From an uncultured Litoreibacter sp. (GTDB lineage: Bacteria; Pseudomonadota; Alphaproteobacteria; Rhodobacterales; Rhodobacteraceae), in the NCBI RefSeq assembly GCF_947501785.1, contig NZ_CANMXB010000001.1:62001-126000 (forward strand): a DNA stretch of 64,000 nucleotides, given 5' to 3'. The translations under genes and the position numbers were made by a program. Positions 1 to 64,000 of the stretch are shown here, piece by piece (the first letter of the stretch is position 1; each line of letters begins with the position of its first letter). The notes below the pieces were generated by a model. That model ran no database searches. It was not told the DNA's origin and saw only the letters and a program-made list of their open reading frames with translations.

Positions 1-355
1 TATGTGCGGCAATGTCGTCGCTGGCGCGCCCGGCGCCCGCTTTGCTGCGCCGCGCGGCACGCAACGACGATTGGCTGATCGGCCGGAACATGCCTTTGTC
101 CGGGGCCTTGCGAAACAGACTGGCAACGGTACGTGACGTCTCGCCAATGATGGGTGGCGGGGTCGGGGCCAGTGTGGCCGTCATAGTCGCAGGCGCAGAG
201 GCGCGATGCATGATCAGGCCGCCCTTGGTCTGGGCCGGCGCTGCCACAAACAGCGAGCCATTTGCCACACTGGGGGTCACGCTTGGCGGAATGTGCAGCA
301 AAATCGCGAAGCACAGGAAGGCCACCCAGCCAATTCGGGTGTTTTGATGTGCCAT
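1..355 (-). CDS. Partial gene, N-terminus of an unknown membrane-anchored or secreted protein
   Basis: An open frame on the minus strand starts at ATG 353-355 and runs without a stop for 118 codons off the left edge, so only the N-terminus is visible. It begins MAHQNTRIGWVAFLCFAILL, with one hydrophobic stretch near residues 9-22 that could be a signal peptide or membrane anchor. An Ala/Pro/Thr-rich segment follows, then a basic Arg/Lys/Ala-rich part with the peptide FRPISQSSLRAARRSK. I recognise no family. The plus-strand frame over the same bases (12-347) has a less natural composition, so I prefer the minus strand. The gene would be divergent from yebC, with about 194 bases between the two starts holding possible promoters for both. 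Confidence 0.5.
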   Translation of the reverse strand, partial: MAHQNTRIGWVAFLCFAILLHIPPSVTPSVANGSLFVAAPAQTKGGLIMHRASAPATMTATLAPTPPPIIGETSRTVASLFRKAPDKGMFRPISQSSLRAARRSKAGAGRASDDIAAH

Positions 356-549
356 GGGGACCCCATTCTAAGGACATGTAACGCGCGCCAAGCTGGTGGC
401 AGGAAGTTGACAATCCGTTGCGCGATCCAACCAAAGCAGTTTCAATTGTCTCTATCCTTCGGATTGGACTTGTCGGGATTGCGGGCGGCGCGCGGCCCCG
501 CTAAGAGGAAGCACTCGCATATCGACCACCAAAGACAGGGGAGAGACCC

Positions 550-1293
550 ATGGCAGGCCACTCAAAATGGGCAAACATCCAGCACCGCAAAGGCCGTCAA
601 GACAAGCTGCGTTCGAAACTCTTTTCCAAGCTCGCCAAGGAGATCACCGTGGCCGCCAAAATGGGCGACCCTGATCCCGAGAAGAACCCGCGCCTGCGGC
701 TGGCGGTCAAGGAAGCGAAAAGCCAATCCGTCCCCAAGGACGTGATTGAGCGCGCGATCAAGAAATCCCAAGGCGGCGACGCCGAGAATTACGACGAAAT
801 CCGCTACGAGGGTTACGGGCCCGGTGGTGTGGCCGTGATCGTGGAGACGATGACCGACAACAAGAACCGCACCGCGTCGACCGTGCGGTCGACTTTTACC
901 AAGAATGGCGGAAATCTGGGCGAGACCGGGTCCGTGGGCTTCATGTTCGATCGCAAGGGACAGGTGATGTACCCGGCTGATGTGGGTGACGCGGACACGG
1001 TGATGATGGCGGCGATTGAGGCGGGGGCCGAGGATTGCGAAAGCACCGAGGATGGCCATGTGATCATCTGCGCGGATACCGATCTGAACACCGTGTCTAC
1101 GGCGTTGGAGGCCGAACTGGGAGAATCTGAGTCCACCAAGCTGATCTGGCAGCCGACGACGACGACCGAGCTGGACCTGGAAGGCATGCAGAAGCTGATG
1201 AAGCTTATGGACGCGCTGGAAGACGATGACGACATCCAGACGGTTACGGCCAATTTCGAAGCCTCTGATGAGGTCATGGCCCAGCTTGAATGA
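550..1293 (+). CDS. yebC: YebC/PmpR-family protein (TACO1 family)
   Basis: This 247-residue protein is the normal length for the YebC/TACO1 family. It opens with the family signature [18 protein letters not shown] and has the expected acidic middle region and C-terminal domain. Members are cytosolic. They have been described as DNA-binding regulators and, more recently, as factors that help ribosomes through difficult peptide stretches; the sequence does not say which applies here. The ATG at 550 follows a purine-rich GGGGAGAG ribosome binding site. The gene is followed by a LysE exporter after 54 bases. In many bacteria yebC lies near ruvC and ruvAB, but no ruv gene is visible here. Identification is firm; the molecular role is inferred from family knowledge. 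Confidence 0.95.
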
Positions 1294-1347
1294 GCCTAGC
1301 ATTCTCATTTTGATGTTGGATTTGCATATTTTTGCCAAGATGAAACT

Positions 1348-1956
1348 ATGAGCTTTGGCGCCGCGGTTGCGGGTTTCACGCTTGGGTTTTCGCTGATCCT
1401 GGCGATTGGCTCGCAAAACGCGTTTGTGTTGCGGCAGGGGTTGCGGCGCTCCCATGTGTTTGCGGTGTGTTTGACCTGCGCCGTATCGGACGCGTTGCTA
1501 ATCACCGCAGGCGTCGGCGGCTTTGGACAGCTGAGCGAAGTGGCCCCGTGGTTTGGGGCCGCGATGCGCTACGGCGGGGCTGCATTCCTATTCGTGTATG
1601 GCTTGATCTCCTTTCGCTCCTCTTGGCGGGGGTCTGATGGCATGAGCGCCGAAGGGCAGGGCGCAGGCAGCCTGCGGGCCGCGTTGCTGACCTGCCTGGC
1701 GCTGACCTGGTTGAACCCGCATGTCTATCTGGACACGGTTGTGCTGCTGGGCTCGATCTCGGCGCAATATCCGGGCGCGCGGCTGGAATTTGGGCTGGGC
1801 GCGGTTGTGTCCTCCTTTGTGTTCTTCTTTTCGCTGGGGTTCGGGGCGCGGTTGCTGGCACCGATATTTGCGCGGCCCCGCGCGTGGCAGGTGCTTGATT
1901 TTGGCGTCGGGCTGACGATGTGGGTCATCGCGTTGGGCCTGATTTTCGGACATTGA
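1348..1956 (+). CDS. LysE/ArgO-type amino-acid exporter
   Basis: This is a 202-residue inner-membrane protein with about six hydrophobic segments. The N-terminal LILAIGSQNAFVLRQGL and the central TWLNPHVYLDTVVLLGS are signatures of the LysE/ArgO family, which exports basic amino acids such as arginine or lysine out of the cytoplasm. The ATG at 1348 is preceded by AAGATGAAAC as a weak ribosome binding site. The bases just upstream (1325-1347) resemble the tail of the dispersed intergenic repeat found elsewhere in this window. No LysG/ArgP-type LysR regulator is adjacent, which is unusual for lysE. The family is clear; the substrate is not determined. Confidence 0.9.
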   Translation: MSFGAAVAGFTLGFSLILAIGSQNAFVLRQGLRRSHVFAVCLTCAVSDALLITAGVGGFGQLSEVAPWFGAAMRYGGAAFLFVYGLISFRSSWRGSDGMSAEGQGAGSLRAALLTCLALTWLNPHVYLDTVVLLGSISAQYPGARLEFGLGAVVSSFVFFFSLGFGARLLAPIFARPRAWQVLDFGVGLTMWVIALGLIFGH

Positions 1957-2003
1957 ACGCGATTGCGCTTGCGGCGGGGGTGGTCTCGCTGTCTGGTTGA
2001 GTC

Positions 2004-2906
2004 ATGTCGCCACGCCCACATAACCCCGTTCTCGGCGTCTTCTGGATGTTGGTCACCGGCGCGTTGTTTTTGGCGGTGACTGCAGTGGTGAAATATGTGG
2101 GCGACGGGCTGCCCGCCGCCGAAGCTGCTTTCCTGCGCTACCTGCTGGGGCTGGTGTTCCTGATCCCGATGATCCCCGCCATGCGGGCGGCCAAGCTGAC
2201 GCCGCGCATCTGGAAGATATCAGCGTTTCGGGGCGTGGTGCATTCGCTGGGGGTGATGTTGTGGTTCTATTCGATGACCCAGATCTCCATCGCGGAGGTG
2301 ACGGCGATGAACTACCTCAATCCGGTTTACGTCACCATCGCCGCTGCGCTGTTTTTGGGGGAGAAGCTGGCGTTCCGGCGGATCCTGGCGGTTGTGGCCG
2401 CCTTGGCGGGGGCGATGATCATTTTGCGGCCGGGCTTCAGGGAGCTGAATTCTGGGCATTTCGCGATGCTGTTCACCGCCGTGTTGTTTGCGGGGTCTTA
2501 CCTGAGCGCCAAGCTGATGGCGGACGAGGTGTCCCCGGCGGTGGTGGTGTTCTTGCTGTCGGTGACGGTGACGATTGGTTTGGCACCGATGGCGGCTGTT
2601 GTGTGGGTGACGCCGACCGTGGCGCAGCTGGGGTGGATGTTCTTGCTGGCGGCGCTGGCCACGGGGGGGCATTACACGATGACGCTGGCCTTCGCGTCGG
2701 CGCCGTTGACGGTGACCCAGCCGGTGACGTTCTTGCAGCTGGTCTGGGCGGTGCTGCTGGGCTGGCTCGCCTTTGGCGAGGCGGTGGACATTTGGGTGGT
2801 GCTGGGCGGCGTGCTGATTATTGGGGCGGTGACGTTCATTACGTGGCGCGAACATGTCCTGAAGCGGCAGGCGATCACGCCCGCGCCACCTGCGACGAAG
2901 GTGTAG
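2004..2906 (+). CDS. EamA/DMT-family transporter
   Basis: A 300-residue polytopic membrane protein with about ten hydrophobic segments arranged as two EamA repeats, roughly residues 8-140 and 155-285. The repeat-end motifs are visible: AALFLGEKLAFRRILAVV in the first half and LLGWLAFGEAVDIW in the second. Members of the drug/metabolite transporter superfamily move small metabolites across the inner membrane, mostly outward. The gene lies 47 bases after the LysE exporter on the same strand and ends just before the betI operator, so it may be read with lysE rather than with the bet cluster. The substrate cannot be read from sequence. Confidence 0.9.
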   Translation: MSPRPHNPVLGVFWMLVTGALFLAVTAVVKYVGDGLPAAEAAFLRYLLGLVFLIPMIPAMRAAKLTPRIWKISAFRGVVHSLGVMLWFYSMTQISIAEVTAMNYLNPVYVTIAAALFLGEKLAFRRILAVVAALAGAMIILRPGFRELNSGHFAMLFTAVLFAGSYLSAKLMADEVSPAVVVFLLSVTVTIGLAPMAAVVWVTPTVAQLGWMFLLAALATGGHYTMTLAFASAPLTVTQPVTFLQLVWAVLLGWLAFGEAVDIWVVLGGVLIIGAVTFITWREHVLKRQAITPAPPATKV

Positions 2907-2914
2907 CTTTGTTA

Positions 2915-2932
2915 ATTGACTCGTCAGTCAAT
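2915..2932. promoter_or_regulatory. Candidate BetI operator
   Basis: ATTGACTCGTCAGTCAAT is an inverted repeat with perfect 7-base arms (2915-2921 and 2926-2932) around a 4-base spacer. It lies 33 bases before the betI start codon and just after the EamA stop. BetI-type TetR repressors bind short palindromes of this kind in their own promoters and are released by choline. The palindrome is seen directly; binding by BetI is inferred from position. Confidence 0.6.
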
Positions 2933-2964
2933 AAAAAATAACGTCCCCCGCCAAGGGGGATGCA

Positions 2965-3540
2965 ATGCCAAAAGTTGGAATGGAGCCAATCCGCCGCAAG
3001 GCGTTGGTTGAGGCCACGATCGCCGAGATTTCCGCTGCGGGGTCGCTTGATGTGACGGTCAGCGCCATTTCGCGTCGGGCGGGGGTGTCCTCGGGGCTGG
3101 CGCATCATTATTTTGGCGGCAAAGAGCAGATTTTTCAGGCGGCGATGCGCCACATCCTGCGTGTTTTCGGAGCTGAGGTGGCGCAGCGGCTGGCGGATGC
3201 CCCGACGCCGCGCGGGCGTCTGGAAGCGGTGATCCGGGCCAGCTTCTGGGACACGGCGTTTAAACCCGCCTCGGTCAGCGCATGGCTGAACCTCTATGTG
3301 CGGGCCCATAGCAACGCGGAGGCGCTGCGGCTGTTGCGGGTCTACCAATCGCGGCTGCGCTCGAACCTGCTGCATGACCTGCGCCCTCTTTGCGGTGCGC
3401 GGGCGGACGACATTGCCTGCGGGATCGGCGCGCTGATTGACGGGCTCTACATTCGCGCGGCCCTTGGCGGCGCGCAGGAGACGGCGCATGCCGCCGACAT
3501 CGTACTCTCATATCTAAACGCGGAGCTAAAACGCCAATGA
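2965..3540 (+). CDS. betI: TetR-family choline-responsive repressor BetI
   Basis: A 191-residue TetR-type regulator. The N-terminal helix-turn-helix spans about residues 28-58 and includes VSAISRRAGVSSGLAHHYFG, the form typical of BetI; the rest is an all-helical ligand-binding domain. BetI normally represses the choline-to-betaine genes until choline appears. The ATG at 2965 follows AGGGGGAT. The stop overlaps the start of betC (ATGA), so the two are translationally coupled, and betI heads the operon. A perfect inverted repeat sits 33 bases upstream. A second, divergent TetR gene lies inside the same cluster, so control may be shared. Confidence 0.9.
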   Translation: MPKVGMEPIRRKALVEATIAEISAAGSLDVTVSAISRRAGVSSGLAHHYFGGKEQIFQAAMRHILRVFGAEVAQRLADAPTPRGRLEAVIRASFWDTAFKPASVSAWLNLYVRAHSNAEALRLLRVYQSRLRSNLLHDLRPLCGARADDIACGIGALIDGLYIRAALGGAQETAHAADIVLSYLNAELKRQ

Positions 3541-5045
3541 GCAAACCCAACATCCTGATCCTCATGGTCGACCAGTTGAACGGGACCTTGTTCCCCGACG
3601 GCCCGGCGGAGTGGCTGCATGCACCGAACCTGAAGAAACTGGCGGCGCGGTCGACGCGGTTCCGCAACAGCTACACCGCCTCACCGCTTTGCGCGCCGGG
3701 GCGGGCGTCGTTCATGTCGGGGCAATTGCCGTCGCGGACGGGGTGTTACGACAATGCCGCCGAATTTTCATCGGCCATCCCGACCTATGCGCATCACCTG
3801 CGCCGCGCAGGGTATCAGACCTGCCTCAGTGGCAAGATGCATTTTGTGGGGCCGGACCAGCTGCACGGGTTTGAGGAGCGGCTGACAACCGACATTTACC
3901 CCGCCGACTTCGGCTGGACGCCGGATTACCGCAAACCCGGCGAGCGGATTGACTGGTGGTATCACAATATGGGCTCGGTGACCGGATCAGGCGTGGCCGA
4001 GATCACCAACCAGATGGAATATGATGACGAGGTGGCCTACCACGCGACCCGCAAGCTGTATGACCTGTCCCGTGGGGCTGACGCGCGGCCGTGGTGTTTG
4101 ACCGTGAGCTTTACCCATCCGCATGACCCTTATGTGGCGCGGAAGAAGTATTGGGACCTGTATGAGGATTGCGACCACCTTTTGCCGGAGGTTGCAGCCA
4201 TTCCTTATGAAGAGCAGGACGCGCATTCCAAGCGCATTCTGGACGCCAATGACCGGGACAATTTCAATATCTCGGAAGAGGATGTGAAGCGGTCGCGGCG
4301 GGCGTATTTTGCCAATATCAGCTACCTCGATGACAAGGTTGGGGGGATTTTGCAGACGCTTGAGGACACGCGGCAGGAGGCCACGATCCTGTTTGTCTCT
4401 GACCATGGCGACATGCTGGGGGAGCGGGGCCTTTGGTTCAAGATGAGCTTCTATGAGGGATCATCGCGGGTACCGATGATGATTTCCGCACCTGACATGG
4501 CGCCCGGTCTGGTGGAGACGCCGGTGTCCAACATCGACGTCTGCCCGACCTTGTGTGATCTGGCGGGGGTGGACATGTCGGAGGTGATGGACTGGACAGA
4601 CGGTGAGAGCCTTGTGCCCTTGGGGCAGGGCGGGACACGCGACACGCCGGTGGCGATGGAATACGCGGCGGAGGCGAGTTATGCGCCGCTGGTCTCGCTG
4701 CGCTATGGCAAGTGGAAGTTCAACCGCTGCGCGCTGGACCCCGACCAGCTGTTTGACATGGAGGCCGACCCCCATGAGCTGGTGAACCTGGCGCAGGATG
4801 CGGCGCATGCGGGCACGTATAACTCGCTATCGGCCAAGGCCGATGCGCGGTGGGATTTGGATGCGTTTGACGCAGGCGTCCGGCATAGCCAAGCCGGGCG
4901 CTGGGTGGTTTATGAGGCGCTGCGCGAGGGAGGCTATTATCCATGGGACTACCAGCCGCTGCAAAAAGCGTCCGAGCGCTATATGCGCAACCACATGGAC
5001 CTGAACGTGCTGGAAGAGAGCAAGCGGTTCCCGAGAGGTGAGTGA
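3537..5045 (+). CDS. betC: Choline-sulfatase
   Basis: This 502-residue enzyme hydrolyses choline-O-sulfate to choline and sulfate, feeding betaine synthesis and sulfur supply. The sulfatase signature LCAPGRASFMSGQ has Cys52 as the residue expected to become formylglycine. Metal-binding motifs are visible at the N-terminus (LMVDQ) and in the middle (SDHGDMLGERG). The C-terminal part, ending near YMRNHMDLNVLEESKRFPR, matches choline-sulfatases rather than arylsulfatases. It overlaps betI by 4 bases and its stop is directly followed by the GST start, so betI, betC and gst look like one operon. A formylglycine-generating enzyme must be encoded elsewhere. Confidence 0.95.
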   Translation: MSKPNILILMVDQLNGTLFPDGPAEWLHAPNLKKLAARSTRFRNSYTASPLCAPGRASFMSGQLPSRTGCYDNAAEFSSAIPTYAHHLRRAGYQTCLSGKMHFVGPDQLHGFEERLTTDIYPADFGWTPDYRKPGERIDWWYHNMGSVTGSGVAEITNQMEYDDEVAYHATRKLYDLSRGADARPWCLTVSFTHPHDPYVARKKYWDLYEDCDHLLPEVAAIPYEEQDAHSKRILDANDRDNFNISEEDVKRSRRAYFANISYLDDKVGGILQTLEDTRQEATILFVSDHGDMLGERGLWFKMSFYEGSSRVPMMISAPDMAPGLVETPVSNIDVCPTLCDLAGVDMSEVMDWTDGESLVPLGQGGTRDTPVAMEYAAEASYAPLVSLRYGKWKFNRCALDPDQLFDMEADPHELVNLAQDAAHAGTYNSLSAKADARWDLDAFDAGVRHSQAGRWVVYEALREGGYYPWDYQPLQKASERYMRNHMDLNVLEESKRFPRGE

Positions 5046-5690
5046 ATGCTGACGCTTTATGGGCGTGCCACGTCGTCGAACGTACAGGCGGTGCTGTGGG
5101 CGTTGGCGGAGCTTGGGCTGGAGCACACCCGCATCGATTGCGGGGAGAGCTTTGGCGGGCTGGATACGCCAGAGTTTCTGGCGCTGAACCCGCATGGGCG
5201 CATCCCGGTTTTGGTGGATGGGGACGGCCTTGCGATCTTCGAGTCTGGGGCGATCCTGCGCTACCTCGGTGCGGTCTATGGGGACGGGGTAATTTGGCCG
5301 CAGGACCCTGTGGCGCGGGCGGCGGTCGACACATGGGCGGAATGGGCGAAGGTTGAGGTCGCAAACCGCTTTACGGGCCCGATTTTCTGGCGGGTCGTGC
5401 GCACGCCGGCGGCGCGCTGGGACCGGCCAGCGATCCGCGATGCCGTGGACCGGTTCGAGCATGAGCTGGCCGCAGCAGATCGGCAGCTGCGCGATCACGC
5501 GTTCCTTGCGGGTGATGCCCTCACCCTTGCGGATATTCCCTTCGGCCATGTGCTCTACCGTTACTTTGACATCGAGATTGAGCGGCGTGAGTTTGGCGCG
5601 TTGCGGGGCTATTACGACCGGCTGTGTGGGCGTGAGGCGTATCGGAAGAGCGTCATCGTGTCTTACGAGATGCTGCGCGACACGATCTGA
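5046..5690 (+). CDS. Glutathione S-transferase family protein in the bet operon
   Basis: A 214-residue cytosolic GST. The N-terminal thioredoxin-like domain (about 1-80) starts MLTLYGRATSSNVQAVLWAL and contains NPHGRIPVLVDGD and the ES pair that binds the glutathione gamma-glutamyl group (IFESGAILRYL). The helical C-terminal domain includes FLAGDALTLADIPFGHVLYR. Its ATG at 5046 follows the betC stop without a gap. What a GST does in choline metabolism is unknown; detoxifying betaine aldehyde or a related electrophile is only a guess. The gene is followed by an intergenic repeat and then the convergent second TetR gene. Confidence 0.85.
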   Translation: MLTLYGRATSSNVQAVLWALAELGLEHTRIDCGESFGGLDTPEFLALNPHGRIPVLVDGDGLAIFESGAILRYLGAVYGDGVIWPQDPVARAAVDTWAEWAKVEVANRFTGPIFWRVVRTPAARWDRPAIRDAVDRFEHELAAADRQLRDHAFLAGDALTLADIPFGHVLYRYFDIEIERREFGALRGYYDRLCGREAYRKSVIVSYEMLRDTI

Positions 5691-5699
5691 ATGTGCGGC

Positions 5700-5788
5700 T
5701 CAGCCGCGCGTGATATTTGTGCTCTTGGGAGGCTTTGCCTCCCGCCGCACGGGCATCCCTCCAGCATATTTCCGGCAGAAAGAAGCTG
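5700..5788 (+). repeat. Dispersed intergenic repeat, copy A
   Basis: This is one of three closely related intergenic copies (others at 31766-31850 and 50366-50460). The core is a hairpin, GGGAGGCTTTGCCTCCC, followed by a CGGGCATCC stretch and a tail AGCATATTTCCGGCAGAAAG. It separates the convergent gst and tetR genes. Stem bases differ between copies but stay paired, which argues for a conserved structure. It may act as a bidirectional terminator, although no long T-run follows. Confidence 0.6.
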
Positions 5789-6361
5789 CTATTGAAGAAG
5801 CAGGGTGACGAGGGCCGCCGCATCTTTTCGCGCTTGGCTCGGGTTGCAGTCATTTGACTGTGCAGCTTCCAGCCAGACGCCGTCCATATAGGCCTGGAGC
5901 ATTGCCGTGACAGCGGCGCGTTTGTCTGGGGGGAAGAGGTGTTTGACCTCCGCCTGGACATGGCTTTGCACACGGGCGCGGTTAATGCTGTGAAGGCGCG
6001 ACAGGCTGGGCGCGTACGGGGCGTTGGACCAGAATTGCACCCAGAGCGAGCATTGCGCGGGCGTGAAGAGCTGATCGTCGAAATTGGCATCGATGACCGC
6101 AATGAGACGGTCGCGCGCAGTATTTGCCGCCGCGTAGCGTCGCAGCATTGCCTGTTTGAGAAGCGTAAGCAAATGGCGCATAGTGGCCTCCATCAGCTTC
6201 TCCTTGGAGCCAAAGTAATAGGCGATCGAGGCCGCGGAGCTGCCGGCCTCCTTGGCGATCTCTGCCATGGTGACCCGGCCGAACCCATGCGCGTGCACGC
6301 CACGAATCGTGGCGGCGACGAATTCGTCATGGCGGATATCGCGGATACGGCGGCGGGTCAT
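5789..6361 (-). CDS. Second TetR-family regulator (BetI-like) within the bet cluster
   Basis: A TetR regulator of 190 residues. The N-terminal helix-turn-helix (about residues 25-55) contains VTMAEIAKEAGSSAASIAYY; the C-terminal half is a helical effector domain resembling BetI, with LFTPAQCSLWVQFWSNAPYA. I chose ATG at 6359-6361; a TTG 18 bases further upstream is possible but weaker. The gene is divergent from the BCCT-like transporter, and a near-perfect palindrome lies between them at 6420-6435, so it probably represses the transporter and itself. Its ligand could be choline or betaine, by context only. It differs clearly from BetI at 2965, so it is not a recent duplicate. Confidence 0.85.
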   Translation of the reverse strand: MTRRRIRDIRHDEFVAATIRGVHAHGFGRVTMAEIAKEAGSSAASIAYYFGSKEKLMEATMRHLLTLLKQAMLRRYAAANTARDRLIAVIDANFDDQLFTPAQCSLWVQFWSNAPYAPSLSRLHSINRARVQSHVQAEVKHLFPPDKRAAVTAMLQAYMDGVWLEAAQSNDCNPSQARKDAAALVTLLLQ

Positions 6362-6419
6362 CGTGCGAGCATGACACAACCGGTGCTAAGTTCAAGTTTC
6401 TGGACGCAAATTCCAAAAA

Positions 6420-6435
6420 CTGAATGGTCGTTCAG
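6420..6435. promoter_or_regulatory. Candidate TetR operator between tetR and the BCCT-like transporter
   Basis: CTGAATGGTCGTTCAG is a 16-base inverted repeat with 7-base arms and one mismatch. It sits 59 bases upstream of the tetR start and 86 bases upstream of the transporter start. Sites of this shape, with TGAAnGGTCGTTCA cores, are typical TetR-family operators. The palindrome is seen; the protein that binds it is inferred. Confidence 0.6.
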
Positions 6436-6521
6436 GATTTGTTGAGTTTTTGCAGCCGCTGTGATAGCCGTTTTCCCACAACAAAGACGGGCATCCATGC
6501 CCGCATTTAGGGAGACCTCAA

Positions 6522-7730
6522 ATGAACCTCGTTATTTCCTTTGGCATCTTGCTCGCCTTCGCGCTGGTGCTGTTTTGCGTCATCAAATGGTGGAACGTGC
6601 GCTGCATCGGCGTGACGCCCGTGCCGCTTTTCACCTTTATTGCGATCCTGTTCACCTCGGGGCTGGATGTGGGGCTGATCATGTTCCCGCTGGCCTTTGA
6701 CTTCCCGCTTTATGCGGATACCGCGACCGAGCCCGCCTACGCGTTTACCAACCCGTTGGCGTTGGAATTCGGGTTCTGGGGTTTCCTGATCTGGGCGTTC
6801 TACTTCCTGACGAGCTTCTATTTCTGCGTGATTGAACCGAGGGTGAAGTTCTTTGAAATCCCCGCGGTGCGCATCCTAAACAACATCGTCATCATCGCCA
6901 CCTGCGCGTTCACCGCGTCGCTGTTTTTGATTTACATGCCGTACTACATCCCCGAAATCGGCGATGGGGAAAGCGTTGTGGCCACGTTCTACGTCATTGT
7001 TTTCGCGGTGATTTTGGCGGCGGCTTACAGCTCCACAGACATCAAGTTCGTGAAGGTTCTGTCGCTGAGTTCGTCCTTCCTGTTCCTCGGGTTGATCGCC
7101 TTGCTGTGGATCAATGCTGGGATTGGCCTGGGTGAGTTCGGATCCTCGATCAGCAACATCGGCGGCTACTTTGCCAATATCCACAAATTCGTGCTGCCGC
7201 TGACCGAATATCACGAGTTCTACCTGTTCTGGTGGTTTGCATGGTCGATCATGATCGGGCAGTTCACCTCGCGCTTTGTGGGCGGGCTGAAGACCTGGCA
7301 GCTGCTGGCCGCTTTGCTGATCTTCCCGTCCATCCCGTTGGCGATCTGGTTTGCGGTTCTCTACCACTACTACCTCAACGAGCTGACCACCGTGGGCCTG
7401 ATGAACATCGCCATGGTCGTGGTGGGGATCACCTTCGTGATCAACTCGCTGGATTCGCTGATCCGGCTGTACACCGACAACCTGAACCTGACCACCAAAC
7501 GGTTCGGCAAGGCCGCATATATCGCGGGCAACGTGGCGGTTCTGTTCGGACTGACGCTGCTGTTCCAAAGCCAGTGGCTGCAGATCCAGTGGATCGGGGC
7601 GATCGTCATCCTGATCTACCTGGCCTGCATGTTCTACATCCTGGCGACCAAACGCAGCGAAGTTGCGGCGATCAATTCCTCGCCTGAAGAAAACGAGCTC
7701 GACTTCGGCAAGATCGAAAACGTTCATTAA
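6522..7730 (+). CDS. BCCT-like choline/betaine transporter (BetT-like)
   Basis: A 402-residue inner-membrane protein with about eleven hydrophobic segments. The stretch FYLFWWFAWSIMIGQFTSRF (about residues 235-254) corresponds to the aromatic-rich BCCT signature that binds quaternary amines. At 402 residues it is clearly shorter than typical BCCT carriers (500 or more), lacks the usual charged termini, and is a divergent branch of the family. The ATG at 6522 follows AGGGAGACC. It is directly upstream of betB and betA and divergent from a TetR gene, so uptake of choline is the most likely role; betaine or carnitine are alternatives. Family assignment is moderately sure, substrate inferred from context. 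Confidence 0.75.
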   Translation: MNLVISFGILLAFALVLFCVIKWWNVRCIGVTPVPLFTFIAILFTSGLDVGLIMFPLAFDFPLYADTATEPAYAFTNPLALEFGFWGFLIWAFYFLTSFYFCVIEPRVKFFEIPAVRILNNIVIIATCAFTASLFLIYMPYYIPEIGDGESVVATFYVIVFAVILAAAYSSTDIKFVKVLSLSSSFLFLGLIALLWINAGIGLGEFGSSISNIGGYFANIHKFVLPLTEYHEFYLFWWFAWSIMIGQFTSRFVGGLKTWQLLAALLIFPSIPLAIWFAVLYHYYLNELTTVGLMNIAMVVVGITFVINSLDSLIRLYTDNLNLTTKRFGKAAYIAGNVAVLFGLTLLFQSQWLQIQWIGAIVILIYLACMFYILATKRSEVAAINSSPEENELDFGKIENVH

Positions 7731-7739
7731 ACCAACCTT

Positions 7740-7766
7740 CGGGTCGGCTCCTTCGGGGCCGGCCCG
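7740..7766 (+). other. Strong hairpin between transporter and betB
   Basis: Arms CGGGTCGGCTCC and GGGCCGGCCCG around a TTC(G) loop form about 11-12 pairs including two G-T wobbles. No T-run follows, so it is unlikely to be a terminator. It lies between two co-oriented genes 60 bases apart and may protect or process the transcript end of the transporter message. Confidence 0.5.
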
Positions 7767-7790
7767 TCACAAATTCTAAGGATACCGCCA

Positions 7791-9242
7791 ATGCGCGCCC
7801 AGCCCATCGCCAGCCACTTCATCAACGGCGCATATGTTGAAGACACCGAAGGCCGCGAGATCGAATGTATTTACCCCGCCACCGGCGAGGTTGTGGCCAA
7901 GCTCCATTCGGCCACGCCCGCGATCATTGAACAGGCGCTGGCCTCCGCCAAGGAAGGGCAGAAGATTTGGGCAGCGATGACGGGCACCGAGCGGGGGCGC
8001 GTGTTGCGTCGCGCGGCGTTGATCATCGAGGAACGCAACCACGAGCTGTCCGTGTTGGAGACGTTGGACACCGGGAAACCGATGTCTGAGACGCTGTATG
8101 TGGACGCGACATCGGGGCGCGAAGCGTTGGAATATTTTGGCGGTCTTGCCGGATCCCTGACCGGGGAGCACATCCAGCTGGGTCAGGACTGGGTCTACAC
8201 AGTGCGCGAGCCGTTGGGGGTCTGCGTGGGCATTGGCGCCTGGAACTATCCGACCCAGATTGCGTGCTGGAAGGGCGCGCCTGCTTTGGCCTGCGGCAAC
8301 GCAATGATTTTCAAGCCGTCGGAAACCACACCGATTTGCGCGTTGAAAGTGGCGGAGATTTTGCACGAGGCGGGGTTGCCCGCGGGCGTTTACAACGTGG
8401 TCCAAGGATACGGCGACGTTGGGGCCGCGTTGGTGACTGACGCCCGGGTCGACAAAGTGTCGCTGACCGGATCGGTGCCGACGGGGCGTAAGGTCTATGC
8501 CGCCGCCGCCGAGGGCATGAAGCATGTCACGATGGAGCTGGGCGGCAAGTCCCCGATGATCGTGTTTGACGACGCGGATATTGAAGACGCCGTGTCGGGG
8601 GCCATTTTGGGGAATTTCTACTCCTCCGGGCAGGTCTGTTCCAACGGCACGCGGGTGTTCGTGCAGAAGGGCATCAAGAAAGCGTTTCTGAAGCGCCTGA
8701 AGGAGCGGACGGAGCAAGCCGTGATGGGCGACCCGATGGACGAGGCCACCAATTTTGGGCCGATGGTGTCTGCCAACCAGATGAACATCGTGCTGGGTTA
8801 TATCGACAAGGGTGTCGACGAGGGGGCCAAGCTGGTCACCGGCGGCAAGATGGCGCAGCGCGACGGGTTCTTCATCGAGCCCACCGTGTTTGCCGATGTC
8901 ACCGACGACATGACCATCGCGCGGGAGGAGATTTTTGGCCCCGTAATGGCCGTGCTGGATTTTGAGGATGAAGACGACGTGATCGCACGCGCCAATGACA
9001 CCGAGTTTGGACTTGCGGCAGGCGTCTTTACCAATGACCTGACGCGGGCGCATCGGGTGTCGCAGGCGTTTGAGGCGGGGACGTGCTACATCAACACCTA
9101 TAACCTTGCGCCTGTGGAGGCTCCGTTTGGCGGCTCCAAGGCCTCGGGCGTAGGGCGTGAGAATTCCAAGGAAGCGATCAACCATTATAGCCAAGTGAAG
9201 TCCGTCTATGTGGGCATGGGGCCGGTCGAGGCTCCGTTCTGA
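7791..9242 (+). CDS. betB: Betaine-aldehyde dehydrogenase
   Basis: A 483-residue aldehyde dehydrogenase that oxidises betaine aldehyde to glycine betaine with NAD(P)+. Visible motifs are the cofactor loop [10 protein letters not shown], the general-base motif [17 protein letters not shown], and the catalytic cysteine (about residue 283) in [15 protein letters not shown], the BetB form. The C-terminus has [20 protein letters not shown]. The ATG at 7791 is preceded by CTAAGGATA. The stop is one base before the betA start, so betB and betA are translated together. A large open frame on the opposite strand (7776-9245) is a codon-bias shadow. Confidence 0.96.
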
Positions 9243-9243
9243 C

Positions 9244-10902
9244 ATGCAGGCAGATTATGTGATTGTCGGCGCGGGGTCGGCTGGCTGCGCCATGGCCTAC
9301 CGCATTGCGGAGGCGGGGCGTTCGGTCCTCGTGATCGAGCATGGCGGCACCGATATCGGGCCGTTCATCCAGATGCCGGGTGCGCTGAGCTACCCGATGA
9401 ATATGTCGCGTTACGACTGGGGCTTTAAGTCCGAGCCCGAGCCGCATTTGGGCGGGCGCGAACTGGTGACGCCGCGCGGCAAGGTCATTGGCGGGTCTTC
9501 AAGCATCAACGGTATGGTCTATGTGCGCGGGCATGCCGGAGACTTTGACCATTGGGCGGAGCAGGGCGCGGATGGCTGGTCCTACGCGGATGTGCTGCCC
9601 TATTTCAAGCGGATGGAGCATTGGCATTCCGGGGGACGGGGTGGCGACAAGTCGTGGCGCGGCCGCAAGGGGCCGCTACATGTGTCGCGCGGGCCGGGGT
9701 CGAACCCGCTGACGCAGGCCTTTATCGACGCGGGCGTGCAAGCGGGCTACCAGATGACACCGGATTACAACGGCAAGCAGCAGGAAGGTGTGGGGCCGTT
9801 TGACGCGACCATCCGCCATGGGCGGCGCTGGTCGACGGCAAATGCCTATATGCGCCCGGCCTTGAAGCGGGACAATTGCGAAATCGTGAATGCGTTTGCG
9901 CGCAAGGTTGTCATCGAGGATGGCCGCGCCGTGGGCGTCGAGGTGGACCGCGGCGGCCAGATTGAGGTGATCCGCGCCAATGCTGAGGTGATTATCTCCG
10001 CCTCCTCCATCAACTCGCCCAAGCTGCTGATGCTGTCGGGGATCGGGCCTGCCGCCCATCTGGCGGAGCATGGCATCGACGTCGTCGCGAACCGCGCGGG
10101 CGTGGGGCAAAACCTGCAGGACCATTTGGAGCTGTATATCCAGATGGCGGCCTCCAAACCGGTGACGCTGTACAAGTACTGGAACATCCCCATGAAAGGT
10201 TGGGTCGGCACGCAATGGCTGCTGGCCAAGCTGGGGCTGGGGGCGTCGAACCAGTTTGAAAGCGGGGGCTTTATCCGGTCCAAGGCGGGGGTGCGCTACC
10301 CTGATATCCAGTTCCACTTCCTGCCCATCGCGGTGCGCTATGACGGCAAGGCGGCCGCTGAAGGCCATGGTTACCAGGCGCATGTGGGGCCAATGCGGTC
10401 CGAGTCGCGGGGGCAGGTCACCTTGCGGTCCAGCGACCCCAACGACGCCCCGAAGATCAAGTTCAACTACATGTCCCACCCCGAGGATTGGGAGGATTTC
10501 CGCACCTGTATCCGCCTGACGCGGGAGATATTCGGGCAGCAGGCCTTTGCGGAGTATTCCAAGCACGAAATTCAGCCGGGCGAGGCGGTGCAAACAGATG
10601 ACGAGTTGGATGATTTCATCCGCGAACATGCCGAAAGCGCCTACCATCCCTGTGGCACCGCCAAGATGGGCCGCGCGGATGACCCAAGCGCAGTTGTCGA
10701 TCCCGAGGCGCGGGTAATTGGTGTGGACGGGCTGCGGCTGGCCGACAGCTCGATTTTCCCGCGTATCACCAATGGCAACCTGAACGCGCCTTCGATCATG
10801 GTGGGGGAGAAGGCGTCGGATCACATTTTGGGCAAAGCGCCTTTACCGAAAGACAACGCGGAGCCGTGGTTCCATCCTGAGTGGGAGACCAAGCAACGTT
10901 AA
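9244..10902 (+). CDS. betA: Choline dehydrogenase (GMC oxidoreductase)
   Basis: A 552-residue FAD enzyme that oxidises choline to betaine aldehyde at the membrane, passing electrons to the respiratory chain. The N-terminus has the FAD-binding motif [20 protein letters not shown]. The GMC signatures are [18 protein letters not shown] and [16 protein letters not shown]. The catalytic histidine lies in [10 protein letters not shown] and the C-terminal motif is [21 protein letters not shown] chose ATG 9244, one base after the betB stop; an earlier in-frame ATG at 9208 lies inside betB and would add twelve residues unlike the family. With betC and betB this completes the route from choline sulfate to betaine. 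Confidence 0.95.
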
Positions 10903-10967
10903 CCATTTGGCAATAAGGATTAACATTCTCCCTTGTTTGGTGTCGCTAAAGCCGCCATGTCTGGGAC

Positions 10968-11612
10968 ATGTTAAGACTTTGTTTAATTTGGTTAATGATG
11001 TGCGGCACGGCGCAGGCGCGGGACTTTTCGGCTCCGGCTGAGGTCATTGACGGCGACACGATCCGGCTGACGCGAGACGCGTGGGTGTTCCGTCTGCATG
11101 GCATAGACGCGCCGGAAATAGACCAGTATTGCGGCGACGCGGCCTGTGGTCTCGCGGCGCGTGATTGGTTGGCGGGTTTGATCCAAGGCGACGCCGTGCA
11201 GTGCCGCACCATCGGCGGCAAGGACCGCTATGGACGCTACGTGGCCAAATGCTACCACGCCGGGCGCGACATTGGCGCGATGCTGGTGGAGGCGGGATAT
11301 GCGCGGGCATATCTCAGATATTCCTCTGACTACGCTTTGCTGGAAAAGGAAGCCGCGTTGAACAAGCGCGGGTTTTGGGCGGGGGAATTTGGTGACCCGT
11401 CACAACACCGCGCGGCCAAGGTGCAGCCTGCCTCCGCGCCGGAGGGCTGCGTGGTGAAGGGCAACATCTCCCCCAATTCGGGCGAGAAGATTTACCATGT
11501 CGCGGGCCAGCAGCAGTATGCGAAGGTGTCGATCAACACCGCCAAGGGCGAGGCCTGTTTTGGGAGCGAGGCCGAGGCCCGCGCCGCCGGTTGGCGCAAG
11601 GCACGGCGTTAA
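10968..11612 (+). CDS. Secreted thermonuclease-family (SNase-like) protein
   Basis: A 214-residue protein with an N-terminal signal peptide (about residues 1-17, ending AQA-R) followed by a staphylococcal-nuclease-like domain. The key motifs are VIDGDTIRL, FRLHGIDAPE, and KDRYGRYVAKC with the catalytic arginine. The region after about residue 150 contains two Cys (EGCVVKGNIS, GEACFGSEAEARAAGWRKA) and looks like a small extra domain often attached to such proteins. It probably acts in the periplasm or outside the cell on nucleic acid. Its stop overlaps the stop of the convergent pccR gene in a shared TTAA, with no terminator between them. An inverted repeat CATGTC-TGG-GACATG covers the start codon. 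Confidence 0.85.
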   Translation: MLRLCLIWLMMCGTAQARDFSAPAEVIDGDTIRLTRDAWVFRLHGIDAPEIDQYCGDAACGLAARDWLAGLIQGDAVQCRTIGGKDRYGRYVAKCYHAGRDIGAMLVEAGYARAYLRYSSDYALLEKEAALNKRGFWAGEFGDPSQHRAAKVQPASAPEGCVVKGNISPNSGEKIYHVAGQQQYAKVSINTAKGEACFGSEAEARAAGWRKARR

Positions 11613-12991
11613 GATCCGACCTTATAGGGCAGGGTCGCGCGCAGGTTGTGGTCGACGCTCAGCTTGCTTTCCAGCGGCGGAACAGAGCGTTGGTGGCAAT
11701 TGACCCGCTCGCAGATGCGGCAGGAAATTCCAATGGGTTCAAAGGCTTGCTTCTTGGCGGGGAGCAGGTCGTCTGCGTAGATCAGCGCGTCGGCGTGGCT
11801 GATTTCGCAGCCCAACCCGATGGCGAAGCGGCGGGTGGGGGCGGTGAAGCTGCCGCCCGGTTTTGATACATCGCGGGCCAGCGAGATATATTGCACCCCG
11901 TCGGGGGTTTCGGCCAGTTGGCGCAGGAAGCGGCCCGGCGTCTCGAACGCCTGATGCACGTTCCAAAGCGGGCAGGCGCCGCCGAAGCGGGCGAATTGTA
12001 GCCGGGTGGCAGAGTGACGTTTGGTGATGGTGCCGGCCTGATCGACGCGCACGAAGAAGAACGGGATGCCCTTTGCGCCGGGGCGCTGCAGGGTGGACAG
12101 CCGGTGGGCAACTTGTTCGATCGACGCGCCGAAACGGTCGGCGAGCTGCTCGAGGTCATGGCGCGTCTCCGTCGCGGCTTTCAGGAAGCTAGCATAGGGC
12201 AGCAGCGCGGCACCGGCGAAGTAGTTGGCCAGCCCAATCTTGGCAATCTGACGCGCGGCGTCGGTCTGGAAACGAGCCAGATCAAGCGTCGCTTCCAGCA
12301 GGTCATTGTGGGACACCAGAGCCACTTGATGCAGGACCTGAAACCGTTGCGTCGGCGGCGTGGCGCGGGCGGACAGGGTCAGGGTTAGGCTCGGGTTGTC
12401 GAAGCGGCGCAGATGCGGCGTGTCGGCGAAGCGCAGGTCGAATGTCAAGCTATCCGTGCGCAGCACATCGCCATTGAGCGATTCTGCAAAATGTTCAGCC
12501 GCGCGGTCGACGGCGTCGATGTAGTTGTCGCAATAATGGAAGAAGTCGCGCACTTCCTCCCAAGGGGAGGGCTGCAAGGCGGCGTCTTCACGCCCCAAAG
12601 CCTCATCGAGGGAGGCAAGGCGTTCATGCGACTGGCGGTAGGCGCGGTGCAGTTGCAGGAACGCATGGGCAAGCCCTGGCGCGTTGGAGGCCGTGAGCTG
12701 CAGGTCAGGAATGGGGGGCATGTTGCCGTCAAAAACCGGGTCGGCAAGGGCTTCACGCATATCGGTGACCATGCGTTCGGCGTCGCCTGCGCGGAGTTCG
12801 GTAATGTCGAAGTCAAATTCCTGCGCCATGGAGAGAACCACGCTGGTCGAGACCGGGCGGTGGTTGTTTTCCATCTGGTTGAGATAGGGCAGGGACACGC
12901 CCAGCTTGGCGGCGAAGGCCTTCTGGGTCAGGCCGAGCTTGGTGCGCAGCGCGCGCAGTTTGACGCCTGCGTAGAGTTTCTGGGTCGCCAT
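11609..12991 (-). CDS. pccR: Short-chain acyl-CoA regulator PccR (ScfR family)
   Basis: A 460-residue regulator. Residues about 7-60 form an XRE-type helix-turn-helix (LRALRTKLGLTQKAFAAKLG, LPYLNQMENNHRPV). The long C-terminal part is the ScfR domain and ends with the Cys-rich ISCRICERVNCHQRSVPP. In Rhodobacter sphaeroides the PccR member of this family controls propionyl-CoA carboxylase and senses short-chain acyl-CoA; gene position here matches that role. I chose ATG 12989-12991 (MATQKLYAG); a start 45 bases upstream would lie over its own operator. TTTGCAA half-sites occur just upstream of this gene and again before pccB. Related ScfRs (RamB, IbcR) are alternatives, but context favours PccR. 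Confidence 0.88.
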   Translation of the reverse strand: MATQKLYAGVKLRALRTKLGLTQKAFAAKLGVSLPYLNQMENNHRPVSTSVVLSMAQEFDFDITELRAGDAERMVTDMREALADPVFDGNMPPIPDLQLTASNAPGLAHAFLQLHRAYRQSHERLASLDEALGREDAALQPSPWEEVRDFFHYCDNYIDAVDRAAEHFAESLNGDVLRTDSLTFDLRFADTPHLRRFDNPSLTLTLSARATPPTQRFQVLHQVALVSHNDLLEATLDLARFQTDAARQIAKIGLANYFAGAALLPYASFLKAATETRHDLEQLADRFGASIEQVAHRLSTLQRPGAKGIPFFFVRVDQAGTITKRHSATRLQFARFGGACPLWNVHQAFETPGRFLRQLAETPDGVQYISLARDVSKPGGSFTAPTRRFAIGLGCEISHADALIYADDLLPAKKQAFEPIGISCRICERVNCHQRSVPPLESKLSVDHNLRATLPYKVGS

Positions 12992-13013
12992 GGTCGTGCT
13001 TTCACTTGGTGAC

Positions 13014-13051
13014 TTTGCAACTTTGCTACTGGCCATCTAGCACTTTGCAAA
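13014..13051. promoter_or_regulatory. Candidate PccR autoregulatory sites
   Basis: TTTGCAA at 13014-13020 and TTTGC at 13022-13026 start 8 bases apart. A full TTTGCAAA lies at 13044-13051. They occupy the short gap upstream of pccR, 23-60 bases before its start. The same half-site and 8-base spacing recur upstream of pccB, so this looks like self-control by PccR. Confidence 0.65.
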
Positions 13052-13071
13052 CCCGCCTGGCAATTGCAGCC

Positions 13072-14289
13072 TTATGGGGCGGCCACCGTCTTGGCGCGTT
13101 GTTTTACGTAGAAGATGGCGGCCAGACAGCCGACCGAGCTGATCAGCATGATCCACTGCAGCGGGTAACTGCCGCCGCCTAGTTGCAAGAGCGTGCCCGC
13201 AAGCGCCGACAGGGCCGCGCCGCCACCGATCATGATAGCGCTGCCGACCCCTGACGCCGTGCCCGCCAAATGCGGGCGCACCGACAGCAGGCCTGCAGAG
13301 GCATTTGGCAGAACCATCCCGTTGCCGATGCCCACAAACGTACAGAAGCCAAAGAACAGATAGGCACTGCCAAAGCCCGCAAAGGTCAGCAGCAGCGACA
13401 GTGCCATGCCAAGGGTCAGTATCGATCCGCCGATGACGATCATCCGGTCAATGCCGATTTGCACCGATAGCCGTGCAGAGATGTAGTTGCCGAAGAAATA
13501 GCCCACAGCAGGGACCCCAAAGAATATCCCCACGGCGGTCGACGGCATCCCGTACACCTCGGTCGCGACATAGGGCGCGCCACCCAGAAACGCGAAGAAT
13601 GCACCCGATGAAAAGGCCGCTGCAAGCGCGTAGCCCCAGAACCTGCGGGACGTGAACAGCTCCGGGTACTCGGCCAGCTGCGCCTTGAACCCCATGCCGC
13701 CGGAGCGGTTGGTTTCGCCTTGGTCAAAGTAACACAATGTGCCCAGCGCCATGCCAAACAGGATCAGAAACAGGAACGTCGCGCGCCAGCCAAACGCCTC
13801 GTCCAACAGCCCGCCAATCGCGGGCGCGAACATCGGCACCAGGGACATCCCCATGGTGACATAGCCAATCATTGCAGCACTTTGCTCTTGCGAAAACATG
13901 TCGCGCACGATGGCGCGGCTGACCACCATGGCGACCGCCACCGTGGCCTGCACCATCCTGAAGATAAGGAAAACCTCGATGCTGGTCGCGGTCATGCAGC
14001 CGATTGTGGCCAGCACGAAGATGGCAATGGCGGCCAGGATGACCGGGCGCCGCCCAAACTTGTCCGAGATCGGCCCGACGAACAGCTGCGTCAACGCGGT
14101 GCAGGCCAGATACAGCGACACCGACAGCTGCATCACCCCGTAGGAGGTGCCGAATTCACGCGTCATCGCGGGCAGGGAGGGCAGGAAGATGCTCATGTTC
14201 ATCGCCGACACCCCTGCAAGCAGGACCAGCGTGAAAATGTGGGGTGGCGTTGTCCGGTCTAGAAATTTGACGGAAGTATCAAAGGGCAT
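13072..14289 (-). CDS. MFS transporter, Bcr/CflA drug-efflux type
   Basis: A 405-residue inner-membrane protein with twelve predicted hydrophobic segments and the MFS loop 2-3 motif GPISDKFGRRPVIL. The motif C-like region SLVPMFAPAIGGLLDEAFGW is typical of the Bcr/CflA group of drug:H+ antiporters. It lies between pccR and pccB, read from the same intergenic region as pccB but in the opposite direction. PccR-like sites lie 67-121 bases upstream of its start, so it may belong to the propionyl-CoA regulon. Whether it exports an organic acid or a toxic compound cannot be read from the sequence. Confidence 0.88.
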   Translation of the reverse strand: MPFDTSVKFLDRTTPPHIFTLVLLAGVSAMNMSIFLPSLPAMTREFGTSYGVMQLSVSLYLACTALTQLFVGPISDKFGRRPVILAAIAIFVLATIGCMTATSIEVFLIFRMVQATVAVAMVVSRAIVRDMFSQEQSAAMIGYVTMGMSLVPMFAPAIGGLLDEAFGWRATFLFLILFGMALGTLCYFDQGETNRSGGMGFKAQLAEYPELFTSRRFWGYALAAAFSSGAFFAFLGGAPYVATEVYGMPSTAVGIFFGVPAVGYFFGNYISARLSVQIGIDRMIVIGGSILTLGMALSLLLTFAGFGSAYLFFGFCTFVGIGNGMVLPNASAGLLSVRPHLAGTASGVGSAIMIGGGAALSALAGTLLQLGGGSYPLQWIMLISSVGCLAAIFYVKQRAKTVAAP

Positions 14290-14355
14290 CCATCCCCTTT
14301 ACGCCGATTTGCGGGATTGTCCATGACCTGAACTGCACATCGGTTGTGCATCAAA

Positions 14356-14460
14356 AATTTGCAGATTTGCAATTTGATGTGCCGTTGCAGGAAAAAATTT
14401 GCAAATTTGCTGAAATCCTCTTTGTTGCAGTGCAGCGAAACTGTACTGTGGCGCAAATTT
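14356..14460. promoter_or_regulatory. Candidate PccR operators between MFS gene and pccB
   Basis: Two double sites are seen: TTTGCA at 14358 with TTTGCAA at 14366, and TTTGCAAA at 14398-14405 with TTTGC at 14406-14410. The second includes the perfect palindrome AATTTGCAAATT. A further half-site GCAAATTT lies at 14453-14460, 17 bases before the pccB start. This is the motif reported for PccR in Rhodobacter; binding is inferred. Confidence 0.75.
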
Positions 14461-14476
14461 CAACGGGGGTTCCGAC

Positions 14477-16009
14477 ATGAAAGACATTCTCAGCGAGTTG
14501 GAGGCGCGCCGCGACGTGGCCCGCAAAGGCGGCGGGCAGCGCCGCATCGACGCGCAGCACAGCAAGGGCAAGCTGACCGCGCGCGAGCGGATCGAGCTGT
14601 TGTTGGACGAGGGCTCGTTTGAAGAGTTTGACATGTTCGTGGCTCATCGCTGCACCGAGTTCGGGATGGAGGCGGAACGCCCCGCAGGCGACGGCGTGGT
14701 CACCGGATGGGGCACTGTGAACGGGCGAATGGTCTACGTCTTCAGCCAGGACTTCACCGTCTTTGGCGGATCGCTGTCGGAAACCCATGCGCAGAAAATT
14801 TGCAAAATCCAGGACATGGCGATGCAAAACGGCGCGCCGATCATCGGGATCAACGACTCGGGCGGTGCGCGCATTCAGGAAGGCGTGGCCTCGCTGGCGG
14901 GCTATGCCGAGGTGTTCCAGCGCAACATCATGGCGTCGGGTGTGGTGCCGCAGATCAGCGTGATCATGGGACCATGCGCGGGTGGTGCTGTCTATTCGCC
15001 CGCGATGACCGACTTTATCTTCATGGTGAAAGACACCTCCTACATGTTTGTCACCGGCCCCGACGTGGTGAAGACTGTGACCAACGAGGTTGTCACGGCC
15101 GAAGAACTGGGCGGGGCGTCGACCCATACCAAGAAATCCTCGGTCGCGGACGGCGCGTTTGAAAATGACGTGGAGGCTTTGGCCGAGGTCCGCCGTCTGG
15201 TCGACTTCCTGCCGTTGAACAACCGAGAGAAGCCGCCGGTCAGGCCATTCTTTGACGATGTCGCGCGGGAGGAGACGTCGCTGGACACGTTGATCCCCGA
15301 CAACCCGAACACGCCCTACGACATGAAAGAGCTGATCCACAAACTGGCGGATGAGGGCGACTTCTTCGAGATACAGGAAGACTTTGCCAAGAACATCCTG
15401 ACGGGCTTTGTGCGCCTGGAAGGTCAGACTGTGGGCGTGGTGGCCAACCAGCCGATGGTGCTGGCGGGGTGCCTGGACATTGACAGCTCGCGCAAGGCCG
15501 CGCGGTTTGTGCGCTTCTGCGACGCGTTTGATATCCCGATCCTGACGCTGGTCGATGTGCCGGGCTTCCTGCCGGGGACGTCTCAGGAATATGGCGGGGT
15601 GATCAAGCACGGGGCCAAGTTGCTGTTCGCTTACGGCGAGGCGACGGTGCCGAAAGTCACTGTTATTACCCGCAAAGCCTATGGCGGCGCCTATGACGTG
15701 ATGGCGTCCAAACACCTGCGCGGCGATTTCAACTACGCATGGCCCACGGCCGAGATTGCGGTGATGGGGGCCAAAGGCGCGGTCGAAATTCTCTACCGCT
15801 CCGAGCTTGGTGACACCGACAAGATTGCCGCCCGCGTGGCGGATTATGAGGACCGGTTCGCCAACCCGTTTGTCGCCGCCGAGAAGGGCTTCATTGACGA
15901 GGTGATCATGCCCCATTCGACTCGCCGCCGGGTCAGCCGGGCCTTCGCGTCGCTGCGCGGCAAGAGCCTGAAGAACCCGTGGAAGAAGCACGACAACATT
16001 CCGCTCTGA
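14477..16009 (+). CDS. pccB: Propionyl-CoA carboxylase beta subunit
   Basis: A 510-residue carboxyltransferase subunit. With biotin-carrying PccA it converts propionyl-CoA to methylmalonyl-CoA in the cytosol. Both crotonase-like halves are complete: the N-terminal one has [19 protein letters not shown] and [18 protein letters not shown], the C-terminal one has [20 protein letters not shown] and [19 protein letters not shown]. The start [20 protein letters not shown] is the usual PccB start and follows GGGGG. The stop overlaps the start of the next gene (TGATG-type). PccR-like operators sit directly upstream. Acyl-CoA preference is assigned from the link to pccR and mcmA. Confidence 0.95.
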
Positions 16010-16791
16010 TGCCTCGCACTGTTTCCCATATTGTCGCGTTCGGCGCTGCTGCGATTTGGTCGTTGTGGTGCAATTCAAGCGTCGCGCAATCAGCCCTGCC
16101 TGATATCGAGATATTTGGGGCTCAGTGGAAAACTGAACTCGGTGACGATAGCGCCGATTTTGAGGGTCAACGCGTATCGGTCGTGCTGAAACCGCCTGCG
16201 GGAACCAATTTTGTGGGAGTGGACCAGGTGGTCGAGACCTTCCGGGAAGCCTGCGGTCAGATCGTGGCGCGGCCAGCAGACTTTTCGAGTAGCCAGCATG
16301 CATTGGATGACCTGACTTTTGTTCACATGGCTGTAGAGATCGGTGAGCAGTCGCTTTACCCTTATCTGTTCAGCCAACGCGTAGCGAATGGGGCTTGTAC
16401 CGGGACGATTTCTTTTATCATGCCGAACCTGAAGGAGCCGTTTTCAAAGCATGACCCCAATGAAGAGTTGCTGTCCATTTTGAACCTGTGGGGGCTTGGC
16501 GCGCCGGAGGTCAGCTTTACAGTTGGGACCAAAGGGCGGGCTTTGGAGGTCGACGTGCCGCTTCTTCCAAATTTTGAGCGTGACCCGTCCAGCTTGAACG
16601 CAATGGCGATCTGTATTCATTCATTGGCCAATATCGAGGCATCTTTCAAGTGGCTAGGCGTGCCTACGCGGGCCGAAAACTATCCCAGCATCAAGATTGA
16701 TTTGGTGCAGGCCCAGCTTGGTGGCTTAACTCGCGTTCTTGGTAGAGCAGAATTTGGAGTGGAGGACGGCAAATGCGTGCCTTTATCGTGA
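16009..16791 (+). CDS. Unknown secreted protein downstream of pccB
   Basis: A 260-residue protein coupled to pccB by an overlapping stop and start at 16007-16011. It has a likely signal peptide at residues 1-25 (WSLWCNSSVAQS-A), so it is probably periplasmic. The mature part is mixed alpha/beta in composition with few cysteines and contains GTNFVGVDQVVETFREACGQ and IEIFGAQWKTELGDD. I recognise no domain; it loosely resembles secreted Rhodobacterales proteins of the DUF6497 type in the order of its parts, but that is not firm. Position between pccB and pccA suggests co-expression with propionyl-CoA carboxylase, not a shared function. Confidence 0.7.
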   Translation: MPRTVSHIVAFGAAAIWSLWCNSSVAQSALPDIEIFGAQWKTELGDDSADFEGQRVSVVLKPPAGTNFVGVDQVVETFREACGQIVARPADFSSSQHALDDLTFVHMAVEIGEQSLYPYLFSQRVANGACTGTISFIMPNLKEPFSKHDPNEELLSILNLWGLGAPEVSFTVGTKGRALEVDVPLLPNFERDPSSLNAMAICIHSLANIEASFKWLGVPTRAENYPSIKIDLVQAQLGGLTRVLGRAEFGVEDGKCVPLS

Positions 16792-16923
16792 TGCTCGAAC
16801 GCTACCTCGTAAAGCAAACGCCGGATTTGAGTATTTTTGACCAAATGGAGACGGGGCGTTGAACCCTACCTTTCAAAAACCGCTTGAAATGGCGGCCCAC
16901 GCATCGGTGCAGGGGGCGGGCTG

Positions 16924-17217
16924 ATGGCCAAGGGAAAAGCCGAGAACGTGCTGGTTCTGGTCGCGGCGCTGGTCGTCGTGATTGCATTGGCGGCTGCGAT
17001 CATGTGGCAGCGGGGCATGTTCGACGAGGAAGGGCAGGACGGGCCACACGTCACCGTTCGGAAGCTGGATTTCGGGCGACCGGGGATGAGCGACGCGATG
17101 CAGATCGCTCTTTGTGACGCGCGGGCGGTTCACTCTCCCCGCAACAGCGCGCGGGGCAATCAGCTATTCTGCGCCGAGGCAGACAGCACCATGTCACGGA
17201 GGACGAGCCAGCTATGA
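16924..17217 (+). CDS. Small single-pass membrane protein
   Basis: A 97-residue frame beginning MAKGKAENVLVLVAALVVVI, with one strong transmembrane segment at about residues 9-28 and an acidic-to-polar remainder. The N-terminal 60 residues look like a real small membrane protein; the last 40 (rich in Arg, Ser and Asn) look less natural. The stop overlaps the start of the methyltransferase gene (ATGA), which supports the frame. I recognise no family. It lies in the pccB-pccA interval with other small envelope proteins. Confidence 0.5.
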   Translation: MAKGKAENVLVLVAALVVVIALAAAIMWQRGMFDEEGQDGPHVTVRKLDFGRPGMSDAMQIALCDARAVHSPRNSARGNQLFCAEADSTMSRRTSQL

Positions 17218-17981
17218 GTGTAACCAACCCCCTGAACAAAGCAGAGATCGACGCGGCCGCAATGAAAGCCGTTGAAGACATGGACATTTCCATGTTTTCG
17301 ACCGGCGACGTCGTGAACATGATTTTGCAGCGTGCACAGATCATTTTTGACGTGGACCGCGGCGGGCAGCTGATCCGCGCCTGGTCGGATGGCGACGCCC
17401 AGCCATTGGTCGAGGTGGCCGAGGCCCGGCCCGAGCTTTTGATCCGCCGCACGCTGGCGGCGATCTATCAGGAATTTGAGGAGACGCTGCCGACCCTGCG
17501 CGCCATTGACCCCGAACGGATCGCCGATATCGGCTGCGGCTATGGGTTCTTTGACGTCTTCGCTGCCCGGGAACTGGGCTGCGACATTGTTTTGATCGAC
17601 ATCGAGGAAAACGAGAATCGGCATTTCGGCTACAAAATGTCGGGGTCTGCCTATTCCAACCTCGGCGTGGCGCGGGAATTTGCGCTTGCCAACGGGGTGA
17701 AGAAGACCGCCGTGACGACCATTAACCCCAAGTCACAGGACCTTGCGGAGGTGAAGCCGGTTGACCTGGCCGTCAGCTTCATGTCCTGCGGGTTCCATTA
17801 CCCGGTGAACACCTACATGGACTACTTCCGTGATGGCGTCACCGCCGACGGCCATCTGATCATCGACCTGCGCGCCGCGCGCGAGGAAGAGCAAAGCCGT
17901 ACCCTGTCCGAGATCGGTAAGCTCGATATCTTGTGGGCGCGTGAGGCGCTGGTCTGCGTGCATGTAAAGAAGTCCGGCTGA
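17214..17981 (+). CDS. Class I SAM-dependent methyltransferase-like protein
   Basis: A 255-residue cytosolic protein. The SAM-binding motif I is clear at about residues 103-115 (IADIGCGYGFFDVFA), followed by VLIDIEEN as the acidic motif II. A predicted helical N-terminal extension of about 90 residues precedes it. Further on, DLAVSFMSCGFHYPVNTYMD sits where the substrate pocket would be. I cannot name the substrate. The start at 17214 overlaps the stop of the small membrane protein, and the gene is 35 bases upstream of a DUF6497-type gene, so it appears to be part of a run of co-transcribed genes between pccB and pccA. Confidence 0.75.
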   Translation: MSVTNPLNKAEIDAAAMKAVEDMDISMFSTGDVVNMILQRAQIIFDVDRGGQLIRAWSDGDAQPLVEVAEARPELLIRRTLAAIYQEFEETLPTLRAIDPERIADIGCGYGFFDVFAARELGCDIVLIDIEENENRHFGYKMSGSAYSNLGVAREFALANGVKKTAVTTINPKSQDLAEVKPVDLAVSFMSCGFHYPVNTYMDYFRDGVTADGHLIIDLRAAREEEQSRTLSEIGKLDILWAREALVCVHVKKSG

Positions 17982-18015
17982 TGGGGCCTTGGCCACATAA
18001 CGGGCAGGGTCCGCA

Positions 18016-18471
18016 ATGAGCCTGAGCCTCGGCATATGGGCCTTTGCCTGCGCCACGATCGGCGTGGGCTGCGAGGAGGAGCCGGTTCTGACGCCCTTGC
18101 CCGATCCTGTCCCGTTGGAGCAGTCAGCCGACGGCACCATCGCGCTGCCCTCCGGGCTGGTTGTGCGGCTGCATGAGACCCGGCTGGAACCCAAAGGTGT
18201 GCCGACCCATTCCGTCAACACCGTGCGGCTGCGATATGTGGCCCCCAATTTGGGCGACACATTCAGCTTTGAGCAGATCGAGGGGGACTTTACCCACCTT
18301 TGCGCCACGTTCGGGCTGATGACTCGCGCGCAATCCGCACCCGACGCAGGGCAAATCATCATCTCGATTGCATCGCAACAAACCGCTTTTGGCGAATCCG
18401 CGCCGAACGTGGTGCAATATTTTGATGCCTTCTCGGTGCAAAATGACGCCTGCATCTGGGAGGGTTTATGA
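18016..18471 (+). CDS. DUF6497-type secreted protein
   Basis: A 151-residue protein with a short hydrophobic N-terminus (about residues 3-18) ending at a Cys (GVGCEEEP), suggesting export and possibly lipid attachment, although the residues before the Cys are not a classical lipobox. The body contains LPSGLVVRLHETRLEP, LRYVAPNLG, a Cys near residue 94 and the C-terminal NDACIWEGL, which I recognise as the pattern of the DUF6497 family found in Rhodobacteraceae. The function is unknown. It follows the methyltransferase gene after 34 bases. Confidence 0.7.
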   Translation: MSLSLGIWAFACATIGVGCEEEPVLTPLPDPVPLEQSADGTIALPSGLVVRLHETRLEPKGVPTHSVNTVRLRYVAPNLGDTFSFEQIEGDFTHLCATFGLMTRAQSAPDAGQIIISIASQQTAFGESAPNVVQYFDAFSVQNDACIWEGL

Positions 18472-18685
18472 AAAATACACCATATATTGAGTGTGTTAGC
18501 CAATCTGGGCGGGCACATGATGCAAACGCGACACATCGTGATTTCGGCAACGCTGCACAGTATTTTTTCCCAACGAAAACAGATAACTTGCATCAAGGTC
18601 GCATTTCTGTGACCCATACAGCGTGTGTCGACGATCCCTGGGGTGACTCGGGGCCATTGACGTATGAAACTAATAGGAGACAGAC

Positions 18686-18817
18686 ATGTCCAAGAGCATC
18701 AAAGCTATCGTTGCCCTCGGCTTCGTTGCAATCGTCGCAGCTTGCGGCGGCCAGCAAGAAGAAGAAGTGGTTATTGTTGAGCCAGTGGTCGAAGAGCCCA
18801 CATTCAACAAGTTCTAA
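18686..18817 (+). CDS. Tiny lipoprotein, 43 residues
   Basis: A 43-residue gene preceded by a good ribosome binding site (ATAGGAGACAG). It starts MSKSIKAIVALGFVAIVAAC, a clear lipoprotein signal peptide with the lipid-attachment Cys at residue 20. The mature part is only 23 residues, very acidic, and includes a Glu/Val stretch (EEEVVIVEPVVEEP). Such tiny lipoproteins are easily missed by gene callers. Function is unknown; anchoring at the membrane is inferred. A GC-rich hairpin follows at once, suggesting a separate short transcript. A longer frame on the same strand (18468-18974) runs across it and is rejected. Confidence 0.75.
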   Translation: MSKSIKAIVALGFVAIVAACGGQQEEEVVIVEPVVEEPTFNKF

Positions 18818-18821
18818 TACC

Positions 18822-18855
18822 TTTGCGGGGCGGCCCTTTTGGCCCGCCCCGCAAA
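18822..18855 (+). terminator. GC-rich hairpin after the tiny lipoprotein gene
   Basis: Arms TTTGCGGGGCGG (18822-18833) and CCGCCCCGCAAA (18844-18855) pair perfectly over 12 bases, 4 bases after the lipoprotein stop. The run after the stem is AACCCC rather than T-rich, so it may act as a terminator or as a 3'-end stabiliser. Confidence 0.55.
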
Positions 18856-18966
18856 ACCCCACCCGCTCCGCCGTGCGCGTTGAGCCGGGGACCCATCCCA
18901 CTACATTCCTAACGTTTCTTCGCCTTATCGGGCGTTGTCCGCGCTTGCCTTTTGGGGGAGTATCCC

Positions 18967-19326
18967 ATGCTTAAGCACCGTGGTTTCCCAGGCCGTTTGC
19001 CCGGCACCGACTTCCAGTTCACCATCCGCCGCGACAACAAGAACGGCGCCACCCCGTTGATTGCCCGCGAACGGTTCGCCGACCGCCGCCCGCCTGACCG
19101 GCGTGCCGACGAGGGGTTCATGTGGGCCCTTTGGTCCCATTTCGGCGACGCGCCGTTTGAACGCGGCAACCTGGACGCCGGACGGCTGAGCTGGATGTTT
19201 GGCCGCGAGGTGATTCCCGCCGAGGACCCGTTTGACCCTGAAAGCTACGAGGCCCTGCTGCAAATCGACGAAACCCGCGCCCGCGCAGCCTTTCCTGCTG
19301 CTTTTGACGGCACTTACGGGGCATAA
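18967..19326 (+). CDS. Unknown 119-residue soluble protein
   Basis: A 119-residue protein with no signal peptide or membrane segment, rich in Arg, Asp and Phe. It begins MLKHRGFPGRLPGTDFQFTI and contains RERFADRRPPDRRADEGFMW and a C-terminal LQIDETRARAAFPAAFDGTY. The ATG at 18967 follows TTTTGGGGGAG at a good distance. I recognise no family. It lies in the pccB-pccA interval, after the tiny lipoprotein and before the sRNA candidate. Codon use looks like that of its neighbours, so it is probably a real gene. Confidence 0.65.
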   Translation: MLKHRGFPGRLPGTDFQFTIRRDNKNGATPLIARERFADRRPPDRRADEGFMWALWSHFGDAPFERGNLDAGRLSWMFGREVIPAEDPFDPESYEALLQIDETRARAAFPAAFDGTYGA

Positions 19327-19420
19327 TCGGCGTGTTTTTGCTTTCCCTAACGTCATGTGAGCAGAAAATGGCCCAAATTTGCGCGGGTGTCATGGCGCGC
19401 TTTGCGCCCGCTGCGGCGCG

Positions 19421-19534
19421 TTGCACCTTGGTTCAGCAAGCATATCCCTCCAGCACAGAGACGTGCTTGCGTGTACAAAACCGTTACCCTTCCCCTCTGA
19501 AGAGGTCTGCCCCATCGGGCAGACCTCTTTTTTT
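19421..19534 (+). ncRNA. Candidate small RNA ending in a strong intrinsic terminator
   Basis: The 334-base gap between 19326 and 19661 has no convincing protein gene but holds an orphan terminator (19501-19534), about 170 bases after the previous stop. Upstream are a hairpin with GCAAGCA/TGCTTGC arms (19436-19442 and 19464-19470), whose loop carries CCCTCC, and a pyrimidine run CCCTTCCCCTC just before the terminator. Loops exposing C/U-rich anti-Shine-Dalgarno sequence are common in alphaproteobacterial sRNAs. TTGCAC at 19421 and TATCCC at 19443 could be promoter boxes, giving a transcript of about 80 bases. This is inference from structure only. Confidence 0.4.
19501..19534 (+). terminator. 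Strong rho-independent terminator
   Basis: AGAGGTCTGCCC (19501-19512) pairs perfectly with GGGCAGACCTCT (19517-19528) over 12 bases around a CATC loop, followed by seven T (19528-19534). It is one of the clearest intrinsic terminators in the window. It ends either the gene at 18967-19326 or a small RNA starting in the gap. Confidence 0.9.
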
Positions 19535-19660
19535 GTGGCGAAGCGGTCGCAGGGGGAATTTGGCAGGAAACCGCCCATTTTTACCCCACCGCAATTTTGC
19601 AGAATCTTTTTGTAACCACACGTGCTTACGTGCGGAAAAAACAAATCGAGGAGAGCAGGA

Positions 19661-19864
19661 ATGCGTAAATCAATCATCACAGTTGGTCTTGTGGCCATCA
19701 TCGGCACCGTTGCGGCATGCGACAACGACGCGGAACGCGGGCTTGTCGGCGCGGCGGGCGGCGCGGTCGTCTCCAAGGCCGTTGGGGGCGACCTTCTTAC
19801 GGGCGCCGTCATTGGCGGCGTGGGTGGCGTGTTCTGCGACGACGTGGGCGTTTGCCCAAAGTAA
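19661..19864 (+). CDS. Small glycine-zipper lipoprotein, paralog 1
   Basis: A 67-residue gene with a strong ribosome binding site (GAGGAGAGCAGG). The lipoprotein signal peptide ends GTVAAC with the Cys at residue 20. Next comes a conserved DNDAERGLVGAAGGAVVSKA and a glycine-zipper segment (VGGDLLTGAVIGGVGGVF) that could insert in or pack against a membrane. It ends with CDDVGVCPK, placing two Cys four residues apart. It closely resembles the next gene, so the pair arose by duplication. Function is unknown; glycine-zipper lipoproteins are often envelope structural or stress proteins. Confidence 0.8.
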   Translation: MRKSIITVGLVAIIGTVAACDNDAERGLVGAAGGAVVSKAVGGDLLTGAVIGGVGGVFCDDVGVCPK

Positions 19865-19916
19865 CGCGGCATTAGCCCCAAAATGGCAGGGTTTGGCCGA
19901 CAGGCCAGCCCGTTTT

Positions 19917-19938
19917 GCGGCGGAGCGCCGCCCGTTTT
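19917..19938 (+). terminator. Weak terminator between the two lipoprotein paralogs
   Basis: GCGGCG (19917-19922) and CGCCGC (19926-19931) pair around a GAG loop, followed by CCGTTTT. The stem is short and the T-run only four bases, so termination would be partial. Confidence 0.4.
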
Positions 19939-20014
19939 ACACCTCACACAACCGTATGGAACCAATCCGCGCGATTGGGTGTTCTCATTGCAATCATGCA
20001 AAAGGAGAGCAGAC

Positions 20015-20215
20015 ATGCGTAGAACACTCATCACACTCGGGCTTATCGCCATCGGCGCCACCGTTGCGGCCTGCGACTCGGACGCGGAACGCGGGCTTGT
20101 TGGTGCCGCTGGCGGCGCAGCGGTTGCCAGCGCCACAGGCGGCAGCGCGCTTGCGGGCGGCGTCATCGGCGGCGCGGCTGGCGTCTTCTGCGACGACGTC
20201 GGCATCTGTAAGTAA
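20015..20215 (+). CDS. Small glycine-zipper lipoprotein, paralog 2
   Basis: A 66-residue paralog of the gene at 19661. It starts MRRTLITLGLIAIGATVAAC with the lipid-attachment Cys at residue 20, shares the DAERGLVGAAGGA block, and has a glycine-rich zipper (TGGSALAGGVIGGAAGVF). It ends CDDVGICK, keeping the same two Cys. The ribosome binding site AAGGAGAGCAGAC precedes ATG 20015. Signal peptide, zipper and C-terminal Cys motif are conserved between the two copies while linker residues differ, which argues for selection on both. A terminator follows at 20256, just before pccA. Function unknown. Confidence 0.8.
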   Translation: MRRTLITLGLIAIGATVAACDSDAERGLVGAAGGAAVASATGGSALAGGVIGGAAGVFCDDVGICK

Positions 20216-20255
20216 CACCACCACAACTGCGGCCCTTGGGTCGCCTGACAGCTTT

Positions 20256-20286
20256 GACCGGGGTGCAGCAATGCGCCCCGGTCTTT
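20256..20286 (+). terminator. Terminator before pccA
   Basis: GACCGGGG (20256-20263) pairs with CCCCGGTC (20276-20283) over 8 bases, followed by TTTCTATTTC. It ends the lipoprotein transcript 45 bases before pccA, so pccA either has its own promoter close by or depends on read-through. Confidence 0.65.
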
Positions 20287-20330
20287 CTATTTCTACTGGC
20301 GCTGCGGCGCGTGAACTGGGGACCTAAAAC

Positions 20331-22346
<2,016 letters not shown>

Positions 22347-22362
22347 TGTTTAGCGCGCGGCC

Positions 22363-22836
22363 TCACCCATCTGTGCTGGACGCTGCCGCCTTGCGGTCGC
22401 GGATTTCCTGCTGCCGCATCGGCATCTTGTCGATGGCGCGGGACAGTTCGCGCACGGACCAAGGGAAGGGCTTGCGCAGTTTCACGTCGCCATCTTTGCC
22501 GATCAGCACCAGCATGAAGCCACGCGGGCGCAATTGTTTGCGCAAGGGGGACAGTTTGGACGGGTCCGTGTCAGTCAGAATGACGACGTCACGCTCGGAA
22601 AGCGCGTCGGTGCGGGCCTCAAGAAGTTCCAGCTGGCGGACGAAGGCAGGGTCGCGGTCGGTATCGGCGAAGACCACAATCGGGCGCTTTTCCCAGAGAA
22701 AATCGTTCAAATTCAATTCAATTACGTCTTTTGGGGCCATATCGTCGCCGTCCTCGGACGTGGTCTGCGCCATGCCCGAAAACGCGGCCGCAACCACGGA
22801 AAATGCCGTAAAAACAAAGATCAAGGTGTGTTTCAT
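22363..22836 (-). CDS. DUF4174-domain secreted protein
   Basis: A 157-residue protein with an N-terminal signal peptide (residues 1-23, ending GMA-Q). The mature region contains LNDFLWEKRPIVVFADTDRD and RGFMLVLIGKDGDVKLRKPF, the pattern of DUF4174, a thioredoxin-fold-like domain that lacks the CxxC pair. It is probably periplasmic. The function is unknown. It is convergent with pccA (16 bases between stops) and divergent from the sulfotransferase-like gene. The stop-proximal part is polar and basic. Confidence 0.8.
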   Translation of the reverse strand: MKHTLIFVFTAFSVVAAAFSGMAQTTSEDGDDMAPKDVIELNLNDFLWEKRPIVVFADTDRDPAFVRQLELLEARTDALSERDVVILTDTDPSKLSPLRKQLRPRGFMLVLIGKDGDVKLRKPFPWSVRELSRAIDKMPMRQQEIRDRKAAASSTDG

Positions 22837-23002
22837 AGTTCCTCCGCTTGCAGCTTATATAGGCGGTCATTCGGGCATTTCTAAGGGCAAATTGACCTTT
22901 GCTGCACAAAGCCGCGTGATTAACGGCTTTGACAGTGTTTTGCCTGAGAACCTCTTGCCAAACCGTGCCGCATGGGCACCTGCGCAAAAGGGTCGTGATC
23001 TG

Positions 23003-23944
23003 ATGGAAATTTGCCTGCATTTGGGTGCGCATCGCACCGGCTCAACCTCGTTGCAGATGTTTCTGAACGCCAACCGCAAGACTTTGGCGCGCGACCGGAT
23101 GAGCATCTGGGGGCCGGGGCGTACCCGCTCGGGGCTGTTTGCGGGGCTGGTCCGGGACCCCGATCTTGTACAGCCCTGTGACGAGGCAACGGCAGAGCGA
23201 TCGATAGGACGCATCCGCATGGAAATTTCGCGCGCCAGCCAGAACGGCATGCGGCGGCTGGTGATCAGCGAAGAGAACATGATTGGCACGATGGCGCATA
23301 ACTTCCGCCGCTCGCGCCTGTATTCGCAAACCCACCCCCGGCTGAGCCGCTTCGCCCCCGCTTTCGCGGGACACCAGGTTCGGATCGGGTTGGCGGTGCG
23401 GTCCTACGACAACTACTGGGCCTCGGCACTGGCGTTCCGCATCAAGGCGGGGGCGGCATTCCCGACGGAGGCGGATCTGGACAGGCTGACCACCCAACCG
23501 CGCCGGTGGCGGCATGTGATCGCGGATGTGGCGTCGGTTTTTCCCGATGCCAAGATCGCGGTTTGGCCGTTTGAGGCATGGTCCGATCAACCCGCTCCGC
23601 AGCTGGGCGCGCTGTCGGGCCGGGTCTTGCCACGCGGTCTCAGCGGCAACGGCACCACACATAATGCGTCGCTGACGGCGGTGGAAATCGCGGAAATCGC
23701 CATGGAGCGGGGCCACACCGACATTGTGAGCAACCTGATGGGACGGCGCGGCCGCTACCAGCCCTTCAATGCCGACCAGATACATAAATTACGACAGGAC
23801 TACGCGACCGACATCGACTGGCTGATACAAGGCAGCGACGGTCTGGCAACTTATTTCGACCCGACCGGAGACACATCCGGCGGGCCGCTGGATGCAAGAG
23901 GAAGATACGATGACGAAGAAGCAAGACTGGGCCAAACGGGCTGA
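23003..23944 (+). CDS. Sulfotransferase-like P-loop protein
   Basis: A 313-residue protein that begins [20 protein letters not shown], whose GAHRTGSTS loop matches the PAPS-binding loop of bacterial sulfotransferase-like proteins. A second conserved region, [12 protein letters not shown], fits the 3'-phosphate binding area. I chose ATG 23003; the open frame extends 660 bases upstream across the DUF4174 gene on the other strand, which is not credible coding sequence. Its C-terminus overlaps the mcmA start by 35 bases in another frame, so the two are probably translated together. The acceptor is unknown; polysaccharide or glycolipid sulfation is a family-level guess. Confidence 0.75.
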
Positions 23945-26039
23945 GGCCGAACTCCGCGGCCGCCCGCTGGACGCGCTGACATGGGACAGCCCCGAGGGCA
24001 TCGCAATCCAACCGGTCTATAGCGCGGAAGATGCCGACGGGCTGGACCACATGGGATCCATGCCGGGGGAGGGACCCTTTACCCGCGGCCCGCGGGCCAC
24101 GATGTATACCGGCAGGCCCTGGACCATCCGGCAATATGCCGGTTTCTCCACCGCTGAGGAAAGCAACGCATTTTACCGCAAAGCATTGGATGCAGGGCAG
24201 CAAGGCGTGTCTGTTGCGTTCGATCTGGCGACGCATCGCGGATATGACAGCGACCACGAGCGGGTTGAAGGCGACGTTGGCAAGGCGGGCGTCGCGATCG
24301 ACAGCGTCGAGGACATGAAGATCCTCTTTGATGGCATTCCATTGGACAAAATCAGCGTGTCGATGACCATGAACGGCGCGGTGATCCCGGTGCTGGCGTC
24401 CTTCATTGTCGCGGGCGAAGAGCAGGGCCATGACCGCGCGGTGCTGTCGGGCACCATTCAGAACGACATTCTGAAGGAATTCATGGTGCGCAACACATAC
24501 ATCTACCCCCCCGAACCCTCGATGCGGATCGTGTCGGACATTATCGAATTCACGTCGACCGACATGCCGAAATTCAACTCGATCTCGATTTCCGGCTACC
24601 ACATGCAGGAGGCAGGTGCGAACCTGGTCCAGGAGCTGGCCTTTACGTTGGCGGACGGCAAGGAATACGTGCGCGCCGCGATTGAGAAGGGCATGGATGT
24701 CGACAAGTTTGCCGGACGGCTGTCCTTCTTTTTTGCCATTGGCATGAACTTCTTTATGGAAGCCGCCAAGCTGCGCGCCGCGCGCTTCCTGTGGCACCGC
24801 ATCATGACCGAATTTGGGGCGCAGAAAGAGGGCTCGAAGATGCTGCGCACCCACTGCCAGACCTCCGGCGTGTCGCTGCAAGAGCAGGACCCCTACAACA
24901 ACATCGTGCGCACCGCCTATGAGGCGATGAGCGCGGTGCTGGGCGGCACGCAGTCGCTGCACACCAACAGTTTTGACGAGGCGATCGCGCTGCCGACGGC
25001 TTTCTCTTCAAGGATTGCCCGCAACACCCAGCTGATCTTGCAGAACGAGACCAAGGTGACCAAGGTCGTCGACCCGTTGGCCGGCAGCTACTACGTCGAA
25101 AAGCTGACCGCGGACCTGGCGGATGAGGCCTGGAAAATCATCGAAGAGATTGACGAGATGGGGGGCATGACCAAAGCCGTGGCCTCCGGCATGCCGAAGC
25201 TGCGGATCGAGGAAGCCGCCGCACGAAGGCAGGCCGAGGTCGACCGCGGCGACGAGGTCATCGTTGGGGTCAACAAGTTCAAACTGGACGAGCAAGACGA
25301 CATTGACATTCGCGACGTGGACAACATCGCAGTGCGCAACAGCCAAATTGCGCGACTAGAGCAAATCCGAGCGACGCGAGACCAGGCGGCCTGCGCCGCG
25401 GCCCTGGCCGCCTTGGAAAACGGTGCGAGGGACGGCACCGGCAACCTGCTGGCGCTTGCGGTCGAAGCCGCCCGCGCCCGCGCCACAGTAGGGGAAATCA
25501 GCATGAGCATGGAAAAGGCATTTGGCCGTCACCGGGCTGAGGTGAAGACGCTGGCGGGCGTATACGGCGCAGCCTACGAGGGCGACGCGGGCTTCGCCGC
25601 CATTCAGCAAGACGTGGAAACCTTCGCCCAAGAAGAGGGCCGTCGCCCGCGCATGCTGGTGGTCAAAATGGGCCAGGACGGCCACGACCGAGGGGCCAAG
25701 GTGATCGCCACAGCCTTTGCCGATATCGGGTTTGACGTCGATGTGGGCCCGCTGTTTCAAACCCCTGCAGAGGCGGCGCAGGACGCGGTGGACAACGACG
25801 TGCATGTTGTTGGCATCAGCAGCCAAGCGGCCGGACACAAGACGCTGGCGCCGCAGCTGGTGGCCGCCTTGAAGGAGGCAGATGCAAGCGAGATCATCGT
25901 TATCTGCGGCGGGGTGATCCCGCAGCAGGACTACGACTTTCTCTACAATGCGGGCGTCAAGGCGATCTTCGGGCCCGGGACCAACATCCCCGAGGCGGCG
26001 AAAGACATCCTCGACCTGATCCGAAAGTCGCGCGGCTAG
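23910..26039 (+). CDS. mcmA: Methylmalonyl-CoA mutase, B12-dependent
   Basis: A 709-residue enzyme that interconverts (R)-methylmalonyl-CoA and succinyl-CoA. The N-terminal barrel has [34 protein letters not shown] and [19 protein letters not shown]. The C-terminal cobalamin domain has the histidine ligand motif [13 protein letters not shown], plus [10 protein letters not shown] and the final [16 protein letters not shown]. Both halves are in one chain, as in the single-subunit form. I chose ATG 23910, after AGAGGAAGAT; ATG 23892 adds six residues without a better binding site. It completes the pccB-pccA route, but no epimerase gene is in this window. Confidence 0.95.
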
Positions 26040-26049
26040 ATCAGGGGCT

Positions 26050-26096
26050 CAAACTTTCCCCGAAAGTTTGTGACCAAAGTCTCCTCGAGACTTTGG
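26050..26096 (+). repeat. Tandem-hairpin element after mcmA
   Basis: Two back-to-back perfect inverted repeats: CAAACTTTC-CCC-GAAAGTTTG (26050-26070) and CCAAAGTCTC-CTC-GAGACTTTGG (26074-26096). Stems are 9 and 10 pairs with 3-base loops and only 3 bases between them. No T-run follows. A second element of the same architecture but different sequence lies at 57537-57584. It probably marks or protects the end of the mcmA transcript. Confidence 0.75.
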
Positions 26097-26158
26097 TGTC
26101 GCGGGTTGCAACGCCGCGCGTGATGGGCCACATCTTGGGCAGGCTTGCAAGAGGCGTC

Positions 26159-27220
26159 ATGGCACTACCAGTTCAAGATCAGGCGAAATATTGGGGCATC
26201 GCGGCTGTTGTGTTTGGCTTGATGCTTTGGTTCCTCGGCGACGTGTTGCTGCCTTTCGTCGTCGGCGGCGCCATTGCCTACATGATGGACCCTGTTGCCG
26301 ACCGGCTGGAGCGGCTAAAATTCAGCCGGGTGGCTGCAACCGCCACGATCTCGTTGGTGGCCATCGTGGTGATCGTGCCGTTGCTGATCTTCGTGGTGCG
26401 GGAAGTCGTCGACCAAACCGCCGGCCTGCTGGAGCAGGCCCCGACCTATCTGTCCAGCCTGTACACCTACTTCTCCGAGCGGTTCCCAACCCTCCTTGAC
26501 GAGACCTCCACCCTGCGCAAGGCGCTCAGCGGGATTGGCAGCACCCTGCAGGAACGCGGCACCGCCTTTGTGCAAACCGTGTTCAGCTCGGCCGTGGGCG
26601 TGATCAACGCCGCCGTGTTCGTGGTGGTGGTGCCGGTGGTGGCCTTCTACCTGCTGCTGGATTGGGACAACATGATTGCCCGCATCGACGCGCTGCTGCC
26701 GCGCGACCACGCGCCGGTGATCCGCGAACTGGCCACCGAGATCGACAACACCCTGGCCAGCTTTGTGCGGGGACAGCTGACCGTATGCGGCATTCTCGGC
26801 ACCTTTTACGCGGTCACTTTGATGCTTGTCGGGCTGCAATTCGGCCTGGTTGTGGGCGTGATTGCGGGGCTCATCACGTTCATCCCCTATGTGGGCGCGC
26901 TGGTGGGCGGCGCATTGGCCATCGGGCTGGCGTTGTTTCAGTTCTGGGCGGAGCCGCAATGGATCGTCGCCGTCGCGGTCATCTTCGCCGTCGGCCAGTT
27001 TCTGGAGGGCAACATCCTGACCCCCAAACTGGTGGGCGAAAGCGTCGGGCTGCACCCGGTCTGGCTGCTCTTCGCCCTGTCGGCCTTTGGGACATTGTTT
27101 GGCTTCGTCGGCATGCTGGTCGCCGTGCCAATCGCCGCCATTTTCGGCGTTCTGACCCGATTTGGCATCGTGCAATATCAAGGCAGCCGCCTGTATCGCG
27201 GCTTGCACCGGGACGACTGA
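26159..27220 (+). CDS. AI-2E family permease (PerM/YdiK type)
   Basis: A 353-residue inner-membrane protein with about eight hydrophobic segments. It has the family layout: an N-terminal pair of helices (FLGDVLLPFVVGGAIAYMMD), a long polar periplasmic region (about 70-140), then a helical bundle with LITFIPYVGALVGGALAIG and EGNILTPKLVGESVGLHPVW. The ATG at 26159 follows AAGAGGCG; an in-frame ATG at 26093 sits in the tandem hairpin region and is less likely. The family name comes from autoinducer-2 export, but most members have unknown substrates. It is one base from hda, so the two are co-transcribed. Confidence 0.85.
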   Translation: MALPVQDQAKYWGIAAVVFGLMLWFLGDVLLPFVVGGAIAYMMDPVADRLERLKFSRVAATATISLVAIVVIVPLLIFVVREVVDQTAGLLEQAPTYLSSLYTYFSERFPTLLDETSTLRKALSGIGSTLQERGTAFVQTVFSSAVGVINAAVFVVVVPVVAFYLLLDWDNMIARIDALLPRDHAPVIRELATEIDNTLASFVRGQLTVCGILGTFYAVTLMLVGLQFGLVVGVIAGLITFIPYVGALVGGALAIGLALFQFWAEPQWIVAVAVIFAVGQFLEGNILTPKLVGESVGLHPVWLLFALSAFGTLFGFVGMLVAVPIAAIFGVLTRFGIVQYQGSRLYRGLHRDD

Positions 27221-27221
27221 C

Positions 27222-27890
27222 ATGGCCGAGCAGCTGGCATTTTCCCTGAGCACCAAACCGGCGCTTGGGCGGGACAACTTCTTTGTCTCGGAGGCCAACC
27301 AATTGGCCGTAACCACCTTGGAAAACTCCGATAGCTGGCCCAATGGCAAGCTTGTGCTAAGCGGCCCCGCGGCATCGGGCAAAACCCATCTGGCCCATGT
27401 CTGGGCCGGCGAAGTCGCGGCCCGCATTCTGCCTGCTCTCAACCTGTCCGCGCGCGACATTGCCGAACTGGCCACAGGGCCGCTGGTGATCGAGGATATC
27501 GACACCATGACCTCAGACGACGAGGTGGCTCTGTTTCATTTGCACAACCTGATGATGGCCGAAGGGCACCCGCTGCTGATGACCACCGCGACCGCCCCAG
27601 CGGCGATGTCGGTGGGATTGCCCGACCTGCTGAGCCGCCTTCAGGGCACGGCTTTGGTGGCGCTAGACCCGCCTGACGACGCCCTGCTGAGCGTGGTGTT
27701 GTTAAAGCTGTTCGCCGACAAGCAGATCAACCTGCCAAGCGGGCTGTTGGATTACGTGCTGCCGCGCATTGGCCGCAGCTTTGGCGCCGCGCGGGAGTTT
27801 GTCGACGCCATCGACGCCCGCGCCCTGCGCGAGGGCAAACCCATCGGCAAGCGACTGGCAGGCGATATCTTGCGCGGCGACGCAGGCTGA
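27222..27890 (+). CDS. hda: Hda-like regulator of DnaA (HdaA)
   Basis: A 222-residue AAA+ protein related to the ATPase part of DnaA but lacking its DNA-binding domain IV. It starts MAEQLAFSLS, where QLAFSL fits the hexapeptide that binds the DNA polymerase beta clamp. The Walker A loop is LSGPAASGKTHLAHVW and Walker B is PLVIEDIDTM; the arginine-finger region follows around LSRLQGTALVAL. With the clamp it stimulates ATP hydrolysis by DnaA, preventing re-initiation of replication. It is read after the AI-2E gene, one base after its stop, and before ppk. In Rhodobacterales such genes are often annotated only as DnaA-domain proteins. Confidence 0.85.
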   Translation: MAEQLAFSLSTKPALGRDNFFVSEANQLAVTTLENSDSWPNGKLVLSGPAASGKTHLAHVWAGEVAARILPALNLSARDIAELATGPLVIEDIDTMTSDDEVALFHLHNLMMAEGHPLLMTTATAPAAMSVGLPDLLSRLQGTALVALDPPDDALLSVVLLKLFADKQINLPSGLLDYVLPRIGRSFGAAREFVDAIDARALREGKPIGKRLAGDILRGDAG

Positions 27891-27962
27891 TTTCTGGACA
27901 AATCTCTGAAAAATATGGCATAAGTCACTGTGACGTTACATTCAGACATCAAAAAGCCGCCC

Positions 27963-30137
27963 ATGACCGGAGCGAATTTTCTTGACGCAGATTTTGCGCC
28001 GCCCGTTGCGTTGGACGGTGTGGAGCTGACCGGCCCTGACCGCTTTTTCAACCGCGAGTTGAGCTGGCTGGCATTCAACTGGCGCGTGCTGGAGGAGGCC
28101 TCCAACCCCAAAGTGCCACTGCTGGAGCGCGTGCGCTTTCTTGCGATTTCAGCCAACAACCTTGATGAGTTTTATTCCGTCCGCGTCGCGGGCTTGCGTG
28201 AACTGGCCCTGGCCGGCAACACCACCCCGTCTGCCGACGGACGCACCCCGGCACAGCAGCTGGTGCTGATTGACCAAAACGCCCGTGCCTTGATGGAACG
28301 CCAGGACGACGTGCTGGGCGACTTGCGGCGCGACATGCATGTGTCGGGCCTCTCAATGTTGGGTGGCGACGCGCTGAACAAGACGGATCTTGAATATCTG
28401 GAGAATTACTTCATCTCCAACATCTTTCCGGTGCTGTCGCCGTTGGCGATTGACCCCGCGCACCCGTTTCCGTTCATCCCGGACACCGGCTTGTCCCTCG
28501 CCCTGCAGCTCAGCCGCAAATCGGACGGGCGCAGCCTGCAGGCTTTGCTGCCCATCCCCAAACAGATCGAACGGTTCGTCAACTTGCCGGACGTCAACGG
28601 TCAGACCCGCGTCATTGCCATGGAAGACCTGTTGATTGAGCGGGTCGGTGACATCTTTCCGGGCTATGAAGCCAAGGGGCATTGCACATTCCGCGTCTTG
28701 CGCGACAGCGACCTCGAAGTTGAGGAAGAAGCCGAAGATCTGGTGCGCGAATTTGAAACAGCGCTGAAGCGCCGCCGCAGGGGCGAGGTTGTCCGCCTGA
28801 CGATGAGCGCCGACGCCCCCCCAAAGCTGCGCGGGTTGGTGATGGAAGCGCTGGAAGTGACCGAGGCCGACGTGATCGAAATCTCGGGCATGCTGGGGCT
28901 GAGCGACATCTCCGAGCTGGTCGAGATGAGCACGCCGGAACTTTTGTGGCCGCATTTCACCCCCAGGGTGCCCGAACGGGTCCAGGACCATGAAGGGGAC
29001 ATGTTTTCGGCCATTCGCCAGAAGGACATGCTGCTGCATCACCCCTACGAGACATTCGACATGGTGGTCCGCTTTTTGGCCCAGGCGGCGCGCGACCCTG
29101 ACGTGGTGGCGATCAAACAGACCTTGTACCGCACATCCAACGAAAGCCCTATTGTTGCGGCGCTGTGCGAGGCGGCGGAGAACGGCAAATCCGTCACCGC
29201 GCTGGTCGAGCTGAAGGCCCGGTTTGATGAGGCCGCCAACATCCGCCAGTCGCGCAAACTGGAACGGTCTGGCGCGCATGTGGTTTACGGTTTCATCAAC
29301 TACAAGACCCACGCCAAAATCAGCGCGATCGTGCGGCGCGAGGGCAAGAAGCTGGTGACCTACACCCATTTCGGGACCGGCAACTACCATCCCATCACGG
29401 CCAAGTTTTACACCGATCTGAGCCTGTTCACCTGTGACGCGGCGCTGGGCCGCGATGCGACGCGGGTGTTCAACTACGTGGGCGGCTACGCGCAGCCCGA
29501 CAGCCTTGAAAATCTGTCGATCGCGCCAATTTCGATGAAGTCGCAATTGATCGACAATATCAACGCCGAGATTGCGTTTGCCGAGGCCGGCAAGCCAGCG
29601 GAAATCTGGGCCAAGATGAACTCGCTGATCGAGCCGGATGTCATCGACGCGCTTTACCGCGCCAGTCAGGCTGGCGTGAAAATCAGCCTGGTTGTGCGCG
29701 GCATTTGCGGCTTGCGACCGGGCATTGAAGGGCTGAGCGAAAACATTCGCGTAAAATCCATCGTCGGGCGGTTTCTTGAGCATTCGCGCATCGTGTGCTT
29801 TGGCAATGGGCGCGGGTTGCCATCAAAGAAGGCCAAGGTCTACATGTCCTCTGCTGACTGGATGGGCCGCAATCTCAACCGCCGCGTCGAAACTTTGGTC
29901 GAGATTACCAACAAAACCGTGCACGCGCAGGTGATGAGCCAGATTATGGCCGCCAACCTGGCCGACACTGCGCAGAGCTGGGTCCTGCAGCCTGACGGTA
30001 GCTACGCGCGTCAGACCTTTGGCGAGGACGAACACCCCTTCAACTGCCACCGGTTCTTCATGGAGAACCCGTCCTTGTCCGGCCGGGGGTCGGCCGGTGC
30101 AGGTGACGTGCCAGAACTGGCGCACACCAAGGACTGA
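27963..30137 (+). CDS. ppk1: Polyphosphate kinase 1
   Basis: A 724-residue enzyme that makes polyphosphate from ATP at the membrane. The N-terminal domain begins near GPDRFFNRELSWLAFNWRVL. The phospholipase-D-like catalytic domains carry two active histidines, in YKTHAKISAIVRREGK (autophosphorylated His) and FLEHSRIVCFGNG. The C-terminal VYMSSADWMGRNLNRRVE is also typical. I chose ATG 27963, which gives the usual distance to the NREL motif; a GTG at 27930 would add eleven residues and neither has a strong ribosome binding site. It follows hda by about 70 bases and precedes ppx, so synthesis and breakdown of polyphosphate are paired. Confidence 0.95.
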   Translation: MTGANFLDADFAPPVALDGVELTGPDRFFNRELSWLAFNWRVLEEASNPKVPLLERVRFLAISANNLDEFYSVRVAGLRELALAGNTTPSADGRTPAQQLVLIDQNARALMERQDDVLGDLRRDMHVSGLSMLGGDALNKTDLEYLENYFISNIFPVLSPLAIDPAHPFPFIPDTGLSLALQLSRKSDGRSLQALLPIPKQIERFVNLPDVNGQTRVIAMEDLLIERVGDIFPGYEAKGHCTFRVLRDSDLEVEEEAEDLVREFETALKRRRRGEVVRLTMSADAPPKLRGLVMEALEVTEADVIEISGMLGLSDISELVEMSTPELLWPHFTPRVPERVQDHEGDMFSAIRQKDMLLHHPYETFDMVVRFLAQAARDPDVVAIKQTLYRTSNESPIVAALCEAAENGKSVTALVELKARFDEAANIRQSRKLERSGAHVVYGFINYKTHAKISAIVRREGKKLVTYTHFGTGNYHPITAKFYTDLSLFTCDAALGRDATRVFNYVGGYAQPDSLENLSIAPISMKSQLIDNINAEIAFAEAGKPAEIWAKMNSLIEPDVIDALYRASQAGVKISLVVRGICGLRPGIEGLSENIRVKSIVGRFLEHSRIVCFGNGRGLPSKKAKVYMSSADWMGRNLNRRVETLVEITNKTVHAQVMSQIMAANLADTAQSWVLQPDGSYARQTFGEDEHPFNCHRFFMENPSLSGRGSAGAGDVPELAHTKD

Positions 30138-30229
30138 ATATAGCGCGATGTGCCATCGGTGGATTGACCTGGGCGAGCGGCTAAGTGCATGTTGTCGGCA
30201 GCACGAACCTCGGGGATTTTCAGTTGGTC

Positions 30230-31765
30230 ATGGATGGCGCTCAATCCGGCGATAACGAGGAATATGGCCCGTTCGGGCGGCCTCTGTTTAACGATCCGAA
30301 GGCCAAGGCGCTCAGCCGGGTTGGCACGATCGATGTCGGGTCGAACTCGGTCCGGTTGGTGGTGTTTGACGGTGCCGCCCGCTCGCCCGCCTACTTTTAC
30401 AACGAAAAGATTATGGCGGGCCTCGGTGCTGATATGCGCGAGACGGGGCGGTTGTCTGTCGAGGGCCGCGCGCGCGCGTTGTCCGCGCTGAAACGGTTCT
30501 CGCTGCTGTGCAAAGGCATGAATGTCAGCCCGATGACCGCCGTGGCCACGGCCGCCGTGCGCGACGCCGAAGACGGGCCGGAATTTTGCGAAGAAGTGGC
30601 GCGCGAGACGGGGATCAACCTGTGGGTGGCGTCGGGCACCGAAGAGGCCCGCCTGTCCGCGCAGGGCGTTTTCCTCGGCTGGCCGGAAGCGCAGGGCCTG
30701 ATGTGCGACATCGGCGGCTCGTCGATGGAGCTGGCGGAGGTGGGCGACGGTGTCGTTGGCAAACGTGTCACGTCAGAATTGGGGCCGCTGAAACTGATGG
30801 GGATGAAAGGCGGCCACAAAGTCCGCAAGGCGGTGATCGACGCCACGATCACCGATCTGCGCGACGACATGCCCCGCGATTACAAGACCATCTACCTGGT
30901 CGGCGGGTCCTGGCGGGCGCTCGCCCGGTTGGACATGGAGCGGCGGGGCTATCCTTTGAAAGTCCTCCACGAATACCGGATGACGTCGAAATCCGTGTTG
31001 CAGACGGTGAAATGGATCCGCGGCAAGTCGGTGGATGAACTGCGCGCGATCACCGGCAACTCGGAAGCGCGGATGCGGCTGGTGCCGATCGCGGCGCAGG
31101 TGTTGAAATCGCTGATCCAGCGCTTCAAGCCCGAGGCCTTGGCCACCTCCAGCTACGGGATCCGAGAGGGGCTTTTATACGAACAGATGCCGTTTGAGCT
31201 GAAACGCCGCGACCCGCTGATCGAGGCCTGCCGCTGGGACGAGGCCAAGAACGCCCGCATCCCCGGCTTCGGGCGGCAATTGCACAAATTCCTGGCACCA
31301 ATCTTTGGCAAAGTCCCGCATGAGCGCGCGCGGCTGATCCGCGCGGCCTGTCTCTTGCACGACGTCAGCTGGCGGGCGCATCCCGACTACCGCGCTGAGG
31401 TGTGTTTCGACAACGCCACACGGGCCAATCTCGGTGGGTTGGATCATGCCGGGCGCATCTTCCTGGGGGTCGCGCTGTTGCACCGCTACAAAAACTCCCG
31501 GGACGGGACCCGATTTGACGACCTGTTTGGACTGCTGCCGCCCAAAGACCTGAAACGTGCCGAGATTTTGGGTAAGGCGATGCGGTTTGGCGCAATGTTC
31601 TCCGTCGAGCGGCCAGAGTTGATGGGGGAATTGAAGTGGCAGCCCAAAAAGCGCGTGTTAACCTTTGAGTTACACCCCGAGACCAAAGGGTTGTTTGGAG
31701 AAGTCGCACAGGCCCGTTTGAACTCGCTTGCCGCATCGCTTGAGGCCGACATTGTGGTGAAATGA
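30230..31765 (+). CDS. ppx: Exopolyphosphatase (Ppx/GppA family)
   Basis: A 511-residue member of the Ppx/GppA phosphatases. The ASKHA fold shows its phosphate loops VGTIDVGSNSVRLVVFD and GLMCDIGGSSMELAEV, with EEARLSAQG between. The C-terminal part resembles the HD-type helical domain, with RAACLLHDVSWRAHPDYR. It releases phosphate from polyphosphate; a pppGpp phosphohydrolase role is possible for this family. I chose ATG 30230; GTG 30185 would add fifteen residues. It lies downstream of ppk and ends just before copy B of the intergenic repeat. Confidence 0.92.
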   Translation: MDGAQSGDNEEYGPFGRPLFNDPKAKALSRVGTIDVGSNSVRLVVFDGAARSPAYFYNEKIMAGLGADMRETGRLSVEGRARALSALKRFSLLCKGMNVSPMTAVATAAVRDAEDGPEFCEEVARETGINLWVASGTEEARLSAQGVFLGWPEAQGLMCDIGGSSMELAEVGDGVVGKRVTSELGPLKLMGMKGGHKVRKAVIDATITDLRDDMPRDYKTIYLVGGSWRALARLDMERRGYPLKVLHEYRMTSKSVLQTVKWIRGKSVDELRAITGNSEARMRLVPIAAQVLKSLIQRFKPEALATSSYGIREGLLYEQMPFELKRRDPLIEACRWDEAKNARIPGFGRQLHKFLAPIFGKVPHERARLIRAACLLHDVSWRAHPDYRAEVCFDNATRANLGGLDHAGRIFLGVALLHRYKNSRDGTRFDDLFGLLPPKDLKRAEILGKAMRFGAMFSVERPELMGELKWQPKKRVLTFELHPETKGLFGEVAQARLNSLAASLEADIVVK

Positions 31766-31850
31766 GCGCTGCGCGCCCGTGATGTTTTGCGTTCTTGAAG
31801 GGGCTTTGCCCCTTCGCCACGCGGGCAAATCCCCAGAGTGCTTGAAACCA
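31766..31850 (+). repeat. Dispersed intergenic repeat, copy B
   Basis: Same organisation as copies A and C: GCGCTGCGCGC lead, GTGATGTTTTGCGTTCTTG, then a hairpin AAGGGGCTTTGCCCCTT and CGCCACGCGGGC. Its tail (AGAGTGCTTGAAACCAAATG) differs from the AGCATATTTCCGGCAGAAAG tail of A and C. It separates the convergent ppx and dehydrogenase genes. Confidence 0.6.
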
Positions 31851-31858
31851 AATGGAGA

Positions 31859-32749
31859 CTAGCCGCGGGTCACGCCGTTGCGTTTTGCGACGTAGTCCAC
31901 AAGGTGCGGAACGTAGTCTTCAGCGCCGTCTCCACCTGCGGCATGGGCCAGCGCGAAACTGTTTTTGACCGCGTTGCCAATTGGGTTGGCCAGCGCCACC
32001 CCATCGGCCATGGCTTCGAGGTAGCGCATGTCCTTCAGCGCGTTGGTCAGCGTGAATTTATGGGCCTCTGCATTGCCTTCGACCGCGTAGCCCATGAACG
32101 TTTGATAGAAGCCGCAATCCATGCGCGAGCCGCGGATGACGCTGTCAAACTGGTTGGTGGTGATGCCGACTTTCTCGGACAGGGCAAGCGCTTCGGAATA
32201 CATCGCGGCGTAGCCCATCGCGAGGAAGTTGTTCAGCAGCTTCATTTTGTGACCCGCGCCGGAGGGGCCCATATGGACGATGGCGCCGGCCCAGGCCGCG
32301 ATGACGGGTTTGACGCGGGCAAATACGGCGTCGGGCGCGCCAACCATGGTGGCCAACTCACCTGCCTCTGCTTGCACAGGCGTGCCGCCCAAAGGGGCGT
32401 CTGCCATACCGAAGCCTGCGGCTTCGAGCCCGTCAGCCAACGCCATTGTGGAATTCGGATCGGAAGTGGAGCAATCGACGATGATCGCGTTCGGGGTCAG
32501 GTTCGGCATCAGCTCGGACACAATGGCCTCTACCTGAGGTGACCCCGGGGCGCAGATATGGATGATCGAGCAGGCGGCGATATCGGCCATGGAGGCAGCC
32601 TCTGTCGCACCTTTGGCGACGAGGTCCTCGACCGGCGCGCGGTTGCGATGGGCGATCACGGTGACGGGGTAGCCCGCCTTCAAGATGTTGCTGGCCATGC
32701 CGTGGCCCATCAGGCCGACGCCCACAAATCCGACTGTTTCCGAGGTCAT
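31859..32749 (-). CDS. NAD(P)-dependent beta-hydroxyacid dehydrogenase (HIBADH-like)
   Basis: A 296-residue oxidoreductase. The N-terminal Rossmann motif is VGFVGVGLMGHGMASNILKA, and the C-terminal helical domain carries the catalytic-lysine motif GAGHKMKLLNNFLAMG. The DAPLGGTPVQAEAGELA block is the substrate-binding signature of the family that includes 3-hydroxyisobutyrate, tartronate-semialdehyde and gamma-hydroxybutyrate dehydrogenases. The exact substrate cannot be told; GGTPVQAEAG differs from the more usual GGxxGAxxG. I chose ATG 32747-32749 after AGGAGCTTC. It is divergent from the sugar-dehydrogenase-like SDR, with 92 bases between the starts, so the two may share control. Confidence 0.85.
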   Translation of the reverse strand: MTSETVGFVGVGLMGHGMASNILKAGYPVTVIAHRNRAPVEDLVAKGATEAASMADIAACSIIHICAPGSPQVEAIVSELMPNLTPNAIIVDCSTSDPNSTMALADGLEAAGFGMADAPLGGTPVQAEAGELATMVGAPDAVFARVKPVIAAWAGAIVHMGPSGAGHKMKLLNNFLAMGYAAMYSEALALSEKVGITTNQFDSVIRGSRMDCGFYQTFMGYAVEGNAEAHKFTLTNALKDMRYLEAMADGVALANPIGNAVKNSFALAHAAGGDGAEDYVPHLVDYVAKRNGVTRG

Positions 32750-32841
32750 AGAAGCTCCTATTTTTGCGGTGCACTGTGGCGGCGGTAGCGGGCCGCTGCA
32801 AGCTGTTCTAGGATCGCGGAGAACAGAGATTGGAGATAAAC

Positions 32842-33591
32842 ATGCCCGCATTCGCAACCTACCCGAGCCTTGAAGGCAAATCCGTTTTGGTCACCGGCGG
32901 GGCAGGGGGTATTGGCGCGTTGACGGTTGAGGCCTTTGCGGCACAAGGGGCCAATGTGGCGTTTCTGGACCGCGACGATGAGGCCAGCCGCGCCGTGGCG
33001 CAAAAGACAGGTGCGCAATTTGCTTTGTGTGATCTGCGCGATATCCCGGCGACGCAGGCGGCGATTGAAACGCTGGCGGGCAAGGTTGGGGCGTTTACGG
33101 TTCTGGCGAATAACGCGGCGCGCGACGACCGGCACAATTGGGCGGATGTAACCCCGGATTACTGGGACGAGCGGATGGATACCAACCTGCGCCATATGTT
33201 CTTTGCGATCCAGGCGGTTGCGCCGGGTATGATTGCCGCAGGCGGCGGGTCGATCATCAACCTCGGCTCCAACAGTTGGTGGGAGGCGGGCGGTGGATTT
33301 CCGGCCTATGCGACGGCGAAGGCGGCGGTGCATGGGCTGACCCGCACGATGGCCCGGGATTTGGGAGACCACCGGATCAGGGTGAACACGGTGGTGCCGG
33401 GCTGGATCATGACCGACCGTCAGAAAGAGCTGTGGGCCACGCCCGAGGCGTTGGAGGCGCATCGTCAGCGGCAATGCCTGCCGGACCTGATCGACCCCGT
33501 TTACGTGGCGCGAATGGTGCTGTTTCTGGCCAGCGACGACGCGGCCATGTGCAGCGCAAACAATTACATGGTTGAAGCAGGCTCCATCTGA
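32842..33591 (+). CDS. SDR oxidoreductase resembling D-xylose/sugar 1-dehydrogenase
   Basis: A 249-residue short-chain dehydrogenase. It has the cofactor loop VLVTGGAGGIGALTVEAFA, the NNAARDDRHNWADVT segment, the catalytic Ser in LGSNSWWEAGGG, and the YATAK active-site pair. The combination YPSLEGK near the N-terminus, DDRHxxADVTxxYWDER and VPGWIMTDRQ resembles XylB D-xylose 1-dehydrogenase of Caulobacter more than general SDRs. It could oxidise an aldose to its lactone, but the specificity is inferred. The ATG at 32842 follows TTGGAGATA. It is divergent from the HIBADH-like gene and upstream of proS. Confidence 0.8.
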   Translation: MPAFATYPSLEGKSVLVTGGAGGIGALTVEAFAAQGANVAFLDRDDEASRAVAQKTGAQFALCDLRDIPATQAAIETLAGKVGAFTVLANNAARDDRHNWADVTPDYWDERMDTNLRHMFFAIQAVAPGMIAAGGGSIINLGSNSWWEAGGGFPAYATAKAAVHGLTRTMARDLGDHRIRVNTVVPGWIMTDRQKELWATPEALEAHRQRQCLPDLIDPVYVARMVLFLASDDAAMCSANNYMVEAGSI

Positions 33592-33654
33592 ACTTGCCCC
33601 ACCGCCGCGCGTGTCGTAGGCACAAATGAACCAGACAAAGAAGGCCTGACCCCC

Positions 33655-34992
33655 ATGCGCATGTCCCGCTACTTCCTGCCCGTCCTGAAAGAAACGCCCG
33701 CCGAGGCGCAGATCGTCTCGCACCGCCTGATGCTGAGGGCAGGGATGATCAAACAAAGTTCGGCCGGCATCTACTCCTGGCTGCCTTTGGGCTACAAGGT
33801 GTTGAAAAACATTGAGAATATCGTGCATGAGGAGCAGGCGCGTGCGGGTCACATGGCGATGCTGATGCCCACCATTCAATCGGCCGACTTGTGGAAAGAA
33901 AGCGGGCGCTACGACGATTACGGCGAGGAGATGCTGCGCATCAAGGACCGCCACGACCGCGACATGCTGTTCACCCCCACCGCCGAAGAGCTGATTACTG
34001 ATATTTTCCGCGCCAATGTGTCGAGCTACAAAGACATGCCGCTGACGATGTACCAAATCCAGTGGAAGTTCCGCGATGAACGCCGCCCGCGTTTTGGCGT
34101 GATGCGCGGCCGCGAGTTCTACATGAAAGACGGCTACAATTTCGACCTGACCAAGGAAGACGCGTTGCACGCCTACAACCGCCATCTGGTCAGCTACCTG
34201 CGCACCTACGAACGCATGGGCCTGCAAGCCATCCCGATGCGTGCCGATAGCGGGCCGATTGGGGGCGACGACACCCATGAGTTCCTGGTGCTGGCAGAGA
34301 CGGGCGAAAGCGAGGTGTTCTACGACAGCGCCGTGACCGAGCTGACTTTCGGCGACCGCGACATCGACTATGACGACAAGGCGCAATGCCAGTCGATCAT
34401 GGAAGAATTCACCACAAAATACGCCCGCACGGACGAAACCCATGACGAGGCCCTGTTCAACGAGGTCCCCGAGGAGCGCCGCAAAGTCGCGCGCGGCATC
34501 GAGGTCGGGCAAATCTTCTATTTCGGCACCAAATATTCCGACGCTTTGGGCGCGACAGTGCAAGGCCCCGACGGCAAGCCTGTGGCGGTGCATATGGGGT
34601 CGCACGGGATTGGCGTGTCGCGGCTGCTCGGCGCGATTATCGAGGCCAGCCATGATGACAAGGGCATCATCTGGCCTGAAGGCGTGACGCCGTTCCATGT
34701 GGGCATCGTCAACCTCAAGCAGGGCGACGACGAGGCCGATGCGGCTTGCGAAAGCCTGTACAAGCAGATCGAGGCCCTAGGCCTTGAGCCGCTATACGAC
34801 GACCGCAACGAACGCGCGGGCGGCAAGTTTGCCACCATGGACCTGATTGGCCTGCCATGGCGCATCACCGTCGGGCCACGTGGCCTGAAGAACGGCGTGG
34901 TGGAATTGACGAACCGCAGAACCGGCGAAAGCGAGGAGCTGGCGCCGGACGCCGCGATTGCGAAAGTAGCGGCGATTTACGGAACATCCTGA
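33655..34992 (+). CDS. proS: Prolyl-tRNA synthetase (short alphaproteobacterial form)
   Basis: A 445-residue class II synthetase that charges tRNA-Pro. Motif 1 is near [18 protein letters not shown], motif 2 contains [20 protein letters not shown] with [12 protein letters not shown], and motif 3 is near [18 protein letters not shown]. It is much shorter than the roughly 570-residue E. coli enzyme because the INS editing insertion is missing between motifs 2 and 3; this is normal for alphaproteobacteria, where mischarged Ala-tRNA-Pro is cleared by a separate editing protein. The C-terminal anticodon-binding domain ends near [12 protein letters not shown]. The ATG at 33655 follows GAAGGCC. Confidence 0.96.
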
Positions 34993-35005
34993 CCTGGGGA
35001 ACACG

Positions 35006-35965
35006 ATGCGCATAACCTGTCTGATCGCCTCCCTCTGCCTTGCTTTGCCAGCTCTGGCGCAAGGGCAGGACGCGGTTGCTGACAGGTTGGAACAGGCGTT
35101 TCGTGATTGGGCCGACACGCATGATGTGGCGCGCGGCGCTTTGGCCGCAACATACCAAGGCAACGTCGTCAGCCAGATCGGCATCGGCCAGCCGGCAGAC
35201 ACGCCGATGGAATTGGCGAGCCTGTCCAAGGCCATCACGGGCACATGCGCCATGTCGTTGATTGCGGGCGGTGACTGGCACGAGGCCACCACGACCGCCG
35301 ACGTGTTGGGGCAGGGACCTGATGTCACCGTCGGGCAGCTGATGACCCACACCAGCGGCTATGTTAACGACGCCACCCAAATGGCGATGCCCGCGATGCT
35401 GGATGCGCCTGATCACCCCGGCATCGTGGATGCGCTGCTGGAGCTCGGGCCGCCCGGCAAGGCGGGGACATATGTCTACAGCAACGAAAACTACGCCATT
35501 CTTGGACGAATGATTTCGGTCGAGACTGGTCAGACCTATGGCCGCGCCTGCGCCGACAGGGTCCTGCGGCCCGCCGGGGTGGAGGCGGAGGTGTCGCCGC
35601 GCACGGGCGCATTCGCGGCCTTTGGCGGCTGGGCCATGCCCGTGGCGGATTACGCCAAATTTCATGCCCACCACTTTGGCGAGGGCAGTATTCTGGGCCA
35701 AGCCCCGGAAGGCGCGCCCATGGCTGAGATGGGCGGCGGCGCGTTTTATGGTCCCGGCACCATTTGGCGCGCTTTTAGAGGCGGCCATAACTTCTGGCAT
35801 TTCGGGGCGCTTTGCTTCCCGGGCCGGATGAATACGGGCGCATTTGCGGTTCAGTGGCACGGTGGCTGGGGGGTGAGCGTCGCCTATAACGCTTGCGTGG
35901 ACTGGCCGGCCATGGCCGAACTTGACGGCGTGTTGGCGGCAGCGGTCTTTGGAGAACAAAAATGA
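35006..35965 (+). CDS. Secreted serine hydrolase, beta-lactamase/class C type
   Basis: A 319-residue protein with a signal peptide (residues 1-19, ending LAQG). The SxxK motif is visible at about residues 72-75 (MELASLSKAITGTC), and YSNENYAILGRM fits the YxN motif. The C-terminal third, with FRGGHNFWHFGALCFPGRMN, takes the place of the usual KTG-like region. It is a periplasmic beta-lactamase-fold hydrolase, but whether it cuts beta-lactams, D-amino-acid peptides or esters is not clear; class C-like esterases are common. It follows proS by 13 bases and overlaps the next gene's start by 4 bases. Confidence 0.8.
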   Translation: MRITCLIASLCLALPALAQGQDAVADRLEQAFRDWADTHDVARGALAATYQGNVVSQIGIGQPADTPMELASLSKAITGTCAMSLIAGGDWHEATTTADVLGQGPDVTVGQLMTHTSGYVNDATQMAMPAMLDAPDHPGIVDALLELGPPGKAGTYVYSNENYAILGRMISVETGQTYGRACADRVLRPAGVEAEVSPRTGAFAAFGGWAMPVADYAKFHAHHFGEGSILGQAPEGAPMAEMGGGAFYGPGTIWRAFRGGHNFWHFGALCFPGRMNTGAFAVQWHGGWGVSVAYNACVDWPAMAELDGVLAAAVFGEQK

Positions 35966-36585
35966 AAACGGTGTTGTGTTTCGGCGATAGTTTGACCTGG
36001 GGGTCACGCCCCGACGGCGGCGCGCGCCACAAATTCGAGGACCGTTGGCCCAATGTATTGCAGGCCGGTCTGGAGGGCGTGAACGTCATCAGCGACGGGC
36101 TTCGCGGACGCACGACCGCTATGGACCAGCATGCCAGCCCCGGCAACATGAACGGCGCCGCGCTATTGCCGTCGGCCCTGCACACGCATGCGCCTCTTGA
36201 TCTGGTGATCGTTTCCCTGGGCGCGAATGACGTTTACTGGGGGTTCCCACTGCGGCGCGCGGTGCGCGGGCTGGAGCATCTGGCAGAGATCGTGCGCCGC
36301 CATCCAATGCGTGTGCCCGATATAGCCCAACCAAAGGTGTTGCTGGTGATCCCCCAAGTGTTGGTGCCTTGCGACGACCCGCATGTCACTGCTGAGCTGC
36401 TGGCGGCCTCGCGGCAGTTCAGCGCCTTGGCCAAGGCCAAGGCCGATGACATCGGCGTCCCCTGGTTTGACGCAGGTAGCGTGGCGCAAAGCTCGCCCAT
36501 TGATGGCATCCATCTGGACGCGGAAAACACCCGCGCAATTGGTCAAGGGTTGGTGCCGGTTGTTCAAGAGCTGCTGGGGCCATGA
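35962..36585 (+). CDS. SGNH/GDSL-family hydrolase
   Basis: A 207-residue hydrolase. Block I is VLCFGDSLTWGSRPDGG with Ser10 as the nucleophile; block II is near NVISDGLRGRTTAMD; block III is SLGANDVYWG; block V is the Asp/His pair in SPIDGIHLDAENTRAIG. The family includes arylesterases, thioesterase/lysophospholipases and carbohydrate acetylesterases. No signal peptide is seen. Its start overlaps the stop of the serine hydrolase. The next gene begins 77 bases later and may use its own promoter. Confidence 0.85.
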   Translation: MKTVLCFGDSLTWGSRPDGGARHKFEDRWPNVLQAGLEGVNVISDGLRGRTTAMDQHASPGNMNGAALLPSALHTHAPLDLVIVSLGANDVYWGFPLRRAVRGLEHLAEIVRRHPMRVPDIAQPKVLLVIPQVLVPCDDPHVTAELLAASRQFSALAKAKADDIGVPWFDAGSVAQSSPIDGIHLDAENTRAIGQGLVPVVQELLGP

Positions 36586-36662
36586 TCCAGCGCCATTGCG
36601 CCGCTGCAGATAAAATGCCAGATCAGGTTTGGATCGCAGATAGCACGCGCAAAGGGTGAGTG

Positions 36663-38912
36663 ATGGGGCTTCGCAGGTATTTTCGCAAACAGTCAGACGA
36701 CGTCATCCAACCCGAAGAGCGCCGGATCATCTCCAAATGCGTGGCTCCCGGCGACGTTGTGTTTGATGTCGGCGCGCATCACGGGCTGTGGTCCAAGGCC
36801 GTGCTGGAACAGGTGGGTGACGTTGACCTGCATGTGTTCGAGGCCACAAAGGGATCCTACGAAAAAATCGTTGAACAACTGGGTGACAAGGGCACGATCA
36901 ACCACGCGGCGGCCTCCCATACGGACGGCGAGATTGTGTTCAACACTTACCGCGACGACGACCGGCTCAGCTCTATCTACCGGCGCACCAGCGTGGAGGA
37001 CGACCTGCTGCCCGCAGGGTTCGAGGCAAACGCGGTTCCCGCCGTGGCGCTGGACAGCTATTGGACCGACCCGAAGAAACAGATCAACCTGCTGAAGATC
37101 GACGTGGAAGGCGCTGAATATGACGTGCTGCGCGGCGCGAACCGGCTTTTGAAGGCCGGGCAGGTCGACTACATACAGTTCGAATATGGCGGCACGTTTG
37201 AAGATGCAGGATTCACTCTGGGCAACGTGTGGTCCTACCTGCGCCGGTCCGGCTATGCGGTGTTCAAGGTGGGCAAACGCAATTTCACCGAGATCGAGCG
37301 CTTCACGCCCGCGATGGAGGATTACCGTTACGCCAACCTGTTGGCGGTGCATGAACGGCTCCGCTCGCGGTTTGTCGGCAAGCCCGAAGATATCGTGCTC
37401 TATGTCGACAAGATGAAGCGCTACGGCTTCAAACCCAAGGGCGTGCTGCATGTGGGCGCGCATCAGGGGCAGGAACTGCCGACCTACCGCACCAACAAGA
37501 TGAGCCCGATTGTTTTTGTGGAGGCCAACCCCGAGCTGGCCGGCGCCTTGCGCGACAAGACCGCGGGCGAAGCGGATATTCATGTCGTCGAAGGTGCTGC
37601 ATCGGATAAGGCGGGCACCGCGACGTTCAACATTGCGTCAATGGATCAGAGCAGCTCGCTGCTGCCCCTGGCCAAACATGCCGAACTGTACCCCAAGATC
37701 ACCTTCGACAAGGAGATCGAGGTCCGCACCATGACACTGGACGCCGCCATGGCGGAAACCGGCGTTGACCCGGCCTCGGTCAACATGCTGACGATGGATA
37801 TTCAGGGCGCGGAACTGATGGCACTGCGCGGGGCCACCGAGACGCTGAAACATATCGACGCCATCCAGACCGAGATCAACTATGACGAGCTCTACGAAGG
37901 TTGCCCGCATATCAGTGATCTGGACGCCTTCCTGTACCCGCTGGGCTTTCTACGCATCAAGACGATGACCCCCTACGACAAAGGCTGGGGCGACGCGGTT
38001 TATGTGAAGGCCCCGATGATCACCAACTCGGTGCTTGGGTCCATGGGCCGGTTCGCCAACAAGGCGTTTCAATACATGTTTCTGCGCACCTATGCGGCGG
38101 AGCACGGGTTTGAATTTGCCAACCTGCCTTGGGAAGGGGACGACATGTATCACGTCCGCCCGGGCAAGGCGACCTTGCCCAAACCGGGCCGGACCGTAGA
38201 GCAAACCAAATACGGGTTTGACGATTGCGACATCGTTAATGCGCCGGAGCCTTGGGCGGATGCCGATCTGAAGGGCTTTTTTCAGTACAACATGAAATAT
38301 TACGCGCCCTACCGTGCGGAGCTTGAGGCGGAGTTCGCCCATAAAGGCGTCTACCTTGAGGCAGGGCAGGCGATGCGGGTCGGGTTTGACGCCTTGGCCG
38401 GACCGGTGGCTGTGGTGCATCTACGGCGCGGCGATTATGGCACTGATATTTTCTTCCTGCCGCCCAACGACTGGTACGTCGATTGGCTGCGCGGGTTGCA
38501 GGCGAAAGAGCCGACCCTGCAGGTCTACATCGCTACCGACGACCCGACCGCGGCGGGCAATGATTTTGACGAGTTTGCCCTTGTGACGTCCGATCAGCTC
38601 GACCTGCCGCCTGTGGATCACGGGTTCTTCTACGATTTCACCGCGATGCGGCTGGCGGATCATGTCGCGATTGCCAATTCCAGCTTCTCCTTTTTGGCCG
38701 CGGCGTTGAACAGCACGGCGACGTCGACCGTCCGGCCGGACCCCGAGGCGGGCAAGCTGGTGGCGTTTGAGCCGTGGTCGTCAGACCCGTTGATCCGCAG
38801 CCACAAGGCCGAGGAGATGGGCGAGGATTACATGAGCGCCCGCGCCAAATCGCGCACCAAATACAAGACGCGCAAATTCATCAAAGGTTTGCTGCCGTGG
38901 GGCGGCAAGTGA
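36663..38912 (+). CDS. Three-domain fusion: two FkbM methyltransferase domains and a GT11-like domain
   Basis: A 749-residue protein with three recognisable parts. Residues about 20-235 are an FkbM-type methyltransferase (VVFDVGAHHGLWS; LLKIDVEGAEYDVLRGA). Residues about 250-450 are a second FkbM domain (GVLHVGAHQGQELPTY; MLTMDIQGAELMALRGA). Residues about 453-735 resemble a GT11 alpha-1,2-fucosyltransferase-like domain: GSMGRFANKAFQYMFLR stands where the GxGNQMFQ motif is, and VVHLRRGDYGTD is the donor-binding H-x-R-x-G/D motif. The C-terminus is basic. Likely role: sugar transfer and O-methylation on a polysaccharide or LPS part. I chose ATG 36663; GTG 36660 adds one residue. It overlaps a GT25 gene. 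Confidence 0.8.
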   Translation: MGLRRYFRKQSDDVIQPEERRIISKCVAPGDVVFDVGAHHGLWSKAVLEQVGDVDLHVFEATKGSYEKIVEQLGDKGTINHAAASHTDGEIVFNTYRDDDRLSSIYRRTSVEDDLLPAGFEANAVPAVALDSYWTDPKKQINLLKIDVEGAEYDVLRGANRLLKAGQVDYIQFEYGGTFEDAGFTLGNVWSYLRRSGYAVFKVGKRNFTEIERFTPAMEDYRYANLLAVHERLRSRFVGKPEDIVLYVDKMKRYGFKPKGVLHVGAHQGQELPTYRTNKMSPIVFVEANPELAGALRDKTAGEADIHVVEGAASDKAGTATFNIASMDQSSSLLPLAKHAELYPKITFDKEIEVRTMTLDAAMAETGVDPASVNMLTMDIQGAELMALRGATETLKHIDAIQTEINYDELYEGCPHISDLDAFLYPLGFLRIKTMTPYDKGWGDAVYVKAPMITNSVLGSMGRFANKAFQYMFLRTYAAEHGFEFANLPWEGDDMYHVRPGKATLPKPGRTVEQTKYGFDDCDIVNAPEPWADADLKGFFQYNMKYYAPYRAELEAEFAHKGVYLEAGQAMRVGFDALAGPVAVVHLRRGDYGTDIFFLPPNDWYVDWLRGLQAKEPTLQVYIATDDPTAAGNDFDEFALVTSDQLDLPPVDHGFFYDFTAMRLADHVAIANSSFSFLAAALNSTATSTVRPDPEAGKLVAFEPWSSDPLIRSHKAEEMGEDYMSARAKSRTKYKTRKFIKGLLPWGGK

Positions 38913-39733
38913 CACCCATCTACTACATCAATCTGGACCGCGTTCCCGAACGGCGGACCTTCATGGATGACCAGTTCGCGGCCCAGGGGCTGCGGGCAGA
39001 ACGTATCTCGGCGGTCGACGCCTTCGACAACCCACAACCCGCTGAATACTGCCCAGCCGGGTGGCTAAGCCGCTGGAGCCTGACCACATCCGAAGTCGCC
39101 TGTTTCGAAAGCCACCGGGTCGCATGGCGGGCGGTCCGTGATGGCGAGGCGCCATTCGGGGTCATCATGGAAGATGACGCGATCCTGAGTGCAGGGTTTG
39201 GCGATGCATTGGCCTCCCTTTCCGAAGCCGGGCGGCTGGCCGACGTCATCAAGCTGGATGGGGCCAATCAACCCCGCCGGTTGGGCCCTGTTGTCGATAT
39301 GGGCGGCGTGTCTCTGCGGCCGTTGATCCAGACCATCGGCAGCGCCGCTGCCTACGCGCTGAGCCGGGAAAGCGCGGCCCGGTTGGAAAAGCGCGCAGCG
39401 CGCTATTGCGACCATCTCGATGATTTCATCTTCACGCCCAGCCGTGATTGGCGGCCAATGCAGATGACGCCTGCCGTCGCGGTGCAGGGGATGTTTATCG
39501 AGGACGAGGCCAGCGACCGGGCTGACAGCGTCGACAACAGCGAACGCACCTCCGACACTCGCATCAACGCCGATGACGGGCGGGGGCCGCCTTTATACCG
39601 CCTTTCAAAAGAGCTGAAACGCGGCGGGCGCAAGCTGGGCTGGAAGCTCTGGGGTGATGGTCGCCTAATAGCCAATGGCGGGCTGATCGGATGCCCGCCA
39701 CTGGCCGATGATTTGGGTCAGTACCGCCGCTAA
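38909..39733 (+). CDS. Glycosyltransferase family 25 protein
   Basis: A 274-residue protein starting at GTG 38909, in a 4-base overlap with the stop of the fusion gene. The N-terminus, TPIYYINLDRVPERRTFMDD, is the GT25 (LPS core galactosyltransferase / procollagen-type) start. The SEVACFESHRVAWRA and GVIMEDDAILSAGF motifs hold the DxD-like EDD metal site. About 200 residues form the family domain; the last 60 residues are polar and basic. It probably adds a sugar to LPS or capsule. Its stop overlaps the stop of the convergent cpdB gene in a shared CTAA. Confidence 0.85.
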   Translation: MTPIYYINLDRVPERRTFMDDQFAAQGLRAERISAVDAFDNPQPAEYCPAGWLSRWSLTTSEVACFESHRVAWRAVRDGEAPFGVIMEDDAILSAGFGDALASLSEAGRLADVIKLDGANQPRRLGPVVDMGGVSLRPLIQTIGSAAAYALSRESAARLEKRAARYCDHLDDFIFTPSRDWRPMQMTPAVAVQGMFIEDEASDRADSVDNSERTSDTRINADDGRGPPLYRLSKELKRGGRKLGWKLWGDGRLIANGGLIGCPPLADDLGQYRR

Positions 39734-41688
39734 AGCGAGATACGGAACCGGGCGAACCCGTCCGGCCCGTCCCCGGCTTCCTCGATTGTGACGCCGGGTA
39801 CATCCGTTGCATAGGCTTTCGCCGCTGGCCCTGTGTCAAACAACACGGTCGTTCCCTCCATCGGTTTGAAGGTCCAGTTGGCGTCTGCGCGCGGGCTGAT
39901 CGTGCCTTTCTCGACGATGTAGCGCACGATGACGTCGCGGTTCGTGTCGGGGCCTTCAAAGATGGTCGTATCGGGCGTGGCCCCGGGGAAAGACCCACCG
40001 CCGCCCGCGCGGTAGTTGTTGGTCGCAATGATGAATTCCGCATTCATATCAAGCGGTTCGCCATTGTAGGTGAGGTTCACAATCCGCGAGGCATCCTCGT
40101 TCAGCAACACGCCCTTTGGGTCGTATTTCGACGGCTGCGACAGGTCGATCTGGTATTCGACCCCGTCGATCACATCGAAATTGTAGCTGGGGAAATCCGG
40201 GTTCAGCAGCACCACGTCCTGCGCGCCGGGCTCGACCTGATTGAAGATACCGGCGGAGCGTTCCAGCCAGTCCTTCACTTGGGTCCCCGTCACCCGCACC
40301 GCGCGGGCGGTGTTGGGGTAGAGATACAGGTCCGAGACGTTCTTGATCGCCACATCGCCTTCGGGCACGTCAGTGAAATACTCCGGCCCGCCGCGACCAC
40401 CGGCCTTGAATGGTGCCGCAGCCGACAGGATCGGCAGGCCCTCATGTTCGGTGCCCTTCATCATCTGCTCGATATACCAAAGCTGGGCAATCGACACGAT
40501 TTGCACGGACGGGTCATCCGCCACCAAGGCGAAGTAGCTGTGCAGCGGCGCGTCGGTTTTGCCAACTGCGCGGCGCACATAGGCCAGCGTCTCGTCATGC
40601 TCTTGCTGCACAGAGGCAAGCACCGCTTCATCGCTTTCCACCAGCGCCGTGGTCGAACGATCCTCGTTGCGCTTGGAAATGGGCCGCGCCTCGGATTCAG
40701 CAGAAACCACACGCCATTCATTGCCGTCCTTCTCGACCAGCAGGTCGATCAGCCCCATATGGCTGCCCCAGAAGCCCCCCATCACCGCAGGCGTACCCAT
40801 CAACGTGCCCGCATCCAGGTCGGTGCCGGTGAAGTTCTCGTAGGCAGGTGAGGGGAAGACCAGATGGCTGTGGCCAGTCAAAATGGCGTCGACGCCGTCC
40901 AGACCCGCCAGCGGCACCGCCGCGTTTTCCATTCCGTCCTCCGCCGTCGGTGCGCCGATACCGGAATGCGACAGAGCGACGATAATGTCCGCGCCTTGTT
41001 CCTTCATCTGCGGCAGGTAGGCCTGCGCGGTCTCGATGACGTCGCGGGCCTGAACGTTGCCTTCCAGATGGCGGCGGTCCCAGCCCATGATCTGCGGCGG
41101 CACGAAGCCGATGAGGCCGACCTTGATGTCATGTTCGACCCCCGCGCCGTCTGTGACCTTATGATCGAGGATCACATAGGGCGGGATCAGCGTTTTGTCC
41201 TTGGTGGGGTCGCTGCCCATTTCGGTGACCACGTTGGCATTCACCACCGGGAAATTCGCGCCCGCAAGCGCCTTCATCAGGAACTCCAGCCCGTAGTTGA
41301 ATTCATGGTTGCCCAGCGTGGAGGCATCAAAGCCCAGCGTGTTCATCGCCTCGATCACCGGGTGCAGGTCGCCTTCCTTCATGCCCCGCTCGTAGGCGAT
41401 GTAGTCGCCCATCGGGTTGCCCTGCAGGAAGTCGCCATTGTCGATCAGCAGCGAATTGGTGGCCTCGTCCCGGATCGCCTTGATCAGGGAGGCGGTGCGG
41501 GCCAGCCCAACGGTGTCGCGGGGTTTGTCGGCGTAATAGTCGTAAGGGAAAACATGCACATGCAGGTCGGTGGTCTCCATGATCCGCAGATGTGCTTGGT
41601 TGGTGGCGGCGCGGGCCGAGAACGGGTGCAGCGCGATCAGCCCTGCGGTCCCTGCGACAAAGCCACGACGGGTGAGTTGAATGGTCAT
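39730..41688 (-). CDS. cpdB: Periplasmic 2',3'-cyclic-nucleotide 2'-phosphodiesterase/3'-nucleotidase
   Basis: A 652-residue exported enzyme. It starts MTIQLTRRGFVAGTAGLIAL, a twin-arginine (Tat) signal (TRRGFVAG), followed by the metallophosphatase domain (MTTDLHVHVF-like METTDLHVHV, NGDFLQGNPMGDY, TLGNHEFNYG, LTGHSHLVFP) and the C-terminal 5'-nucleotidase domain with ATNNYRAGGGGSFPG. It hydrolyses 2',3'-cyclic nucleotides and 3'-nucleotides in the periplasm to scavenge phosphate and nucleosides. I chose ATG 41686-41688; codons further upstream lack family similarity. The Tat signal rather than a Sec signal is notable for this family. Confidence 0.92.
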   Translation of the reverse strand: MTIQLTRRGFVAGTAGLIALHPFSARAATNQAHLRIMETTDLHVHVFPYDYYADKPRDTVGLARTASLIKAIRDEATNSLLIDNGDFLQGNPMGDYIAYERGMKEGDLHPVIEAMNTLGFDASTLGNHEFNYGLEFLMKALAGANFPVVNANVVTEMGSDPTKDKTLIPPYVILDHKVTDGAGVEHDIKVGLIGFVPPQIMGWDRRHLEGNVQARDVIETAQAYLPQMKEQGADIIVALSHSGIGAPTAEDGMENAAVPLAGLDGVDAILTGHSHLVFPSPAYENFTGTDLDAGTLMGTPAVMGGFWGSHMGLIDLLVEKDGNEWRVVSAESEARPISKRNEDRSTTALVESDEAVLASVQQEHDETLAYVRRAVGKTDAPLHSYFALVADDPSVQIVSIAQLWYIEQMMKGTEHEGLPILSAAAPFKAGGRGGPEYFTDVPEGDVAIKNVSDLYLYPNTARAVRVTGTQVKDWLERSAGIFNQVEPGAQDVVLLNPDFPSYNFDVIDGVEYQIDLSQPSKYDPKGVLLNEDASRIVNLTYNGEPLDMNAEFIIATNNYRAGGGGSFPGATPDTTIFEGPDTNRDVIVRYIVEKGTISPRADANWTFKPMEGTTVLFDTGPAAKAYATDVPGVTIEEAGDGPDGFARFRISL

Positions 41689-41888
41689 AGACGAATCCCC
41701 CTTGGTTAATTTTCTTGGAATGAACGCGCCGAGTGTAATGCCGTTGTGACAAAACACGAAATGGCGGGATGCCTTACCGGCTGGCCTTTGCCGAAAAAGA
41801 TGCGTTGTTGATCGAATAATAGGCGACCCCCAAGCGTTACCTTCTTAACCCCGGCACTTCCGCGTGGGGAATTTCTGGGAGGACCCTC

Positions 41889-42488
41889 ATGTTCAAATCT
41901 TTCAAAACCCTCGCGCTTGTCGCCAGCCTGATGGCCGCAGGATCAATGGCTTACGCCGATGGCCACGCCAAAGGTTGGACGCTGGATGGCGACAATTCCC
42001 GCCTCGTGTTCGGCTCTATCAAAGGCGACACAACGGGCGAGGCGCACAGCTTCAACACCATCTCAGGCGCAGTTGGCGCGGATGGCGCGGCGATGATCGA
42101 GGTCGACCTGGCCTCCGTGCAAACCAATATCGACATTCGCAACGAACGCATGTTGGAGCATGTTTTCAAAGGCGCGGGCACCGCGACGCTGTCTGCCAAT
42201 ATCGACATGTCCGAGGTCAGCGAACTGCCAGTTGGCGGCATGACCACCTTCGAGATCGAGGGCACCCTGTCGCTGCTGGGCTCAGAGGTTGATCTGGACG
42301 CCGAAATGTTCGCGGTCCGACTGTCTGACACCTCCGCCATGGTGACGACCAACAACATCATCTTTGTTGAGACCGAAGACCTTGGCATCACCGAGGGCGT
42401 CAACAAGCTGATGGAACTGGCCAGCCTGGATTCCATCACCCGCACCTCGCCAGTGGTGATGCGGCTTGTGTTCAATCTCGACGAGTAG
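41889..42488 (+). CDS. YceI-family periplasmic protein
   Basis: A 199-residue protein with a Sec signal peptide (residues 1-23, ending AYA-D). The mature region is a lipocalin-like YceI barrel, with WTLDGDNSRLVFGSIKGDT near its start, QTNIDIRNERMLEHVFKG and GTLSLLGSEVDLDAEMF. YceI proteins bind polyisoprenoids or similar amphiphiles in the periplasm. The ATG at 41889 follows TGGGAGGACC. A 200-base gap separates it from the divergent cpdB start; I see no clear operator there. It converges with the dehalogenase-like gene. Confidence 0.88.
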   Translation: MFKSFKTLALVASLMAAGSMAYADGHAKGWTLDGDNSRLVFGSIKGDTTGEAHSFNTISGAVGADGAAMIEVDLASVQTNIDIRNERMLEHVFKGAGTATLSANIDMSEVSELPVGGMTTFEIEGTLSLLGSEVDLDAEMFAVRLSDTSAMVTTNNIIFVETEDLGITEGVNKLMELASLDSITRTSPVVMRLVFNLDE

Positions 42489-42509
42489 AAACCAGGGCCC
42501 GGGGGCGGC

Positions 42510-43409
42510 CTATGCGCCGCCCTCGCGCGACACCGCGCCGACCCCCAAAAACACGAACGCTTCTCGCAAGACGCGTTCGGGCAGCTCTTCGGCCAGATAA
42601 TGCGCGCCGGGCAGCGATTTGCCGGTGACGGTCTCCGCCCTGAGCTTCCACAGTTCCAGACAGTCGAAATAGGCCTCGATCGCGCCATGCGCGCCCCAAA
42701 GCACATGGATGGGGCAGGTCAGCTTTCGGGCTCCGTCCGCGTCGTCATGGGCGATATCGATGGTCGCCGCGGCGCGATAGTCCTCGCACGACGCATGGAT
42801 CACCGCCTTGTTGGAAAACGCGTTGTGATAGGCATCGCGCGCCTCGTCGGAGAACGGCCCGTCGCCCGCCGCGCCGAAGGTGCATTTCTTGTTCCAGAAG
42901 TCACGCGGGTCAGCCTCGATCATCCGCTCGGGCAGGGGATAGGGCTCGGTCAGGTAGAACCAATGCGCGTAGGTGCGCGCAAAACCCAGCGTGGTGTTTG
43001 CGTACATCTCCCGCGTGGGCGCAATGTCGAGGATGATCATCTTGCGCACCGCGTAGGGGCTGTCCATGCCCAACCGGTGCGCCACCCGCGCGCCGCGGTC
43101 ATGGGCCATGATGTCGAAAGTCTTGAACCCGAAGCCGCGCATCAACGCCACCATATCGGCGGCCATCTCGCGCTTGGACATTTGGCTGTGGTCGTCGCGG
43201 GTGCGTGGGCAGGTAGACGCCCCGTAGCCGCGCAGATCGGGCGCAATCACCGTGAACCGCTTTGCCAGATCGGGGGCCATCTTGTGCCACATCACATGGG
43301 TTTGCGGGTACCCGTGCAGCAACAGCAGCGGCGGACCCGACCCTCCGACCCGGCCATGAATTGTAACGTCGCCGATGACGTGGGCGAAACTCTTGAAACC
43401 TTCGAACAT
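42510..43409 (-). CDS. Alpha/beta hydrolase, haloacetate-dehalogenase-like
   Basis: A 299-residue alpha/beta-fold hydrolase. Motifs include the oxyanion region LLLLHGYPQTHVMWHKMAPD and the nucleophile region MAHDRGARVAHRLGMDSP, in which Asp takes the place of the usual Ser as in haloacetate dehalogenases and epoxide hydrolases. CEDYRAAATIDIAHDDADGA also matches the fluoroacetate dehalogenase group. A late His is expected near PGAHYLAEELPERV. Hydrolytic dehalogenation is likely but not proven; many such homologues are epoxide hydrolases. I chose ATG 43407-43409, with the upstream residues lacking similarity. It is divergent from the Lol genes. Confidence 0.8.
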   Translation of the reverse strand: MFEGFKSFAHVIGDVTIHGRVGGSGPPLLLLHGYPQTHVMWHKMAPDLAKRFTVIAPDLRGYGASTCPRTRDDHSQMSKREMAADMVALMRGFGFKTFDIMAHDRGARVAHRLGMDSPYAVRKMIILDIAPTREMYANTTLGFARTYAHWFYLTEPYPLPERMIEADPRDFWNKKCTFGAAGDGPFSDEARDAYHNAFSNKAVIHASCEDYRAAATIDIAHDDADGARKLTCPIHVLWGAHGAIEAYFDCLELWKLRAETVTGKSLPGAHYLAEELPERVLREAFVFLGVGAVSREGGA

Positions 43410-43513
43410 GGGGTAACGATAAGCGGTTTGCCGCCCCGTGCAAGGGGCGGGTGCCAACTTGACCTTCGCGTCCTTAAGGCGCACATCTGGTTTCAGGCAA
43501 GCAGGAGACCAAC

Positions 43514-44803
43514 GTGGCCAAGATCACGGGAACCAAAACCGCCCCCTTTGCGGGGTTCGAGTGGATGATCGCATGGCGCTACATCCGCGCCAAACGAGCC
43601 GAGGGCGGCGTGTCGGTCATGACTTGGATTTCGCTCATTGGCATCACGCTGGCCGTGGCCGCGCTGATCATCACCTTGGCCGTGCGGTCGGGGTTCCGCT
43701 ACGAATTTGTTGATACGATCTTGGGCGCGAACGCCCATATCACCGTCTATGACGCGGGCGCGAATGCGGGTTCGGCGCGGGTGATTTCGGATTATGACGC
43801 GCGGGCGAAAGCCATTTCCACCGCAGACGGCGTGGTCCGCGCCGCGCCTTTGGTCAAGGGCCAGGTCATGGCCACAGGCCGTGGCCGCAACGCAGGCGTC
43901 GAAGTGTTCGGCATCCGCGCCAGCGATTTCGAGGGCATCCGCCGCGTGATTGAACCGCAAGAGGCCTATGGCGACTGGTCGCGCTTTGACGAGGGCATTG
44001 CCATCGGGTCCGGCGTGGCGCGTGAACTAGGCGTGGGGCCGGGCGACAAGATCCGGCTGATCTCGCCTAACGGGACGAAAACGCCGTTTGGCACCTCGCC
44101 GCGCGTTGCTGCGTTCGAGGTGGTCTACGTCTTCCGCGTCGGCCGCTACGACATTGATCGAACGCGCGTCTACATGCCGTTTGAAAAGGCGCAGGATTAC
44201 TTCAACCGCGAGGGGTTGGCCGACGAAATTGAAGTCATTCTGGACGACCCGGAAAACATCGCAAAAGGCGAAATCGAGGTCATGAAAGTCGCAGGTAACA
44301 ACGTGCTGCTTTGGACATGGCGTGACTCGTCAGGTGCGTTCCTGCAGGCGCTGGAGATGGAGGATAACGTCATGTTCCTCATCCTCGGCATCCTTGTCCT
44401 CATTGCATCCATGAACATCGTCTCAGGTCTGATTATGCTGGTGAAGAACAAGGGTCGCGACATCGGCATCCTGCGCACGATGGGGCTGTCTGAGGGCTCC
44501 GTGCTGCGCGTCTTCTTCATTTGCGGCGCGGGCATTGGCGTTATTGGCACCATCGCGGGGCTGATCCTCGGTTGCCTCTTCGCCATCTACATTGACCAGA
44601 TTTTCGACGTGGTGAATTACATCGCGGGCGGTGGGGTCTGGGACCCGTCCGTGCGGATGATTTCCAAGCTACCGGCACGGCTGGAAATGGGCGATGTCAT
44701 GTCCGCCATCTCCCTGTCGCTGTTTCTCAGCTTCGTCGTTACCATCTTCCCCGCCCGCCGCGCGGCGCGGATGAACCCGGTGGAGGCCTTGCGCTATGAG
44801 TGA
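43514..44803 (+). CDS. lolC: LolC/LolE-type lipoprotein-releasing permease
   Basis: A 429-residue inner-membrane subunit of the LolCDE complex, which releases lipoproteins from the inner membrane to LolA. It has a first membrane helix near residues 38-60 ([18 protein letters not shown]), a large periplasmic domain (about 60-270), and three C-terminal helices beginning [19 protein letters not shown], with the signature [20 protein letters not shown]. It starts at GTG 43514 after AGGAGACC. It ends inside the start of lolD. Alphaproteobacteria usually have one fused LolC/E-type permease, so the C/E label is arbitrary. Confidence 0.92.
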
Positions 44804-45473
44804 TGTGGCCATTCGCCTGACGGGCATCAAGAAGCATTACAATGCAGGTAAACCCAACGAAATTCAGGTGCTGCGCGGGGCCGAGCTGTCAGTAGGGCGC
44901 GGCGAAGTCGTGGCTTTGGTCGCACCTTCGGGGGCGGGCAAATCAACGCTGCTGCATATAGCAGGGCTGCTCGATACGCCTGACGCAGGCAAGGTGGAAA
45001 TCGCGGGGGAGGACCTCACCGGCCGCTCCGACCGCGCGCGGACCAATGCGCGGCGGTCGCAGATCGGGTTCGTATACCAATTCCACCACCTACTGCCGGA
45101 ATTCACCGCCGCCGAGAACATTCTGCTGCCGCAGCTGGCCGCGGGCATTTCGCGCAAAGAGGCCGAGGCGCGGGCGCAAGAGTTGCTCGACAAGGTCGGC
45201 GTCGGCAAACGGGCGGATCACCGCCCCGGCGCTTTGTCCGGCGGCGAACAGCAGCGCGTCGCCTTCTGCCGTGCCTTGGCGAATGGGCCGGGGTTGTTGC
45301 TGGCGGATGAGCCCACCGGCAATCTGGACCCGGCGACCTCCGACCAGGTGTTCGAGGCGCTGATAGCCCTGGCGCGCGACACGGGGCTGGCCGCGCTGAT
45401 TGCCACGCATAATATGGAGCTGGCCGCCCGCATGGACCGCACGGTCAGGCTGCAGGACGGGGTGCTGGTGTAG
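44796..45473 (+). CDS. lolD: Lipoprotein-releasing ATPase LolD
   Basis: A 225-residue ABC ATPase that powers lipoprotein release. Walker A is [18 protein letters not shown], the Q-loop is near [20 protein letters not shown], the ABC signature is [16 protein letters not shown], Walker B is [13 protein letters not shown] and the H-loop is [13 protein letters not shown]. The [14 protein letters not shown] loop is the form typical of LolD. Its start lies inside the end of the permease gene (8-base overlap), so the two are translated together. A 284-base gap follows before the convergent hydrolase gene. Confidence 0.94.
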
Positions 45474-45757
45474 CCGATCCCGCCAAGCTGCGCGCGGTGG
45501 GGTCAGGTTTCGTTATATCTTGCGCGCTAGAACCCGTCCCTGGATATCCAAACACAAAACTTGTGGCATGAGGGCGCTGGTCGGGACGTGGCAATCCCGG
45601 CGGACTTGGGCGCTCACTTTGCTTCACATGTGAAGACAGAATGGTGCGGGGGAAACCCCGTCTCGCGGCCACGATCTATTGGCGGGCCCGCTTTTCACGA
45701 ACATTCCCACCATGAGCAGATGCGGCAACGTCGGCGGGGCAGGACCCGCCGGCGCAA
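45474..45757. other. 284-base gap between convergent genes, possible structured RNA
   Basis: No convincing gene is seen. Hairpins exist: CGGGA-TCCCG arms near 45583-45599, CGGGG-GAAA-CCCCG at about 45648-45661, and GCGGGCCCGC at about 45683-45692 followed by four T. A -10-like TATATC lies near 45514. These could mark terminators of the two converging genes or a small RNA, but no known RNA family is recognised. 6S RNA was considered and not supported. Confidence 0.3.
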
Positions 45758-46702
45758 TCAGGCGTGTTTGGTAAACAATGCGTCCGCAGCCTCGTAGACC
45801 TGCTCGCGCACAGCTTCGCATTCCATGATGATCTCGTGCTCACCGTCTTCGATGATCACCAGCTCGCCGTTTGGCCAACGGCCCATGCGGTCATGGATGG
45901 CGTCTTTGTCCACGATCCGCTCATTCGTGCCGAGATAGGTCAGGCACGGCACATTCGGCGTTGGATGCGCAGCAAGCGCGCGGCATTCGCGCAGGGCGTG
46001 GTTGAGCCAGCTGAGCGTCGGGCCGCCAAGGGCGAGGTCGGGGTATTTGGTGACCTGCCGTTTCATGTAGTCGAACATCTCGGGGTCGGTGGTCAGCATG
46101 TTGTCGTCAAACGGGTTGGACAGCACATATGTCTCCGGCAGCGTGCCCGGCGAGATAATGTTGCCCAGCCCAAGGTTATGCGCCGCCGTCGAGGCGACCC
46201 AGCCCAGGGACCGTTTGCTGTTGGTCATCGCGATGCCCCACATCGGGCCGGTGAAGACGGCGGAGGTGACCGTCAGGTCTTCGACCAACGCACGCAAGCC
46301 GATGCAGCCGCCCATGGAATGGGCAAACAGCGACAGCGGTTTGGGCAGCGCGAGGTCTTCGACCAATCCGAGCAGCGTGGCCACGTCGGTTTGGTAGTCT
46401 TTGAAGGACCCCACATGGCCCAAGGCGCGGTCAGGCAGCAGGCGGTCCGCCAAGCCTTGGCCCCGCCAGTCGATGACCACCACGGCGTATCCGCGCGCGG
46501 TGAAGCCAGCGGCGGCACGGCCGTATTTCTCGATAAATTCGGTGCGGCCGGGGAACAGCAGCACCGTTCCCTTGGTGCCGGTCTCGGCTCCCCAAACGCC
46601 TGCACGGATTTTGACCCCGTCAGGACAGGTCAGCCAATAGGCTTTGCCATCGGCGGGGCCATCGGCCACGTCCGCATGCAGAGGCGCAGGGGTCAGCGTC
46701 AC
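45758..46702 (-). CDS. Alpha/beta hydrolase, lysophospholipase-like
   Basis: A 314-residue serine hydrolase of the lysophospholipase L2/monoacylglycerol lipase type. The nucleophile motif is LFAHSMGGCIGLRALVED, and TVLLFPGRTEFIEKYG and VIDWRGQGLADRLLPD are typical of this group. The late His is near EDGEHEIIMECEAVREQV. It starts at GTG 46700-46702, with a 4-base overlap with the stop of the SCP2 gene, so the pair is translated together. It may act on lysophospholipids or other acyl esters. No signal peptide is seen. Confidence 0.85.
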   Translation of the reverse strand: MTLTPAPLHADVADGPADGKAYWLTCPDGVKIRAGVWGAETGTKGTVLLFPGRTEFIEKYGRAAAGFTARGYAVVVIDWRGQGLADRLLPDRALGHVGSFKDYQTDVATLLGLVEDLALPKPLSLFAHSMGGCIGLRALVEDLTVTSAVFTGPMWGIAMTNSKRSLGWVASTAAHNLGLGNIISPGTLPETYVLSNPFDDNMLTTDPEMFDYMKRQVTKYPDLALGGPTLSWLNHALRECRALAAHPTPNVPCLTYLGTNERIVDKDAIHDRMGRWPNGELVIIEDGEHEIIMECEAVREQVYEAADALFTKHA

Positions 46703-46986
46703 GACAGGACGGCACCCAGTTTCATGGCTTGGCCCATGTCGCCATCGACGGCGAGCTTGCCGGACATGAAGGCTGCGGTTGGGTTCAGGTCACCGTCGAG
46801 GATGGCCTCGAAGGTTTCGGCGTCTGCCGACATGGTGCATTCCGCGCCTTCGTCGCCTGCGCGCACGCCGTTTGCGTCAACCATAATGGCGCCTTCGCCT
46901 TCGATGGCGAACTTGACCGAGCCGTCAAAGCCGCCGTCCAATTTTGCCGACAATGCTTCTACCGCTTTGGTAATGACGTCGCTCAT
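46699..46986 (-). CDS. SCP2 sterol-binding domain protein
   Basis: A 95-residue single-domain protein. The SCP2 pattern is visible: VKFAIEGEGAIMVDANGV, the ADAETFEAILDGDLNPTAAF region, and the closing SGKLAVDGDMGQAMKLGAVL. Such stand-alone SCP2 proteins form a hydrophobic pocket for fatty acyl chains or acyl-CoA. The gene is first of a two-gene unit with the lysophospholipase-like hydrolase, so it may present lipid ligands to it; this is inferred from coupling. The start ATG 46984-46986 follows AGGAGATTG. Confidence 0.88.
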   Translation of the reverse strand: MSDVITKAVEALSAKLDGGFDGSVKFAIEGEGAIMVDANGVRAGDEGAECTMSADAETFEAILDGDLNPTAAFMSGKLAVDGDMGQAMKLGAVLS

Positions 46987-47058
46987 GTCTCAATCTCCTA
47001 AAAATGTGAGTGGCCCGCTCTCGATTTTTGCTGCGGACCCGCTAGAGTTACAGACGTT

Positions 47059-47619
47059 ATGAAGTTTTCAACACATATCCTCAACACTGTCGTTGCGGCA
47101 TTTTTGCTTACGGCACCGGTATCTGGGCCGGCATTCGCCGACGAGGCCGAGCTCAACAAGCTTTTTGACAGCCTTGCCGAGCCCGAACAAGAAAATTGGG
47201 AAAGCATAGAGAAGGCGATTTGGCGGGAATGGTCCGATAGCGGATCCAAGGCGATGAACCTGCTGCTCAATCGCGGGCGGCGCGCGATGAGCGACGGCAA
47301 GATTGAAGAGGCCATCGACCATTTCACCGCGCTGACCGACCATGCGCCGGATTTTGCCGAAGGCTGGAACATGCGCGCGACCGCCTATTTCGGGGCGGGG
47401 CATTACGGGCTGTCGATCGCCGATATCCAACGCACGTTGGCTTTGAACCCCCGGCACTTCGGCGCCATGCAGGGTTTGGGGCGCATGTTGGAGGAATTGG
47501 ATGACAGCCAAAACGCGCTGACCGCCTACCAGGCGGCTTACGCTATACATCCCCACCGGCCCGGCCTAAAAGAGGCGGTAGAGAGGCTGGAACAACAGGT
47601 GTCCGGCCAAGATTTGTAA
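47059..47619 (+). CDS. Secreted TPR-repeat protein
   Basis: A 186-residue protein with a signal peptide (residues 1-27, ending AFA-D). The rest has two to three tetratricopeptide repeats, with AEGWNMRATAYFGAGHYGLS and HFGAMQGLGRMLEELDDSQN as the clearest helices. It is likely a periplasmic scaffold. It is divergent from the SCP2 gene with 72 bases between and is followed by the helicase gene after 39 bases. The partner is unknown. Confidence 0.82.
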   Translation: MKFSTHILNTVVAAFLLTAPVSGPAFADEAELNKLFDSLAEPEQENWESIEKAIWREWSDSGSKAMNLLLNRGRRAMSDGKIEEAIDHFTALTDHAPDFAEGWNMRATAYFGAGHYGLSIADIQRTLALNPRHFGAMQGLGRMLEELDDSQNALTAYQAAYAIHPHRPGLKEAVERLEQQVSGQDL

Positions 47620-47658
47620 CGCCAATTTCGGCCCCAACCAGCGAAGCCTTGCCCACGC

Positions 47659-50349
47659 ATGACTGGCAACGCACGGGTGACGGCGGTCCTGGGACCGACC
47701 AACACCGGCAAAACCCATTACGCCATTGAACGCATGCTGTCGCACCGCACCGGTGTGATCGGCCTGCCGCTGCGCCTGCTGGCGCGCGAAGTTTACGACC
47801 GCATCGTGGCCCTGCGCGGCCCATCAGTGGTGGCCTTGGTCACGGGCGAGGAACGTATCGTGCCAGAGCGCGCGGCCTATTGGGTTTGCACCGTCGAGGC
47901 CATGCCCGAAGGGATGGGGGCCGATTTTGTGGGTATCGACGAGATCCAGCTTTGCGCGGACCCCGAACGCGGCCATGTATTTACCCAGCGACTGCTGACC
48001 TCTCGCGGGCTGCACGAGACGCTGTTCATGGGGGCCGACACGATGCGCAGCGCGATTGCGGCGATGGAGCCCAAGGCGCAGTTTCTGAAGCGGGAGCGGT
48101 TTTCGGAGCTGAGCTATACCGGCTCCAAGAAGGTCAGCCGCCTGAAAGCGCGCTCGGCCATTGTCGGCTTCTCAGTTGAAAACGTCTATGCCATTGCGGA
48201 ACTGATCCGCCGCCAAAAGGGCGGCTGCGCGGTGGTGATGGGCGCGCTGTCGCCTCGGACGCGCAACGCGCAGGTCGAGATGTACCAAAACGGCGACGTC
48301 GATTATCTGGTGGCCACGGACGCCATCGGCATGGGGCTGAACCTCGATATCGACCATGTGGCCCTGTCGTCGCTGACCAAATTCGACGGTCGCCGGATGC
48401 GGCCTTTGCAGCCCAACGAGCTGGCGCAGATTGCAGGCCGGGCAGGGCGCTACATGCAGCCCGGCACATTCGGCGTCACCGGCGAGGCGCGACCTCTGGA
48501 CGAGGCGGTCGTCACGGCGATCACGGAGTCGAAGTTCCTGCCCGTCAAAAAGCTGCAATGGCGCAATGACCGGCTAGAATACGGCTCCATCGACCGGCTG
48601 ATCCGGTCCTTGGAGATGCGCACCGATGATGAATGGTTGTCACGTGCCCGCGACGCCGACGATCTGACCGCGCTGAAAGCGCTGTCGCAGATGACGGATG
48701 TCACGGCGCGCACCTCAACGCCGCAGGATGTCAAACTGCTGTGGGATGTCTGCCGTATCCCGGATTTTCGGGGGATTTCGAGCGGCGAACATGCGGGCAT
48801 GTTGGAAGTCATCTACGGCTATCTGCATGACAAGGGCCAAGTGCCAAACGACTATATGGCCCGCCAAATGGCCCGGATTGACCGCAGTGACGGCGACATT
48901 GACACATTGTCGAAACGATTGGCCTATATCCGCACATGGACCTATGTGGCGCAGCGCAAAGGCTGGGTTGTTGACGAAAGCCATTGGCGCGGGGAAACCC
49001 GTGCGGTAGAAGACCGCCTGTCGGATGCGCTGCATGGCGCGCTGACCCAAAGATTTGTCGACCGGCGCACATCCGTGTTGTTGCGGCGGTTGAAGCAGAA
49101 GGAGAGCCTTGTGGCTGACGTGAATGAGACCGGTGAAGTCACCGTTGAGGGCGAGCTGATCGGCAAGCTGGACGGGTTCCGCTTCAAGCAGGCGGATACC
49201 AGTTCCTCGGACGAGGCGAAGACGTTGAAACAGGCGGCGGTCGCAGCCCTTGCCCCGCATTTCAACCTGCGGGCCGACAAGTTCTACAACGCGCCGGACA
49301 CCGAAATGGATTTCACCGAACAAGGCGGCCTGATGTGGGGCGACATGGCGGTGGGCAAGCTCGCCAAGGGCGACGACCCGCTCAAGCCAACGGTCGAGCC
49401 TTTTGTCGATGACGAGGCCGGTGCCGATGTGGCCGAAAAGGTCAAACGCCGTCTACAGCATTTCATCGACCGCAAGATCGCGGCGGCCTTTGAACCGATG
49501 ATCGCCATGTCCGGCGACGAGACGCTGACCGGGCTGGCCAAGGGCTTTGCCTTCCAGATGTCGGAGGCGTTGGGCGTGATCCCGCGTGACGTGGTTGCGA
49601 ATGACGTGAAGGCCTTGGACCAAGACGCGCGCGGCGCGTTGCGCAAGCACGGCATCCGGTTCGGCCAATTCACCATCTTCATGCCTTTGCTGTTGAAGCC
49701 CGCGCCGACGCGCCTGCGTCTGGTGCTGTGGTCGCTGCAGCAGGGCTTGTCGGAATTCCCCGAAGCCCCGCCCCCCGGTCTGGTCACCGTGCCAGCGGTC
49801 AAGGACGCGCCTGACGGGTATTACACCAACGCAGGCTACCGCCTGGCTGGCGAGCGGGCCATCCGGATCGACATGCTGGAACGCCTGGCGGACCAGTTGC
49901 GCACCGAGGATTCGCGCGGCGGGTTTGAGGCCAAACCCGACATGCTGTCGATCACCGGTATGACGCTGGAGCAGTTTGCCGACCTGATGGGTGGTCTGGG
50001 CTACAAGGCCGAGAAGGGCGAACGGGTGAAGGTCAAGGTGGTCGCCGAGAAGCCCGTCGAGGAGGCCAAGCCGGAAGGCGAAGCAGCCCCGGAAGCGGAA
50101 GCACCTGCCGAGGACGCAGCACCGGAGATGGAGGTGTTCTACACCTTCAAATGGGGCGGCAATCGCGGGGCGAAGCCCCAGCGCCCGCCGCGCAAAGACG
50201 GCGGTAAGCCTCGCGGAAAGCCGAAAAGCAAAGGGGCTCCGCGCGACACCAAGGCGCAAAGCTTTAAGGCCCGCCCTCCGAAGAAAGAAAAAGCCATCGA
50301 TCCCGACAACCCGTTTGCGGCAGCCCTGATGGGGCTGAAGAAAGACTGA
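47659..50349 (+). CDS. Suv3-like RNA helicase
   Basis: An 896-residue superfamily 2 helicase resembling the mitochondrial Suv3/SUPV3L1 degradosome helicase, found mainly in alphaproteobacteria. Walker A is VLGPTNTGKTHYAIE (about residues 10-24), the DEAD-like box is DEIQ at 94-97, and motif VI is QIAGRAGRYMQPG at about 256-268. A long middle region follows, then an extended tail of about 80 residues, rich in Ala/Glu then Lys/Arg (KPRGKPKSKGAPRDTKA), suggesting a disordered RNA-binding tail. It probably unwinds RNA in turnover. It is followed by copy C of the intergenic repeat and the S4 gene. Confidence 0.88.
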   Translation: MTGNARVTAVLGPTNTGKTHYAIERMLSHRTGVIGLPLRLLAREVYDRIVALRGPSVVALVTGEERIVPERAAYWVCTVEAMPEGMGADFVGIDEIQLCADPERGHVFTQRLLTSRGLHETLFMGADTMRSAIAAMEPKAQFLKRERFSELSYTGSKKVSRLKARSAIVGFSVENVYAIAELIRRQKGGCAVVMGALSPRTRNAQVEMYQNGDVDYLVATDAIGMGLNLDIDHVALSSLTKFDGRRMRPLQPNELAQIAGRAGRYMQPGTFGVTGEARPLDEAVVTAITESKFLPVKKLQWRNDRLEYGSIDRLIRSLEMRTDDEWLSRARDADDLTALKALSQMTDVTARTSTPQDVKLLWDVCRIPDFRGISSGEHAGMLEVIYGYLHDKGQVPNDYMARQMARIDRSDGDIDTLSKRLAYIRTWTYVAQRKGWVVDESHWRGETRAVEDRLSDALHGALTQRFVDRRTSVLLRRLKQKESLVADVNETGEVTVEGELIGKLDGFRFKQADTSSSDEAKTLKQAAVAALAPHFNLRADKFYNAPDTEMDFTEQGGLMWGDMAVGKLAKGDDPLKPTVEPFVDDEAGADVAEKVKRRLQHFIDRKIAAAFEPMIAMSGDETLTGLAKGFAFQMSEALGVIPRDVVANDVKALDQDARGALRKHGIRFGQFTIFMPLLLKPAPTRLRLVLWSLQQGLSEFPEAPPPGLVTVPAVKDAPDGYYTNAGYRLAGERAIRIDMLERLADQLRTEDSRGGFEAKPDMLSITGMTLEQFADLMGGLGYKAEKGERVKVKVVAEKPVEEAKPEGEAAPEAEAPAEDAAPEMEVFYTFKWGGNRGAKPQRPPRKDGGKPRGKPKSKGAPRDTKAQSFKARPPKKEKAIDPDNPFAAALMGLKKD

Positions 50350-50365
50350 TCCGGCGGGATCCAAA

Positions 50366-50460
50366 TGGGCGCTGCGCGCAAGTGATGTTTTTGCGTTCTT
50401 GGAGGGCTTTGCCCTCCGCCACGCGGGCATCCTCCCAGCATATTTCCGGCAGAAAGAAGC
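50366..50460 (+). repeat. Dispersed intergenic repeat, copy C, abutting the S4 start codon
   Basis: It starts near GGGCGCTGCGCGCAAGTGATG, has the hairpin GGAGGGCTTTGCCCTCC (50401-50417), CGCCACGCGGGCATCC, and ends with AGCATATTTCCGGCAGAAAG followed by AAGC directly before ATG 50461. The tail supplies the purine-rich stretch that serves as the S4 gene's ribosome binding site. Copies A and C are nearly identical over the last 40 bases. Confidence 0.65.
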
Positions 50461-50835
50461 ATGTCTGACGCGCGCGAGACCATAAGGTTGGACAAATGGC
50501 TGTGGCAGGCGCGGTTTTTCAAGACGCGCACGCTGGCGGCCTCCGTCGTGAAGGCGGGCAATGTGCGGGTGAATGCGACCAAGATTGCCAAACCGGCCTT
50601 TCAGGTGGGCGAAGGGGATGGGATTACCTTCCCGCAAGGAACACAAACGCGTGTTGTGGTCGTAGTTGAATGCGGCTCAAGACGCGGACCGGCATCTGAG
50701 GCGCAAGGTTTGTACCATGACAAGACCGTGTTTGAGGAGAAAGTTCCGCGCACCGTCACCCCTTGGGGAAAAGGTCGCCCCACCAAGAAAGATCGCCGCA
50801 CCCTGGACCTTTCGCACAAGCCCCCGCTTGAATGA
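50461..50835 (+). CDS. RNA-binding S4 domain protein (Hsp15/HslR-like)
   Basis: A 124-residue protein. The S4 RNA-binding domain is at the N-terminus: RLDKWLWQARFFKTRTLAAS followed by VKAGNVRVNATKIAKPAFQV. The C-terminal tail is basic. Hsp15-type proteins rescue stalled 50S subunits carrying peptidyl-tRNA. Its only upstream ribosome binding site (GCAGAAAGAAG) lies inside the intergenic repeat that ends at base 50460. It lies between the Suv3-like helicase and FdxA, so RNA metabolism is a common thread. Confidence 0.88.
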   Translation: MSDARETIRLDKWLWQARFFKTRTLAASVVKAGNVRVNATKIAKPAFQVGEGDGITFPQGTQTRVVVVVECGSRRGPASEAQGLYHDKTVFEEKVPRTVTPWGKGRPTKKDRRTLDLSHKPPLE

Positions 50836-50886
50836 TGCCTGATTGCGGATTACGACACTGCCAACAGATTTACTCGGACAAACCCC

Positions 50887-51222
50887 ATGACCTATATCGT
50901 CAATGACGCCTGCATCGCCTGCAAATACACCGACTGCGTCGAAGTATGCCCCGTGGACTGCTTCTACGAGGGGGAGAACATGCTGGTGATCCACCCCGAT
51001 GAATGCATCGATTGCGGCGTCTGCGAACCGGAATGCCCCGCTGATGCCATCCGCCCGGATACTGAGCCGGACATGGACAAATGGGTGGAGTTCAACCGCA
51101 AATATTCCGAGAAATGGCCGGTCATCATCACCAAAAAGGACCCGCTGCCCACCGCCGACGAAATGGACGGCAAAGTGGGCAAGATGGAGCTGTTCTCCGA
51201 AAATGCGGGCGAGGGCGGCTGA
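50887..51222 (+). CDS. fdxA: 7Fe-8S ferredoxin
   Basis: A 111-residue ferredoxin of the FdxA type. The N-terminal half contains all cluster ligands: [20 protein letters not shown] for one cluster and [16 protein letters not shown] for the other, the pattern of one [3Fe-4S] and one [4Fe-4S] cluster. The acidic C-terminal tail (residues 60-111) is typical of FdxA. It transfers low-potential electrons in the cytosol. A terminator follows at 51271, so it ends its transcript. Its regular place next to an S4 gene and carD in alphaproteobacteria is known. Confidence 0.93.
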
Positions 51223-51270
51223 TTCGGGCGTTTGGCCCCCCATTTAGAGATACTCAACGTGGTATGAGCC

Positions 51271-51296
51271 GCGCCGCCCTTTAAGGGGGGGCGTTT
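51271..51296 (+). terminator. Terminator after fdxA
   Basis: CGCCGCCC (51272-51279) and GGGGGGCG (about 51285-51293) form an imperfect stem with a TTTAA loop, followed by five T (51294-51298). It lies about 50 bases after the fdxA stop. Confidence 0.7.
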
Positions 51297-51443
51297 TTGT
51301 GCTATGTATACGTCAAGGATGACAGCGCCAGGCCGCCTTTCGGAGCGGGGAGAAACCAGCGCTTAACCATATGAAAATGAATTCGGATGTGACCGGGGGG
51401 CTTTCCACCGGCCCTGTCCGATTTGCTGTGAAAGTGAGTATTT

Positions 51444-51953
51444 ATGAGCAAGAAGAAGCAAGACTTCAGCCCGAACGAATTCGTGGTGTATCCAGCCCAT
51501 GGCGTCGGCAAGGTTGTCAGCATTGAGACGCAGGAAGTCGCAGGCATCGAGTTGGAGCTGTTTGTTGTGGCCTTTGAAAAGGACAAGATGACCCTGCGCG
51601 TTCCAACGCACAAAGCGCTGGAAGTGGGCATGCGCCCGCTGTCTTCGCCAGACCTGGTTGGCCAGGCCTTCAAGACGCTGAAAGGCAAAGCCCGCGTGAA
51701 GCGCGCCATGTGGTCGCGTCGGGCGCAGGAATATGAGCAGAAGATCAACTCGGGCGACCTAATTGCCATTGCCGAAGTGGTGCGTGATCTGCATCGCCAC
51801 GGCGACCAGCGTGAGCAGAGCTATTCCGAGCGTCAGCTTTATGAAGCCGCTTTGGAGCGTCTGACCCGTGAAATCGCGGTCGTGCAGGGCAATGACGAGC
51901 CGTCGGCGATGAAGGAAATCGACGACGTGTTGATCAGCCGTTCCGCGGCTTAA
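51444..51953 (+). CDS. carD: CarD-family transcription regulator
   Basis: A 169-residue protein. The N-terminal part, FSPNEFVVYPAHGVGKVVSI, is the CarD/TRCF RNA-polymerase-interacting domain. The helical C-terminal part (about 70-169) contains AMWSRRAQEYEQKINSGDL and is the DNA-binding domain that stabilises open promoter complexes. CarD is a global regulator of rRNA and housekeeping promoters in alphaproteobacteria. The ATG at 51444 is preceded by a 220-base leader without a gene, which holds a GGGGGGCTTT-like segment but no clear operator. A terminator follows at 51975. Confidence 0.93.
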   Translation: MSKKKQDFSPNEFVVYPAHGVGKVVSIETQEVAGIELELFVVAFEKDKMTLRVPTHKALEVGMRPLSSPDLVGQAFKTLKGKARVKRAMWSRRAQEYEQKINSGDLIAIAEVVRDLHRHGDQREQSYSERQLYEAALERLTREIAVVQGNDEPSAMKEIDDVLISRSAA

Positions 51954-51974
51954 GCCTTTCGAAACATCTGCAAG

Positions 51975-52001
51975 CGCCGCTCCTTCAAGGGGCGGCGTTT
52001 T
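51975..52001. terminator. Terminator between carD and cobS
   Basis: CGCCGCTCC (51975-51983) pairs with GGGGCGGCG (51989-51997) around TTCAA with one G-T wobble, followed by TTTT. It lies between convergent genes and can serve carD; the cobS side lacks a clear T-run. Confidence 0.75.
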
Positions 52002-52007
52002 GCGTTT

Positions 52008-52772
52008 CTACAGCGTTGCGACGAGGGCGATCAGTACTGCGGCTTCGGTCACTTGCTGGGTCGCGCCTAGGACGTCGCCGGTTTGGCCGTCGATTTTTGA
52101 TTTCGCCAGTTGGCGCAAGGCAAAAACTGCCAAGGCGGCGGTGGCCAATACCCAAATTGCACTTAGCCCTGTGACCAGCAAAGCCGCGATTGCTGCGATG
52201 CTAAGCGCGGCAAACATCACCTCCTGCTCCGGCCTTCCTGTGTCTGCGGAGAGCCCTCCATCGCGCGCATTTGGCAAGGTCGCCATCACCTGCACCATGG
52301 CTGCGCGCGAGACTACGGGTGCCAGAAGCATCGCCCAGACTGCGCCGCCAGCCAGCAGTTGTGTGCAAAGCGTCCACCGCGCAGCCGAGACAAGTATCAA
52401 CGCCAGTACGCCGTAGGTGCCGATGGCGCTGTCTTTCATGATCTCCAAGCGGCGCGCCTTCTCCCAGCCGCCCCAGAAACCGTCGGCGCAATCCGCCAGC
52501 CCGTCTTCATGCATGGCACCTGTGCTCATCACGAGGCTGGCCATGAAGATCAGCGCAGCAACTGGCGCGGGGACGCCCAACCATAGGGCAACCATGGCCA
52601 AAACTGTGGCCAAAGCAGCGACCACCAGCCCCACGATGGGGTAGGCCCATGCAGCTTGGGCGGAGGGGCGGTCTTTGTCGGACCAATCGGCCGCAGGCAC
52701 CGGCAGTCGGGTCAGAAGGTTCAGCGCGATTTTGAGATCGTTCACCAGAATCTTGGGCGAGGGCAAGGGCAT
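52008..52772 (-). CDS. cobS: Adenosylcobinamide-GDP ribazoletransferase (cobalamin synthase)
   Basis: A 254-residue membrane protein with about six hydrophobic segments that joins adenosylcobinamide-GDP to alpha-ribazole at the end of B12 synthesis. Motifs include the N-terminal [16 protein letters not shown], the acidic signature [20 protein letters not shown] and [21 protein letters not shown] chose ATG 52770-52772; the open frame extends further upstream to 52946 but overlaps cobT and lacks similarity. It is divergent from cobT with a gap of 98 bases. It probably supplies the cofactor for the methylmalonyl-CoA mutase encoded 26 kb away. Confidence 0.93.
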
Positions 52773-52870
52773 GTCGGTTTTGGGCCACTCCGGGGCGTGC
52801 AGGGTCTTTAGGTCGGGACACGCTACGGCTAGAAGGGCTGGGAACACAATCTCAAACAGATGGCCCGCCG

Positions 52871-53881
52871 ATGACCGCTCCGTTTTCCACCCTTGCAGAC
52901 TTTCAAACGGTGCTCGCCGCCCAAAGCGGGCCGGATGCCGCCGCATTGGCTGGCGCCCAAGACCGCAACGGGCAGCTGACCAAGCCGCCGGGCGCGTTGG
53001 GCCGCTTGGAGGAACTGGCGATCTGGTACGCGTCGTGGCGCGGCAACCCGAAGCCCAGCATCGACGCCCCGCAGGTGATCATCTTTGCGGGCAACCACGG
53101 CGTCACCGCGCAGGGCGTGTCCGCCTTCCCGTCAGAAGTCACGGCGCAGATGGTGATCAACTTTGAACATGGCGGGGCGGCGATCAACCAGCTGTCCAAG
53201 GCGTTCGGGGCCAAGATGGATGTGCATGCGTTGGAGCTGGACCGCCCCACGCAGGACTTCACAGTTGAGCCCGCGATGTCCGAAACGGATTGTGTCATCG
53301 CGCTGCGCACCGGCTGGGACGCGGTGAACCCGAAGGCGGATTTGCTTGTCACCGGCGAGATGGGGATCGGCAACACAACATCGGCGGCGGCCATTGGCTG
53401 CGCGCTGTTTGGCGGTGAGGCGGGCGACTGGACCGGGCGTGGCACGGGCGTGGACGACGCGGGGCTTGCGATCAAAACCCGCGTGGTGGCCGAAGGCTTG
53501 GCGCTGCATGACACGACTGACCCGTTGCAGGCGTTACGCTGCCTTGGTGGCCGCGAATTGGCGGCCATGGCGGGCGCAATTGCGGCGGCGCGGCAGCATG
53601 GCATTCCGGTGATCCTCGACGGGTTCATCTGCACGGCGGCGGCTGCGGTGTTGGAGAAGGCGCAAAAAGGCGCGTTGGATCATGCGGTTGCGGGGCATCT
53701 GTCCGCCGAAGGCGCGCATCAGAAGATGCTTGATGGGTTGGGCAAAGAGCCGCTCCTCTCCCTCGGGCTGCGTTTGGGCGAGGGGTCGGGCGGCGCATTG
53801 GCCATTGGTGTGCTGAAAGGGGCCGTGGCCTGCCATTCCGGCATGGCGACCTTCGCCGAAGCTGGCGTGAGCGACGGCTAA
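52871..53881 (+). CDS. cobT: Nicotinate-nucleotide:dimethylbenzimidazole phosphoribosyltransferase
   Basis: A 336-residue enzyme that makes alpha-ribazole phosphate, the lower ligand precursor of B12. Motifs include [37 protein letters not shown], the phosphoribosyl-binding [20 protein letters not shown] and the catalytic Glu near [19 protein letters not shown]. It is divergent from cobS and 61 bases upstream of the DUF1801 gene. The 98-base gap to cobS is too short for a full cobalamin riboswitch, and none was recognised. The start ATG 52871 lacks a strong ribosome binding site. Confidence 0.94.
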
Positions 53882-53942
53882 CTTGAGCAAGATTTGTGAA
53901 AAGCACCTGCGCTAGGCTTGGCATATCCCAGCTTAGGAGCGC

Positions 53943-54326
53943 ATGATGCTTGATATGACCCTGACCACTTTGCCCGCAGTTTTCGACGACATGCCGGAGG
54001 CCGAAGCCGCGACGCTACTGGAGGCCCGCGACCTGATCTACGCAGAGGCTGCGCGGCTCGGCGTAGGCCCGTTGGAAGAAACCCTGAAATGGGGCCAACC
54101 GTCTGTTGTGCCGCCGAAGAAATCCGGCACCACGATCCGGCTGGGCTTGCTGGGCGGCAAGGCCGCGCTCTTCGTGCATTGCCAGACCACGATTATTGAT
54201 CAAGCCCGCGAGCTGTTCGGCGGCGTCGCCGAATTTTCCGGCAATCGTGCGTTGGTGCTGGGTGGCGACCCGAGGGCCACCACCCATGTTATTTGCGCGG
54301 CGCTAACTTACTACCAGAAGCGCTAG
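53943..54326 (+). CDS. DUF1801-domain protein
   Basis: A 127-residue cytosolic protein. The region EETLKWGQPSVVPPKKSGTT, LGLLGGKAALFVHCQTTII and the C-terminal VICAALTYYQKR match the DUF1801 (YdhG-like) pattern. Two adjacent ATG codons (53943, 53946) follow TTAGGAGCGC; I took the first. Function is unknown. It converges with the cyclase-family gene, 8 bases between the stops. Confidence 0.8.
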   Translation: MMLDMTLTTLPAVFDDMPEAEAATLLEARDLIYAEAARLGVGPLEETLKWGQPSVVPPKKSGTTIRLGLLGGKAALFVHCQTTIIDQARELFGGVAEFSGNRALVLGGDPRATTHVICAALTYYQKR

Positions 54327-54334
54327 CCCCTGAT

Positions 54335-55147
54335 CTAAACCATCGCGAAGATGCGCGCAGGGCCGCCGGTCCCGCCGCGATGCTTGGGCGCGCCGATGAT
54401 CAACGTGGCTCCGGCTGCGGGGACCCGGTCCAGATTGGCAAGGTTCTCGATCCCGAAACGACCGGTGGGCAACCACGCGTAATGGGTCGCGAAGTCGGCC
54501 GATATGCCATGATCAAGCGACAGCGTGTCTGACGCGATGGACCCGGCACCGGTTTCCAGCAGCATCTGCGCGGCCTCCACATGGAAGCCGGGGTAATGCT
54601 GCGCGGTGCCGTCAAAGCCGCGATACTCGTCGCCACCGGTTTTCGCCCCCCATCCCGAATGCATCGCAACGCAGGCATGGGCGGGGATGTCGCCATTGGC
54701 GTCAATCCAGGCCTGAATGTCGTCCGGCGTCACCTGGGCGTCCACGTCTTCCGCCGCCTTCGCCGCGATGTCGATCACGCAGAGCGGGGCCACCAGATTG
54801 GACACCTCGATCTCATCCACCGACAACCCGTCCGCCGAAAAATGCAGCGGCGCGTCGATATGGGTGCCGGTATGTTCGTTGATGGCGAGGTTGAGCAGGT
54901 TGAAGCCGTTATCGGCGAATTTGAACGTCTGCTCGGCGCTGTAGCCGGGCGCGCCGAAATATGTCGGGAAGTCTTCGCTCAGCGTGTGCGTCAGGTCCTC
55001 CACGGTTCCGTGCCCGGCGGCCAGCGCGGGCGGGGCGGAAATGGTCGAGGCCATTGCTGCCGCCCCGGTCAGTGCTGCGCCTTTGAAAAAGGACCGACGG
55101 GACAGCATCTTTTCTTTGACGGAATTCATCACACAGATATCACACAT
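54335..55147 (-). CDS. Cyclase-family metal hydrolase with Tat signal
   Basis: A 270-residue protein of the cyclase/kynurenine-formamidase-like family. The metal site motif HTGTHIDAPLHF (about residues 90-101) and a later His pair (DHGISADFATHY) are visible. The N-terminus has a twin-arginine signal (LSRRSFFKGAALTGAAA), so it is exported folded. It could be a kynurenine formamidase or another amidohydrolase; a Tat signal is uncommon for cytosolic kynurenine enzymes. I chose ATG 55145-55147 after AAAAAGGAGTTTTC. Two Cys lie before the Tat motif (MCDICVMNS). It shares a strand with the adjacent Lrp gene. Confidence 0.82.
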   Translation of the reverse strand: MCDICVMNSVKEKMLSRRSFFKGAALTGAAAMASTISAPPALAAGHGTVEDLTHTLSEDFPTYFGAPGYSAEQTFKFADNGFNLLNLAINEHTGTHIDAPLHFSADGLSVDEIEVSNLVAPLCVIDIAAKAAEDVDAQVTPDDIQAWIDANGDIPAHACVAMHSGWGAKTGGDEYRGFDGTAQHYPGFHVEAAQMLLETGAGSIASDTLSLDHGISADFATHYAWLPTGRFGIENLANLDRVPAAGATLIIGAPKHRGGTGGPARIFAMV

Positions 55148-55207
55148 ATCGAAAACTCCTTTTTGTTTGAGGATCGCACCCTGCGGCGCGCTCACGGGGA
55201 GTTCAAC

Positions 55208-55675
55208 TCACGGTTTCGTGGGAAGCGGGCTGTCCGCCTTGATCTGGTCCATCACGATCTGGCTCTGCACCCGGCCCACCGCCGGATGGGGCAGCAAAAT
55301 GTCCTGCACAAGCCGGTTCAGCGCCGCCAGATCCTCGCAAATCACGCGCAGCAGGTAGTCGGCGTCGCCGGTCAGGGTCCAGGCCGCAATAATTTCGGGC
55401 TGGCGGCGGGTGAGGCTCAGAAACGCCTGATGCGTCTCAGGCGTGTGGGTCGCGGTCTGCACCTGCACAAAGGCCTGCACGGTCAGCCCCAGTTTGGCGG
55501 GGTCGGGGCGCGCCACGTAGCCGGTGATGTAGCCGTCCTGCTCCAGCCGCTGTTTGCGTCGCCCCGCCTGGCTGGGCGAGAGGTTCAGCACCTCGGCTAA
55601 TTGTTGGGACGTCATATGAGCGTCGGTCTGCAGCGCATCCACGATGCGCAAGTCGGTCTTGTCTAAGGTGTCCAT
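55208..55675 (-). CDS. Lrp/AsnC-family regulator
   Basis: A 155-residue regulator. The N-terminal helix-turn-helix (LDKTDLRIVDALQTDAHMTS, QQLAEVLNLSPSQAGRRKQR) is of the Lrp type, and the C-terminal RAM domain contains WTLTGDADYLLRVICEDL for ligand binding and oligomerisation. I chose ATG 55673-55675. It is divergent from hppD, and a near-perfect palindrome GCGCACAATGTGCGC lies between them, so it probably controls tyrosine/phenylalanine breakdown and itself. The ligand is inferred to be an aromatic amino acid or a derivative. Confidence 0.88.
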   Translation of the reverse strand: MDTLDKTDLRIVDALQTDAHMTSQQLAEVLNLSPSQAGRRKQRLEQDGYITGYVARPDPAKLGLTVQAFVQVQTATHTPETHQAFLSLTRRQPEIIAAWTLTGDADYLLRVICEDLAALNRLVQDILLPHPAVGRVQSQIVMDQIKADSPLPTKP

Positions 55676-55747
55676 GCGGAAATCTCGCGTGAATGTCGTA
55701 AATGATGACTGAAGAATAGCATATTTTTCGCTAACGGCCATGAGAAT

Positions 55748-55762
55748 GCGCACAATGTGCGC
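55748..55762. promoter_or_regulatory. Candidate operator between Lrp gene and hppD
   Basis: GCGCACAATGTGCGC is a perfect 15-base inverted repeat: 6-base arms around AAT. It lies 73 bases upstream of the Lrp start and 50 bases upstream of hppD. Lrp/AsnC proteins bind palindromes of about this size, usually with A/T-rich centres; here the arms are GC-rich, so another factor is possible. Confidence 0.55.
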
Positions 55763-55811
55763 CCCTCAAGCGGTATGATGCACCCAACATGCAGTCACAG
55801 GAGTATTCCCC

Positions 55812-56909
55812 ATGGGCCCTTTCCCGCACGACGCCCCGAAATCCACCATTTCTGAGGCCAACCCGGCCGGCACTGACGGGTTCGAATTCGTAGAATTTGC
55901 CCATCCCGACCCGGACATGCTGCGCGAGACCTTCGCGCGCATGGGCTACATCCACACTGCGACACATAAGACCAAGGCGATCGCGCTCTGGCAGCAGGGC
56001 GACATCACCTATGTGCTCAACAACGAGCCCGGCAGCCACGCGCTGAATTTCGTTGAGGAACACGGGCCCTGCGCCCCCGCCATGGCGTGGCGCGTTGTCG
56101 ACGCGGAGCATGCGTTCAAGCACGCGGTCGCCAAAGGCGCGACACCCTACGAGGGCACTGGCAAAACCATGGACGTGCCCGCCATCGTGGGCATCGGTGG
56201 CTCGCTGATCTATTTCATCGACCAGTATTACGAGGCGAACCCCTATAACGCCGAATTCAACTGGGTCAGCAAAACCCATCCCGAGGGCGTGGGCTTCCAC
56301 TATCTCGACCACCTGACGCATAATGTGCACAAGGGCAATATGGACGTCTGGTTCCGTTTCTACGGCGACCTGTTCGGCTTCAAGGAAATCCGGTTCTTCG
56401 ATATCGAGGGCAAACATTCGGGGCTGCTGTCGCGCGCGCTGACGTCCCCTTGCGGCCGCATCCGTATCCCGATCAACGAGGATCGCGGCGAGACTGGGCA
56501 AATCGTTGAATACCTGAAGCGCTACAATGGCGAGGGCATCCAGCATATCGCGGTCGGCGCCAAGGACATCTACGCGGCCACCGACCAGATCGCTGAGAAC
56601 GGCGTCAAATTCATGCCCGCCCCGCCCGAAACCTACTACCCGCTCTCCAAAACGCGGGTCAAAGGCCATGAAGAACCCATCGAGAAGATGAAAAAACACG
56701 GCATCCTGATTGACGGCGAAGGCGTGGTCGGCGGGGGCGAGACGCGTATCCTGCTACAAATCTTTTCCAAAACGGTGATCGGCCCGATCTTCTTTGAATT
56801 TATCCAGCGCAAAGGCGATGACGGCTTTGGGGAGGGCAACTTCAAAGCGTTGTTCGAAGCGATCGAGCAGGACCAGATCGACCGAGGCGTGCTGAGCGCC
56901 GCCGAATAG
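55812..56909 (+). CDS. hppD: 4-hydroxyphenylpyruvate dioxygenase
   Basis: A 365-residue non-haem iron enzyme that converts 4-hydroxyphenylpyruvate to homogentisate in tyrosine breakdown. The iron ligands are His167 (LDHLTHNV), His245 (GIQHIAV) and Glu329 (FFEFIQRKG), matching the usual two-His-one-Glu facial triad and family spacing. The N-terminal domain has NPAGTDGFEFVEFAHPDPD. Full length fits the family (about 360). ATG 55812 follows ACAGGAGTATT. Homogentisate dioxygenase and later steps are not in this window. Confidence 0.95.
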   Translation: MGPFPHDAPKSTISEANPAGTDGFEFVEFAHPDPDMLRETFARMGYIHTATHKTKAIALWQQGDITYVLNNEPGSHALNFVEEHGPCAPAMAWRVVDAEHAFKHAVAKGATPYEGTGKTMDVPAIVGIGGSLIYFIDQYYEANPYNAEFNWVSKTHPEGVGFHYLDHLTHNVHKGNMDVWFRFYGDLFGFKEIRFFDIEGKHSGLLSRALTSPCGRIRIPINEDRGETGQIVEYLKRYNGEGIQHIAVGAKDIYAATDQIAENGVKFMPAPPETYYPLSKTRVKGHEEPIEKMKKHGILIDGEGVVGGGETRILLQIFSKTVIGPIFFEFIQRKGDDGFGEGNFKALFEAIEQDQIDRGVLSAAE

Positions 56910-56958
56910 GGTTGAAAATTTGACGCGCCCCTTGTTCTCTGAGGAAAATGGGGGCCGC

Positions 56959-57501
56959 ATGCCAAATATCGAAATCGTCAGCTACTCCGGCACCGGCAAG
57001 ACCACCGAATTGGCGGAAATCATCGCCGAGGCCGCCGATGCGCGTCTGTGGACGCTTCCCCATGACGGCGAAACCAAGAAGAAGATGTGGGACGCGCTGG
57101 ACGATGCCGACACGATTCTGTTCGGCAGCCCCACTTATATGGGCGGCCCCGCATGGCAGTTCAAACGCTTCGCGGATGCGACGGGCGAGCGGTGGTACAA
57201 CCGCGACTGGCAGGACAAGCTGGCGGGGGGATTCACCACGTCAGGGTCGACCAATGGCGATAAAGGCGAGTGCCTGTCCTATTTCATCACGCTGGCCAAC
57301 CAGCATGGGATGATCTGGGTGTCGTTGGGGCAAAACTCGCCGCCAAGCCGGACCAACACCGACACGGCCACCAACTGGACTGGGGCCAATGGTGGGGTCA
57401 TGGCAATCGCGGGGCCTGGGGGTATGCCGCAAGGGGATTTGCAAAGCGCGCGGGCCTACGGGCAAAGGGTGAAACAGCTGACCGAAAGGTTCGCCGTCTA
57501 G
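56959..57501 (+). CDS. Flavodoxin/WrbA-like FMN protein
   Basis: A 180-residue protein. The FMN phosphate-binding loop is near IVSYSGTGKTTELAEIIAEA, and FGSPTYMGGPAWQFKRFAD is typical of flavodoxin-like NAD(P)H:quinone reductases (WrbA type). It is soluble. I chose ATG 56959; an upstream start at 56920 overlaps less likely sequence. It follows hppD by 49 bases; reduction of a quinone is plausible but not shown. Repeat sequences follow its stop. Confidence 0.82.
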   Translation: MPNIEIVSYSGTGKTTELAEIIAEAADARLWTLPHDGETKKKMWDALDDADTILFGSPTYMGGPAWQFKRFADATGERWYNRDWQDKLAGGFTTSGSTNGDKGECLSYFITLANQHGMIWVSLGQNSPPSRTNTDTATNWTGANGGVMAIAGPGGMPQGDLQSARAYGQRVKQLTERFAV

Positions 57502-57584
57502 GTTTCTTTCTGCCCCAAATATGCCCGCCGGAGGCGGAAGAATTTTCGGCGAAAATTCTTCAAATTTCTTACTTTAAGAAATTT
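57502..57584. repeat. Intergenic repeat tail (inverted, copy D) fused to a tandem-hairpin element
   Basis: On the minus strand, 57540-57505 reads as the repeat tail GCGGGCATATTTGGGGCAGA, matching copies A and C. It is followed on the plus strand by two hairpins: GAAGAATTTTC-GGC-GAAAATTCTTC (57537-57561) and AAATTTCTTA-CTT-TAAGAAATTT (57562-57584). They share architecture with the element at 26050-26096. It separates the convergent flavodoxin and GNAT genes and may terminate both. Confidence 0.6.
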
Positions 57585-57597
57585 CCACCGCCCCGCA

Positions 57598-58059
57598 TCA
57601 CAGGTCCTTGAACATCCGAAAATTGGGGATCTCGACACCGTTGCGGGTGACCACCTGTGCCGCCTCCACTTGCCAGCCTTGTTTGGCGAAAAAAGATTTC
57701 GCCAGGTGGCTCGCCTCGGTGGTCATCATGGTGAACCCTTGCTTGCGGGCCTCCGCTTCGATCTTGTCATATAGGTCCGAGGCCGTGCCGGTCCCCATCT
57801 TGTCCGGGGCCACATAGGCCATGTCGACATGCGACAGTTCCAGCAACTGCATGAAGCCGGTGATGCGGCCGTCTTCCTCAGAGACGAAGGTGGTGTCGCG
57901 CGCCAGTTTGTCCGGCCAGCTGTCCGGCATCCGTTCATCCGGCACCCAGGCGGTGCGTTGCTCGGTGGTGTAGCGGGTCTTTGCACCCAGCCGGACGGCG
58001 TCAAAGAAGACGCGGTAGGTCGCCTCTGCATCGTCCAAACTGTAGGCGCGGACCGTCAT
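57598..58059 (-). CDS. GNAT-family acetyltransferase
   Basis: A 153-residue protein with the GNAT fold. The acetyl-CoA-binding loop region is VDMAYVAPDKMGTGTASDLY (Q/RxxGxG/A-like), followed by DKIEAEARKQGFTMMTTEAS and the C-terminal SFFAKQGWQVEA. The acceptor is unknown; similarity is to small-molecule and protein N-acetyltransferases of the YafP/RimI-like group. ATG 58057-58059 is 3 bases from the stop of the SDR gene, so they are read as one unit. Confidence 0.85.
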   Translation of the reverse strand: MTVRAYSLDDAEATYRVFFDAVRLGAKTRYTTEQRTAWVPDERMPDSWPDKLARDTTFVSEEDGRITGFMQLLELSHVDMAYVAPDKMGTGTASDLYDKIEAEARKQGFTMMTTEASHLAKSFFAKQGWQVEAAQVVTRNGVEIPNFRMFKDL

Positions 58060-58062
58060 GGC

Positions 58063-58818
58063 TCAGACCTGTCCGCCCGCAATTTCAATGGTTTGTCCGT
58101 TGACGCTTCCAGAGCCTGCGCCGCACAGCCAGGCTGCGGCCTCACCAATCTCGCTGGCCTCTATCAGTCGCTTATGGCGGTTGGACCGCACCATCGTGCC
58201 CAGCGCGTCCTCCTTGGACATGCCCGCCCGCGCCGCGATGTCGTCGGTGTTGCGGGTCACAATCGGGGTGTCGACATAGCCCGGGCACAGCGCGTTGAAC
58301 GTGTAAGGCCCGCCCATGTAATCCTCCGACAAGCCGCGAATGAGCCCGATCAGCCCATGCTTTGAAGCCGAGTATGCCGGCGCACCCCGCAACCCGCGCA
58401 CCCCAGCAATCGAGGACACGGCAATCACGCGGCCCCAATCGGTCGTCAGCATCGAGGGCAGGCAGGCCTGTATCGTCAACATCGCCCCATCCAGATTCGT
58501 GGCCATCGTCCGCCGCCAGAACGCCAAATCCATCTTGGAGATGGATTTGCCCTCGGCAATCCCGGCATTGGGCACGCAAATTTGAACGGGCCCGTTCTGC
58601 GCAATCGCGGCCTCAACCACCGACGCAGTGGCATCGGGGTCAGTCACATCCAATGCCAGTGGCAACCCGCCAAAAGACGCCGCAGCGTCTTTGAGCACGT
58701 CAATCCGCCGTCCGGTGATGGTGACCGATGCGCCTTGCGCAGCAAGGCTTTGCGCAATGGCCAGCCCGATGCCGGTGCCGCCGCCGGTGATGAACGCATG
58801 TTTGCCCGATAAATGCAT
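58063..58818 (-). CDS. SDR-family oxidoreductase (3-hydroxybutyrate-dehydrogenase-like)
   Basis: A 251-residue short-chain dehydrogenase. Motifs: the cofactor loop FITGGGTGIGLAIAQSLAAQ, the NAG element in VPNAGIAEGKS, the catalytic Ser in AVSSIAGVRGLRG, YSASK and CPGYVDTPIV. The SSIAG and PGYVDTP segments resemble 3-hydroxybutyrate dehydrogenases, but also 3-oxoacyl-ACP reductases, so the substrate is open. I chose ATG 58816-58818, preceded by a strong AGGAGGTT. It is upstream of the GNAT gene in one unit and divergent from pntA. Confidence 0.85.
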   Translation of the reverse strand: MHLSGKHAFITGGGTGIGLAIAQSLAAQGASVTITGRRIDVLKDAAASFGGLPLALDVTDPDATASVVEAAIAQNGPVQICVPNAGIAEGKSISKMDLAFWRRTMATNLDGAMLTIQACLPSMLTTDWGRVIAVSSIAGVRGLRGAPAYSASKHGLIGLIRGLSEDYMGGPYTFNALCPGYVDTPIVTRNTDDIAARAGMSKEDALGTMVRSNRHKRLIEASEIGEAAAWLCGAGSGSVNGQTIEIAGGQV

Positions 58819-59009
58819 GCAACCTCCTATTTCCACGTCAGATTACCCCAACAGCCGCGCAAATCCAGAGAGACATAAAATTGCATACAAAGGCACACTT
58901 GCGACATTTTGTTACTTTACCTATCGTCGCGCTTTACGTTTCGGGACGCCAAGGATAAGAGCAGAGTTCTGCGAGTTACATTTCATTTGAGCCACAAAAG
59001 GAGGGCCAC

Positions 59010-60584
59010 ATGAAAATCGGGGCACCCAAAGAGACATTTGCCGGTGAAAACAGGGTCGCGATGACACCTGAAAGCGCGGTTCTGCTGCAAAAGCTAGGCC
59101 ACGAATGCGTGATCGAATCCAAAGCGGGTGCTGCCGCAGGGTTCTCAGACAAAGCTTACAAAGATGCGGGCGTTGAGGTCGTGAAATCCGCCACGGCGCT
59201 GTGGAAGGCCGCCGACGTTATTGTCAAAGTACGCCAGCCCACGACCACCGAACAAAAGAAGCTGGTCTCTGGCAAGACACTGATCTCATTCTTCAATCCA
59301 GCTGCCAACGAAAAAGGCATGAAAGCCGCCGCCGATGCTGGTGCTACGGTGATTGCCATGGAAATGGTGCCGCGCATCAGCCGCGCCCAGAAGATGGACG
59401 CGCTGTCCTCCATGGCCAATATCGCGGGCTACCGCGCGGTGATCGAGGCGGGCAACAATTTTGGCCGCTTCTTCACCGGTCAGGTGACCGCCGCCGGTAA
59501 GGTCCCGCCTGCCAAAGTTCTGGTCGTTGGCGCGGGTGTTGCGGGTCTTGCTGCTATCGGCACGGCGACCTCGCTTGGTGCCATCACATACGCCTTCGAC
59601 GTGCGCCCCGAAGTGGCGGAGCAGGTCGAATCCATGGGCGCGGAATTTGTCTTCCTCGATTTCGAGGAGGAAGCGCAAGACGGCGCGGCAACAGGGGGTT
59701 ACGCCGCCGTCTCTTCCCCTGAATTCCGTGAAGCCCAGCTTGCCAAATTCCGCGAACTGGCCCCCGAGGTCGATATCGTCATCACCACGGCGCTGATCCC
59801 GAACCGTGAGGCGCCCGAGCTGTGGACCGAGGACATGGTGAAAGCCATGAAACCCGGCTCCGTCATCGTGGACCTCGCGGCGGAGAAGGGCGGCAACTGC
59901 AAGCTGACCGTCATGGACGAGAAGATCGTCACCGACAATGGCGTCACCATCATTGGCTACACCGATTTCCCAAGCCGGATGGGCGCGCAGGCCTCGTCGC
60001 TTTATGCCAACAACATCCGCCACATGATCGCTGATCTGACGCCTGAGAAGGACGGCAAGATCAAGCACGACATGGAAGACGACGTGATCCGCGGCGCGAC
60101 CGTGACGCATAAGAAAAAGGTCACATGGCCACCCCCACCGCCCAAGGTGGCGGCAATCGCGGCGCAGCCTGCGAAGGAAAAGCCCAAGGAGCTGACCCCC
60201 GAAGAAGTCCGCGCCAATGAAGTGGCGGCCTTCAAGCAAGAGACCAAAACCCAAGTGACGCTGATCGCCATTGGCGCGGCGCTGCTATTGGCCGTGGGCC
60301 TCGTGGCCCCGGCCAGCTTCATGCAGCATTTCATTGTCTTTGTGCTGGCGGTGTTCGTGGGCTTCCAGGTGATCTGGAACGTCGCCCACTCGCTGCACAC
60401 GCCCTTGATGGCGGTGACCAACGCGATCTCCTCGATCATCATTTTGGGCGCGTTGACCCAGATCGGGTCGGGGTCCTTCCTGGTGGTCCTGCTCGCGGCG
60501 GCGTCGGTGTTTATGACCGGCATCAACATTTTCGGTGGCTTTCTCGTGACACGGCGCATGCTCGCCATGTTCCAGAAGTCGTAA
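59010..60584 (+). CDS. pntA: NAD(P) transhydrogenase subunit alpha
   Basis: A 524-residue subunit of the proton-translocating transhydrogenase. The N-terminal NAD(H)-binding dI domain has [28 protein letters not shown] start, and the Rossmann motif [21 protein letters not shown] proline-rich linker ([15 protein letters not shown]) joins it to four C-terminal membrane helices. With PntB it uses the proton gradient to reduce NADP+ with NADH. The ATG at 59010 follows AAAAGGAGGGCC. The gene leads the pntAB operon, preceded by a 191-base gap shared with the divergent SDR gene. Confidence 0.95.
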
Positions 60585-60596
60585 GGGGTAGGGATC

Positions 60597-62030
60597 ATGG
60601 AATTCGGATTTACAACAGCGGCTTATGTGGTCGCAGCGGTCCTCTTCATCCTGTCGCTTGGCGGCTTGTCGGGGCAAGAAAGCGCCAAACGCGCGGTGTG
60701 GTACGGCATCGCCGGTATGGCTTTGGCCGTGCTTGCGACCTTGATCGGGCCGGGCTCGGGCTATTGGCTGTTCTCGGTCGTGCTGATCGCCCTTGGCGGC
60801 ATGATCGGCTACCAACTGGCGACGCGGGTGCAGATGACCCAGATGCCGGAACTGGTCGCGGCGATGCACTCGCTGGTGGGCCTTGCGGCCGTCTTCGTGG
60901 GCTTCATCGCGCATTTTGAATTGAACCGCGTGATGGGGCTATCAGGCGACCAGCTCAATGACCTGGGCACCTTCGCAGCCCTTTTGGCCAAGAAAACAGG
61001 GGTCGAGGTATCGATCCTGCGGGTCGAGCTGTTCCTAGGCATCTTCATCGGTGCGGTGACCTTCACCGGCTCCGTCATTGCCTACGGCAAGCTGGCGGGC
61101 AAGGTGAACTCGGCGGCTGAAAAGCTGCCGGGCGGCCATATGCTGAACGCGGGCGCGGCGGCTTTGTCGCTGATCTGCCTGATCTGGTACTTCAACACCG
61201 GCGGCTTCTTCCCGCTCTTCATCATGACCTTGGCGGCGCTGTTCATCGGCTACCACCTGATCATGGGCATTGGCGGCGCGGATATGCCGGTGGTGGTGTC
61301 GATGCTGAACAGCTACTCCGGCTGGGCGGCGGCGGCGATTGGCTTCTCGCTGGGCAACGATCTGTTGATCGTGGTCGGCGCGCTGGTTGGCTCCTCTGGT
61401 GCGATCCTGTCCTACATCATGTGCAAGGCGATGAACCGGTCGTTCATCTCCGTCATTCTGGGCGGCTTCGGCGGCCCGGCGGGCGAGCAGATGGCCGTGG
61501 AAGGCGAACAGGTTGCCATTGACGCCGACGGCGTGGCGACAGCGTTGAACGAAGCGGATAGCGTCATCATCATCCCGGGCTACGGCATGGCCGTGGCGCA
61601 GGCGCAAACGGCAGTGGCTGAACTGGTGCGCAAGCTGCGCGCGCAGGGTAAGAACGTGCGTTTTGCCATCCACCCTGTGGCAGGCCGTCTGCCGGGCCAC
61701 ATGAACGTGCTCTTGGCGGAGGCCAAAGTGCCCTATGACATCGTGATGGAGATGGACGAGATCAACGAGGACTTCCCTGACACGGACGTTGCCATCGTGA
61801 TCGGGTCCAATGACATCGTGAACCCGGCGGCGCAGGACGATCCGAACTCGCCCATCGCCGGCATGCCGGTCCTGGAATGCTGGAAGGCCAAGCAGGTGTT
61901 TGTCTCCAAACGGGGGCAGGGGACCGGTTATTCCGGCATCGAGAACCCGCTGTTCTTCAAGGACAACACGCGGATGTTCTATGGCGACGCGAAAGCGTCT
62001 TTGGATACGCTGCTGCCGAAGATCGACTAG
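60597..62030 (+). CDS. pntB: NAD(P) transhydrogenase subunit beta
   Basis: A 477-residue subunit. The N-terminal half has about eight to nine membrane helices carrying the proton path, with [20 protein letters not shown] and [20 protein letters not shown]. The C-terminal dIII domain binds NADP(H): [20 protein letters not shown], the [19 protein letters not shown] loop and [13 protein letters not shown]. It starts 12 bases after pntA with AAGGGGTAGG. A strong terminator at 62038 ends the operon. It generates NADPH, useful for reductive biosynthesis and oxidative-stress defence. Confidence 0.95.
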
Positions 62031-62037
62031 GCTCAAG

Positions 62038-62069
62038 GCGCGCCCGGGGGCATTCCGGGCGCGCGTTTT
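62038..62069 (+). terminator. Terminator after pntB
   Basis: GCGCGCCCGG (62038-62047) pairs perfectly with CCGGGCGCGC (62055-62064) over 10 bases around GGGCATT, followed by GTTTT. It starts 8 bases after the pntB stop and closes the pntAB operon. Confidence 0.85.
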
Positions 62070-62212
62070 GCACCTATCACCAAACTTGAGAACTATGCGC
62101 TTAGGCCAGTTGTTATCCGGTCGAATCCCGTCCATGATGCACCTAGGAAAGTGAGTTTTGTTGGCGCAATTATTTGGCCAATGCGGTTACCTTGGAAAGG
62201 ATTTTGGAACCG

Positions 62213-62740
62213 ATGTTTAAGTATATTCTTTTGTCACTGGCGATGATGACCACTGCGGTTCTCGGCCAGAGTTTCGATAAGCGGTTTTCGGAGGTCGCGG
62301 TTGGAACGACGTTTCACTACGAGCGCAACAACGGCCGGGACTACAGCCTTACCTACTTGGGCAAGAGCGGTAAGTATCACCGGGTACGCAAGGAGAGCGT
62401 GAAGGAAAACTTCATTCGCACCTATGTTTACAACGCTCAGGGCCGGCTGCATTCGATCAAGTATGACAACAGCTATACCGTGCGGTTCTCCACGAAATGC
62501 GGGGACGCGATCGGCGAATGCATCTACACGTATAAGGGTCACCCGAAATACAACGGCAAGTGGAAGAAGCGCTATTGGTATGACGGCGGTAACCTGTTGA
62601 CGTCCGACACTCGGATCAACGAGGACTACAACCATGTCTACAAGGTGGAGTTTACCACCGGGAACTTCCTCAAATATGAGGAAAGAGTCAGCGGCGGAAC
62701 GCCGCGCTGGACCAAGTTGGTAAGAGTGACCAACAAGTAA
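62213..62740 (+). CDS. Unknown secreted protein, 175 residues
   Basis: A 175-residue protein with an N-terminal signal peptide (MFKYILLSLAMMTTAVLGQS, cleavage after residue 18 or 19). The mature part is rich in Tyr, Lys, Asn and Thr, with FHYERNNGRDYSLTYLGKSG, KCGDAIGECIYTY holding two Cys, and repeated short Tyr motifs. It is markedly less GC-rich in amino-acid choice than its neighbours, suggesting acquisition or a structural role. I recognise no family. It stands alone between the pntB terminator and its own terminator at 62766, so it is a monocistronic unit. I chose ATG 62213 over a TTG at 62174. Confidence 0.75.
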   Translation: MFKYILLSLAMMTTAVLGQSFDKRFSEVAVGTTFHYERNNGRDYSLTYLGKSGKYHRVRKESVKENFIRTYVYNAQGRLHSIKYDNSYTVRFSTKCGDAIGECIYTYKGHPKYNGKWKKRYWYDGGNLLTSDTRINEDYNHVYKVEFTTGNFLKYEERVSGGTPRWTKLVRVTNK

Positions 62741-62765
62741 AGTGCGTCACAACACAACGCCTACG

Positions 62766-62794
62766 CGCCTGCGGCAATAGTCGCAGGCGTTTTT
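62766..62794 (+). terminator. Terminator after the orphan secreted protein
   Basis: CGCCTGCG (62766-62773) pairs with CGCAGGCG (62782-62789) over 8 bases around GCAATAGT, followed by TTTTT. It lies 26 bases after the preceding stop. Confidence 0.85.
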
Positions 62795-62848
62795 CGTTTG
62801 AACATCCAGCGCCGGGGCTATCTGTTAAGGGCAAAGGAGAATTGCGCC

Positions 62849-63715
62849 ATGAAAGATGAATACACCCCCCCGAAGGTCTGGAAGTGGGAAGCTGAAAACG
62901 GCGGCGAATGGGCCAAGCTGAACCGCCCCATTGCGGGCGCCACCCATGACAAGGAATTGCCCGTCGGCAAGCACCCGCTGCAGCTTTACAGCCTTGCCAC
63001 GCCGAACGGCGTCAAAGTCACCGTCATGCTCGAAGAGCTGCTGGCCGCGGGCCACACGGGCGCGGAATATGACGCCTGGCTGATCCGCATCGGCGAGGGG
63101 CATCAATTCGGGTCGGGCTTTGTGGAGATCAACCCGAACTCCAAGATCCCCGCCATGTATGACACCGAAACCAAGACGCGGGTGTTCGAGAGCGCCTCGA
63201 TCCTGTTTTATCTGGCGGAAAAATTCGGCAACGCCTTCCTGCCGACCGACCTGAAGACCCGCACCGAGACCATGAACTGGCTGTTCTGGCTGCAGGGATC
63301 GGCCCCTTATCTGGGCGGCGGCTTCGGCCATTTCTACGCCTACGCGCCCTACAAGATGGAATACCCGATCGACCGTTTCACGATGGAGGCCAAGCGCCAG
63401 CTGGACGTGTTGGATCGGCATCTGGCGGAGAACGAGTATCTGGCGGGCGATACCTACACCATCGCCGACATGGCCACCTGCCCGTGGTACGGACGCACCG
63501 TCGCTGGCGAAAGCTACGATGCGGGGGAGTTCCTCGACGTGGGCATCTACAAGAACGTGTTCCGCTGGTACGAGCTGGTGTCAAACCGCCCTGCCTATAA
63601 GCGCGGAGCCATGGTGAACAAAACCTTCGGCCCGCTTGAAGGTCAGCTGCACGAGCGGCATGACGCGGGTGATTTTGACACCCAGACCCAGGACAAGCTG
63701 CAAGGCGAAACCTGA
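62849..63715 (+). CDS. yghU: YghU-type glutathione S-transferase/disulfide reductase
   Basis: A 288-residue protein, the usual length for YghU. It has an N-terminal extension with KVWKWEAENGGEWAKLNRPI, the thioredoxin-like domain with HPLQLYSLATPNGVKVTVML, INPNSKIPAMYD and the ES glutathione contact in RVFESASILFYLA, and a helical domain with YLAGDTYTIADMATCPWYGR. YghU proteins reduce disulfides with two glutathione molecules bound and are called Nu-class GSTs. ATG 62849 follows AAAGGAGAATT. It is a stand-alone gene with no operon partner on either side. Confidence 0.9.
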   Translation: MKDEYTPPKVWKWEAENGGEWAKLNRPIAGATHDKELPVGKHPLQLYSLATPNGVKVTVMLEELLAAGHTGAEYDAWLIRIGEGHQFGSGFVEINPNSKIPAMYDTETKTRVFESASILFYLAEKFGNAFLPTDLKTRTETMNWLFWLQGSAPYLGGGFGHFYAYAPYKMEYPIDRFTMEAKRQLDVLDRHLAENEYLAGDTYTIADMATCPWYGRTVAGESYDAGEFLDVGIYKNVFRWYELVSNRPAYKRGAMVNKTFGPLEGQLHERHDAGDFDTQTQDKLQGET

Positions 63716-63849
63716 TCTAAGATTAGGGGTCGGCCATGGCGAAAGCAGGATCAACGCGATCTCGAAACATGTGGCCGATCCTGAGAAGGGCGACGGAAAC
63801 CGGCATCCCTCCCGTTTGATAGACACCATCAATCGAGAGGAGACCTGAC

Positions 63850-64000
63850 ATGAAGACCCTGACTTTAATCGCGACGGCCACCACTTTGGCGCTGTCCCAA
63901 GCGGCGCCGGTCTACGCGGCAAAGGGCGACGTGCTTGACCGGATCGAGGACCGTATCGACCGGCGCGAAGACCGGATTGACCGGCAAACCAATAATGGCC
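63850..64000 (+). CDS. Partial secreted protein with charged D/R-rich repeats
   Basis: A frame starting at ATG 63850 and cut off by the right end of the window after 50 complete codons. It has a clear signal peptide (MKTLTLIATATTLALSQAAP, likely cleavage after YAA at about residue 24) and then an Asp/Arg/Ile-rich charged segment: LDRIEDRIDRREDRIDRQ, a repeating DRI(D/E) unit suggesting a coiled coil or disordered charged region. A ribosome binding site GAGAGGAGACC precedes it. Function unknown. Confidence 0.65.
   Translation, partial: MKTLTLIATATTLALSQAAPVYAAKGDVLDRIEDRIDRREDRIDRQTNNG

What the first reader, a model, noticed from the sequence alone, without database searches (positions are those of the whole stretch)
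36663..39733. FkbM-FkbM-GT11-like three-domain fusion coupled to a GT25 glycosyltransferase
Seen: one 749-residue frame holds two separate FkbM-type SAM domains (DVGAHHG..KIDVEGAE and HVGAHQG..MDIQGAE) and a C-terminal domain with GRFANKAFQYMF and HLRRGDYG, like GT11 fucosyltransferases. The next gene, starting at GTG in a 4-base overlap, is a GT25 transferase. Known: FkbM domains O-methylate sugars or small molecules; GT11 transfers fucose and GT25 acts in LPS core. Inference: a compact machine that builds and methylates one glycan, possibly on LPS or capsule. Two tandem FkbM domains plus a glycosyltransferase in one chain is not an arrangement I know.
Basis: partly seen in the sequence, partly recalled or inferred. 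Interest (0 to 1): 0.75.

Follow-up and report, generated by a model that had tools for sequence, protein, structure and literature searches.

The report
Two-methyltransferase, one-fucosyltransferase fusion enzyme
A marine bacterium carries one protein that joins two sugar-methylating enzymes to a fucose-adding type of enzyme, and the same three parts recur in many bacteria and, unfused, in some phages, which suggests that they work together to finish one sugar chain.

Summary
Observation confirmed. One 749-aa frame (36663-38912) holds two FkbM (PF05050) domains and a C-terminal glycosyltransferase; a GT25 gene (38909-39733) follows in a 4-base overlap. The model is confident (pLDDT 92.9). Domain 2 resembles an FkbM crystal structure, the last third GDP-fucose transferases (NodZ, POFUT, FUT8) with an HxRR-D motif invariant in 48 of 48 relatives. 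It misses the PF01531 (GT11) cut-off, so it is GT11-like.

The arrangement is recurrent but unnamed: 67 of 120 listed relatives show it, 8 with a partial first domain, in several phyla. Modules also occur permuted, partial, or as neighbouring genes, including in a predicted phage contig beside GDP-fucose genes. In a relative of the same genus the same slot holds GT2 + stand-alone GT11 + GT25, a swap at the domain border.

Best reading: the GT transfers L-fucose, the FkbM domains O-methylate the product, GT25 acts on the same glycan. Donor, target and activity are inferred. No paper describing the fusion was found in the open-licence library. New variant of a known kind.

The parts
36663..37370 (+). 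FkbM domain 1 (F1), residues 1-236; DVGAHHG, acidic E60, KIDVEGAE
   Evidence: PF05050 70.3 bits, cut-off 22.7; D35, G37, E60, D147 invariant in 48 of 48 relatives
37371..38027 (+). FkbM domain 2 (F2), residues 237-455; HVGAHQG, VEANP, MDIQGAE
38028..38909 (+). C-terminal GT11-like domain with the GDP-fucose-transferase fold, residues 456-749; GRFANK, HLRRGDYG, NSSFSF
38909..39733 (+). GT25 glycosyltransferase gene, GTG start overlapping the fusion's stop (GTGA)
   Evidence: PF01755 72.4 bits, cut-off 24; overlap read; a GT25 homologue follows the fusion in 8 of 9 alphaproteobacterial fusion loci
35962..36585 (+). GDSL hydrolase gene, left border of the variable slot
   Evidence: PF13472 73.1 bits; left flank of the slot in G017, G020 and G005
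39730..41757 (-). 5'-nucleotidase-type phosphoesterase gene, right border of the slot
   Evidence: PF02872 76.7 bits and PF00149 42.8 bits; 92% identical in G017 and G020, 85% in G005

Best explanation
The 749-aa protein is a three-activity enzyme that finishes one glycan. Its C-terminal GT-B-type domain transfers a 6-deoxyhexose, most likely L-fucose from GDP-L-fucose, to an acceptor sugar. Its two FkbM domains use SAM to O-methylate the product at two positions, most likely on the added fucose. The GT25, whose start codon overlaps the fusion's stop, adds or supplies the neighbouring sugar. The pair is a two-gene 'decorate and cap' unit whose parts can be fused, permuted, separated or exchanged: in a relative of the same genus the two FkbM domains are replaced by a GT2 gene at the same chromosomal position. 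Shown: the domains, the predicted fold, conserved motifs, recurrent linkage, the alternative content of the slot, and an adjacent gmd-fcl pair (GDP-fucose synthesis) in the genome. Inferred: all activities, the donor, methylation of the fucose itself, the order of steps, and the carrier (LPS, capsule or protein).
For: Domains. Structure: pLDDT 92.9, pTM 0.91; GT third like NodZ, POFUT1/2, FUT8 and AtFUT1, F2 like FkbM 2py6. SAM-site and HxRR-D residues invariant in 48 of 48. GDP-fucose supply: own genome has gmd (583 bits, cut-off 415) beside fcl (523 bits, cut-off 500); in Roseobacter GAI101 fcl-like (474 bits, below the cut-off of 500) and gmd (566 bits) lie just beyond the fusion + GT25, on the opposite strand. 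Predicted phage contig L146 carries gmd (552 bits), fcl-like (441), GT10, FkbM, FkbM, GT11 (86.7 bits, over cut-off), GT7C-like, GHMP kinase, epimerase and GT25 in one same-strand run, with three unscanned ORFs between. L138 has F2, F1 and gmd (442 bits) consecutively; L129 has F2, F1, an unscanned ORF, gmd-like (319, below cut-off) and fcl-like (440). Module logic: of 120 listed relatives 67 are F1-F2-GT, 1 F1-F1-F2-GT, 23 F2-GT, 13 GT-F2, 9 GT-F1-F2, 6 F1-F2, 1 F1-F1-F2. Cyanophage S-SRM01 has FkbM, FucT, GT2, FucT and GT25 in a row (FkbM, both FucT and GT25 confirmed as homologues). Precedents: PBCV-1 A064R is one chain with two GT domains and one methyltransferase domain acting in sequence, and A061L adds a second methyl (PMC9614988, passages). 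In M. tuberculosis three separate enzymes O-methylate a terminal fucosyl at positions 2, 4 and 3 (PMC3594219, abstract).
Against: No activity is shown. GT11 Pfam cut-off not met. gmd presence does not discriminate: 13 of 21 genomes of the genus have it, although only own and G017 hold a close GT domain; no background rate was measured outside the genus and the 14 control genomes. gmd over cut-off in 21 of 24 fusion genomes tested; the misses are Pseudodonghicola flavimaris (the first 38 positions of gmd lie at the ends of two contigs), a Planctomycetota MAG, and an Okeania MAG with a below-cut-off match. fcl at E <= 1e-80 in 24 of 26 genomes, over its cut-off in 8 (misses G062 and G077). Within the fetched flanks only 4 of 33 fusion loci have a gmd- or fcl-type hit (L039, L047, L065, L078; L047 at 25% identity). 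FkbM catalytic residues are not established here. None of the cyanobacterial fusion loci has a GT25 hit. G017's GT2 has no match to the GT2 genes of S-SRM01 at E <= 1e-3.
Confidence: 0.55

Rival explanations
1. Same enzyme type but another GDP-sugar donor (for example GDP-mannose, GDP-rhamnose or GDP-colitose), so the product is not a methylfucose.
For: The PF01531 score is weak. The Planctomycetota MAG G072 has no gmd match at E <= 1e-80. gmd and fcl are mostly not next to the fusion (4 of 33 loci). A fold does not fix the sugar.
Against: The glycosyltransferase folds listed are all fucosyltransferases; gmd and fcl-type genes lie beside the cassette in GAI101 and beside the FkbM genes in phage contigs L146 and L129.
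Confidence: 0.2
2. The FkbM domains methylate the acceptor glycan (for example a chain end), not the fucose; the fusion only co-localises steps.
For: F1 has a sub-threshold match to V. cholerae RfbT (whole protein 19.2 bits, cut-off 27.9); that RfbT 2-O-methylates an O-antigen sugar is recalled. In G017 a GT2 gene stands in place of the FkbM pair while GT11 and GT25 stay.
Against: None direct; A064R and the PGL fucose case make methylation of the newly added sugar the closer precedent.
Confidence: 0.2
3. Only one FkbM domain is active; the other is structural or binds the substrate.
For: Relatives with F2 but no called F1 are frequent: 23 F2-GT and 13 GT-F2 of 120. All 13 GT-F2 rows leave 159-180 unassigned residues in which a diverged domain could lie.
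Against: The SAM-site residues named (D35, G37, E60, D147, E149, G150, E152; G265, G269, E287, D379, G382, E384) are kept in 45-48 of 48, and mean identity is alike for F1 (0.524) and F2 (0.538).
Confidence: 0.2
4. The fusion is an accidental, selectively neutral join of unrelated genes.
For: In G017 the GT stands alone beside GT2 and GT25, and GT rows without a called FkbM domain are scattered among fusions (5 changes).
Against: The same three domains recur fused in several phyla, in another order (GT-F1-F2, one origin, support 98), and as neighbouring genes; the distances of the three domains correlate at 0.90.
Confidence: 0.04

Closest known systems
FkbM-family methyltransferases (PF05050 / TIGR01444), structure 2py6
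   Different: Two tandem copies joined to a glycosyltransferase; their substrate is unknown
GT11 / GDP-fucose transferase fold (PF01531; NodZ, POFUT, FUT8)
   Same: HxRR-D motif, fold, NSSFSF region; 28 of 48 relatives hit PF01531 at E <= 1e-3
   Different: The window protein scores 15.8 bits against a 23.9 cut-off; linkage and donor untested
PBCV-1 A064R (Rha-transferase, Rha-transferase, methyltransferase in one chain), with A061L
   Same: One chain that adds sugars and methylates the product in sequence (PMC9614988, passages)
   Different: Two GT domains and one methyltransferase, rhamnose not fucose; homology to the present protein not tested
M. tuberculosis fucosyl O-methyltransferases Rv2954c, Rv2955c, Rv2956
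   Same: Several methyltransferases act one after another on a single terminal fucosyl (PMC3594219, abstract)
   Different: Separate genes, a glycolipid; homology to FkbM not tested here
GT25 (PF01755), LPS-type glycosyltransferases
   Same: Downstream gene scores 72.4 bits against a cut-off of 24; EDD motif in the sequence (its role recalled)
   Different: Coupled to the fusion; not in an LPS core locus in the stretch scanned

Membership tests
FkbM methyltransferase family (PF05050) | Profile score over the gathering cut-off, for each domain | tested here: met
   70.3 and 63.2 bits against 22.7
FkbM methyltransferase family (PF05050) | Conserved SAM-binding motif and acidic residue (roles recalled) | tested here: met
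   D35, G37, E60 in F1 and G265, E287, D379 in F2 invariant in 48 of 48
FkbM methyltransferase family (PF05050) | SAM-dependent O-methylation | not testable with these tools
   Needs an assay
GT11 (PF01531) | Profile score over the gathering cut-off | tested here: not met
   15.8 bits against 23.9; 28 of 48 relatives of the same architecture reach E <= 1e-3
GT11 (PF01531) | HxRRxD donor-site motif (motif recalled) | tested here: met
   H586, R588, R589, D591 invariant in 48 of 48
GDP-fucose transferase fold | Fold shared with solved fucosyltransferases | tested here: met
Alpha-1,2-fucosyltransferase | Uses GDP-fucose, makes an alpha-1,2 linkage | not testable with these tools
   Own genome has gmd and fcl, which is only consistent
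GT25 (PF01755), downstream gene | Profile score over the cut-off | tested here: met
   72.4 bits against 24; match covers profile positions 1-123 of 199
LPS / capsule biosynthesis locus | Gene lies among polysaccharide genes | tested here: not met
   Genes scanned in window 27930-50349 are not polysaccharide genes or are unassigned; the rest of the window was not scanned. Polysaccharide or GT4 genes lie near the fusion in L039, L042 and L046

The most novel reading that the evidence does not exclude
These proteins form an unnamed class of single-chain capping enzymes that add fucose and di-O-methylate it, working as a plug-in system: bacteria and marine phages draw on the same small set of modules (FkbM pair, GT11, GT2, GT25, gmd/fcl) by fusion, permutation and domain-border swapping, which re-writes a surface epitope in one step, for example methylated cap against extra sugar in two species of one genus at the same locus.
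Probability: 0.35. Interest if true: 0.65.

Novelty: new variant of a known kind. Interest (0 to 1): 0.5.

Why it matters
FkbM-type methyltransferases are common in glycan loci and many have no known substrate (general knowledge, recalled). A family in which FkbM domains are physically joined to, or sit beside, a fucosyltransferase-like domain names a testable substrate for them. The slot in this genus offers two close relatives, one with the methylating half and one with another glycosyltransferase in its place, so the role of sugar O-methylation could be tested by comparing them. Related sets in phage genomes suggest that the cap may matter in phage-host interactions (inference).

Tried and rejected
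Frameshift or assembly artefact: rejected, since the frame recurs near full length in many separate records. Only one FkbM domain, or no GT fold: rejected. Sequence search of the PDB: no useful match, best E 0.054. Foldseek on the whole model: many alignments span domains with large rmsd, so I used the second look instead. Recent tandem duplication of F1 and F2: not supported, 30% identity over 107 columns. gmd as a discriminating marker: uninformative within the genus. L-fucose salvage enzyme (PF07959) as another donor source: over the cut-off in 0 of 4 genomes. Trace of the modules in the two slots without the cassette: none found. Phage records: 67 of 50,697 match, none over 80% of the protein. 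Plasmids: 59 of 72,556 match, 2 over 80% of the protein; one is an unannotated Neorhizobium replicon (45% identity, residues 97-735, not followed up), the other Azospirillum ramasamyi with the parts in separate genes. No F1-F2-GT frame in the 25 IMG/VR loci; L125 has a weak F2 trace with a GT in one 650-aa frame. Literature: FkbM + fucosyltransferase + glycosyltransferase, 0 papers; 'FkbM family methyltransferase' + glycosyltransferase, 6 papers, listing only; cyanophage + FkbM + glycosyltransferase, 0; two looser searches showed 10 of 63 and 12 of 23 papers, none of the shown ones with FkbM; two searches showed 25 of 196 and 15 of 179 as listings, of which I opened only the giant-virus review. 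The library holds open-licence PMC papers only.

Limits of counts: one search lists 120 of 149 hits and scored only the 7996 candidates sharing most words; candidate length was limited to 0.55-1.75 times the query, so the census favours fusions. A1 holds 48 of these, chosen by me as near full length. Architecture uses a 15-bit floor for proteins and 30 bits for loci; 8 of the 67 F1-F2-GT rows have F1 under 150 residues. Searches were given 27 and 26 locus ids, covering 25 and 24 of the 33 F1-F2-GT loci, plus two loci with a stand-alone GT. The one-clade test used 37 of 198 rows, and the group was chosen after the first tree; of its five 'stand-alone' rows P0126 has 474 residues and a 28-bit F1 trace. 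GT25 start sites were partly chosen by me.
Full report
OBSERVATION. The frame 36663-38912 encodes 749 residues from ATG (750 from the GTG one codon upstream). Pfam and NCBIfam each place two FkbM stretches in it. Cut into thirds, F1 (1-236) scores 70.3 bits and F2 (237-455) 63.2 bits on PF05050 (cut-off 22.7), while the last third scores 15.8 bits on PF01531 (cut-off 23.9). F1 and F2 share 30% identity over 107 columns, so they are not a recent duplication. The GT25 gene begins at GTG 38909 within GTGA and scores 72.4 bits on PF01755. Its end overlaps by four bases the end of a convergent phosphoesterase gene (39730-41757).

RECURRENCE. Of 149 hits to the whole protein (itself included), 120 are listed. 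Their domain orders, called against the window's own domains, are 67 F1-F2-GT (8 with F1 under 150 residues), 1 F1-F1-F2-GT, 23 F2-GT, 13 GT-F2, 9 GT-F1-F2, 6 F1-F2 and 1 F1-F1-F2. In genome records, the best 77 distinct loci were kept out of 159 stretches that encode a relative; 33 of the 77 hold F1-F2-GT, two of them with a second GT. Their record titles name, among others, Roseobacter, Pseudodonghicola, Aestuariivita, Phaeobacter, Tropicibacter, Geobacteraceae, Okeania, Tychonema, Microcoleus, Planktothrix, Planctomycetota and Phycisphaerales. Where a source names such a protein, the name is 'FkbM family methyltransferase'.

LINKAGE. A GT25 homologue lies directly downstream (about -9 to +11 bases) in 9 of the 33 fusion loci: 8 of the 9 named alphaproteobacterial ones (L039-L045, L048; L046 is the miss) and an Akkermansiaceae MAG cut at its contig edge. 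It also follows the stand-alone GT11 in uncultured Litoreibacter 909-j2 (L049) and in Oricola (L083). The genes around the pair differ between carriers, so the pair moves as a unit (inference). In Roseobacter GAI101 the pair is followed, on the opposite strand, by fcl-like (474 bits, cut-off 500), gmd (566, cut-off 415), a protein resembling exopolysaccharide transport/chain-length proteins (below cut-off) and a GT4. Within the fetched flanks, however, only 4 of 33 fusion loci show a gmd- or fcl-type hit. The window's own genome has gmd and fcl side by side about 2.56 Mb along the contig.

SEPARATE GENES IN BACTERIA. Paenibacillus flagellatus (L086) has a GT gene next to an F2 gene with an fcl-like gene just upstream (288 bits, below cut-off); a Paenibacillaceae MAG (L082) has GT, F2 and F1 in separate genes of one locus; Azospirillum halopraeferens (L071) has an F1-F2 gene and a separate GT gene.

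THE SLOT. The genus is called Litoreibacter here because G017's contig matches the record 'uncultured Litoreibacter sp. isolate 909-j2'. Of its 21 genomes, only the window's holds the fusion, and only G017 has another close GT domain; weak GT-only matches exist in G010 and G014. Both flanks of the slot lie on one contig in four genomes: own and G017, where it is filled, and G020 (about 90 bases) and G005 (818 bases), where no module is detected (the small ORFs of the G005 slot were not scanned). In G017 the slot holds GT2 (PF00535), a 305-aa stand-alone GT11-like protein (79% identical to the fusion's last third) and GT25 (72%). DNA similarity to the window resumes at window 38013, residue about 451, the F2/GT border. 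So the FkbM pair and a GT2 gene are alternatives at the same place. In the GT tree, rows without a called FkbM domain lie scattered among fusions: 5 changes, and one clade is rejected with p-AU 1.7e-5 (group chosen after the first tree; one of the five rows, P0126, has an F1 trace). Loss of the FkbM pair is the simpler direction (inference). The permuted GT-F1-F2 form has one origin (support 98). The distances of the three domains correlate at 0.897-0.905 among 48 proteins, as expected of long joint inheritance; relatedness is not corrected for.

PHAGES. Among 25 IMG/VR loci, none holds F1-F2-GT, but six have F1 and F2 in neighbouring frames (L129, L133, L137, L138, L139, L146). L146 reads gmd (552 bits, over cut-off), fcl-like (441, cut-off 500), GT10, an unscanned ORF, FkbM, FkbM, GT11 (86.7 bits, over cut-off), GT7C-like (23.1, cut-off 23), GHMP kinase, two unscanned ORFs, epimerase, GT25. 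The F1/F2/GT adjacency is partly selected by the search; the gmd, fcl and GT25 neighbours are not. Cyanophage S-SRM01 has FkbM, fucosyltransferase, GT2, fucosyltransferase and GT25 in a row, with an annotated NodZ-like gene nearby. Its FkbM is 36%, its fucosyltransferases 22% and 28%, and its GT25 28% identical to the window's modules; G017's GT2 finds no match there at E <= 1e-3.

MECHANISM. The most economical reading is one active unit: fucose transfer, two O-methylations, and a GT25 step on the same glycan. The donor is supported by fold, motif and some gmd/fcl neighbours, but gmd presence alone does not discriminate: 13 of 21 genomes of the genus have it, and 21 of 24 fusion genomes tested. 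Of the three exceptions, one has the start of gmd at contig ends, one is a Planctomycetota MAG, and one has only a below-cut-off match. fcl reaches E <= 1e-80 in 24 of 26 genomes, 8 over its cut-off. Which hydroxyls are methylated, in which order, and on what carrier are not known.

COMPARISON. Single-chain enzymes that both add and methylate sugars exist: PBCV-1 A064R (PMC9614988, passages). Sequential O-methylation of a terminal fucosyl by separate enzymes exists in M. tuberculosis (PMC3594219, abstract). A chain with two FkbM domains and a fucosyltransferase-like domain was not found in print with the searches, within an open-licence library. Verdict: a real, widespread architecture for which I found no functional description; a new variant of a known kind.

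Noticed in passing
L146:1670-11617 (IMG/VR contig): A predicted viral contig carries gmd, fcl-like, GT10, two FkbM, GT11, GT7C-like, GHMP kinase, epimerase and GT25 genes in one run, with three unscanned ORFs between: a rich fucosylation and methylation set.
   Followed up: partly
L150:1336-8867 (Synechococcus phage S-SRM01): Annotated NodZ-like, FkbM, two alpha-1,2-fucosyltransferase, GT2 and GT25 genes close together.
   Followed up: partly
L083:3276-9735 (Oricola nitratireducens): Two separate FkbM genes, two GT2, a stand-alone GT11 and a GT25 in one locus: a similar set unfused in another alphaproteobacterium.
   Followed up: partly
P0097, P0102 and 11 further GT-F2 proteins: All 13 GT-F2 proteins leave 159-180 residues between GT and F2 that match none of the window's domains: perhaps a diverged third module.
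   Followed up: no
L051, L068, L072 and other loci: Much longer open frames (about 1,600-2,300 residues) contain the F2-GT or F1-F2-GT block plus unscanned parts; some listed relatives carry TPR, GT2, GT4-type or PF13844 domains in the precomputed Pfam column.
   Followed up: no
window 31838-32542, 42600-43568 and 45764-47062: Three ORFs with no Pfam match at the thresholds used; the first two have counterparts in G017.
   Followed up: no
L039:5050-7716 (Roseobacter GAI101): An 888-aa protein with a Hint domain and RTX-type calcium-binding repeats lies just upstream of the fusion; whether it is a glycosylation target is unknown.
   Followed up: no
L151:8016-11647 (Azospirillum ramasamyi plasmid): F1-F2 as one gene and the GT part as a separate gene nearby, among further annotated methyltransferases and glycosyltransferases.
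   Followed up: partly
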